Shown: positions 1 through 40,884 of the stretch, in pieces
Numbering within the stretch: position 1 is the stretch's first letter
Layout of the letters: every line of letters starts with the position of its first letter
Assembly (NCBI GenBank): GCA_015233115.1
Contig: JADFYJ010000007.1
Coordinates: 1 to 40,884 of the forward strand
DNA: 40,884 nt
Reading direction: 5' to 3'
Origin: Candidatus Omnitrophota bacterium
Lineage (GTDB): Bacteria; Omnitrophota; Gorgyraeia; Zapsychrales; Zapsychraceae
The notes under the pieces: model-generated
Databases searched by the model: none
What the model saw: only the letters and a program-made list of their open reading frames with translations
Told to the model about the DNA's origin: nothing
Position numbers and translations under genes: made by a program

Positions 1-118
1 CGTATAAGCTCCAAAAAATTTCCAATGATTGTGTATATTCCGAATTTGTTATAAAGTTCACGCAATAAAGGTTTGTTAATCTTTTCAGGATCGTACTTTC
101 CGTCAGGGGCAGGTGATG
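1..118 (-). CDS. Partial minus-strand coding fragment, unrecognised, cut by window edge
   Basis: Read on the minus strand, this stretch is open to the window edge and looks like real protein: it contains SPAPDGKYDPEKINK followed by LRELYNKFGIYTIIG. The plus-strand frames here carry several stops each. The only in-frame ATG (153-155, complement) would add an improbable Phe/Leu-rich start (MCLFLLFFHHWF), so the true start is unclear. I do not recognise the family. The coding-like sequence ends almost exactly where the homology of the plus-strand pyrophosphorylase gene begins, which suggests an inversion breakpoint or an assembly join rather than two ordinary divergent genes. A chance open frame cannot be excluded over 39 codons. 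Confidence 0.3.
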
Positions 119-2812
119 AGAACCAGTGATGGAAAAATAGTAAAAAAAGACACATTTAAAATCAAAACTGACCCTCACGGACACGGAGATATTCATGCTT
201 TGATGGATAAAACCGGGTGCGCCGCAGCTTTTCTAAAAGCCGGAGTTCAACGCACGGTTTTTTTCCAAGACACGAATAGCGACGCGTATAAAGGAATTTT
301 TGCCGGATTAGGAAATATGCTTGATACGGAAACCGGAAAAAACAAAAAAAAGTTAGCTCTTTTCCCTGTGGCGATAAAGCCCGGAGAAAAAGTCGGTACA
401 TTAGCCGTTCTAGAAGATGAAACCGGTCATCGCACAATTAGAAACATCGAGTATACTGACCGCGAAAATGTTCTCCAGGATCAAGAGGTGATTAAAGCAT
501 TAAATCTAAAAGGATTGAATGTTAGTTCGAATGATTTTGTGCAAGGAAATATAAATGTTTATGCTGTTGACCAAGAAGAATATGTAAACATATTGCTCAC
601 CACTGAAGGGGGAAAAATGCCGGAATTCATTAACCCCAAAGAAAACTACCGGCTAGAAACCAAGATGCAAGATATCTATGATGAGTTTAAAATTGAAGAT
701 GTTTCTATAAGTTTTTTCGAGTCTCGCGATGTGTTTAATACCACCAAAAATGATTTAGCCAACGCATTAATAGCTGAGGCAAAAGATCTCCCTTCGGAAT
801 ATCTTGCCTGGGCGCGCGGAGAGCATAGAAAAAATATCCGGAAAATGCTAGAATTAGCAGGCGTTAATATCAATGTCAATGGTGAGGATCGACTCGCGCA
901 TGAAGATAAATATACCGTTCGATTTAGTAACAACAAAGATATAAAACCTTTGGTAACCGGCGGCATTTTTGGCCCGCCTACAGAAAAACAACTCACTGAA
1001 TTTGGAGAAATAGCCAAAACTGTGGTCGTTAGAGGAGTTAAATACACTTTTGGAGCTGTCATTCATGTTGACCCAAGAATAGCGCAAACAACGTCCGAAT
1101 ATAAAGCCACATTTAAGGGACTTCAGAAAATTAGCAATAATTCTGTTGTTATTTTTAATGGCGAAGGAGAAATTCATTTTAATAACAATGTCACGATAGA
1201 TGGAACGCTCATTGTTAATGTCCCTGAGGGTTCAACACTTACGTTTGAAGGAACTCAAGTGAAAAATGCCGGGTGGGAATTTAAAGACATAACGGACGGC
1301 GAATTAAGGGAAGTGGCCAATCAAGGCACTTTATTATCCGGAGGAACGTGGACTAAAAATGGCATGAATTTTATTGATTTAAGATCACTGGAAAAAGGAA
1401 ATTATATTGTTGATCCGCGCGGTAATTTAAAAAGAACTGACGGTCTTCCGATTAGGCAAAACCCTGAACATAAATGGCCCATAAATCTACAACAAGCACG
1501 ACAATCGCTGGAAGACGCCTTAAATAAAATTGGTTTGCAAAATATTATTGGAGTCAATATTGATGAAGAAAAAGAAGATATTAATTATTATTTAAAAAAA
1601 GACTCATTTACAGATAACGATCGTAACATTATTTTTGATAAAGTACTAAATCCGGCAACCTTTCAATTTGAAGGGATTTTCGACGCGTTCAAGATATTAG
1701 AAAAAAAATCACCAAAAATCGTAGATTTAAAATTTAAATTATTTTTAGCTTTACTTGATGCTGGATTTCGTAAAACAACAGACGGCACAGAAAACCGCTA
1801 TTATAATAATTTTCTTGCCACCCAAGGATTTCAAAGAGATCAACTACTCGATGGTACAATTGCGAATTTATTAGGTGCTAATCCTAAATTAGAAGATATC
1901 ACCGCATCCATCCGTCCATATTTAGCAGAAATAAACGCAGAAAAAAAAGTATTGTTATTAGGTGCACCTAAAACAGTTATTCCTGCCGATGCGCGTCATG
2001 TCCAAGTTCTTGCGATTCAATTATCTGAAAAAAGAATGATGGAGCAAGATTCTGAGGTTGGTTATGACCATAAACTTTCCATGGTTACCGCGGAAGATAA
2101 GAGTAATGAAATGATAACATATTTAAAATCATTACCGGATAACACGTTTAATGTCATTGTCGCTGATTCAACCGTGAGACATACCAACCTGCCGGGCAAA
2201 AGCATTTTTAACGAATACTTCCAACAATTAAAAAGAATTACCAAGCCAGGAGGTCAAATATTATTTTTTGAGCCCGGTTCAGAAGATATTCTTAGCGATA
2301 TGCAATATTTTGATGAAAATTTCCCCAAAGATAATCAATTAACACAAGTCAAATTGCGATCTTTAGGTAATAAAAAATTTTTAAGATTTTCCATGTTTTA
2401 CACGATGATTTATATCGAAAAAGTTAAAGGGAATGATATTTTTCTAAAATTAATACAAAGAGAATTGAGAAATAGAAACGAAGATGATACCGAGCCAAAT
2501 AAATTAAAATTATATTATGAATTTGCCGGAACCAGGTCTCTGCCGGTTTTAATGTTAAGTGTTCAAAAAAGATCTACACCCGTTGATCACGCGAGTTTAG
2601 CTCAAAATAATGCAGTTTCTACTAAAGCTTCTTACGGCGGTATCGACTTAAATTCCGATATCATGAATTTAAAAATGGAATATGGCCCAGATGGGATTAA
2701 AGTTCCTACAGATTCCGCGCAGTTGCAGGAAATCAAAATTGATGGTTTAGTACCGTTTATTATTGATATCAGGCCGGCGGTAAATTTACAGGCTTTAATA
2801 GGATTTAAATAA
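113..2812 (+). CDS. UDP-sugar pyrophosphorylase-like (5'-truncated) / methyltransferase-like fusion with GGIDL tail
   Basis: The first ~425 residues match the C-terminal two thirds of plant-type UDP-sugar pyrophosphorylase (UTP + sugar-1-P to UDP-sugar + PPi). Visible motifs are DPHGHGDIHAL (about 20-30), FFQDTN (about 50), GNIN (about 145), EFINPK then LETKMQD (about 170-186), and the late TLIVNVPEGSTL strand before a NAGWEF segment. The family's N-terminal nucleotide-binding part, with the LAGGLGERLG-type loop, is missing and stops block every upstream plus frame, so catalysis is doubtful. After a helical spacer, residues about 605-720 look like a class I SAM methyltransferase: VLLLGAP, NTFNVIVAD, then KRITKPGGQILFFEP. 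The last 60 residues (from 841) are the GGIDLN tail shared with the two giant proteins downstream. Start at 113 is nominal. Either a broken gene or an assembly chimera. Confidence 0.75.
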   Translation: MMRTSDGKIVKKDTFKIKTDPHGHGDIHALMDKTGCAAAFLKAGVQRTVFFQDTNSDAYKGIFAGLGNMLDTETGKNKKKLALFPVAIKPGEKVGTLAVLEDETGHRTIRNIEYTDRENVLQDQEVIKALNLKGLNVSSNDFVQGNINVYAVDQEEYVNILLTTEGGKMPEFINPKENYRLETKMQDIYDEFKIEDVSISFFESRDVFNTTKNDLANALIAEAKDLPSEYLAWARGEHRKNIRKMLELAGVNINVNGEDRLAHEDKYTVRFSNNKDIKPLVTGGIFGPPTEKQLTEFGEIAKTVVVRGVKYTFGAVIHVDPRIAQTTSEYKATFKGLQKISNNSVVIFNGEGEIHFNNNVTIDGTLIVNVPEGSTLTFEGTQVKNAGWEFKDITDGELREVANQGTLLSGGTWTKNGMNFIDLRSLEKGNYIVDPRGNLKRTDGLPIRQNPEHKWPINLQQARQSLEDALNKIGLQNIIGVNIDEEKEDINYYLKKDSFTDNDRNIIFDKVLNPATFQFEGIFDAFKILEKKSPKIVDLKFKLFLALLDAGFRKTTDGTENRYYNNFLATQGFQRDQLLDGTIANLLGANPKLEDITASIRPYLAEINAEKKVLLLGAPKTVIPADARHVQVLAIQLSEKRMMEQDSEVGYDHKLSMVTAEDKSNEMITYLKSLPDNTFNVIVADSTVRHTNLPGKSIFNEYFQQLKRITKPGGQILFFEPGSEDILSDMQYFDENFPKDNQLTQVKLRSLGNKKFLRFSMFYTMIYIEKVKGNDIFLKLIQRELRNRNEDDTEPNKLKLYYEFAGTRSLPVLMLSVQKRSTPVDHASLAQNNAVSTKASYGGIDLNSDIMNLKMEYGPDGIKVPTDSAQLQEIKIDGLVPFIIDIRPAVNLQALIGFK

Positions 2813-2821
2813 ATTAATATG

Positions 2822-4373
<1,552 letters not shown>

Positions 4374-4384
4374 AAAAATAATAC

Positions 4385-4435
4385 GTTTATCGTCGATAAA
4401 CTGACCTTGCTAACCGTTCAATAGCATGTTATATT
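4385..4435 (+). promoter_or_regulatory. 17-bp palindrome plus promoter of the Nudix giant gene
   Basis: GTTTATCG-T-CGATAAAC (4385-4401) is a perfect palindrome with 8-bp arms. It lies directly upstream of a promoter: TTGCTA 4407-4412, 17-bp spacer, TATATT 4430-4435. The right half-site (TCGATAAA, 4393-4400) and its 6-bp distance to the -35 are repeated at 16148-16167. It looks like an operator or activator site, but no regulator is identified. Confidence 0.5.
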
Positions 4436-4570
4436 TTTTAATATAAAAGTAAACGTTTTCCCTAACATTGGCAGTCTGTATTTAATTCCGTAAGAAAGAA
4501 GCCACGGCTTTCGAAAGAATTAAAAGTGTCAGTGTTTCAGAGCTTTCACATTTCAACAAGGAGGATTCAA

Positions 4571-7500
4571 ATGATCAGATCAAGATTTTCATCTTGGACT
4601 AAATCAATCTGCATGATGATTGCCGTGGTATTTGGGATGCAATGTTTGTTGCCGGTGCAGATTGCGCGAGCCGATGTATTAAATTTACCAGTGCCAGGAG
4701 CTATGGTTGGATTATCCACACCGTTTGCACCATTAGCTTTAAAAGGTCTGGTCGTCAATCCCCAAAAACCACTCGAATTTCAATTTCTGGTTGATACTGG
4801 CCGCGGCCCGCAAGATACGTCAACGGTTAAAGAACAATCTAATCAACTAGTCAAATATTTTTTAGCAGGCTTAACTATTCCGGAAGGAGATCTATGGGTT
4901 AATCTATCTCCTTATGAAAAAGACCGCATAGTGCCGGATGCTTTAGGTAAAACAGATTTAGGACGAGATTTATTAGCGCAAGATTACATTCTCAAACAAT
5001 TGACTGCTTCACTCATTTATCCTGAAAAAGATTTAGGGGAAAAATTTTGGAATAAAATTTATGAAAAGGCCCAAAAACAATTTGGCACCACAGATATCCC
5101 GGTAAACACATTTAACAAGGTATGGATTTTGCCTGACCAAGCGCAGGTATTCGAGAATGGTAATGCCGCTTATGTGACCAAATCAACTTTAAAAGTCATG
5201 TTAGACGAGGATTATTTGGCATTGAAGAAAAATAATTCACCAGCAGAAGAAAAGAAAAATAATGCCCACACGCTAGCCTCACAAATCATCCGCGAAATCA
5301 TTATTCCTGAAATCGAAAAAGAAGTGAACACAGGCAAAAATTTCGCGCAATTACGTCAAATTTTCCAATCCTTAATTTTAGCCAAATGGTACAAAGAAAC
5401 CATCCAAAACGGTCTGTTAGATTCTGTTTACACCAATAAAAATAAAATCACCGGAGTTAATCTCAAAGACCCGACATTAAAAGAACAAATTTATAACCAA
5501 TATTTGCAAGCCTATAAAAAAGGCGTGTTTGATTATGTTAAAGAAGAATACAGTCCGGAAGGACAGATTGTGCCAAAGAAATATTTTTCTGGCGGGTTGA
5601 TTTGGAAGATGGCTATTGACCATGCGGGAAAACAAGCTGATGTTAAAAGCGATGGGGCAATGGTGGCATTACAAATAGCCCTGGATAAGGCCATGACTGG
5701 TGTGGATGAATCTCGTCGCGTTATTAAGAAAGACCAGCTTGCGCTGAGGATTGAAGAGATTGAGAAGAAAGAAGCTTTGTCTAAAGATAATGAAAGACTA
5801 ACAGAACGTATTTCCGTTCTTGATAAAGCAATTCAAGATGAATTAAGCAATGCAGATAGAATTGAAAAAGTATCACCCCCAGAGCAATTTGTCGCGCGTC
5901 AACGAAGCCTCTCCACGTACACGTACAGCTTCAAAGATGTTCACATTACAGGGACAGTTAACGTGGAAAAACATGACCCAGCCGGAATCCAGCTTTCAAA
6001 TGAGATTATCAATTTCAAAAGTATACTAGGGTATGAAGGCGAAAGTCATTTTATGGATCTTTTGATTTCATCGGACGGGCAACATTTTTTAGTATTTTAT
6101 AATGATAAAAAACTTATTGCGGGAACTGGTGAGTGGCTATTCGAACCGTTGGCAGTACCTAATATGGATAAAGAAGGGTTTCATGTTATTCAAAAGCCTG
6201 TGATATATACTGACTCAGAATATAATAATAAAACCAAAGTTGCCTTTTTGGAAAGATCAAAAGGAGCTTGGCAAAAAGCAGTAATAGAAATCCAGGATCT
6301 TAAAAGTTATGACCGCAGTCCCTACCAGCAGTTTGAAGCTTCTCCTGATGGCAAATATTCTGTTTTTCTATATCCGGGGATTGCCCAACTCTATATTTTC
6401 TGGAATAATAAGGTTCGGACTATTTCTCTTAAGGAATTAGGGCTAGATGGTATAAAAAGAGATATCAATTTCTCCGTAGATGGGAAATTCTTCAGGGTTG
6501 CAAGTTCGGATGGAAAATCCGTAAGTTTTTTCCAAGTCGGAATGAAAGTCGATCAAAAAAAGATAAAGGATCTTGAAGCGCAGCGTGCAGCGCTTGAGCA
6601 AGAACTTACTGTCAAAACCGATGAGCTCAAGAAATATCAGGAAAAAGATTCAGAGCTGAACACTACTAACCCAGACCTCGCCATGCTGCAGCCACCACTA
6701 AATAAAGTGACGATGCCCGCTGAAATCGAAATAAATTTTCGTAGAGCTGAGGAGCTGGCAATCAAAGCGACAAACGCTGATGAAATTAATGAAGCTTTGC
6801 TGTTTTATAAAAATGCCATAGATCAATTGACTCCGTTAATTAACGGCAGCACAGATGAAATCGCATTAGGAAATTTGAATTTATTTAACTCTCGATACAA
6901 ACGTTTAAAAAAATCATTAGCAGATTTAAAAGAATATTTTGACGTTATCGGAAATGACGGGAAATTAACCGGAGAAACTGTCACACGTTACAAAGCTCAT
7001 CGTGATGGTATAAAACATCCTAATGTGAATGCTATGATATTTAGTTCTGACGGGATTAATGTTCTGGGTGAACTTCGTGCGGCAGACAAAGACGTATTCC
7101 CCAGCACATTTAGTGGTGTTGGTGGCCATGCAGAACAAGGAGAGAAATCATTAGAGTCAATAAAGAAGGAAGTAAAACAAGAGATTAGATTCGGAGAATT
7201 GTTTCTGGAATTAGACCCTTTACGTCTAACACAAATCGGAAAAGATTATGAATATGACGGCGTTTTGCTTATGCGTGAATATGGATATATGGATATTGCT
7301 CAAAAGGAAAATTTAATAAGTATTCTTGATGAGCAATTAGCGGATCAGAAACAGACAAACAGGAAAGCAATCGGTAATATTTTTTATCAAGTCAACCCTA
7401 AAATTAATACGATTTCAGTCTTTACATTTAATTCTGCACAAAAACTAAAATTAAACGCCATTGAAGATGTTATTAAGCAGAGAACCGGTCTCACTGCTGG

Positions 7501-8335
7501 AATAATAGTGAATAATTATGAGAAAAAAAGTTTGTATGTTGAACAATTAACCCCGGAAAAAGAATCTGAAATTCTCGACCCTATTATGGCTGGTTTACGG
7601 GCTACTAATAAAACTATAACAACTAAGCATGGTGAAGATGAGGTAGAGGGGCTAGTGTGGAGTAATTTTGAAAAATTAACACAAGGTGTGAATAAAAATC
7701 CGGAACAATATACCGATATGTTTATGCCTTTTTTAATAAACAAGCAGATACTTAGAAAAATTAATCAGGCAGTTATTAAAGAACCTAGACCAATTAGAGA
7801 GAAGATCCTTTCTCTAATAAAACAAAGCGGCTTAACCACACCGGTTGGTGATATTGCCGCTCTTGAAAAAAGAGCACAAGCATTTGAAAATAATCGAATC
7901 GAATGGGAATTAAAACATTTTCATTACGTGCCTACTGAAGATGATTGGCTAAAATATGAAAATAGATCTCGCAATCCCAAGAAGGCAGATACGATCCTGC
8001 CTCCCCAGGAATATGATTATTGGCAGATTATGGCCGCTGATGGGCGTGATTACTGGGGGGTTAAAACGGATGATGCCATGACTTCTGCACCTTCGACAAA
8101 AGATCGTGTCGGGTTAACGGCCCAAAACGGCGGTATCGACCTCAATCAAATCGCCGTTAAACGCAATGGTAAAACCTTTAAAGTCCAATTTGACCCAGCC
8201 CAGCTGAATGAAATAATGCAGGGAGGATTTGATGGGTTTTGTCCCATTATTATCAACATAACGCCTATTCAAAGTCCATTTCCATTATTGGGAATTAATG
8301 TTGGCAAACAGAAAGAAATATTAGCAAAAATATAA
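4571..8335 (+). CDS. Giant secreted GGID-tail protein with propeller-like region, coiled coils and Nudix domain
   Basis: 1254 residues from ATG 4571, chosen because AAGGAGG lies 6 nt upstream; a frame from 4526 lacks a ribosome site. Residues 1-33 are a signal peptide (basic SRFSSWTK, hydrophobic core, cleavage near IARA-DV). Residues ~34-375 form a module shared with the next gene: LWVNLSPYEKDRIVP, LGRDLLAQDYILKQLTASLI, IIPEIEKEVNTGKNF, KKYFSGG. Then come a coiled coil (~382-430), a beta-rich propeller-like stretch with SPDGKYSVF and SVDGKFF (~450-650), a second coiled coil (~662-693) and a helical TPR-like segment (~720-755). A Nudix domain follows: G852-x5-E858-x7-K866-E867-V-x-Q870-E871, close to the canonical box with Arg changed to Lys and one Glu to Gln. 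The GGIDLN tail starts at ~1187. Nudix enzymes hydrolyse nucleoside-diphosphate-X compounds; the substrate is unknown and export is inferred from the signal peptide. Confidence 0.8.
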   Translation: MIRSRFSSWTKSICMMIAVVFGMQCLLPVQIARADVLNLPVPGAMVGLSTPFAPLALKGLVVNPQKPLEFQFLVDTGRGPQDTSTVKEQSNQLVKYFLAGLTIPEGDLWVNLSPYEKDRIVPDALGKTDLGRDLLAQDYILKQLTASLIYPEKDLGEKFWNKIYEKAQKQFGTTDIPVNTFNKVWILPDQAQVFENGNAAYVTKSTLKVMLDEDYLALKKNNSPAEEKKNNAHTLASQIIREIIIPEIEKEVNTGKNFAQLRQIFQSLILAKWYKETIQNGLLDSVYTNKNKITGVNLKDPTLKEQIYNQYLQAYKKGVFDYVKEEYSPEGQIVPKKYFSGGLIWKMAIDHAGKQADVKSDGAMVALQIALDKAMTGVDESRRVIKKDQLALRIEEIEKKEALSKDNERLTERISVLDKAIQDELSNADRIEKVSPPEQFVARQRSLSTYTYSFKDVHITGTVNVEKHDPAGIQLSNEIINFKSILGYEGESHFMDLLISSDGQHFLVFYNDKKLIAGTGEWLFEPLAVPNMDKEGFHVIQKPVIYTDSEYNNKTKVAFLERSKGAWQKAVIEIQDLKSYDRSPYQQFEASPDGKYSVFLYPGIAQLYIFWNNKVRTISLKELGLDGIKRDINFSVDGKFFRVASSDGKSVSFFQVGMKVDQKKIKDLEAQRAALEQELTVKTDELKKYQEKDSELNTTNPDLAMLQPPLNKVTMPAEIEINFRRAEELAIKATNADEINEALLFYKNAIDQLTPLINGSTDEIALGNLNLFNSRYKRLKKSLADLKEYFDVIGNDGKLTGETVTRYKAHRDGIKHPNVNAMIFSSDGINVLGELRAADKDVFPSTFSGVGGHAEQGEKSLESIKKEVKQEIRFGELFLELDPLRLTQIGKDYEYDGVLLMREYGYMDIAQKENLISILDEQLADQKQTNRKAIGNIFYQVNPKINTISVFTFNSAQKLKLNAIEDVIKQRTGLTAGIIVNNYEKKSLYVEQLTPEKESEILDPIMAGLRATNKTITTKHGEDEVEGLVWSNFEKLTQGVNKNPEQYTDMFMPFLINKQILRKINQAVIKEPRPIREKILSLIKQSGLTTPVGDIAALEKRAQAFENNRIEWELKHFHYVPTEDDWLKYENRSRNPKKADTILPPQEYDYWQIMAADGRDYWGVKTDDAMTSAPSTKDRVGLTAQNGGIDLNQIAVKRNGKTFKVQFDPAQLNEIMQGGFDGFCPIIINITPIQSPFPLLGINVGKQKEILAKI

Positions 8336-8384
8336 ATCTAAATGTTAGCTTGATAATTATTTATTTAAATTGGAGGATTAAAAA

Positions 8385-11300
8385 ATGATTAAATCTAGAT
8401 TTTCAAGCTGGACTAAATTTGTATGCATGCTCATCACTCTGGTATTCGGCCTGCAATGTCTGATTCCAGCCCGATTGGTCAGCGCAGATGTATCAATCCT
8501 CCCAACACCTGGAGCTATGGTTAACCTGAGCCCGGCATTTGTGCCGGCCCTATTACGCGGCGTGACTGTCCATCCGGAAAATCCCCTGCAATTTGAATTC
8601 ATCGTTGACAGCGGCAATGAAAAAACCACTTTGGATAAAAATTTCACACAAAATTCCCAGCGTCTCGTCAATTACTTTCTTTCTTCCATGACTGTTCCTG
8701 AAAAAGATTTATGGGTCAATCTTTCGCCAAATGAACCTGACCGCATTGTTCCGAAAAATTTAGGTCAAACCCAGCTTGGCCGGGATCTTCTCGCCCAGGA
8801 TTATATTCTTAAACAATTAACGGCCTCACTCATACAGCCGGACGGAGAATCCGGACGGGAATTATGGGAAAAAATTTATTCATCACTATCACGAGATCCC
8901 CGCTTTCGCGGGGATGACAAATTCCTTGATATTCCCTCAGATATTTTTAACAAAGTCTGGATCCTCCCAGAAAGCGCCACCATTTACGAGCACAACAACA
9001 CCGTCTATATCACAGATGCCAAATTAAAAGTCATGACGGATCAAGATTATGTTGCAGGGCAACATAATCGCAGTGGTGAGCCTGTCGAACCACAAAATTA
9101 CTCTAGATTGCAAGATCACCCTGTCACAAAAACACAAAATAATGTTTCAACACAATTAATTCAAGGAATAATCATTCCTGAAATTGAAAAAGAAGTTAAC
9201 ACCGGCAAAAATTTTACCCAACTCCGTCAAATCTATTATTCCCTGATATTAGCCAAATGGTATAAAGACGTAGTACGTAATAGTATTTTAGATAAGGTTT
9301 ATATTGGTAAAAATATGGTCAATACCCTATTACCTATAACATCTAGCCTATCACCTGTGGACATCTACAAACAATATATGTCCGCCTTTAAACAAGGCGT
9401 ATATGAAAAAATTAGAGAAGAATACGACCCTAAAACACAAAAAATTATCGCCCGCAAATATTTTTCAGGTGGGTTTACAGATTCTGCCATGATCATTCAC
9501 CATGCAAGCGCAAACCAGATCGTGCCGGTCGGTGAGCAAACGCAGATTAAAGTTCATTTGGCTGATGCCGCCCAGATATCCACGATTGCCAGTCCTTTTG
9601 AAATTCATCACGATGATTATCCCCAATTACTCGCCTCATTATTAAAAGTTTTAAAAATTGAAGAAGTTGAAGAAGATTTATTTTCTTCGGACCGGAATGA
9701 GCCAAAATTAATTCGAAAGATTGAAGGGAAAGTCAACGATGATTTTTTTGCCCAAATTTATAAAGAGTTGAAAGGTAAAAATAATTTATTATTAGGTAAA
9801 CTAGAAGGTCAATATATTGAAGCCAGCACAGTGACAATATATCTGCAAAAAAAAGAAAGTCCCATTTTGCCAAACGCTTTTCGGGTTCATGTCTCAGCCA
9901 ATTATGCGTTGGATATTATTTTAGAAAACAGAAAAACTTTACTTGACCAAAATGAAGCGTTACGCGAACAAATGAAATTCGCGTCAGTCATAAACGGAAT
10001 TTCTTCCACAGATTTGAAAGAAAATCTGTTCGCGGATGTATTAGGTGAAGAAAACCGTGTTTACTTCAAGGTTTTCCGGACCATCCGCAAAGAAATGGCC
10101 GTTAATAACGACGAAAAAGATATCTTCCAACTGATGAAAGATGAAAAAAGCACCTATGAAGAATTTTTAGAAAAATTTAAGTCGAAATTAAAAGCATCCG
10201 GGATCAATGAAGATGCCCAAAATATTTTAAATCGGTTAAAAATCAAAGTTGACGATTTTATTGCCGTCAATGATGTTTTAATGGAGCTTGTGAACCGTTC
10301 TGTTCACGAAGGCTATATTAAGTATTATGAAGCATTGCGGGTCATGTTTATGTCCCAGATCCGGGTAGGAGTTGTTCCTGATTCCATAGTGCGGGATATT
10401 AAAGCAAATTCTGTTTCCATGGTTGTCAACCGGTCCGGAATGCCGGACTATTTTGAAGATATCCAATTTAATCCCTCTCGGGCACTTCGCGCCGCAATGG
10501 CTAAATTAAAACCTGGTGAAACAAATTTATCAAAAGCGTTTACTAAAAAATGGTTTCCGCTTCAACGCTGGGTCTTCTATCAAAGAGACGGAATGGATGT
10601 TTATCGTATCGGCGCCAATCCTTTTCCTCACTTAAATAACAGCATCAATATCGTGCACGATGATCAAGTGTCACAAATCCCGTCACAGAGCACCTTAGAA
10701 GACATGTTAACGTTATTAAACATTATGAAATCTTTCGGGCGGAATGTGAATTTTAGACTGTTTCTGAATGCCATGTTTGCCGGTTTTTCATTTGACCATT
10801 TACATTACCAGGGATTTTTGAAAATAACCCATGTTGAAAAAACGCTCAATGATGACACCTTAATATCTCAAGGCATCAATACGGACGAAATCGAATATTT
10901 AACGCCCAAAGAAGGGGCGTTTTGGCTACCATCTACTTTCGTATTAAAAGGCCGCGATGCCAATAAAATGTCATCAGCGATCATTGACATATTACGTCAT
11001 GCAAACCCGGCCACACGAGAATTACAATTAAAAGCAGATAGTGAATTCTCGTATAATATTTTATTTACTTTAGACGATAATGAGGAATATCGTATTTTTA
11101 TCTTTGCACGAACATTTAACCCGCAAAAACCTGAAGATCCCACAAATAAAATGGAAAAAACCTTGGAAATAAAAGATAAGGAAGGAAAAGTTATATTTTC
11201 AGGGAGACCTGCCGGAGTTGAATTTGCAGATACGTTGCTCTACGGTTCACCTGGTGATAAGCAAAACTTTGAAACCGTGAAAAATGAATCCATACTGTTT

Positions 11301-11726
11301 CGACAAATTGTGGCTGATTTAGGTAAACAATTAACTTATCCAAAATTTGACGCACTTATTCAAGATATAAAAAATGACTTAAAACTTAAGCCCAAAACCG
11401 ATTCAGCTTTATTAGCAGGGTTATCGGATAAAGGAAATAAAGCTGTCCTGAACAAATCCGACGTCGGTGGTATCGACATGTCCACTGTCAGTTTTAAACG
11501 GAAGGATGGGCTCGCGCCGAAAATTGTATTTAATTTAGACCCAGCCATGTTGGAACGGATGCAATCTGGAGACTTTAAAGGTTTTCAGGCTATTATCACT
11601 GATGTCATCCCTTTGCCCAGCGTACTACCTTTATTAGGTTTATCGCCCTTTGAAACAAAATCAGGTGACGAAAAAATCGGGCTTGGGCCCGTCGATCGAT
11701 TCATAAAAAAGCTATCAAACGCCTAA
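8385..11726 (+). CDS. Giant secreted GGID-tail protein with HIT/GDP-sugar-phosphorylase-like centre
   Basis: 1113 residues; GGAGG precedes the ATG and the gap to the previous gene is 49 nt, so the two may be cotranscribed. Signal peptide 1-35 (SRFSSWTK, cleavage near VSA-DV) and N-module ~36-380 closely parallel the previous protein: LWVNLSPNEPDRIVP, LGRDLLAQDYILKQLTASLI, IIPEIEKEVNTGKNF, RKYFSGG. The middle (~400-710) is mostly helical and unrecognised. Residues ~720-960 resemble the GalT/HIT superfamily, nearest in memory to GDP-sugar phosphorylases of the VTC2/GDPGP type: GANPFPHLNNSINIVHDD, then FSFDHLHYQGF with the His-x-His-x-Gln catalytic triad at 805, 807 and 809. The tail begins GGIDM at 1028, followed by DPAMLERM, GDFKGFQAII and LLGL. 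Two dispersed repeats are embedded in the reading frame (8890-8920 and 9071-9093). The phosphorylase call is moderate; the shared modules are certain. Confidence 0.8.
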   Translation: MIKSRFSSWTKFVCMLITLVFGLQCLIPARLVSADVSILPTPGAMVNLSPAFVPALLRGVTVHPENPLQFEFIVDSGNEKTTLDKNFTQNSQRLVNYFLSSMTVPEKDLWVNLSPNEPDRIVPKNLGQTQLGRDLLAQDYILKQLTASLIQPDGESGRELWEKIYSSLSRDPRFRGDDKFLDIPSDIFNKVWILPESATIYEHNNTVYITDAKLKVMTDQDYVAGQHNRSGEPVEPQNYSRLQDHPVTKTQNNVSTQLIQGIIIPEIEKEVNTGKNFTQLRQIYYSLILAKWYKDVVRNSILDKVYIGKNMVNTLLPITSSLSPVDIYKQYMSAFKQGVYEKIREEYDPKTQKIIARKYFSGGFTDSAMIIHHASANQIVPVGEQTQIKVHLADAAQISTIASPFEIHHDDYPQLLASLLKVLKIEEVEEDLFSSDRNEPKLIRKIEGKVNDDFFAQIYKELKGKNNLLLGKLEGQYIEASTVTIYLQKKESPILPNAFRVHVSANYALDIILENRKTLLDQNEALREQMKFASVINGISSTDLKENLFADVLGEENRVYFKVFRTIRKEMAVNNDEKDIFQLMKDEKSTYEEFLEKFKSKLKASGINEDAQNILNRLKIKVDDFIAVNDVLMELVNRSVHEGYIKYYEALRVMFMSQIRVGVVPDSIVRDIKANSVSMVVNRSGMPDYFEDIQFNPSRALRAAMAKLKPGETNLSKAFTKKWFPLQRWVFYQRDGMDVYRIGANPFPHLNNSINIVHDDQVSQIPSQSTLEDMLTLLNIMKSFGRNVNFRLFLNAMFAGFSFDHLHYQGFLKITHVEKTLNDDTLISQGINTDEIEYLTPKEGAFWLPSTFVLKGRDANKMSSAIIDILRHANPATRELQLKADSEFSYNILFTLDDNEEYRIFIFARTFNPQKPEDPTNKMEKTLEIKDKEGKVIFSGRPAGVEFADTLLYGSPGDKQNFETVKNESILFRQIVADLGKQLTYPKFDALIQDIKNDLKLKPKTDSALLAGLSDKGNKAVLNKSDVGGIDMSTVSFKRKDGLAPKIVFNLDPAMLERMQSGDFKGFQAIITDVIPLPSVLPLLGLSPFETKSGDEKIGLGPVDRFIKKLSNA
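8890..8920 (+). repeat. REP-like palindrome inside a coding region
   Basis: ATCCCCGC (8896-8903), loop TTTC, GCGGGGAT (8908-8915), followed by GACAA. Translated in frame it gives DPRFRGDD (residues about 171-178), a well-known peptide signature of dispersed palindromic repeats caught in genes. The homologous loop of the paralogous giant protein lacks it. Confidence 0.75.
9071..9093 (+). repeat. Second dispersed-repeat fragment inside the same gene
   Basis: CAGTGGTGAGCCTGTCGAAC followed by CAC matches, from memory, the common TTCGACAGGCTCACCACTG type of intergenic repeat. In frame it yields SGEPVEP in a loop where the paralogue has an unrelated Asn/Lys/Glu-rich loop. Confidence 0.5.
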
Positions 11727-11738
11727 AAAAAAATGCCC

Positions 11739-11767
11739 TTGCTTTTTTGATATTTATATGGCATAAT
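11739..11767 (+). promoter_or_regulatory. Promoter upstream of the folded RNA / trxB leader
   Basis: TTGCTT 11739-11744, 17-bp spacer, CATAAT 11762-11767. Expected transcription start is about 11774, just after the giant gene ends. A second -10-like TATAAT at 11931-11936 could serve trxB alone, though its -35 is poor. Confidence 0.55.
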
Positions 11768-11773
11768 TTTAAC

Positions 11774-11890
11774 ACAAAAGATCAAAGTATATTGAAATTT
11801 AAAAAATTGCGCCGGTATCTCAGCTGCAAAGCTGTTTTTGAAGATTGCAACTCCCCCCGAGTCTTCAAAATACTGGGCGCAATTTTTTTT
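11774..11890 (+). ncRNA. Strongly folded three-way-junction RNA ending in a U-run (sRNA or trxB leader)
   Basis: An outer 13-bp perfect stem pairs 11801-11813 (A-run then TTGCGCC) with 11876-11888 (GGCGCAA then T-run). Inside are two hairpins. One is CAGCT-GCAA-AGCTG (11821-11834), with a GNRA tetraloop. The other has a 9-bp stem, TTTTGAAGA (11836-11844) with TCTTCAAAA (11862-11870), and a loop containing six consecutive C. The right outer arm runs into TTTTTTTT, as in an intrinsic terminator. With the upstream promoter this is either a ~115-nt sRNA whose C-rich loop could pair with Shine-Dalgarno sequences, or an attenuator of trxB. I do not recognise a known family. Confidence 0.5.
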
Positions 11891-11962
11891 GCGAAAAATC
11901 CCCCACATTTCCTATTTTCATGTAAAATTCTATAATCATAATTGTTAAAGAAGGATACTATC

Positions 11963-12901
11963 ATGGAAAAAGTTATTATTATCGGTTCAGGGCCCGCAGG
12001 ACACACTGCCGCGATTTATTGTGCCAGAGCTAATTTAAATCCGCTTATGTTGGAAGGATTGGCTGCTGGCGGCATTGCGGCTGGCGGACAGCTCACGACC
12101 ACCACAGAAATCGAGAATTTTCCCGGTTTTCCAGAAGGTATTCAGGGGCCGGAATTAATGGAGAGAATGAGACAACAATCTCTTAAACTCGGAACCCGTA
12201 TTGAGACAGTCACAGTTGATAAGGTTGATTTAAGCGAAAAGCCATTTAAAGTCTTTTGTGGAAACACTGTTTATACGGCTGAATCCTTAATTATCGCGAC
12301 CGGAGCCACAGCCAAACGATTAAATATACCCGGAGAAGCCCAATACTGGCAAAAAGGGATGTCCGCTTGCGCGGTATGTGATGGAGCTTTACCAATATTC
12401 CGCAATAAGCCTTTAGCCGTCATAGGAGGAGGCGACACTGCCGTTGAAGAAGCTGTACACCTTTCCAGATACGGATCAAAAGTTTATATGATCGTACGCC
12501 GAGACCAGTTACGGGCTAGCAAAGCCATGCAAAAACGCTGTTTTGATAATCCTAAAATTGAAATTCTCTGGAATAGTAACGTTGAACAAGCGTGCGGAGA
12601 AAAAGCTTTAACCTGCATCCAAGTTAAAAACAATAAGACTGGAGAGATGACTCAATTGGAAGTTCGCGGTTTATTTTATGCGATCGGCCATGTCCCCAAT
12701 ACAGAATTTTTAAACGGACAATTAAAGATTGATGAAACAGGTTATATTATAACAACTCCCGGTTCAACCGAAACCAGCATAAAAGGTATTTTTGCCTGCG
12801 GAGATGTCCAGGATAAAAAATACCGTCAAGCCATTACCGCCGCAGGATCAGGATGTATGGCCGCGATAGAAGTCGATAAATATCTTGTAGCGATTTCCTG
12901 A
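11963..12901 (+). CDS. trxB: Thioredoxin reductase
   Basis: FAD- and NADPH-dependent reductase of thioredoxin, 312 residues, normal for the low-molecular-weight family. Evidence: N-terminal FAD loop GSGPAG (8-13), [18 protein letters not shown], the redox-active CAVCDG with Cys136 and Cys139, the NADPH loop [10 protein letters not shown], and the C-terminal IFACGDV plus [13 protein letters not shown] motifs. The start at ATG 11963 has AAGAAGGA eight bases upstream; an in-frame TTG at 11942 is less likely. It is preceded by the folded RNA at 11774-11890, which may control it. No thioredoxin gene is in view. Confidence 0.95.
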
Positions 12902-12949
12902 TCGCCCGTTTATAAAATTATCATTTTTATTAAATATAAATTGTTGCCC

Positions 12950-12977
12950 AAAAACCAACAACCAAAAACCATCAACC
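12950..12977 (+). repeat. Tandem heptamers (CCAAAAA family)
   Basis: Four units in exact 7-bp register: AAAAACC, AACAACC, AAAAACC, ATCAACC. Same family as the arrays inside the atp operon. Lies in the 95-bp gap between trxB and the membrane-protein gene. Confidence 0.75.
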
Positions 12978-12996
12978 AAAATTATTTTATAGCCTT

Positions 12997-13848
12997 ATGA
13001 ATTCTGAAATTAAATCAATATATCCCGAGCCAAATGCGAATGACGGGCAGACACCTTCTTTTTTTAATCAACAAGAATTGACGGCATTAGTCTTGCCCGC
13101 AATGCTGTGCGCCGGCTTAGCTTATGGGGACGGCATGTTTGACGCGGCTTCGGCAGTCATTGCGATTTTTACTGCCCTATTAATCTCATCACTATTAAAT
13201 CAATTCCGCAATGCGTTAGACGGTAATAGCTCAGTCATAAACACGGCAATGGCTTTGACTGGCCTAATAGGATGCTTGTGGGCGTTATACACCACCAACC
13301 CGACCATAGCGTTTTATTTTTGTCTTTATTGCCTGGTTTCCGTGATTACTATGAAACTCGAAACCATCAGTTGGCTATTTAAACCTCTTAATTATTTACG
13401 CTTGCTGGCCACCGGCCCATTTTTTATCGGAGCTATCTACAAAATACAAACCCATGAGCTGAATTACGCGATTTTAATGTGCGGGCTGCCATTCAGTTTA
13501 TTTGCCATCGCTGATATTGGGGCACAGAAACATGAAAAAGGGGAAATGCAATCCGTATCTTTTTCAATAGCCGGATATTTGACGCCCATCATTATTTTTT
13601 TATTTATTCAAGACCATGCGGAAATCCTGGCAGCGTCTTTTCTTCTGCTTGTGGCAAGCTGGCCATTATCGAAAACTTCCACCCCATATGAGGGAGAAAG
13701 AAAAAAGAACCGGCAAAATTTATTTATTTTATCGGTTCTCTATATGATCATTTTCGCCGCAGGATGGAACTGGCCCATCATCAGCTGGTATCTCAAACAT
13801 GCCGGATATATACCCGGAACAACACTTTTAAAAAGCTTTAAATTTTAA
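12997..13848 (+). CDS. Polytopic inner-membrane protein, function unassigned
   Basis: 283 residues with about eight hydrophobic segments after a polar N-terminus of ~27 residues. Polar LNQFRNALDG after the second helix, and the overall helix layout, faintly recall UbiA-type prenyltransferases. The Asp-rich NDxxD motifs that bind prenyl diphosphate and magnesium are absent, so I do not assign that function. There is no clear ribosome site before ATG 12997, and the upstream DNA is a heptamer array. Its stop codon overlaps the stop of the convergent ilvN gene by two bases of each TAA. Confidence 0.8.
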   Translation: MNSEIKSIYPEPNANDGQTPSFFNQQELTALVLPAMLCAGLAYGDGMFDAASAVIAIFTALLISSLLNQFRNALDGNSSVINTAMALTGLIGCLWALYTTNPTIAFYFCLYCLVSVITMKLETISWLFKPLNYLRLLATGPFFIGAIYKIQTHELNYAILMCGLPFSLFAIADIGAQKHEKGEMQSVSFSIAGYLTPIIIFLFIQDHAEILAASFLLLVASWPLSKTSTPYEGERKKNRQNLFILSVLYMIIFAAGWNWPIISWYLKHAGYIPGTTLLKSFKF

Positions 13849-14345
13849 GTTTCTTCTAATCCTTTGACCAAAACCAATTTCCCTGAGCGAACCATTTCCA
13901 CAACACCGTGTTTCTTTAATTGACTTTCCAATTCATCCAATTGTTCAGTCGTGCCCATTTGCTCGATAATGATAAGATCTTTATCTGAATCAATAACTTG
14001 CGCGTTAAATTTCTGAAATAATTTCATGAGAATCGATTTACTAGACGCTGTACAGCGAATCTTCATTAAAGCTAACTCGCGCTGTATGGATTCCTGACCG
14101 CTGTGTTCCGAAGAATGAATAACATCAACCAATTTCGCGGTTTGTTTAATAATTTGATCCAACGTAGCCGGATCACCTTGCGCCGTAATCGTCATCCGCG
14201 AATAACGCGGATTAACAGTCGGAGAAACTGAGAGAGCATCAATATTAAAACCCCTGCGGGCAAACACCAAAGACACCCGAACTAAAACGCCTGGTTTATT
14301 GGCTACTAACAAACTAATCGTGTGAATATTTTTTTTGTCTTGCAT
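13845..14345 (-). CDS. ilvN: Acetolactate synthase small (regulatory) subunit
   Basis: 166 residues. The N-terminal ACT domain (HTISLLVANKPGVLVRVSL, then FARRGFNIDALSV) binds branched-chain amino acids for feedback control of the large subunit. A second ACT-like domain follows (LMKIRC...QVIDSDKDLIIIEQMG). Length and layout are as in IlvH/IlvN. An AAAGGA ribosome site lies just upstream in the 10-nt gap after the large-subunit gene, so the pair is one operon. It belongs to isoleucine/valine/leucine synthesis. Confidence 0.93.
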   Translation of the reverse strand: MQDKKNIHTISLLVANKPGVLVRVSLVFARRGFNIDALSVSPTVNPRYSRMTITAQGDPATLDQIIKQTAKLVDVIHSSEHSGQESIQRELALMKIRCTASSKSILMKLFQKFNAQVIDSDKDLIIIEQMGTTEQLDELESQLKKHGVVEMVRSGKLVLVKGLEET

Positions 14346-14355
14346 AAATAGTCCT

Positions 14356-16059
14356 TTATCTAGGTGCCTCAGTCATCATGTGATACGCTGATTTTCCAGC
14401 TGGTATCATAGGAAACACATTATCTTCTCTAATAATTTCCGCGTGAATCAAAACCGGGCCTTTATGATCTAAAGCCTGTTGTAATTTCCCTTTTGCTTCA
14501 GCCACAGTTTTTATGTGAATACTTTTAATCCCATACGCGCCGGCTAATTGACAAAAATCCGGATTACACTCCAGATTCACGCCAGAATAGCGTTTGGAAA
14601 AGAAAAGATCCTGCCATTGACGCACCATACCTAAATATTTATTTTCCATGACCACTACTTTGAGCGGCAGTTTATTGATCGCCACAGTCGCTAGTTCAGT
14701 CATGGTCATCTGAAAACCGCCGTCACCCACAAAAGCCACCACAGTTTCTTTTGGACGGGCAATCTGCGCGCCGATCGCGGCAGGAAAGCCAAAGCCCATA
14801 GTGCCTAAACCGCCGGACGAGAGCCATCTGCGGTCATCATAATCTGACTTATAAAATTGCGCGGACCACATTTGATGCTGGCCAACGTCAGTCACAGCAA
14901 TCGCTTTACCTTTGGTCAATTTAAACATTTCATCAATCAAAAATTGAGGAGTTAAACCTTTAGCATTATCGTAAGTGAGAGGGAACTCTTTTTTATAGAA
15001 AGCCACTTCTTTAAGCCATTCTTCAGTATCTAAAGGTTTGACATATTTCAAGAGATCTTCCACAACCAATTTAGCGTCGCCAACTACATACGCGTCGGGT
15101 TTAACCACTTTTCCAATCTCTGCCGGATCAATATCAATGTGCAATTTTTTCGCGCCGATGCAAAATTCATCATTATTGCCGTTGATGCGGTCATCAAAAC
15201 GACTGCCGATCGAACAGATCAGATCACAGTTGATCAGCGCCTTATTCGCGTAAGCAGTCCCGTGCATACCCACCATACCTAAAGAGAGTGGATGCGTTTC
15301 AGGGAATGCGCCTTTTCCCAGGAGCGTATTAATAACCGGAGCTTGTAATTTCAAAGCTAATTCTCTAACAACTTTACCAGCGCCAGAGATAACAGCGCCG
15401 TGACCAATTAACAGCAAAGGCTTTTTAGACCCTTGAAACATTTTAGCCATTTTTTTAATATCTGCCAAATTACCGCGGGTAGGAACTGTATAGCCAGGTA
15501 AATCCATTTTCGGATCAAGATCAGAAGTACATATCCCAACTGAAACGTCTCTTGGCACGTCGATCAAAACCGGACCAGGACGGCCGGTTTGAGTTATATA
15601 AAATGCTTCTTTAATAATCCGCGGCACATCATTCGGATCTTTCACCAGATAACTATGTTTCACCATCGGTAAAGTCGCGCCAAAAATATCCGCTTCCTGA
15701 AAAGCATCTTTGCCTAAAGCCGTCGTAGGCGTCTGCGCTGTCAAAACGATCATGGGAACAGAATCCATATACGCGTTCATGATGCCAGTCACTGTATTCG
15801 TCGCTCCAGGCCCGCTGGTCACCAAAACTACGCCGGGTTTCCCGGTAGCGCGGGCAAAACCATCCGCCATATGCGTGGCACCTTGTTCATGCCGCGACTG
15901 TATGTGCTTGATCTTGGAGTCCAAAAGGACATCAAAAATCGGAATGGCGACCCCGCCAATATAACCAAAAATATATTCAACGCCCTGCATTTCCAGACAT
16001 TTTACTAATGCCTGCGCGCCATTAAGAGATTGCTTAGTTTTCTGTTTTTTCGCTGACAT
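14356..16059 (-). CDS. ilvB: Acetolactate synthase large (catalytic) subunit
   Basis: ThDP-dependent enzyme that condenses two pyruvates to acetolactate, or pyruvate with 2-ketobutyrate; first common step of branched-chain amino-acid synthesis. 567 residues. Seen: the N-terminal domain with GYIGGVAIPIFD, the catalytic Glu region SRHEQGATHMADG, VTSGPGATN, the FAD-binding middle domain, and the C-terminal ThDP-binding GDGGFQ (about 445) to NKYLGMVRQWQ (about 474). It is immediately followed by ilvN. A short ~40-nt leader leaves no space for a branched-chain attenuator or T-box. Confidence 0.96.
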   Translation of the reverse strand: MSAKKQKTKQSLNGAQALVKCLEMQGVEYIFGYIGGVAIPIFDVLLDSKIKHIQSRHEQGATHMADGFARATGKPGVVLVTSGPGATNTVTGIMNAYMDSVPMIVLTAQTPTTALGKDAFQEADIFGATLPMVKHSYLVKDPNDVPRIIKEAFYITQTGRPGPVLIDVPRDVSVGICTSDLDPKMDLPGYTVPTRGNLADIKKMAKMFQGSKKPLLLIGHGAVISGAGKVVRELALKLQAPVINTLLGKGAFPETHPLSLGMVGMHGTAYANKALINCDLICSIGSRFDDRINGNNDEFCIGAKKLHIDIDPAEIGKVVKPDAYVVGDAKLVVEDLLKYVKPLDTEEWLKEVAFYKKEFPLTYDNAKGLTPQFLIDEMFKLTKGKAIAVTDVGQHQMWSAQFYKSDYDDRRWLSSGGLGTMGFGFPAAIGAQIARPKETVVAFVGDGGFQMTMTELATVAINKLPLKVVVMENKYLGMVRQWQDLFFSKRYSGVNLECNPDFCQLAGAYGIKSIHIKTVAEAKGKLQQALDHKGPVLIHAEIIREDNVFPMIPAGKSAYHMMTEAPR

Positions 16060-16104
16060 AATTCAAACCTTTGTATAATTTTTCACTAAAATTTAAGGGA
16101 GCAT

Positions 16105-16134
16105 ATAATATCATAAAATATTAAAAAATTTCAA
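16105..16134 (-). promoter_or_regulatory. Promoter of ilvBN (minus strand)
   Basis: On the minus strand: TTGAAA (complement of 16129-16134), 18-bp spacer, TATTAT (complement of 16105-16110). Start near 16098, about 40 nt before the ilvB ATG. Confidence 0.6.
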
Positions 16135-16147
16135 GAAAATATATGTG

Positions 16148-16189
16148 TCGATAAATTACCCTTGCTTGATAAAATATTTTTGTTAATAT
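16148..16189 (+). promoter_or_regulatory. Promoter of the PP-loop gene with conserved upstream element
   Basis: TCGATAAA at 16148-16155, six bases, TTGCTT 16162-16167, 16-bp spacer, TAATAT 16184-16189. The element and its spacing match the promoter at 4393-4412 in 16 of 20 positions. The expected start at ~16196 would leave a practically leaderless mRNA. Confidence 0.55.
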
Positions 16190-16198
16190 CATTACCTT

Positions 16199-17209
16199 AT
16201 GTCATCTTCAAACAAAATCAAAGCCGTCGGCTTAGTGTCCGGTGGGTTGGACAGCAGTGTGGTGATCCAGGTGGTTAAAAACATGGGGATCGACGTGCAT
16301 TGCATTTTTTTTGCTTTGCCTTTTAGCTGCGGCAATTACACTAATGCCCAAGCTGCCTGCGACTATGCGGATTTGCCGCTTAAAGTGGTTCAACTTAATG
16401 AAGAATATCTCGACATGGTTAAAAATCCCAAATATGGACGAGGGTCGGCGATCAATCCGTGCATTGACTGCAAAATTTTCATGATAACCAAAGCGGGCGA
16501 ATACATGAGGGAGATTGGCGCGGATTTTGTGTTTACCGGCGAAGTGCTGGGACAAAGACCTATGTCGCAGGTCAAGCACGCGCTGGAATTGATAGACCGT
16601 AAATGCGGTGTGGCAGGACGTTTATTAAGGCCATTATGCGGTCAACTGCTTCCTGCTACCATACCGGAGCAAGAAGGAAAGATCGACCGCAATAAATTAT
16701 TAGCCATATCCGGTCGTTCCCGCAAACAACAAAGGGAGCTGGCCGCGCAATTCGGCATTACTTCTTTTCCACAGCCAGCTGGCGGATGTTTACTTACGGA
16801 CAAAAATTTCGGCAACCGGATGAAAGATTTGTTTCAACACGGATACCGCGATTTGAACGATATTATTTCTTTAACGTGGGGGCGGCATTACCGCATTGAC
16901 AATGAAAACAAATGTATTTTGGGACGGGATGATGAAGAAAACCAGCAGCTCATAAAATACGCTCATCCAGAGGATTACGTTGTGCAGTTTGTGGATAAAC
17001 AAGGGCCTACTTTAATATTTATAAATCCAAAAAAAGAAACTAATCCTGCGGCACTTTTAGAAGTTTCCGGTCTCGTTCAATATTTTTCAAAACAAAAAAA
17101 TTCCGCGCCACAAATTATGGAAGCATGGCAAGCAATGGACCCAAACAAAAAAATACCGATCCAATCTTCGCCATTAACCGAACAGTGGATCACTAGCCGG
17201 CGAGTTTAA
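16199..17209 (+). CDS. PP-loop ATPase, MnmA/ThiI-like tRNA-thiolation family
   Basis: 336 residues. N-terminal SGGLDSS (15-21) is the PP-loop that adenylates a substrate. NPCIDCK and TGEVLGQRPMSQ, then LLRPL and SGRSRKQQ, with PAGGCLLTD, are the pattern of the family often annotated as 'tRNA 5-methylaminomethyl-2-thiouridylate methyltransferase'. Those proteins are ATP-dependent tRNA thiolation-type enzymes rather than methyltransferases. The CxxC and PAGGC cysteines probably carry sulfur or a metal cluster. Two other tRNA-modification genes follow nearby. The substrate base is not determinable. No ribosome site is seen, which agrees with a leaderless mRNA. Confidence 0.82.
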   Translation: MSSSNKIKAVGLVSGGLDSSVVIQVVKNMGIDVHCIFFALPFSCGNYTNAQAACDYADLPLKVVQLNEEYLDMVKNPKYGRGSAINPCIDCKIFMITKAGEYMREIGADFVFTGEVLGQRPMSQVKHALELIDRKCGVAGRLLRPLCGQLLPATIPEQEGKIDRNKLLAISGRSRKQQRELAAQFGITSFPQPAGGCLLTDKNFGNRMKDLFQHGYRDLNDIISLTWGRHYRIDNENKCILGRDDEENQQLIKYAHPEDYVVQFVDKQGPTLIFINPKKETNPAALLEVSGLVQYFSKQKNSAPQIMEAWQAMDPNKKIPIQSSPLTEQWITSRRV

Positions 17210-17221
17210 GATTATAAATTT

Positions 17222-18121
17222 TTAATTTTTGTTTGATGTCGCCAGAAACCAGAGCACCGCGATATTAACCAGCGGGATACACATTAACAGACTCCACCAG
17301 CCTGACTTCTGCAACAAACGCGCGATACGCATCCAAATGATAATCCATAAAATAATATTCAAACCAGGTATCAGAAGAATAAATATTTCCCAATACGACC
17401 GCTCTGCAATTTTTAACAACATGAAGACATTAACAATGGGGACCATAGACCAAAACATATCTTCGCGGAATCTTCTGGCCAACATTACAAAAGGGATAGT
17501 GAAAAACAGATAATAAATCCCCAACAATATTCCCCATTTTTTCATTTCCCCGGATTTAATGAAGCTGGAAATTTTTTCGATTATGTTCACTCTAAGGAAT
17601 TCCCTTACACCAGGAAATTTGTTATCAAACCATGTAAAAAATTTATTAATATTCCCAGGCAGTTCCTCAATCCGGCCTTTGAACTGCTCATCATAATATT
17701 CTTTTGAATTCTTATAAACCTTACGAACTTGTTCCGGAGCATTTTCCTTCTTTAAATAGTAACCAATCGGATCTTCGCCATAACTTATTAAACCTCCGCT
17801 GGTAGAAACATTTTTTGTTTGAGAAATAGGGACTGCCGGAGTGGTCGTATCGGATTGTGCCGAAACATCGGCAGACGGAGGAGTAACCGCAACCGGCGCA
17901 GAACTTAACACTGATCCATCATCAGCTTTGATTTCTTTAATTTCTCCCGTATAGTAAGTCACTTTACGGCCTTGATCATTCTCAATGATGACAGTAGAAT
18001 CTGTCCTGGAAACAATTTTACCTATAATTTCTTTACCAGAAACCAAGACGAGAGTTTCAGCTTTTGATGAATTAATTAAAAGCATACCCATGAGAAATAA
18101 AAGACTTAAAATCTTTTTCAT
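17222..18121 (-). CDS. Envelope protein with signal peptide and DUF5684-like membrane domain
   Basis: 299 residues. Signal peptide 1-21 (MKKILSLLFLMGMLLINSSKA); then a small beta domain (LVSGKEIIGKIVSRTDSTVIIEN, a 'sense of surface' type strand pair seen in secreted bacterial proteins); a Pro/Ser/Thr-rich linker (~75-105); an amphipathic region; and four membrane segments from ~205 on. The last part (PIVNVFMLLKIAERSYWEI, LIPGLNIILW, ...CIPLVNIAVLWFLA) resembles the DUF5684 family of unknown function. It overlaps the dus stop by four bases (ATGA), so it is translated with dus. Convergent with the PP-loop gene across a 12-bp gap. Confidence 0.8.
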   Translation of the reverse strand: MKKILSLLFLMGMLLINSSKAETLVLVSGKEIIGKIVSRTDSTVIIENDQGRKVTYYTGEIKEIKADDGSVLSSAPVAVTPPSADVSAQSDTTTPAVPISQTKNVSTSGGLISYGEDPIGYYLKKENAPEQVRKVYKNSKEYYDEQFKGRIEELPGNINKFFTWFDNKFPGVREFLRVNIIEKISSFIKSGEMKKWGILLGIYYLFFTIPFVMLARRFREDMFWSMVPIVNVFMLLKIAERSYWEIFILLIPGLNIILWIIIWMRIARLLQKSGWWSLLMCIPLVNIAVLWFLATSNKN

Positions 18122-19080
18122 TCATTCCATCCTTGTATTTTATCCAATGTCTGGCGGATATCTTCAAAATTTATCATCTGCATTAAATCACACCGCAATT
18201 TTGCCGCGTGAGGAAAACCATGTAAATAGCCCGAATAATGCTTACGAAAAGTAATCACGCCATGAGCCTCACCTTTATATTTTACTGATAATTGCAGGTG
18301 TTCAAGACATATTTTAATTTTTTCTTTCCAGGGCTTAATCGGAGGGATTTTTCCGGTTTTTAAAAATTCTTTTATTTCCTGAAATATCCAAGGATCCGCG
18401 ACAGCTTGCCGACCGACCATGACCCCATCACAGCCCAGATCAAATAAAAATTTCGCATCCTGCGGCGTTTTCACATCCCCATTGCCGATAAGAGGGATGA
18501 CGATTTTTTTACGGATTTCTTCCAACCACTTCCAATCCGCCTTTCCTTTATAACCCTGATTCCGCGTGCGGCAATGCACAGTCAATGCTTGCGCCCCGAC
18601 TTGTTCCACCATTTTTGCCACATCTAAAATAACAATACTATCCTGATCCCAACCTAATCGCGTCTTTACTGTGACTGGTACAGAGACGGATTTAACAACC
18701 GCCTGAACGATCTTTTCGAAATGAGGGAGGTCTTTTAAAAGCGCGGCACATTCTCCTCGACTGACATGGCTTTTAGACCAACATCCGGCATTGATATCGA
18801 TAAAATCCGGCGCAAACTGCTCAACCTTTTGAGCGGCCCGTACCATCGAATCAATATGGCTTCCAAAAATTTGTATACCGATCGGTCGTTCTTCTTCAAA
18901 TATGGTCACTTTTTTATCCGCTTTGGCAATATCACGGATCAAAGCTTCACAACTCGTGAATTCCGTAAAAACCATATCCGCGCCGAGCCTGCGCATGATA
19001 GCCCGGAAAGGAGCATCAGTCACATTCTCCATGGGCGCCATGATCAATGGTTTATCTATATCCAATTTTCCGAGTTTCAT
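18118..19080 (-). CDS. dus: tRNA-dihydrouridine synthase, DusB-like
   Basis: FMN/NADPH enzyme reducing uridines in tRNA. 320 residues from ATG at 19080, chosen because GGTAAGG sits before it; a longer frame from 19122 would translate a strong hairpin. Seen: APMENVTDAPFR, FTEFTS, QIFGS, DINAGCWSKSHVSRGECAALL with the catalytic Cys, VKTRLGWD, VHCRTRNQGYKGKADW, GNGDV and DGVMVGRQA for FMN-phosphate binding. The active-site GCW replaces the usual GCP, a small oddity. Divergent from mtaB, with overlapping core promoters. Confidence 0.93.
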   Translation of the reverse strand: MKLGKLDIDKPLIMAPMENVTDAPFRAIMRRLGADMVFTEFTSCEALIRDIAKADKKVTIFEEERPIGIQIFGSHIDSMVRAAQKVEQFAPDFIDINAGCWSKSHVSRGECAALLKDLPHFEKIVQAVVKSVSVPVTVKTRLGWDQDSIVILDVAKMVEQVGAQALTVHCRTRNQGYKGKADWKWLEEIRKKIVIPLIGNGDVKTPQDAKFLFDLGCDGVMVGRQAVADPWIFQEIKEFLKTGKIPPIKPWKEKIKICLEHLQLSVKYKGEAHGVITFRKHYSGYLHGFPHAAKLRCDLMQMINFEDIRQTLDKIQGWNE

Positions 19081-19091
19081 AACCTTACCGT

Positions 19092-19130
19092 TGGACCACC
19101 GCGTCGGTGGTCCAAAGCCCACCGACGCGG
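19092..19130 (-). promoter_or_regulatory. Two mutually exclusive hairpins in the dus leader
   Basis: TGGACCACC (19092-19100) pairs with GGTGGTCCA (19106-19114). Alternatively CCGCGTCGGTGG (19099-19110) pairs perfectly with CCACCGACGCGG (19119-19130). The two pairings share bases, so the leader RNA can adopt one or the other a dozen bases before the dus start. Either a regulatory switch or a nested palindromic repeat. Confidence 0.55.
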
Positions 19131-19141
19131 AGATCCTTATC

Positions 19142-19190
19142 TTGCTTTTTAAAAGTTAATTTATTATACTGAGTAAAAATATTTAAGCAA
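19142..19190. promoter_or_regulatory. Overlapping antiparallel promoters for mtaB (+) and dus (-)
   Basis: Plus: TTGCTT 19142-19147, 17-bp spacer, TATACT 19165-19170. Minus: TTGCTT (complement of 19185-19190), 16-bp spacer, TATAAT (complement of 19163-19168). The two -10 hexamers overlap on opposite strands, so only one polymerase can open the site at a time. Confidence 0.7.
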
Positions 19191-19213
19191 CCATTTAACA
19201 ATGTACCTTATCG

Positions 19214-20500
19214 ATGTTACCAACAATTTACTTCCATACCTTCGGCTGCCGGCTTAATCAGGGGGAAACTTCTGTGCTTGAGGGGTTATTCAAAGCAGAA
19301 GGGTTTCCGATTGCGTCACAAAAAGAGCATGCCCAGATTTTTGTCATTAATACCTGCACCGTAACAGCGAAAGGCGACCTGGATACCAGGAAGCTAATCC
19401 ACCAAATTATCCGCATTAATAGCCAGGCTCAAATCGCGCTCATCGGGTGTCAATCGCAAACTCAAAAAAATGAATTATTTACTCATCCCAACATCCGTTG
19501 GGTTGTTGGCAATGCGCATAAAATGGAACTGGTAAATATTATAAAAAAATCATTAAACAATCAAGCACCCATGCTTATTGTCGATAATATCCCGAAACAT
19601 GCTTTTACCATACCCGTTACAGAACATAGCCGCAAACATACCCGTGCCAATATTAAAATTCAGGATGGATGTAATTATTTTTGTTCTTATTGCGAAGTTC
19701 CCTATGCGCGCGGACGCTCGCGAAGCCGGCTTTTCGACAATATAATGGAAGAGGCAAAACAGCTGGCCCAAAACGGATATAAAGAAATCATTCTGACCGG
19801 TGTTAACACCGGAACATATTCTTATGAGAATAAAAATCTCCTGGATGTCATCAAAGCTCTATCCACGATTCCGGGCATAGAGAGGATTAGAATATCGTCC
19901 ATCGAACCACAAACTGTTGATTTAAAAATTTTTGAATTCATGGCGCAAAATGATAAATTATGCCATCACCTGCATACACCGGCGCAAAGCTGTAATGACC
20001 GAATTTTAAAAGCCATGAATAGAGTCTACACATTCAAAGAATTTGAAAATTTTATTTCTCTTGTGATCCAAATGGTACCCGGCATCGGCATTGGAACAGA
20101 CATCATAGTTGGGTTTCCTGGAGAAACTGATGAAGAATTCGAAGACACATATGTTAAACTATCCAAACTGCCGCTCAGCTATATTCATGTATTCAGTTAT
20201 TCTCCCCGGAAATTAGCTAAGAGCAAAGATTTACCAAACCCTATTGCGCCAGCCATCATAAAAAAACGCAGTCAAAAAATTCTTCAACTCAGTTTAGCAA
20301 AACGTGAACATTTTTTTTCTTCGCTTCTTCACCAAAGCATTCCCGTTCTTTTTGAACAGCAAAAATCAGGCATCTGGAGCGGGTTAACCAGCCAATATGT
20401 CCGCGTCCTGGTAAAATCAAATGATAACTTAAAAAATAAAATTGTTCCTGTTCATTTAGAAAAAATTGAAGGGCAAAATATGATTGGCAGAATTTTTTAA
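19214..20500 (+). CDS. mtaB: MtaB-like tRNA methylthiotransferase (radical SAM)
   Basis: 428 residues, typical of the MiaB/MtaB family that adds a methylthio group to modified A37 of tRNA. The N-terminal UPF0004 domain begins FHTFGCRLNQGETSVLEG with INTCTVT and IGCQSQ supplying the second-cluster cysteines. The radical-SAM motif is DGCNYFCSYCEVPYARGRSRS. Later GVNTGTY, SSIEPQTV, HLHTPAQS, TDIIVGFPGETDEEF and HVFSYSPR follow, and a TRAM-like C-terminus (VRVLVKS...NMIGRI). The TFGCRLNQ start and RGRSRS favour MtaB (t6A) over MiaB (i6A). No ribosome site is evident before ATG 19214; leader about 37 nt. Confidence 0.9.
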   Translation: MLPTIYFHTFGCRLNQGETSVLEGLFKAEGFPIASQKEHAQIFVINTCTVTAKGDLDTRKLIHQIIRINSQAQIALIGCQSQTQKNELFTHPNIRWVVGNAHKMELVNIIKKSLNNQAPMLIVDNIPKHAFTIPVTEHSRKHTRANIKIQDGCNYFCSYCEVPYARGRSRSRLFDNIMEEAKQLAQNGYKEIILTGVNTGTYSYENKNLLDVIKALSTIPGIERIRISSIEPQTVDLKIFEFMAQNDKLCHHLHTPAQSCNDRILKAMNRVYTFKEFENFISLVIQMVPGIGIGTDIIVGFPGETDEEFEDTYVKLSKLPLSYIHVFSYSPRKLAKSKDLPNPIAPAIIKKRSQKILQLSLAKREHFFSSLLHQSIPVLFEQQKSGIWSGLTSQYVRVLVKSNDNLKNKIVPVHLEKIEGQNMIGRIF

Positions 20501-20511
20501 AATTCTGTTTC

Positions 20512-20540
20512 TTAACTTTTATTTCGTGCTATCTTATATT
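20512..20540 (+). promoter_or_regulatory. Promoter of the PKD protein gene
   Basis: TTAACT 20512-20517, 17-bp spacer, TATATT 20535-20540. Start near 20547, giving a ~40-nt leader with a GGAGAGAAG ribosome site. Confidence 0.6.
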
Positions 20541-20586
20541 TGTATATATTAATTATCTACCTAGTGTACGAATGGAGAGAAGTTAT

Positions 20587-22266
20587 ATGAAAAAACTGTT
20601 TTCCTGCTTTTGCCGGGTCTTGATTCTTTCTTTTCTTTTTCCTTTAATGATTTCCGCCGAAGAGGCTAAAACCCCTCTCACGAGTCAACGTTGTAATGTT
20701 TTTACTTTTGATTCGACCGGCTCGTATGATCCAGATAATCAAAGCCTTTCAATTCTATGGAATTTTGGCGATGGTCAAACCAGTACAGAAACGACTGTTG
20801 ATCATACTTACGAAAAATCCGGCGATTATACTGCCACTTTAACAGTCAAAAAAAATATTGATTCATCTGAATTTGCCCAATCAATCGCCACGCAAACTGT
20901 GCGGGCAAATATACCGCCTTATGCTACGTTTACCGCGCCTGAGGTAATTTGCTCAAACCAACCTGCTCTATTTGATGCAACCGCCAGCTATGATAAAATT
21001 ACCAAAGATTTAGGCTATGAGTGGGATTTTGGAGACACAACAAAAAATAATGGTTCTCCTGTTATTTCCAAAATTTACGCTAAAGGCGGAAAATATAAAG
21101 TCAGTTTAACTGTTGATGACAATCGAAAAACCGCTTGCAGTAAGAAAACTTTTGAGAAAGAAATAACTGTCAATAATCCACCAACGGCGAGTGCTGGTCC
21201 AGAAGAAGTTCTAAAATGCGTCAGCCAAGAAGCCGATTACGTTGTTAATTTCAGCGGGGCGAATTCAACTGATGTTAATAATGATAAACTGACTTATTTA
21301 TGGGATTTCGGCGATGGAGATTCCGCAGAAGGAATAGAAACTTCTCATAAATACAAAGACATTGGAAATTATGATGTTAAATTAATCGTCAAAGATAATA
21401 CCAACGTCGGCTGCGGAACCGCTGTTGCCTTCGAATCCGTTAAATTAAGCAAGGCACCACTCGCTGTTGCCGGAGAACCAGCTTTAGTTTGTCCTGGAGA
21501 ACCTGTTTCTTTTGACGGTAGTAAAAGTATAGTCTATAAAAAGGGAACAGTCTCTGCGAATTGGATTTTTGGGGATGGAGAAAGCAAAAATGGATTTACT
21601 ACGACCCATACATATATAAAACCAGGAACCTACCAGGCCACCTTAAGCATTGCCGATGAACTTAATAAAATGTGTCCAGAATCTAAAGCCACAAAAACCG
21701 TTACCGTCAATGCTGCACCTACCATATCACTGAAAGCAGAAGAATTTGTATGTTCAACTTCTCCCGTGCAATTCGAAGCATCAGCCAATGATCCAGATGG
21801 AGGAACATTAGAATATTATTGGAGTTTTGGTGACGGCGAAATCAGTAAGGGAGTATCCAAAATCGCTCACAAATATAATCAAGGCGGCGCTTACCGGGCC
21901 ACGGTCATTGTGGATGATAGCAAAGGCACCAATTGTTCCACCGCTACCGCGGAAGTTCAGGTTCGTGTTAATACCCCGCCTATCGCAGATGCCGGCCCTA
22001 ATAAAGTCCGTTGTGTTGGTATCGAAACCGAATTCAATGCTTCAGCTTCCAGCGATCCTGATGGGGATCATCTGACCTATGTCTGGGATTTTGGCGATGG
22101 AACAAAAGCGTCCGGCCCTATCGTCAAACATTCATTTGTCAAAAGCGGTAAATACAATGTCAATGTAACGGTCGATGATAACTCCGGATCCCCGTGCAGT
22201 CACTCATCTGCTGGTTTTGTAACTGAAGTTAATGCCAAACCAGTACCGGTGATGAACATTAGGTAA
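20587..22266 (+). CDS. Secreted protein of six PKD domains
   Basis: 559 residues from ATG 20587 (GGAGAGAAG just upstream; an in-frame ATG at 20572 is part of that site). Signal peptide ~1-24. Then six PKD (Ig-like) domains of about 88 residues, marked by WNFGDGQTS, WDFGDTTKN, WDFGDGDSA, WIFGDGESK, WSFGDGEIS and WDFGDGTKA. Domains 2-6 each carry one Cys near the first strand and one before the last strand (ICSNQP/TACSKK and so on), suggesting a disulfide per domain and an extracytoplasmic site. No enzyme domain, anchor or membrane helix follows. It stops at VNAKPVPVMNIR, which matches the linker leading into another PKD domain. Probably an adhesion, spacer or surface role; partner unknown. Confidence 0.88.
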   Translation: MKKLFSCFCRVLILSFLFPLMISAEEAKTPLTSQRCNVFTFDSTGSYDPDNQSLSILWNFGDGQTSTETTVDHTYEKSGDYTATLTVKKNIDSSEFAQSIATQTVRANIPPYATFTAPEVICSNQPALFDATASYDKITKDLGYEWDFGDTTKNNGSPVISKIYAKGGKYKVSLTVDDNRKTACSKKTFEKEITVNNPPTASAGPEEVLKCVSQEADYVVNFSGANSTDVNNDKLTYLWDFGDGDSAEGIETSHKYKDIGNYDVKLIVKDNTNVGCGTAVAFESVKLSKAPLAVAGEPALVCPGEPVSFDGSKSIVYKKGTVSANWIFGDGESKNGFTTTHTYIKPGTYQATLSIADELNKMCPESKATKTVTVNAAPTISLKAEEFVCSTSPVQFEASANDPDGGTLEYYWSFGDGEISKGVSKIAHKYNQGGAYRATVIVDDSKGTNCSTATAEVQVRVNTPPIADAGPNKVRCVGIETEFNASASSDPDGDHLTYVWDFGDGTKASGPIVKHSFVKSGKYNVNVTVDDNSGSPCSHSSAGFVTEVNAKPVPVMNIR

Positions 22267-22271
22267 ATTTT

Positions 22272-22306
22272 GTAGCGTATGTAGTATGTGGCATGTCGCA
22301 TGTAGG
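22272..22306 (+). repeat. Tandem heptamers (ATGTAGY family)
   Basis: Five units in 7-bp register: GTAGCGT, ATGTAGT, ATGTGGC, ATGTCGC, ATGTAGG. The array starts six bases after the PKD gene's stop codon. Confidence 0.75.
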
Positions 22307-22352
22307 AAGAACAAAAACACAACAATGAGAAAAATGCAATTGTCATACCCTA

Positions 22353-22380
22353 GTCATTCCAGTAGAAGTGGGAATCCAAG
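22353..22380. repeat. REP-like imperfect palindrome
   Basis: GTCATTCC, nine bases, GGGAATCCAAG. Same general design as the palindrome inside the giant gene at 8890-8920 read on the other strand (GTCAT-CCCC...GGGG-ATC). Confidence 0.6.
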
Positions 22381-22602
22381 AAAAAAATATATAACTGATA
22401 ACTGTTCACAGACGACCAACAATAGTACTCGATATGAGAGTATATAAGGCCCTCGGGGATGATAAATTATAATTTTTTGCTGAATATTACTGATCCAGGA
22501 AGACTAATAATCCTATTGATTTAAGTTTGATCATTTACGCATGCGTTATTTTATATGTTTTACTTTTCATATTTCCTTTCATAAATATTTTTTTAATTTT
22601 TA

Positions 22603-22625
22603 CTACATACGACATGCTACATACG
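22603..22625 (-). repeat. Inverted copy of the ATGTAGY heptamer array
   Basis: CTACATA, CGACATG, CTACATA, CG: on the minus strand this reads CGTATGTAG-CATGTCG-TATGTAG, the same units as 22272-22306 in opposite orientation. Confidence 0.7.
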
Positions 22626-22655
22626 TTTATATACAAACCAGACAGGAGTAATTAA

Positions 22656-23726
22656 ATGGATTGGAAAGACCTTAAACCCGGCGATATCATTAACCACCGC
22701 AATTTGCATAGCGAAAAAGTTATTTTTACTTTAATCGGAATTATCGTGCTTTATTTTATTACCAGCAGTTGTTTTGTTTATATTAAGCCCAATGAATACG
22801 GAATTAAACAGGTCAACATCGGCGTTAAAACTGGTATTCATGAAAACATTTATAAAACTGGTTATCACTTTCTTATGCCTTTTGGCTGCGAAATGATGCA
22901 CCGCTTTCCCCGCGATATTCAAGTCTTTGAATTAACCAATAACGAGATCACCGCGTCCTATAATGCCCGCAGAGAAAAAGCAGCACATATTCAAACCTCT
23001 GACGGTTTTTTTGTTGACGTCGACGTCACAATTCTATATCACATTATAGATCCCTATAAAGTCATATCCACGGTTGGGCCAGGGAAACTCTATGAAGATA
23101 ATGGCATCATACCCAAAGTGGAACCAAAATTAAAAGAAGCTTTGGGTGAAATGACGACTGAAGAATTTTATAATAGCCCTTTGCGCGTTAAAAAAACCGA
23201 AAAAGCGAAACAATTGCTCAATGACGAACTCAATCCTGAAGGAATCGTGGTAGACCATGTGCTGGTGAGATACTTTAGATATAGTGAAGAATTACAAAAA
23301 AATATCGAAGAAAAAAAATTAAAAGACCAGCTGGTGTTTACAAATCAATCTAAAACCAAAGCCTCGGCAGAACAAGCTCTGGTAACAAAAGTCCGGCAGG
23401 AAGGTGAAGCCAATATCAAAGTCAAACTCGAAGAAGGCAAGGCTTATATGGTCAAAAAGAACGCTGATCGCGATCTATACGTCCGCACCCAAAAAGCCAA
23501 TGCTGATCTGTTGATGAGTCTGGCTGAAGCCAAAAAGACTGAACTTATTAATCAAGCATATCAAAACCAAGGTTCAGAAAATTTAATTGGATTAAAAATG
23601 GCGGATGTATACAAAGGACTGGATGTGATCATGCTCCCCTCGACCGGAACCAACGGCATGAATCCTTTAAATTTGGATAAAACAATGCAATTATTTGGTG
23701 TTAAATCTGCTGAAAAGAAAGAATAG
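22656..23726 (+). CDS. SPFH/band-7 membrane protein (HflK/prohibitin-like), first of a pair
   Basis: 356 residues. ACAGGAG ribosome site. One membrane helix (~25-45, IFTLIGIIVLYFITSSCFVY) followed at once by the band-7 start VYIKPNEYGIKQVN. The SPFH core runs to ~190 (VDVDVTILYHIIDPYKVI; ALGEMTTEEFY), then a charged coiled-coil arm (~195-310) with EKKLKDQ and QEGEAN repeats. Family members form large rings around membrane proteases or organise membrane domains. The next gene is a second SPFH protein 2 nt downstream, so a hetero-oligomer as in HflK/HflC is likely. No protease gene is adjacent; the neighbour is a Ca2+-ATPase. Confidence 0.88.
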   Translation: MDWKDLKPGDIINHRNLHSEKVIFTLIGIIVLYFITSSCFVYIKPNEYGIKQVNIGVKTGIHENIYKTGYHFLMPFGCEMMHRFPRDIQVFELTNNEITASYNARREKAAHIQTSDGFFVDVDVTILYHIIDPYKVISTVGPGKLYEDNGIIPKVEPKLKEALGEMTTEEFYNSPLRVKKTEKAKQLLNDELNPEGIVVDHVLVRYFRYSEELQKNIEEKKLKDQLVFTNQSKTKASAEQALVTKVRQEGEANIKVKLEEGKAYMVKKNADRDLYVRTQKANADLLMSLAEAKKTELINQAYQNQGSENLIGLKMADVYKGLDVIMLPSTGTNGMNPLNLDKTMQLFGVKSAEKKE

Positions 23727-23728
23727 CC

Positions 23729-24766
23729 ATGAAAAAAAATTATATGACGGTTTTATTAATTGTGGCAATTTTCATTTTCATATTTGCTTTATTTTTCCCG
23801 CATCAAACTCATTCAACAGAAGTGGGGGTACGCGTCATTAAATGGTCACCTATCGCGCCTCAAGGCGTGGTTCAAGAAGTCTACGCACCCGGCGCGACTT
23901 ATTTTTTCCCGCCGATCATTAATGGCTGGCACACTTATGATACCAAACTCCAGAACATGGAAATGACCGCGCAAAATGATAAAGGGTCCCGCTCCGGAGA
24001 TGACGCGTTAATTTTTAAAACTATTGACGGGAACGATATCGCTTTAGATGTTATTATTGCTTACCGTATTGATCCTAAAAAAGCTCCCTACATCCTACAA
24101 AATTCGGGTTTTAGCAATGAAGAGGTTGAAGAACGTCTCGTGCGCCCCATCACCCGTAACGTCACCAGGGAACTCTTTGGGGAATTAAAAACTGAAGATT
24201 TTTATATTGCCAATAAACGTACCGAAAAAGCAGAATTAGCAAAACAAGACCTGAACCAGATCCTTAATCCGTATGGAATTATCGTCGAAAATGTTTTGCC
24301 TAAAGACTATCGCTTTAATGGCGCTTATCAAAAAGCCATTGAAGATAAAAAAGTCGCGGATCAAATGGCTGAACGTTTTAAATCAGAAACAAAAGCGACA
24401 GTCGAAGAATATAATGAGCGGGTACAACTCGCCCAAGGCGAGGTCAATAAAATGATCGCGGATGTGGACGGAGAATATCTCAAAGCCAAAATCTCCGCGG
24501 ACGCTTATTATGACCAGCAATCCAAAATCGCCAAAGCCATTGAAGCGGAAGGGATCGCGCAAGCTCAAGGCATCAAAAAAATGGTGGAAGCCTTAAACAG
24601 CTCCGGCGGCACCACCATGGTTAAGATGAAAATGGCGGAAGCATTGATCGGTAAAAAAATCTATCTTTTACCTTTTGGAGAAGGAAACGGCATTGATTTA
24701 AAAACGACTAATGTCAATGATTTATTGCAATTATACGGTGTACAGCAAGCGAGCCAAAACAAATAA
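23729..24766 (+). CDS. SPFH/band-7 membrane protein, second of a pair
   Basis: 345 residues; starts two bases after the previous stop. Short cytoplasmic N-terminus (MKKNYM), one membrane helix (~5-24), then the band-7 domain (VGVRVIKWSPIAPQG; IALDVIIAYRIDPKKAPYIL; RELFGELKTEDFY; ILNPYGIIVENVLPKDY) and a coiled-coil arm (~200-300; EDKKVADQMAERFKSET, then an Ala/Glu/Gln-rich part AIEAEGIAQAQGIKK). Both proteins end alike (DLLQLYGV here, KTMQLFGV in the first), so they are paralogues. Probably assembles with its partner into a membrane ring. Confidence 0.88.
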   Translation: MKKNYMTVLLIVAIFIFIFALFFPHQTHSTEVGVRVIKWSPIAPQGVVQEVYAPGATYFFPPIINGWHTYDTKLQNMEMTAQNDKGSRSGDDALIFKTIDGNDIALDVIIAYRIDPKKAPYILQNSGFSNEEVEERLVRPITRNVTRELFGELKTEDFYIANKRTEKAELAKQDLNQILNPYGIIVENVLPKDYRFNGAYQKAIEDKKVADQMAERFKSETKATVEEYNERVQLAQGEVNKMIADVDGEYLKAKISADAYYDQQSKIAKAIEAEGIAQAQGIKKMVEALNSSGGTTMVKMKMAEALIGKKIYLLPFGEGNGIDLKTTNVNDLLQLYGVQQASQNK

Positions 24767-24772
24767 CACAAC

Positions 24773-27463
24773 ATGAATAAAATATGGCAGATCAATATAT
24801 ACGATATAGCAAAAAATCAAAATTCCGACTTGGTTAATGGGTTATCTTTGTCTGAGGTGCAATCCCGTTTGCAAAAATTCGGGTTAAATAAACTGCTGGA
24901 AAAAAAAGCAATATCACCGATTAAAATTTTCTTTGAACAGTTTAATAATTTTATCATCTGGATATTAATCGGCGCGGCTTTGGTTTCTGGTTTTCTTAAA
25001 GAATGGGTCGATGCCCTGGCCATTATCGCGCTGGTCATTCTCAACGCCATATTAGGATTTATTCAGGAATACCGGGCAGAAAAATCTCTGGCCGCGCTTA
25101 AAAATCTCTCATCTCCAAATTCTAAAGTTATCCGCTCCGGGCAATTAATTTTAATCCCATCAACTCAACTCGTTCCCGGCGATCTGATCGAAATCGAGGC
25201 CGGAGACCATGTTCCAGCAGACAGCCGGATCAGTTATATAACACCCAATTTTGCGGTATTAGAATCAAGTTTAACTGGTGAATCTACCCCCGTTGAGAAA
25301 ACTATCCATCCCATTGAAAAACCTGATGTTCCTTTAGCTGACCGTGCCAATATGGTATATATGGGTACCACCACTTCTTCCGGAAAAGCCCGGGCCCTGG
25401 TGGTCAATACCGGGATGAGCACAGAATTAGGCAAAATAGCCGGACTGATTCAAAACATCGAACGGAGTTCAACACCTCTGCAAAAAAAACTGGAAGCGTT
25501 TGGCAAATGGATTGTTTATCTTTGTTTTGCATTGGTTGGATTAGTTTTTCTGATGGGCTTATTACGCGGAGGGAAAATATTGGATATGTTTTTAACCTCT
25601 GTCAGTTTAGCCGTTGCGGCCATCCCTGAAGGCCTGCCTGCGGTCGTAACTGTCGCGTTAGCTCTCGGAGTCCAACGCATGGTTAAACGCCACGCTTTAA
25701 TAAGAAAACTCCCCTCAGTAGAAACCCTTGGCTGTGCGACGGTTATTTGTTCAGATAAAACCGGGACTCTAACTAAAAATGAAATGACTGTCCAAGCTGT
25801 TTACACCAATAATCAATTATTTTCTGTTTCTGGGATAGGCTATGCCCCAGACGGAAAATTTCTTTTGGATGAAAAAACAATATCTCTTGAAGATTTTCCT
25901 GACCTTAAAAAAACCCTTGAAGCCGGCGTTCTTTGTAATGCTTCCCAATTAATAAGCGAAGACACTACCTATAAAATTATTGGAGACCCTACAGAAGGCG
26001 CGCTCTTAACTGCCGCGGCAAAAGCCAATATATGGAAAAATGATTTAGAAAAACAATATATATTCTCCGCAGAAATTCCTTTTGATCCAAACCGAAAAAT
26101 CATGTCTGTCCTGCGGAAGAAAAACGGAGAACTCTGGGCATTCGTCAAAGGTGCGCCGGATGTTTTGCTTAAAGAATGTCATTTTATCCAGCAAAACAAT
26201 CAAATCACTCCCATTCAATCAGCAGATCACCAGAATATTTTGAAAGTCAATACTGATCTAGCCAATCAAGCCATGAGAGTTTTAGCCGTTGCCGTTCGCA
26301 AACTCGACATCAACCAATCCCTTGATAAACTCGAAGTTACAAAAATAGAAACCAATCTGGTTTTTCTTGGTCTTGTGGCCATGATTGATCCTCCGCGGGA
26401 GGAGGTCAAAAAAGCCATGAAATATTGCCACAACGCAGGAATACGCACAATTATGATCACCGGCGACCATAAAAATACGGCCACAGCCATTGCCCGGGAA
26501 CTAGGTTTTTTTGCCCAAAATTCTTTGGCTTTAACAGGTGAAGAACTTGACAAACTTTCTGAAAAAGAATTTACAGAAATAATCTCTAACGTTAGCGTTT
26601 ATGCCCGCGTATCTCCTGAGCACAAATTACGCATTGTAAAAACCTGGAAAGCCAAAGGAGAAATCGTGGCCATGACTGGTGACGGTGTCAATGACGCGCC
26701 GGCTGTCAAAGAAGCAGACATAGGTGTGGCCATGGGCATAACAGGGACGGATGTCACCAAAGAAGTTTCTGACATGATTGTCACCGATGATAATTTTGCC
26801 TCCATTGTGGCTGCGGTTGAAGAGGGAAGAGGAATTTATGATAATATAAAAAAATTCATTCATTATTTATTGTCCTGTAACGCCGGAGAAATTTTGGTCA
26901 TGTTTACTGCTTCAGTCTTAGGCTTGCCGGTTCCCTTATTGCCCATTCATATCCTTTGGGTCAATTTTGTCACAGATGGTCTTCCCGCGCTAGCCCTCGG
27001 TGTTGATCCAGTTGACCCTAACATTATGAAACGTCCGCCTTATTCAATTAATGAAGCGGTCATCACCAAAAAACAAGCCTGGCTAATGCTCATGCAAGGT
27101 ATCTTTATCGCCATGTGCAGTTTATCCGCATTTTCTTATATTTATTTTGTTGAAAAAGAAGGGCTTATCCACGCTCGCACAGCCGCGTTTATTGTGCTAT
27201 CATGTTCTCAATTATTTCACTCGCTCAATTGCCGCAATCAGACAGTATCAATTTTTAAAATCGGCTTATTCACTAATATAAAACTTATTTGGGCTATATT
27301 GGCATCCTTTATTCTGCAAATGGCTGTCGTCTATATCCCGTTCTGCCAAACTGTATTCAAAACACACTCGCTGGGATTATTTGACTGGACGCTGGTTCTC
27401 ATTATTTCATCCATGCCGCTATGGGCGATGGAAATATATAAAAAAATACACTGTAAGTCTTGA
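24773..27463 (+). CDS. P-type Ca2+-transporting ATPase (P2A, SERCA-like)
   Basis: 896 residues. N-terminal cation-ATPase domain (GLSLSEVQSRLQKFGLN); actuator TGES at 168-171; helix 4 PEGLP at 285-289; phosphorylation site DKTGT with Asp328; nucleotide-binding KGAPDVLL; hinge TGDGVNDAPA from 635. Ion-site residues match SERCA: Glu in PEGLP, NAGE in helix 5, and WVNFVTDGLPALALG in helix 6 with Asn, Thr and Asp. This supports Ca2+ export rather than Na/K or proton pumping. About ten membrane helices. Begins 6 nt after the second SPFH gene with no ribosome site of its own, so it is probably translated by coupling within that operon; SPFH proteins may organise the pump (inference). Confidence 0.92.
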   Translation: MNKIWQINIYDIAKNQNSDLVNGLSLSEVQSRLQKFGLNKLLEKKAISPIKIFFEQFNNFIIWILIGAALVSGFLKEWVDALAIIALVILNAILGFIQEYRAEKSLAALKNLSSPNSKVIRSGQLILIPSTQLVPGDLIEIEAGDHVPADSRISYITPNFAVLESSLTGESTPVEKTIHPIEKPDVPLADRANMVYMGTTTSSGKARALVVNTGMSTELGKIAGLIQNIERSSTPLQKKLEAFGKWIVYLCFALVGLVFLMGLLRGGKILDMFLTSVSLAVAAIPEGLPAVVTVALALGVQRMVKRHALIRKLPSVETLGCATVICSDKTGTLTKNEMTVQAVYTNNQLFSVSGIGYAPDGKFLLDEKTISLEDFPDLKKTLEAGVLCNASQLISEDTTYKIIGDPTEGALLTAAAKANIWKNDLEKQYIFSAEIPFDPNRKIMSVLRKKNGELWAFVKGAPDVLLKECHFIQQNNQITPIQSADHQNILKVNTDLANQAMRVLAVAVRKLDINQSLDKLEVTKIETNLVFLGLVAMIDPPREEVKKAMKYCHNAGIRTIMITGDHKNTATAIARELGFFAQNSLALTGEELDKLSEKEFTEIISNVSVYARVSPEHKLRIVKTWKAKGEIVAMTGDGVNDAPAVKEADIGVAMGITGTDVTKEVSDMIVTDDNFASIVAAVEEGRGIYDNIKKFIHYLLSCNAGEILVMFTASVLGLPVPLLPIHILWVNFVTDGLPALALGVDPVDPNIMKRPPYSINEAVITKKQAWLMLMQGIFIAMCSLSAFSYIYFVEKEGLIHARTAAFIVLSCSQLFHSLNCRNQTVSIFKIGLFTNIKLIWAILASFILQMAVVYIPFCQTVFKTHSLGLFDWTLVLIISSMPLWAMEIYKKIHCKS

Positions 27464-27488
27464 CTTTGCATAAATAGGCACATAAAAT
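27460..27488 (+). promoter_or_regulatory. Strong promoter-like sequence abutting the atp operon start
   Basis: TTGACT 27460-27465, 17-bp spacer, TAAAAT 27483-27488. The -10 ends at the base before the first ATG of the operon, so transcription from it would begin inside the first codons. It may supply the operon from atpB on, while atpZ is made by read-through. Confidence 0.5.
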
Positions 27489-27734
27489 ATGGCAAATAAT
27501 AAAAATGATATTTATCAGACTATAAAGATTGCCGGAGTTATGACCTTTGTCGCATTTGTGGTCGCGGCTGGTCCGTTAACCGGATTTGTTGTAGGAGATT
27601 TTCTGATAAAAAAATTTCACTGGAAGTGGCCGGTTCTACTTATCTGCATTGTTGCAGGGTTCTTCGCCAGTCTAGCTGAAATAATTCGCTTAGTCCGATT
27701 AGCTCAAAAGTTCGATAAAGAACCTGGACATTGA
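27489..27734 (+). CDS. atpZ: ATP synthase accessory protein AtpZ/AtpI-like
   Basis: 81 residues with two membrane helices (about 15-38 and 47-66), separated by a short Lys/Trp loop (KKFHWKW). The first helix region has AAGPLTGFVVGDFLI and the second ends AEIIRLVRLAQ, the layout of the small 'ATP synthase protein I / AtpZ' proteins that begin many atp operons. These help assemble the c-ring or conduct Mg2+/Ca2+. ATG 27489 fits the family length; the next Met (27540) would cut into the first helix. No ribosome site is visible. Confidence 0.75.
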   Translation: MANNKNDIYQTIKIAGVMTFVAFVVAAGPLTGFVVGDFLIKKFHWKWPVLLICIVAGFFASLAEIIRLVRLAQKFDKEPGH

Positions 27735-27780
27735 AGTCCTAAACCGAGCAGTCGGATTTTCTTGTAACTAAATAAAAAAT

Positions 27781-28539
27781 ATGGAAACAGTCAATAAAGT
27801 CGCTTCAACTGGAACACCGGAATTGCCGGATATTTTACGGTTATTAGCAGAACTATATCCGCATAATCCAGTCTTGCACCAGCTCTATGTTTGGGAAAAT
27901 CTGGTTTATTCGTTTTTAATTATTGGTGTATTACTGGTCATTACATTTTTTGCAACCAGAAAAATGACCTTGATTCCTCACAAATTTCAAAATGCGATCG
28001 AAGCTGTTGTGGAAGCTATTGACAACTTTATTTGCGGCATCATGGGGCCAAAAGGAAGAAAATATACGCCGTTTATAGGCACACTATTTCTCTATATATT
28101 GCTGATGAATCTTTCCGGTTTAATCCCATTTATCAAATCATCAACAACAAGCTGGTCAACAACGTTAGCCTTAGCTTTAATTGTTTTTGTGTATGTCCAA
28201 TATACAGCACTTAAAGAACAGGGTTTCCTAGGGTATATGTACCATATGGCAGGCAGTCCCAAAGGAGGCATGGCATGGTCAGTTATTTTACCCGTATTTT
28301 TATTTTGCCTTCACGTATTGGCAGAATTTATCCGTCCGCTAAGTTTGTCTCTTCGTCTCCGAAGCGTCATGTCAGGAGATGAAACGTTGCTGGCCGTTAT
28401 GGCGGGCTTTGGGTTCAAAGGATTCTTACTGTTATTTTTAAATAATATCATGGCTGTTTTAACTGCGGTTATACAAGCACTCGTCTTTAGTTTATTGACG
28501 ACAATTTATTTTGTTTTAGCGTTGGCACATGATGAATAA
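27781..28539 (+). CDS. atpB: F1Fo ATP synthase subunit a
   Basis: 252 residues, five to six membrane helices. Stator half-channel subunit that passes ions to the c-ring. The helix carrying the essential arginine reads [17 protein letters not shown]; Arg192 is the equivalent of E. coli Arg210. The usual LRLFGNM..GE is changed to [11 protein letters not shown], so a second Arg (194) lies two residues on and the FGN triplet is lost. The rest is normal: LNLSGLIPF-type helix (MNLSGLIPF) and the C-terminal [20 protein letters not shown]. 46 bp after atpZ. Confidence 0.93.
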
Positions 28540-28571
28540 ATTTTAAAATTAAATTAAAAGAGGAGAAAAAA

Positions 28572-28805
28572 ATGAATCTTCAAGTCGGTATCGCACTCTC
28601 AATTCCAGTGGGTTTAGGTTTAGCCGCGCTCGGAACAGGCATTGGCTTAGGACGAGCAGTCGGCTCAGCCATGGAAGCTATTGGACGTCAACCTGAAGCA
28701 TCAAACAAAATTATGATCAACATGATCATCGGTTGCGCCATTATCGAAGCCATTACCATTTACGTGCTCGTATTCGCATTTATCTGGTCAGGCAAATTAT
28801 CATAA
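28572..28805 (+). CDS. atpE: F1Fo ATP synthase subunit c
   Basis: 77 residues, a helical hairpin with the polar loop GRQPEAS (38-44). The ion-carrying carboxylate is Glu59 in helix 2 ([11 protein letters not shown]). Na+-type rings carry Gln in helix 1 (GxGQGY) and Ser/Thr next to the Glu; here those places are Leu26 (GIGLGR) and Ala60, so proton coupling is expected. GAGGAG ribosome site, the strongest in the operon, as fits a subunit needed in about ten copies. Followed by a 181-bp gap with inverted heptamer arrays, a possible way to raise atpE mRNA relative to the rest. Confidence 0.94.
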
Positions 28806-28809
28806 ATTC

Positions 28810-28837
28810 GGTTTTTGGTTGTTGGTTGTTGGTTTTT
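28810..28837 (-). repeat. Tandem heptamers between atpE and atpF (GGTTTTT strand)
   Basis: GGTTTTT, GGTTGTT, GGTTGTT, GGTTTTT in exact register. Complementary in orientation to the array at 28940-28967, so the mRNA can pair the two arrays across a ~100-nt loop. Confidence 0.75.
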
Positions 28838-28939
28838 GATTATAAAACAGTTGGCTTTACAAAAATGAAAATACTATAAACTTTTAATGTCATAAAATTG
28901 AATTTGCCGTTTATTGGTTGACTAAAAATCGTTTTTTCC

Positions 28940-28967
28940 AAAAACCATCAACCATCAACTATTAACG
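28940..28967 (+). repeat. Tandem heptamers before atpF (CCAAAAA strand)
   Basis: AAAAACC, ATCAACC, ATCAACT, ATTAACG in exact register, ending at the duplicated segment around the atpF start. Confidence 0.7.
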
Positions 28968-28986
28968 GTGAAACTATGGTGAAACT

Positions 28987-29481
28987 ATGGAACTCTTAAA
29001 GATGTTGAATTTGAACGAATTGATCGTTCAAATCATCAGTTTTTTAGTTATTTTCTTTATCCTAAAACATTTTTTCTGGGCCAAAATCTTAAAATCACTG
29101 GAAGATCGCCAGGCTAAGATTGCACAGGAACTGGACACTATTGAAAAACAAAAAAAAGATGCAGAAGCGCTTAAAATAGAATTGAACGAAAAATTAAGCC
29201 GTATTGACGATATGGCTCAATCTAAAATCTTTGAGGCTGTGGCCCAAGGCCGCGAAATCACAGATCAAATCCGTAAAAAAGCGCATCAAGACGCAGAAGA
29301 CATTATCAAAAACGCCAATAAATTAGTTGACCAACAAATGGCGAAGGCTGAAGCGGAACTCAAAGAAAAAATTATTAATATATCTATGGCTGCCACAGAA
29401 CACGTGATTCAAGAAAAATTAACAGATGAAAACGATAAAAAAATAATCGAAGATTTTTTGAATAAATTAGAGAACGTATGA
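28987..29481 (+). CDS. atpF: F1Fo ATP synthase subunit b
   Basis: 164 residues: one N-terminal membrane helix (~10-28, IVQIISFLVIFFILKHFFW) and a long Lys/Glu/Ala-rich coiled coil (~35-150) forming the peripheral stalk. Normal length. The start region is an 11-bp tandem duplication (GGTGAAACTAT twice, 28967-28988), which creates a 7-codon mini-frame from ATG 28976 overlapping the real ATG at 28987. There is no standard ribosome site. Overlaps atpH by four bases (ATGA), so the two are coupled. Confidence 0.9.
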   Translation: MELLKMLNLNELIVQIISFLVIFFILKHFFWAKILKSLEDRQAKIAQELDTIEKQKKDAEALKIELNEKLSRIDDMAQSKIFEAVAQGREITDQIRKKAHQDAEDIIKNANKLVDQQMAKAEAELKEKIINISMAATEHVIQEKLTDENDKKIIEDFLNKLENV

Positions 29482-30023
29482 TAGATCGAATCGTGGCCCA
29501 ACGTTATTCCGACGCGTATTTACACGCTGTCAAAAAAACTATCGGCACTTCCCTGGCGATACAAGAACTGACACAGTTGAAAGACTATGTCATTCGGAAC
29601 AATCCGGTATTTTTGGAAATACTGAGTCATATGGACATTACGTATTCCGAGAAATATGATCTAATCGAAAACGTTCTTGCTACAGACTTCTCTGTCGATC
29701 TACGGAATTTTGTTAAACTTTTAGTGCAAAAAAACCGCATTAATAAATTGCGCGATATTTTAGAATTTGTACGGACCGCTTATGCGTATGGCAACGAAGC
29801 CGAAGCCTTGATCAAAACCAGTTTTGTTCTAGACATTGACACGATTATGACCATTAAAGAAAAACTGGAAAAAAAATATAATAAAAAATTTAAATTTTAC
29901 ATTGAGCTCGACGGAAATTTATTAGGCGGGATTCAAATTATCATGGGGAATACCGTCATTGACGGTTCAGTCCGCAGGCGGCTGACTGACCTTAAACAAC
30001 AATTAATGGCGGTAAAAATTTAA
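29478..30023 (+). CDS. atpH: F1Fo ATP synthase subunit delta
   Basis: 181 residues, usual length. Helical N-terminal domain (AQRYSDAYLHAVKKTIG) that caps the F1 head, and the C-terminal signature ELDGNLLGGIQIIMGNTVIDGSVRRRL, which joins subunit b. Start ATG overlaps the atpF stop. Followed by a 220-bp gap made almost entirely of heptamer repeats before atpA. Confidence 0.92.
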   Translation: MIDRIVAQRYSDAYLHAVKKTIGTSLAIQELTQLKDYVIRNNPVFLEILSHMDITYSEKYDLIENVLATDFSVDLRNFVKLLVQKNRINKLRDILEFVRTAYAYGNEAEALIKTSFVLDIDTIMTIKEKLEKKYNKKFKFYIELDGNLLGGIQIIMGNTVIDGSVRRRLTDLKQQLMAVKI

Positions 30024-30036
30024 AAGGTGAGATGAT

Positions 30037-30228
30037 GGTTTTTAGTTTTTGGTTTTTGGAAAAAGCGATTGGTCTCAAAAAATACATTTAATAGTTCATG
30101 ATTTTTGGTTCATAGATTTTAGTTGTTGGTTATTAAAATTATTCGCTTTTTCCAAAAACCAAAAACTATCAACCAAAAACCGATAAACAATAATTATTAA
30201 CCAACAACCATAAACCATAACCTATAAT
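30037..30228. repeat. Large heptamer-repeat block with a 25-bp perfect inverted repeat, between atpH and atpA
   Basis: Minus-type units at 30037-30057 (GGTTTTT, AGTTTTT, GGTTTTT) and 30092-30133 (TAGTTCA, TGATTTT, TGGTTCA, TAGATTT, TAGTTGT, TGGTTAT). Then eleven plus-type units at 30152-30228 in unbroken 7-bp register (CCAAAAA twice, CTATCAA, CCAAAAA, ... CCAACAA, CCATAAA, CCATAAC, CTATAAT). The 25 bases 30044-30068 are the exact reverse complement of 30143-30167, giving a long stable hairpin in the operon mRNA. Confidence 0.85.
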
Positions 30229-30243
30229 TTTTGAGGATTTGAT

Positions 30244-31773
30244 ATGAAGCTAAAACCGGAAGAAGTAACCTCCATCATTCAAAAAGAATTGGAAAAATAC
30301 CAGACCCGCTTAAAAGTTGATTCAATCGGAACCGTAATCCAAGTCGGCGACACCATCGCGCGCATTTACGGCCTTGATGATGTCATGATGGGCGAATTGG
30401 TTGAATTCAATGAAAATATCCACGGGATGGTGTTGAACCTTGAAGAAGAGAGCGTAGGTGTGGTTATTTTCGGCACGGATAATCCTGACCGTTATATCCG
30501 CGAAGGGGACCGCGTTAAACGCACTGGAAAAATCGCACAAGTTCCGGTTGGTGAAGCCATGGTCGGGCGCGTAGTCAATGCTTTAGGAAAACCTATTGAT
30601 GGCAAGGGACCAGTTGAAACCACTAAATTCCGTCCTATTGAATCAGAAGCAGCTAACGTCATTCAACGTCAACCGGTGAATCAACCATTAGCCACAGGTA
30701 TCAAAGCAATCGATGCTATGACTCCCATTGGCCGTGGACAACGCGAACTGATTATAGGCGACCGACAAACCGGTAAAACGGCCATCGCCATTGATACGAT
30801 TATCAATCAAAAAGACAAAAACGTTTACTGCATTTACGTCGCGATCGGGCAAAAATTATCGAGCGTTGTCACTCTGGCAGAAACCTTAAGAAAACACGGT
30901 GCCATGGATTATACGACTATTGTAAGCGCCTCATCCCGAGCGTCTGCGTCTCTGCAATACTTAGCGCCTTATGCCGGCTGTGCCATTGCGGAAGAATTGG
31001 CTTATGCAGGAAAAGACGTTTTGATTATTTACGATGATTTATCCAAACACGCTCAGGCTTACCGCCAATTATCATTATTATTACGCCGTCCGCCGGGCCG
31101 CGAGGCTTATCCAGGTGATATTTTTTACTTACATTCCCGTTTATTGGAGAGAGCCGTCAAATTAAGTAATGAACTAGGCGGCGGATCAATCACCGCGCTG
31201 CCTATTATCGAAACACAAGCTGGCGACATTACCAGTTATATTCCAACCAATGTTATTTCCATTACAGACGGGCAGATTTTCTTGGAAAATAATTTATTTT
31301 ATGCCGGGATCAGACCAGCCATCAGTATTGGATTATCCGTGTCCCGCGTCGGTGGTAAAGCGCAAATCAAAGCTATGCGACAAGTGGCAGGTAAACTCCG
31401 TTTGGATCTTGCACAATACCGCGAACTCGCCGCCTTTACCCAATTCGGCACAGAATTAGACAAAAATACGCAAGCTCAACTCAACCGTGGCGAACGTATG
31501 GTGGAATTGCTAAAACAAGATCAATTCAATCCATTGCCGTTCTATCAGCAAGTTATGATCATATATTGCGGAACCAAAGGGCACTTGGACGATATTCCAG
31601 TTACTGCCATCAAAAAATTTGAAGCTGGTTTGTTCAAATTTATTGAAGAACAAAAGCCAGATATTAAAAACGAATTATTCGCGAAAAATATTTTATCAGA
31701 TGAGCTTATCATCAAATTAGATGAAGCCATTGGCAAATTTAAAGAAGCGTTTAAAACACAGCAAAAAATATAA
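30244..31773 (+). CDS. atpA: F1Fo ATP synthase subunit alpha
   Basis: 509 residues, usual length. Walker A GDRQTGKT (172-179), the signature [22 protein letters not shown], and [13 protein letters not shown]-type text (here [22 protein letters not shown]) are present. Binds nucleotide at the non-catalytic sites of the F1 hexamer. A GAGG ribosome site lies 7 nt before ATG 30244, at the end of the repeat block. Confidence 0.97.
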
Positions 31774-31787
31774 TAAAGCTTTTTAAA

Positions 31788-31829
31788 CTTTATGCTATGA
31801 CTTGTGTCTTGTGACCTGTGTCATGTGTC
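31788..31829 (+). repeat. Tandem heptamers between atpA and atpG (TTGTGTC family)
   Basis: CTTTATG, CTATGAC, TTGTGTC, TTGTGAC, CTGTGTC, ATGTGTC in exact 7-bp register, followed by ATAGAAT. Unit differs from the CCAAAAA family but has the same period. Confidence 0.75.
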
Positions 31830-31865
31830 ATAGAATAACAAAATCAACAAACACCGTATCGAATT

Positions 31866-34128
<2,263 letters not shown>

Positions 34129-34130
34129 TT

Positions 34131-34382
34131 ATGAATTCATTTAAACTGAAAATTCTCGCTACTGATAAAAAAGTGTATGAAGGGCCTGTGGAATCACTCA
34201 CTGTGCCCGGTGCTGCGGGATATTTAGGAATCTGGGCGCATCACTGCCCGGTTATGACGCTTTTGGGAAAAGGACAATTAACTTACCGCGACACAGAGGG
34301 GAAAACCAGTTCTCTTCCCATAGACGGTAACGGATTTTTTGAATTTTCCAAGAACACCGCGGTTATTTTAATTGATAACTAA
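34131..34382 (+). CDS. atpC: F1Fo ATP synthase subunit epsilon, short form
   Basis: 83 residues: only the N-terminal beta-sandwich (LKILATDKKVYEGPVESLTVPGAAGYLGI, HHCPVMTLLGKGQL). The C-terminal helical hairpin of about 50 residues that inhibits ATP hydrolysis in many bacteria is absent. The reading frame simply ends with TAA, and nothing resembling the missing part follows before the next gene 14 bp on. Short epsilons occur in several anaerobes and deep-branching lineages. The rotor connection is kept, the helical brake is not. Confidence 0.9.
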   Translation: MNSFKLKILATDKKVYEGPVESLTVPGAAGYLGIWAHHCPVMTLLGKGQLTYRDTEGKTSSLPIDGNGFFEFSKNTAVILIDN

Positions 34383-34395
34383 TAGATAACAAAAC

Positions 34396-35613
34396 ATGCC
34401 TAATCCCGACAGACAGAAAGCCTTCCAGATCATTATTCTTTTTGGTCTGGTCAGCCTGTTCGGCGATATTCTTTACGAAGGCGCCCGCAGTGTTAACGGC
34501 CCATATTTAAAAATCATCGGCGCTAACGCGATCATGGTCGGACTCATCGCCGGCATCGGTGAATTCCTCGGTTATGCCATCCGTTTATTTTCCGGATATT
34601 TCGCGGATAAAACAAAAGCTTATTGGATTTTTGTCGCTGTCGGCTATGGCATGCTTATTTCTGTACCTTTGCTGGCTTTGACCGGCATTTGGCAGATTGC
34701 GTCCATATTCATAGTCGCTGAGCGCTTGGGAAAAGCCTTACGCAGTCCTGCCCGCGACACCATCCTGTCACAAGCCACCAAACAAGTCGGCACTGGTTTT
34801 GGTTTTGCCATTGCGGAAGTTATGGACCAGATCGGCGCATTGACCGGGCCTTTGATTTTTACCGGACTCTTTATGTTCCTGGGAAAAGGGACCCGCACCA
34901 TTGCCGATTACCAACTTGGGTATTCTTTCTTATGGATTCCTTTTGTCTGCATTATGCTTTGCGTTTATATCGCCTACCGCAGAGTGCCGCATCCGGAATT
35001 GCTGGAACAAAATTTGGTTACCCAAATTCCCACGGACAACCTTAACAAAATTTTCTGGCAATACAATATTTTCACCTTCCTGACCACCTTAGGTTTTGTT
35101 AATTTCGTTCTACTGGGTTATTATTTCAAGGCTAACCATCTCTTGACTGACACCCAAATCCCGTTATTTTACGCCGTAGCCATGGCGGTCGATGCAGTCG
35201 CCGCTTTGGCCATAGGAAAAATTTATGACGTATTAAAACACAAAACTCAAAATCCCTTAGCAGGGCTCAACGCTTTAGTCGTGATTCCTATTCTGACCGC
35301 AATCATGCCGGTATTCATCTTTTCAAAAAATTTCGGGATGATATTGACGGGTATTGCTTTATGGGGAACAGTTATGGGCTGTCATGAAACTATTATGCGC
35401 TCAGCCATCGCTGACCTGACCCCGCTTAAAAAAAGAGGGACCGGTTACGGAATATTTAACACCAGTTACGGATTAGCCATGTTGGTGGGAGGGATCTTAT
35501 TTGGCTTGCTATTCGAAAAATTAAACTCCGGTATTTTGATTAGCGTGATAATTATTGAAGCAGCATCACTAATCCCATTTTGGCAAATTAAATCGCTGGT
35601 AAAAAATAAATAA
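34396..35613 (+). CDS. MFS permease
   Basis: 405 residues, about 10-12 membrane helices. The N-terminal VSLFGDILYEGARSVNGPYL and the loop after helix 4 (ERLGKALRSPARDTILSQA) are typical of one major-facilitator subgroup, often annotated only as 'MFS transporter'. A GDxxYE motif lies in helix 1. The C-half has LAIGKIYDVL and KRGTGYGIFNTSYGLAML. It is 14 bp after atpC with no promoter seen, so may be transcribed with the atp operon. Substrate unknown. Confidence 0.88.
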   Translation: MPNPDRQKAFQIIILFGLVSLFGDILYEGARSVNGPYLKIIGANAIMVGLIAGIGEFLGYAIRLFSGYFADKTKAYWIFVAVGYGMLISVPLLALTGIWQIASIFIVAERLGKALRSPARDTILSQATKQVGTGFGFAIAEVMDQIGALTGPLIFTGLFMFLGKGTRTIADYQLGYSFLWIPFVCIMLCVYIAYRRVPHPELLEQNLVTQIPTDNLNKIFWQYNIFTFLTTLGFVNFVLLGYYFKANHLLTDTQIPLFYAVAMAVDAVAALAIGKIYDVLKHKTQNPLAGLNALVVIPILTAIMPVFIFSKNFGMILTGIALWGTVMGCHETIMRSAIADLTPLKKRGTGYGIFNTSYGLAMLVGGILFGLLFEKLNSGILISVIIIEAASLIPFWQIKSLVKNK

Positions 35614-35654
35614 AAGATTTTTAATTGTTTTACCCATTGTCACATTGTTACTTT

Positions 35655-35912
35655 ATGCCAAAAAAAACTTATTTCGTCTACATTGTCCAATGCCAAGATG
35701 GGACATATTATACCGGCAGCACAAATGACATAACAGCCCGCATACAAAAACATAATGCCGGACTTGGCGCCAAATACACAAGAGGAAGATTGCCAGTTAA
35801 ATTAAAATATTCGAAAAAATTCAGTTCCAAAGCAAAAGCATTATCAAGAGAATGGAACATCAAAAAACTAGCCCGTAAACAAAAAAAAGCATTGATTGAG
35901 GGGTATTTATGA
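35655..35912 (+). CDS. GIY-YIG domain protein (UPF0213-like)
   Basis: 85 residues from ATG 35655; a frame from 35625 adds an unlikely Cys/His/Phe stretch. The GIY-YIG core is Y-F-V-Y-I-V (5-10) with Y-Y-T-G-S-T (17-22), the helix Arg/His (ARIQKHNAG), and a Glu in SREWNIKKL. Small stand-alone proteins of this family are common and are presumed nucleases of unknown role. It overlaps the next gene by four bases. Confidence 0.88.
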   Translation: MPKKTYFVYIVQCQDGTYYTGSTNDITARIQKHNAGLGAKYTRGRLPVKLKYSKKFSSKAKALSREWNIKKLARKQKKALIEGYL

Positions 35913-36271
35913 CCAAAAACATTTTAGCCCTTTTAGTTCTAATACTCCTCGCGTTCGCTTTTTTAAAAACCGCCGAATCTGCCATAACCACAAATTCTAT
36001 TCTACCCAAAGACGACTCCTCAGTTCAAGCCCAATCTGCACTGTCTGGACTATTAAAAGACAGCACTTCGAATTGGGGCAAGACCTTTGCCTGCATTATA
36101 TTTGGCGGGGTTGGGTTTGTAGCATTCGTTTACGGCAAAAAAAATGGATATTGGCGAAAAATGCTATTAGGAGTCGCTCTATCGATTTATCCCTATTTCA
36201 TCAGCGTTTCTTGGGAAATATATCTTATAGGATTAGCTCTCTGCGCCGCATTATATTTCTGGCAGGATTAA
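35909..36271 (+). CDS. Small membrane protein, function unknown
   Basis: 120 residues. ATG overlaps the previous stop (ATGA). Signal peptide or helix at 5-23, a polar Ser/Asp-rich stretch (27-52), then three hydrophobic segments with YGKKNGYWRKM and YPYFISVSWEIYLIGLAL. Short proteins with this 'YGKR..., YPYF' pattern are widespread and uncharacterised. Confidence 0.75.
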   Translation: MTKNILALLVLILLAFAFLKTAESAITTNSILPKDDSSVQAQSALSGLLKDSTSNWGKTFACIIFGGVGFVAFVYGKKNGYWRKMLLGVALSIYPYFISVSWEIYLIGLALCAALYFWQD

Positions 36272-36320
36272 ACCGCAGTTATTTCTTTCTGCCGCATTAT
36301 TTCCCTTTTCCCGCGTTCCC

Positions 36321-36348
36321 TTGACAAACCAAATATATATGGCATATT
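36321..36348 (+). promoter_or_regulatory. Promoter of the deacetylase-like/FG-GAP gene
   Basis: TTGACA 36321-36326, 16-bp spacer, CATATT 36343-36348. Start near 36355; the mRNA has an AAGGAGG ribosome site at 36391-36397. Confidence 0.6.
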
Positions 36349-36403
36349 TGTAGCATCATTCTACAGATAATAATAGACCGTTAAATTTATAAGGAGGGCT
36401 TTG

Positions 36404-38956
36404 ATGCTGAAACACAACCCCAAAATATTTACCATATTATTTTCCATGTTTATATTTTCAGCTCTCATTTTCACTCACGATACTAAAGCGGACCAAACCA
36501 AAATAGGTACCGGACGGGTAAAAATCATTTTTAGACTGGATGATCCATCGAGTTTAAGCGATACCACCTTTGAAAAAAACATAATTAGTATTTTCAAGTC
36601 CCATAACATCCCCATAACCTTTGGCGTCATTCCGTATAGAACCAAGGGCGACTTCCATAATCCTGCTCAACAAGATTTAGTGCCATTAACTCAAGAAAAA
36701 GCCAATATTTTCAAGGAAGCGGTTAAAGCAGGAACATTAGAAATCGCTCAACATGGCTATAGTCATCAGACCACGCATGTCCCTGGAACAGCTAAGGGAG
36801 ATTATTGGACCGAATTCAATGGGGCGGATTATAACACCCAGCTTCTTAAGCTAAAAACCGGCAGAGAACTGCTTCAAAAAATGACCGGATTAGAAATAAA
36901 TACCTTTATCCCGCCATGGAATACTTATGATCTAACCACAGTCAGCGCTTTAAAAAAATTAGGGTATTCAACCATTTCCGCTGGGCCCGGGGGAGTAGAA
37001 GATAACCGTTCAGGACTTCTTTTTTTGCAAGCGCAGTGTGGACTCGCAGGCAATGAGATGGAAACTTTGGTCGACAAGACATTAACCACAGCTACAACCC
37101 AAAAACCATCTATTATCGTAGTTTTATTTCACCAGTACGATTTTACGGAAGTTAGTCCGCAAGGAGGAACGATTAATTATGCCGGGCTGGGAGCCCGCCT
37201 GACTAAACTAGCTGCCCGAAAAGATATTGAGTTTACTACGTTTTCGACTATTGCAAATTTCAAAGCAGCTAATCCTGAAGAAATTGGGATTGGAAATAAT
37301 CCCATATTTATGGATTTTAATAATGATGGACAAAAAGAATTAACTTCTCTTAATAACGGCCAAATATACGCTTACAATAATAAAGGAATTCTTCCCGGAT
37401 TTCCCTGGAATACTCACTTCAATCCAAATACGTCTTTAGCCATTGTAGATTTAACTGGCTACGGGCAAAAAAACATTATTGGAGGCTGCAACAAGGGCCT
37501 TTGTGTTTATGATTCAAACGGGTCCATGCTTTCAGGTTGGCCTCAAAAGCTTTCCGGCACTATGGAGGATAGTACTCCGTCCATAGCTGATGTGGATAAA
37601 GACGGCCAAAAAGAAATTATAGTGGGAACAAATAGTGATGGGAATAACTCGAGTAAAATCTATATTTTCCATCCAGACGGTACATTAATGGAGGGATGGC
37701 CTAAAAAAGTTTCTTCTTATCTCGTCGCCAATCCCGTGATCGCGGACATAGACGGCGATGGAACATTCGATATCATCTTTGTAACTCAAGATGGTCTCAT
37801 TCATGTGTGGGACAGCAATAATGGAAACGCTCTTTCCGGTTGGCCTAAAAAAATTCTTAAGAACGCGGTCTGTAAAAACGCACCCGCTGTAGCAGATTTA
37901 GATAACGATGGAAAAAAAGAAATAGTCCTCGGAAATAACCTGGGAGTATTAGTTTATAAATTCGACGGTTCCATTTTAACCGGTTGGCCACAAAACACCG
38001 CCGGCGCAATAAATTCCGCTCCGTCAATAGGAGATGTAGACGGGGATGGACAATTAGAAATCACAGCTGGAAGTGTTGAAGGATATGTCTATCTATGGAA
38101 AATGAATGGCCAAAGCATGCCAAACTGGCCCATATTAACTACATCAGGGAACAATGTCACTTCTCCGGTATTACTTGATATTGATCATAACGGCAAATTA
38201 GAAATCGCGGCCATTTCAAACGATGAAAAAGTTTATGCGAAAAATTCGAGTCCGAAAGACGGCAACATTTATATCTGGAATTACACCGGATCGCCGGTTG
38301 AAGGATGGCCTCAATTAAAACCAGCCGGACAACAAAGCAGCGCTCCAATCTTTGGAGATTTTTACGGGGACAGTAAACTGGAACTTATTACCTCGACCAA
38401 CAACCATCTTTATACTTGTAAATTGCCCAATGCGACCACCTTGCCGTGGTCAATTCCCCGGTACGATTTCCAAAGAACAGGTTATTATTCCTACAAAAAC
38501 AATGACGCGGAAATCATTATTTATCAACAACCTAAATCTGTCAAATCAGGCGAATCGGTAAACTTAAAAGTTAAAGTCACGAATAATGGCTATGACACTT
38601 GGAAGAGCGGTTATGATTCTGTAACCAAAACATATAATAACAAAGCGTATGATTGCCGACCCCATCTATGTGATAAATACGGCAAAAATCTTAGGGATAA
38701 CAACGGTAAATTATTAGGATGGGATTTGTATGTGTTGACCGGTGTTGATAAGACTGGAAATTATTACGGAAATGATTTTGGAAAAAATGTTAAACCAGGT
38801 GAAACAGTTTGGATGACTTTTAATATTCCGACTATAGGGAAGAACGCTGGTCTTTTTCAAAAAGGTGCTTCTTATACACTCAAACTAGACGTGGTTCATG
38901 AATTAGTGGCATGGTTTGGACAGGAAGAATTATCCCAGGTCTTTATAATTAAATAA
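36404..38956 (+). CDS. Secreted polysaccharide-deacetylase-like protein with FG-GAP beta-propeller
   Basis: 850 residues from ATG 36404 (AAGGAGG 6 nt upstream; the preceding TTG is less likely). Signal peptide ~1-30. Residues ~40-290 are a NodB/DUF2334-like deacetylase fold: IIFRLDDPSS with the metal-binding Asp pair, QHGYSH (~120), FIPPWNTYD (~168) and LFHQYDFTE (~241). This predicts removal of acyl groups from a glycan or similar polymer. Residues ~295-690 are about seven FG-GAP/VCBS blades with Ca2+-type loops (DVDKDGQKE, DIDGDGTFD, DVDGDGQLE) and recurring GWP turns. The C-terminus (~704-850) is a beta-sandwich of CARDB/NEW3 type. The propeller is near-identical in plan to the next protein's. 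Confidence 0.85.
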   Translation: MLKHNPKIFTILFSMFIFSALIFTHDTKADQTKIGTGRVKIIFRLDDPSSLSDTTFEKNIISIFKSHNIPITFGVIPYRTKGDFHNPAQQDLVPLTQEKANIFKEAVKAGTLEIAQHGYSHQTTHVPGTAKGDYWTEFNGADYNTQLLKLKTGRELLQKMTGLEINTFIPPWNTYDLTTVSALKKLGYSTISAGPGGVEDNRSGLLFLQAQCGLAGNEMETLVDKTLTTATTQKPSIIVVLFHQYDFTEVSPQGGTINYAGLGARLTKLAARKDIEFTTFSTIANFKAANPEEIGIGNNPIFMDFNNDGQKELTSLNNGQIYAYNNKGILPGFPWNTHFNPNTSLAIVDLTGYGQKNIIGGCNKGLCVYDSNGSMLSGWPQKLSGTMEDSTPSIADVDKDGQKEIIVGTNSDGNNSSKIYIFHPDGTLMEGWPKKVSSYLVANPVIADIDGDGTFDIIFVTQDGLIHVWDSNNGNALSGWPKKILKNAVCKNAPAVADLDNDGKKEIVLGNNLGVLVYKFDGSILTGWPQNTAGAINSAPSIGDVDGDGQLEITAGSVEGYVYLWKMNGQSMPNWPILTTSGNNVTSPVLLDIDHNGKLEIAAISNDEKVYAKNSSPKDGNIYIWNYTGSPVEGWPQLKPAGQQSSAPIFGDFYGDSKLELITSTNNHLYTCKLPNATTLPWSIPRYDFQRTGYYSYKNNDAEIIIYQQPKSVKSGESVNLKVKVTNNGYDTWKSGYDSVTKTYNNKAYDCRPHLCDKYGKNLRDNNGKLLGWDLYVLTGVDKTGNYYGNDFGKNVKPGETVWMTFNIPTIGKNAGLFQKGASYTLKLDVVHELVAWFGQEELSQVFIIK

Positions 38957-39013
38957 CAAATAAAGTGGCACATGTATTCTCCCATAAATAATATTTTCTA
39001 TTAAAAGACATAT

Positions 39014-40884
39014 ATGTTAAAGCAAAATAAAAATTTATTTCCTGTATTGATTTTCACATTAATATTTTCAATGCTAACTTTAAGTCACAGCACTAAAACT
39101 GCCCTTGCCAGCGAGCCAGACTTCACTATTGTCGTTATTCCAGATACCCAATATGAAGTCAGTAAATATCCCCAGATGTGGAAGACGATGACACAATGGA
39201 TCGTGGACAATGCCTCAACCCAAAATATTAAAGCTGTGATCGGGGTGGGGGACATGACCAATACTCATAGAGCACCCGAGTTCCAAACCGCGCAGGATGG
39301 TTTCAATCTTATTGGTAACAAATCTATACCGTATGTGCCACTCATTGGCAATCACGATTATAATGATGTCACTAACCGCATAGCAACGACATATGACGCA
39401 TATTTTGGACCCAATCAACTTAACAAGAAACCGTGGTATGGCGATAGCTACCCCAAAGGCAGTAATCAAAATTTTTATATCAAATTTGACGTGGGAACGC
39501 ATAAATATCTGGTAATAGCCTTGGAATTTTATCCCCGATCTGCCGCGATAGCCTGGGCGCAAAATATTATCAATGCATACCCGAATAGAGAAGTAATCGT
39601 GGTCACACATGCTTATCTCACCAATAATGCAGAAAAAGTGATTGATACCGGAATGTTGTTCGGGCCTCTAAACTATCATTTAGTTGATTACAATAACGGC
39701 CAACAACTATGGGATGAATTTATCAAAATTAATAAAAATATCATCCTGACCCTCAATGGACATTTTGCGGATGCTATTACAACAACTCATCGAACAAACC
39801 CTGGAATAAACGGCAATTTGGTGCACCAATTGTTTACAGACTATGAAAGCCAAAATTACGGCGACGGCTATATGATGCTTTTAAAATTTCAACCAAACAC
39901 CTGGAAAATACAAGTATCCTTTTACTCCCCAATCTTAAAAACTTATGATCCCAAAAACAGCACTTACACTTTGTCTTATACAGCTCTAGCAACGCCCATA
40001 ATTCTTCCTTCAACCATTTCTCAGATCTCCGACCCCATTTTAATGGACTTAAATAATGACGGACAATTGGCATTAGCCTATATTAAAAATGGGCAAACGA
40101 TCGCTTATAATAATAAAGGATTACTCCCGGGTTTTCCTTGGAATACTCATTTTAATATAATCTCACCGGCTATTAGCGACTTAAATGGCGACGGGAAAAA
40201 AGAAATCATAGGCGGATGCGATAGGAATAAGCTCTGTGTTTATGATTCCAATGGAAATATGGTTTCAGGATGGCCGAAGTTAGTGGGAGGGGACATTACT
40301 AGCTCACCTGCCATCGCTGATTTAGATAAAGATGGCCAAAAAGAAATTGTTATCGGAACAGATCACAATAATTCTACATTTCCAAACCAAGTTTATGTAT
40401 TTCACCCAGACGGCAGTTTACTCATGGGCTGGCCTAAAAATATTGACTCAAGTGTATCCGCCAATCCGGTTATCGCAGATATTAATGGAGATGATGTTTT
40501 AGATATCGTTGTCGCGGATTGGGCTGGAACAATTCATGTCTGGGATAAAAACGGAGTTGCTCTTCCTGGATGGCCTAGAAAACTACCCAGCAACAAATAT
40601 GATTATGCCGGATACATTAATCATACTTCGCCTGCGGTCGCCGATATAAATAATGACGGTAAAAAAGAAATAGTGATTTGTGATAGCGCGGGACATGTTT
40701 TTATTTTTAAAGCTGATGGTTTTCAATTGCGCGGCTGGCCCAAAGAGATGGGTAGTTCCGTCCAATTTTCTTCACCCGCCATAGGAGATGTAGATGGTGA
40801 CGGAGAAATAGAAGTAGCGGCCGGAAGTTTTGATGGAAACATATATTTATGGAAAAGCACCGGCCAACTCATGCCAGGCTGGCC
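39014..40884 (+). CDS. Secreted calcineurin-like phosphoesterase with FG-GAP propeller (3' end outside window)
   Basis: Open from ATG 39014 to the window edge (623 codons). Signal peptide ~1-33 (cleavage near ALA-SE). Residues ~38-260 are a metallophosphoesterase: VVIPDTQYE, GVGDMTNTH, PLIGNHDYN, VVTHAYL and LNGHFAD supply the Asp/His/Asn metal ligands. This predicts a phosphomono- or diesterase acting outside the cytoplasm. From ~339 the FG-GAP propeller begins, with ADLDKDGQKEIV, ADINGDDVLDIV, GDVDGDGEIEVA and GWP turns. Stretches such as AYNNKG, LPGFPWNTHF and LCVYDSNG are shared with the preceding protein. 57 bp after it, no promoter seen. No ribosome site is obvious. Confidence 0.85.
   Translation, partial: MLKQNKNLFPVLIFTLIFSMLTLSHSTKTALASEPDFTIVVIPDTQYEVSKYPQMWKTMTQWIVDNASTQNIKAVIGVGDMTNTHRAPEFQTAQDGFNLIGNKSIPYVPLIGNHDYNDVTNRIATTYDAYFGPNQLNKKPWYGDSYPKGSNQNFYIKFDVGTHKYLVIALEFYPRSAAIAWAQNIINAYPNREVIVVTHAYLTNNAEKVIDTGMLFGPLNYHLVDYNNGQQLWDEFIKINKNIILTLNGHFADAITTTHRTNPGINGNLVHQLFTDYESQNYGDGYMMLLKFQPNTWKIQVSFYSPILKTYDPKNSTYTLSYTALATPIILPSTISQISDPILMDLNNDGQLALAYIKNGQTIAYNNKGLLPGFPWNTHFNIISPAISDLNGDGKKEIIGGCDRNKLCVYDSNGNMVSGWPKLVGGDITSSPAIADLDKDGQKEIVIGTDHNNSTFPNQVYVFHPDGSLLMGWPKNIDSSVSANPVIADINGDDVLDIVVADWAGTIHVWDKNGVALPGWPRKLPSNKYDYAGYINHTSPAVADINNDGKKEIVICDSAGHVFIFKADGFQLRGWPKEMGSSVQFSSPAIGDVDGDGEIEVAAGSFDGNIYLWKSTGQLMPGW

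Follow-up and report, generated by a model that had tools for sequence, protein, structure and literature searches.

In polymorphic toxin and effector systems, constant terminal modules recur in many paralogues per genome, and unrelated activity domains are swapped behind a conserved N-terminus. Type IX secretion cargos combine a Sec signal peptide with a short conserved C-terminal domain on unrelated passengers. Within the phylum Omnitrophota, a predatory or host-linked life has been described (PMC10066038), predation by contact has been reported (PMC10066038, PMC13153191), and so has open cytoplasmic contact between one predatory member and its prey (PMC13153191). Giant ORFs of the phylum encode very long modular chains; their published description (Seymour 2023, PMC10066038) notes that few domains are annotated in them and is silent on the family treated here.

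When analyzing a 40,884-nucleotide stretch of a Candidatus Omnitrophota genome (the window), we found two ORFs, 4571-8335 and 8385-11726, that belong to a large and apparently undescribed bacterial protein family with likenesses to all three systems. As the sequences show, a family chain in Omnitrophota consists of a signal peptide, a constant N-module, at least one variable unit that resembles cytoplasmic enzymes, and a C-module that is likewise constant. The N-module (~330 aa) and the C-module (~60 aa) are common to the two window ORFs and stand together on the same chain in both, while the enzyme region differs. In 4571-8335 the order is signal peptide, N-module, propeller-like/coiled-coil unit, helical and Nudix unit, and C-module. 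The features are as follows.

113 to 2812, + strand: third ORF of the family type, located where the contig ends, with a C-module and a weak methyltransferase match
4571 to 8335, + strand: Nudix-bearing predicted exported member, 1254 aa, intact ORF with ATG start
4571 to 4672, + strand: signal peptide MIRSRFSSWTKSICMMIAVVFGMQCLLPVQIARA, with cleavage predicted ahead of D35, from sequence and family-wide features
4673 to 5629, + strand: N-module by profile match, about 320 aa, ending just past KKYFSGG
5651 to 5695, + strand: two D-x-A-M motifs (DGAM 5651-5662, DKAM 5684-5695) immediately past the N-module
5942 to 6547, + strand: WD/beta-propeller-like repeats between charged coiled-coil-like segments, recognised by eye only
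6674 to 6685, + strand: D-x-A-M (DLAM) where the Nudix unit begins
6719 to 7843, + strand: helical and Nudix unit, YfcD/IPP-isomerase type, kept in 8 other Omnitrophota genomes
7121 to 7186, + strand: Nudix box GGHAEQGEKSLESIKKEVKQEI, with K in place of R and Gln in place of the middle metal Glu
8069 to 8080, + strand: D-x-A-M (DDAM) ahead of the C-module
8129 to 8296, + strand: C-module, GGIDLNQ...PLLGI
8385 to 11726, + strand: HIT-like predicted exported member, 1113 aa, intact ORF with ATG start
8385 to 8486, + strand: signal peptide MIKSRFSSWTKFVCMLITLVFGLQCLIPARLVSA, from sequence and family-wide features
8487 to 9473, + strand: N-module, ending KYFSGG; AlphaFold2 (AF2) pLDDT 78, without a PDB fold match
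9480 to 9491, + strand: D-x-A-M (DSAM) immediately past the N-module
9570 to 11399, + strand: DUF4922-related HIT-like enzyme region, whose homologues occur in giant ORFs elsewhere in the phylum
10797 to 10814, + strand: catalytic-type motif HLHYQG, with H-x-H-x-Q-G invariant in 5/5 homologues
11400 to 11411, + strand: variant junction motif D-S-A-L, ahead of the C-module
11466 to 11648, + strand: C-module, GGIDMST...PLLGLSP

The family census, which rests on six-frame searches, placed about 28 such proteins in the source genome of the window and N-modules in 137 of 384 sampled genomes of the phylum, with candidate copy numbers from zero to about 79. The middles of the 121 members examined fall into 75 unrelated groups, and 91 of the 100 members having a real stop carry the C-module, so that the N- and C-module lie on one chain. 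Since this layout recurs in dozens of genomes, a frameshift or assembly artefact was ruled out as the origin of the fusions. The N-module of 4571-8335 matched the family profile with E=2.3e-157 (C35:4592-5629); ORF 113-2812 either has no N-module or has lost it close to the end of the contig. The N-module matched nothing in Pfam, NCBIfam or the PDB, and comparison of the module with PDB folds gave no match at E<=0.001. The C-module (GGIDL...PVIINI.P...LLG) corresponds to no known Pfam or NCBIfam domain. A PDB sequence search with single proteins returned nothing useful, the viral contigs searched contained no relative, and a literature search found no paper describing the family.

Set against the described systems, the family differs from polymorphic toxins in that its cargo is mostly ordinary metabolic enzymes, several per chain, and its second constant module is C-terminal; cargos with clear matches are mostly metabolic rather than toxic. 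No immunity genes were seen among the immediate neighbours of the window genes, which read as housekeeping genes (thiC-, trxB- and ilvB-like). Unlike type IX secretion cargo, the family has an additional large N-module, and the window proteins gave no Pfam or NCBIfam match to the type IX C-terminal domain. Giant ORFs as long as 45,379 and 39,957 aa also contain the Nudix and HIT-like units; in the two giants and genomes tested, the giant ORFs do not start with the N-module, which lies in other, shorter ORFs.

The initial annotation had placed both window enzymes behind signal peptides, and this holds for the family as a whole. A charged n-region, a hydrophobic core and an A-x-A-like site, as in a Sec-type signal peptide, are all present in both window proteins (...LLPVQIARA|D in 4571-8335 and ...LIPARLVSA|D in 8385-11726). 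The hydrophobic core (median length 15 aa) is present in all 118 relatives whose N-terminus could be read; in 115 of them net positive charge precedes it, and in 88 an AxA-like site follows. That the N-terminal segment might be an uncleaved anchor with the enzyme on the cytoplasmic side, as had also been proposed, fits the 30 of 118 N-termini that lack a simple AxA-like site. Against it stand the length of the core, the cysteine depletion described below and the charge distribution: mean net charge is +2.8 before the core and -0.1 after it, and this bias, found in 112 of 118, predicts an N-in/C-out orientation whether or not the segment is cleaved. We therefore give an inward-facing enzyme hardly any credence.

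The cysteine content of the cargo is 0.13%, roughly tenfold below the 1.29% of neighbouring proteins (p=1.7e-49), and 8385-11726 has no cysteine beyond its signal peptide. Four exported GAPDHs have exactly one cysteine each, the catalytic one, and four radical-SAM cargos have only 4-6 each and retain the C-x3-C-x2-C cluster; the sequences show a family purged of almost all cysteines but the functional ones. Together, the positive-inside signal peptides, the low cargo cysteine and the sole catalytic cysteine of the GAPDHs support genuine export of working enzymes, and the earlier proposal that normally cytoplasmic enzymes are truly exported here gains strong support. The best explanation as a whole, with a probability of about 0.6, is that the chains are Sec-exported enzyme carriers whose enzymes would work outside the producing cytoplasm.

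The middles include GAPDH, PGK, enolase, PGI, transketolase, GalE-like, UbiB-like and radical-SAM enzymes. One predicted exported chain (L079) carries GAPDH-GAPDH-PGK-enolase plus a weakly matched aldolase, and another (L128) carries PGK-enolase. The genome of the former chain also has stand-alone PGK and GAPDH, so the exported copies come on top of the normal cytoplasmic ones. A cytoplasmic location is usually ascribed to GAPDH, PGK, enolase and radical-SAM proteins because that is where their co-substrates are, and for this organism an extracellular supply of ATP, NAD+ or SAM is not known. A search in 29 relatives for an ATP/ADP translocase, which would hint at energy drawn from a host, gave no match, but the control of this search likewise matched nowhere.

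This demand for cytoplasmic co-substrates by kinases, dehydrogenases and radical-SAM cargo would be answered if the chains were injected effectors, exported and then delivered into the host or prey cytoplasm with ATP, NAD+ and SAM at hand. Constant ends around variable enzyme middles also recall effector and polymorphic-toxin layouts, and the reported predation by contact would fit as well. However, the extreme cysteine depletion indicates that the chains fold, or stay for long, in an oxidising compartment and not in a reducing cytosol. Machinery for injection was not tied to the genes, and chains of up to several thousand residues would be difficult to inject folded. We regard delivery into the cytoplasm as rather unlikely. 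The consecutive glycolytic steps fused on L079 and L128 could instead form a private metabolic pathway in a lumen, either that of a membrane compartment inside the cell or that of an organelle derived from the periplasm. Where internal membranes are continuous with the plasma membrane, Sec-type signals can serve them too, and related bacteria possess compartment-like membranes. Yet no organelle genes were identified, cofactors would need import, and the data show no preference for an internal over an external site; we consider a luminal pathway improbable.

For the window cargo itself, the Nudix label stood, at the level of a profile, and evidence for nucleotide-sugar substrates was not found. 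Pfam NUDIX matched the single window protein only at E=0.028, while the alignment with 8 homologues (profile A4) matched PDB 2fkb (yfcD) at 1.2e-16 and IPP isomerases at about 2e-15; the propeller-like region at 5942-6547 had no Pfam match. By profile, the unit is a YfcD/IPP-isomerase-like Nudix domain with a slightly degenerate box. It shares the conserved H94, H100 and Glu pair of that type, and differs from it in being predicted to be exported, in its fusion to a helical region and the family modules, and in the Gln at the middle metal position. The box is incomplete, reading KEVKQE(IRF) against REUxEE of GX5EX7REUXEEXGU, and several homologues have a complete one; the first and last Glu of the metal set (E151 and E155 in A4) are invariant in 9 of 9 sequences. 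At what we take to be the IDI-type catalytic cysteine position, the window has VGGH in place of CGH.

The second enzyme had been read as a HIT-type GDP-sugar phosphorylase. Its HLHYQG, an instance of the invariant H-x-H-x-Q-G, and a DUF4922 match are shared with the DUF4922/HIT superfamily (VTC2/GDPGP, GalT); unlike these, it has an extra N-terminal helical region and is predicted to be exported. DUF4922 was the sole library match, at 0.0006 with the window protein and 8.3e-16 with the best homologue, and the PDB gave no significant GalT or GDPGP match, so a GDP-sugar phosphorylase is not established and a VTC2/GDPGP or GalT assignment could not be made. We infer a HIT-like domain from the motif and a weak profile. 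AF2 gave a pLDDT of 50 for this region with the C-module, from an alignment of C-module rows alone, and the model is uninformative.

A reuse of exported enzyme folds as structural, adhesive or decoy surface modules, with catalysis lost, would suit the partly degenerate Nudix box and the fact that most cargos score far below family trusted cut-offs; glycolytic enzymes are known surface moonlighting proteins. Yet every well-matched cargo checked retains its catalytic residues, with intact motifs in the GAPDH, PGK, enolase, PGI, HATPase, HAD, UbiB-type kinase, epimerase, adenylate kinase and transketolase cargos, and the one remaining cysteine of the exported GAPDHs is the catalytic one. We regard a loss of catalysis as unlikely. 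In the homologues of the two window enzymes, HxHxQ and the key Nudix glutamates are conserved, contrary to the loss that would have spoken against the earlier proposal.

The tetrapeptide D-x-A-M occurs 187 times in 149 kaa of the family and 11 times in 206 kaa of neighbours, a 23-fold enrichment. It lies at unit and domain junctions and never inside Pfam domains (0 of 31, with 8.7 expected), which suggests linkers or polyprotein processing sites. Since it is missing in 49 of 121 members, it is not an obligatory processing site. A DNA repeat was ruled out because the DNA differs at 186 of 187 sites and all synonymous codons occur; GAC and GCG/GCC are somewhat preferred. Pieces of the giant ORFs showed no enrichment of the motif.

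The initial annotation did not see that the two proteins are members of a family that numbers dozens of exported proteins with very different enzymes, and the explanation must therefore span the family rather than nucleotide-sugar enzymes. If the chains are Sec-exported enzyme carriers, the signal peptide would be removed after export, the N- and C-modules may hold, assemble or hand on the chain outside the cytoplasmic membrane, and D-x-A-M may form flexible or protease-cut junctions parting the units. The enzymes would then act outside the producing cytoplasm, most likely on prey or host metabolites at or after cell contact, and a link to predation is plausible. The window cargo, a YfcD/IPP-isomerase-type Nudix unit and a HIT-like nucleotidyl-transferase/hydrolase-type unit, would probably act on phosphorylated metabolites of the victim. 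The site of action, whether prey, surface or lumen, is something we infer, and a dedicated secretion or processing partner of the family was not identified. A more specific form, which we hold only tentatively, is that a phylum-specific system exports cysteine-purged, active central-metabolism polyproteins cut at D-x-A-M, so that partial glycolysis and other pathways run on or in the prey or host.

If true, members of a bacterial order would each export such enzymes by the dozen, stripped of all but their catalytic cysteines and always set between one and the same pair of uncharacterised modules. This would be extracellular metabolism of a kind without description in the literature searched. 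Whether D-x-A-M serves as a processing site can be tested directly, and the N-module is a marker open to counting, imaging and expression. The family thus offers a concrete molecular handle on the interaction of Omnitrophota with other cells.

The two proteins are encoded by adjacent open reading frames in a window that covers 40,884 bases at the start of a 119-kb contig (genome 2.39 Mb, 37 contigs), and the genes flanking the pair read from their sequence as housekeeping-type (thiC-, trxB- and ilvB-like):
4571-8335, + strand, Nudix-bearing protein, 1254 aa
8385-11726, + strand, HIT-like protein, 1113 aa
Both start with MI[RK]SRFSSWTK; a hydrophobic core comes next, then an A-x-A-like site. 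When the HIT-like protein was compared with its own genome, numerous further proteins shared its residues 1-393 and about 1005-1104 but not its middle. The nearest paralogue, on contig C13, shares 76% identity in the N-terminal part and 56% in the C-terminal part with nothing matching between, and the stepwise identity declines past the N-module. This strongly conserved module of ~330 residues (LxKYFLASLTVPEKDLWVNLSPYE...MGRDLLAQDY.LKQLTASL...RKYFSGG) occurs in about 28 proteins of the genome; it has no match in Pfam or NCBIfam and no PDB sequence match, and its AF2 model, which scores moderately (pLDDT 78, pTM 0.73), matches no PDB fold. The C-module (~60 aa, GGIDLN...DPA...GF.PVIINI.P...FLGL) lies at most 57 residues from the C-terminus in every match and is present in 91 of the 100 members with a real stop codon. 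The architecture, the export features, the loss of cysteines, the preserved catalytic motifs and the junction motif are all read directly from the sequence; the roles of the two modules, cleavage of the chain and the place where the enzymes work are inferred.

A palindromic repeat (GATCCCCGCTTTCGCGGGGA and variants; 26 copies in the genome, 0 in the control) lies in frame within the N-module coding sequence seven times, in module loops, where it is translated as SRDPRFRGDDK and resembles Rickettsia palindromic elements; this count in paralogues does not separate shared descent from repeated insertion. The copies are as follows:
8883-8921 of the window
C13:15763, C12:1163, C18:20153, C31:93822, C34:22491 and C22:124540, other contigs of the same genome
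Translations of other short dispersed repeats (SGEPVEPQ, SPLRGEGRVRG, NRRE..LEDRQATKNK) sit in the same loops, thus the module has two fixed places where insertions are tolerated:
9072-9101 of the window
N-modules of the family loci L037, L045, L051, L056 and L059

A scan of GTDB species genomes, with a profile built from the window's genome, confirmed at least 492 N-module loci; the best 80 of these were nearly all labelled Omnitrophota, with one Planctomycetales and one Elusimicrobia. Six-frame searches of genomes, all of them metagenome-assembled, found the module in 26 of 29 close relatives (up to 59 copies per genome) and in 137 of 384 genomes sampled across the phylum, comprising almost all of the window's order and, in the rest of the class, fewer and more divergent copies. 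No description of the family was found in the literature, where coverage was thin for subscription journals and preprints. Tandem family genes are common (L141 with four N-modules, L104, L088, L051 and window 4571-11726), which suggests that the family grew via local duplication with the middle exchanged. The window ORF 113-2812 ends in a C-module and has a weak methyltransferase match, with neither signal peptide nor N-module; upstream of it, near the contig end, the reading frame is interrupted by stops, and it is possibly a truncated, frameshifted or N-module-less member.

The initial annotation had proposed that these cytoplasmic-type enzymes are exported or, alternatively, that the N-terminal segment anchors them with the enzyme facing inward. 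Export was judged from signal-peptide ingredients, which were found family-wide: a hydrophobic core (median length 15 residues) in 118 of 118 N-termini, net positive charge before it in 115 and an AxA-like site after it in 88. No transmembrane-like stretch was found within the N-module among the N-termini examined, and 21 of 116 chain remainders attained a weak hydrophobicity threshold. The mean net charge is +2.8 before the core and -0.1 after it, being higher before in 112 of 118, and under the positive-inside rule this bias places the enzyme side outside even for an uncut segment, which speaks against the inward orientation. The cargos contain 0.13% cysteine, an independent line of evidence; the figure is 1.29% for soluble neighbours (346 ORFs, p=1.7e-49) and 0.59% for 69 neighbour ORFs with an N-terminal hydrophobic segment, in a neighbour set that may contain a few false genes. 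Past the signal peptide the HIT-like protein has no cysteine, and the Nudix protein has one. Such depletion would hardly be expected of cytoplasmic enzymes, and export of the enzymes is strongly supported.

The Nudix unit, whose profile is of the YfcD/IPP-isomerase type, has homologues in 8 other genomes of the phylum, whose frames measure 3,126-45,379 aa in seven cases and 1,089 aa in one. In the best match, G027:C35, a single 3,126-aa frame holds both Nudix and N-module, so this homologue belongs to the N-module proteins as well. Conservation of the catalytic residues held for two box glutamates and two histidines, invariant in nine sequences, but the Nudix box, complete in several relatives, is degenerate at two positions in the window protein. 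The HIT-like unit has homologues in 5 other genomes, including three long ones (32-34% and 30-31% identity, frames of 3,637-10,099 aa) and a distant one within a 39,957-aa frame. H-x-H-x-Q-G is invariant across them. The library match is DUF4922, a member of the HIT clan, and membership in VTC2/GDPGP or GalT is no more than a candidate assignment. Window-type Nudix or HIT-like units also lie in the giant frames G099:C1:1234970, G296:C62:96781 and G015:C20:118909 (45,379, 39,957 and 19,780 aa, respectively); therefore metabolic enzyme domains do occur in the giant ORFs of Omnitrophota, in contrast to the few annotated domains reported for such ORFs.

Among 121 members (27 from the window's genome and 94 from others; the counts describe this sample, since the outside members are the best 80 loci of an own-genome profile), the middles form 75 groups mutually without detectable homology (BLAST E<=1e-5 over >=100 aa). 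Own-genome cargos include a UbiB/ABC1-type kinase, alanine dehydrogenase-like protein, GalE-like epimerase, histidine-kinase ATPase domain, HAD phosphatase, PEP-utiliser domain, methyltransferase, HD, and GH26 with HEAT repeats. Other genomes contribute PGK, GAPDH, PGI (L087), transketolase, PPDK N-domain, UDPGP, radical SAM, AMP-binding, adenylate kinase, acyl-CoA dehydrogenase, starch-synthase-like, amylo-glucosidase, M48 peptidase, PRTase-CE and others. Several enzymes may share one chain: L079 of 'Candidatus Zapsychrus exili' (2991 aa) carries two GAPDHs, PGK (1.5e-102), enolase (3.6e-61) and a weak class II aldolase match (7e-7), L128 carries PGK and enolase, and L095 two GAPDHs and an acyl-CoA dehydrogenase. 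The same genomes also carry the usual stand-alone PGK and GAPDH, so the exported copies are extra. Another exported member, L040 (1703-6916), has three HExxH motifs, two within near-identical repeats (HEFAHTLTT), and an eCIS_core domain match (6e-5).

The catalytic motifs that were checked in these cargos are kept, although their presence does not prove activity. Each of the four exported GAPDHs has a single cysteine, the catalytic one (SNASCTTNA), versus 6-8 in stand-alone copies, and exported PGK, enolase and acyl-CoA dehydrogenase lack cysteine. Motifs are intact in PGK (RVD[FY]NVP, GGGD[ST]), enolase (IK.NQ, SHRSGE), PGI (IGIGGS, FDQWGVE.GK), HATPase (N, G1 and G2 boxes), HAD (DxDD, GDxxxD), UbiB-type (HADPHPGN, DFG), epimerase (TGAGYIG, YxxxK), adenylate kinase (P-loop) and transketolase (GDGE) cargos. 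Four radical-SAM cargos of 600-1260 residues contain just 4-6 cysteines, and C-x3-C-x2-C is preserved in each. These Sec-exported members (L098, L119, L091 and L104; e.g. BchE/HpnJ-like, 4e-44) retain their cluster cysteines, and an iron-sulfur enzyme beyond the cytoplasm would be unusual.

Outside the C-module, 149,097 cargo residues contain 187 copies of the tetrapeptide D-x-A-M, spread over 72 of 121 members; neighbour ORFs contain 11 in 206,396 residues, which makes the motif 23-fold enriched. In the same comparison D-x-A-L is not enriched. All synonymous codons are used and 186 of 187 DNA contexts are distinct, thus selection acts at the protein level. The sites lie past the N-module, ahead of the C-module and between domains, dividing the window Nudix protein into N-module, propeller-like unit, Nudix unit and C-module. 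Sites in two glycolytic chains are:
L079, 839, PGK starting at 854
L079, 1291, between PGK (end 1278) and enolase (start 1310)
L079, 1747, enolase ending at 1712
L079, 2550
L128, 1712, between PGK (end 1702) and enolase (start 1727)
In eight domain-mapped chains, 0 of 31 sites fell inside Pfam domains versus 8.7 expected at random (p=2.5e-5), a lenient null since linker composition differs from domain cores; as a control, the comparison with neighbour ORFs is the stronger one, because the motif was noticed post hoc in the data. The chain may be cleaved at D-x-A-M; alternatively, the motif may be a conserved linker or recognition site.

Predation or parasitism has been proposed for most Omnitrophota (Seymour et al., PMC10066038), and for 'Ca. 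Velamenicoccus archaeovorus' Kizina et al. (PMC13153191) cite micrographs in which the cytoplasms of predator and victim are in open contact. The exported enzymes would most likely act on the metabolites of other cells, because that is where co-substrates such as ATP, NAD+ and phosphorylated sugars are present.
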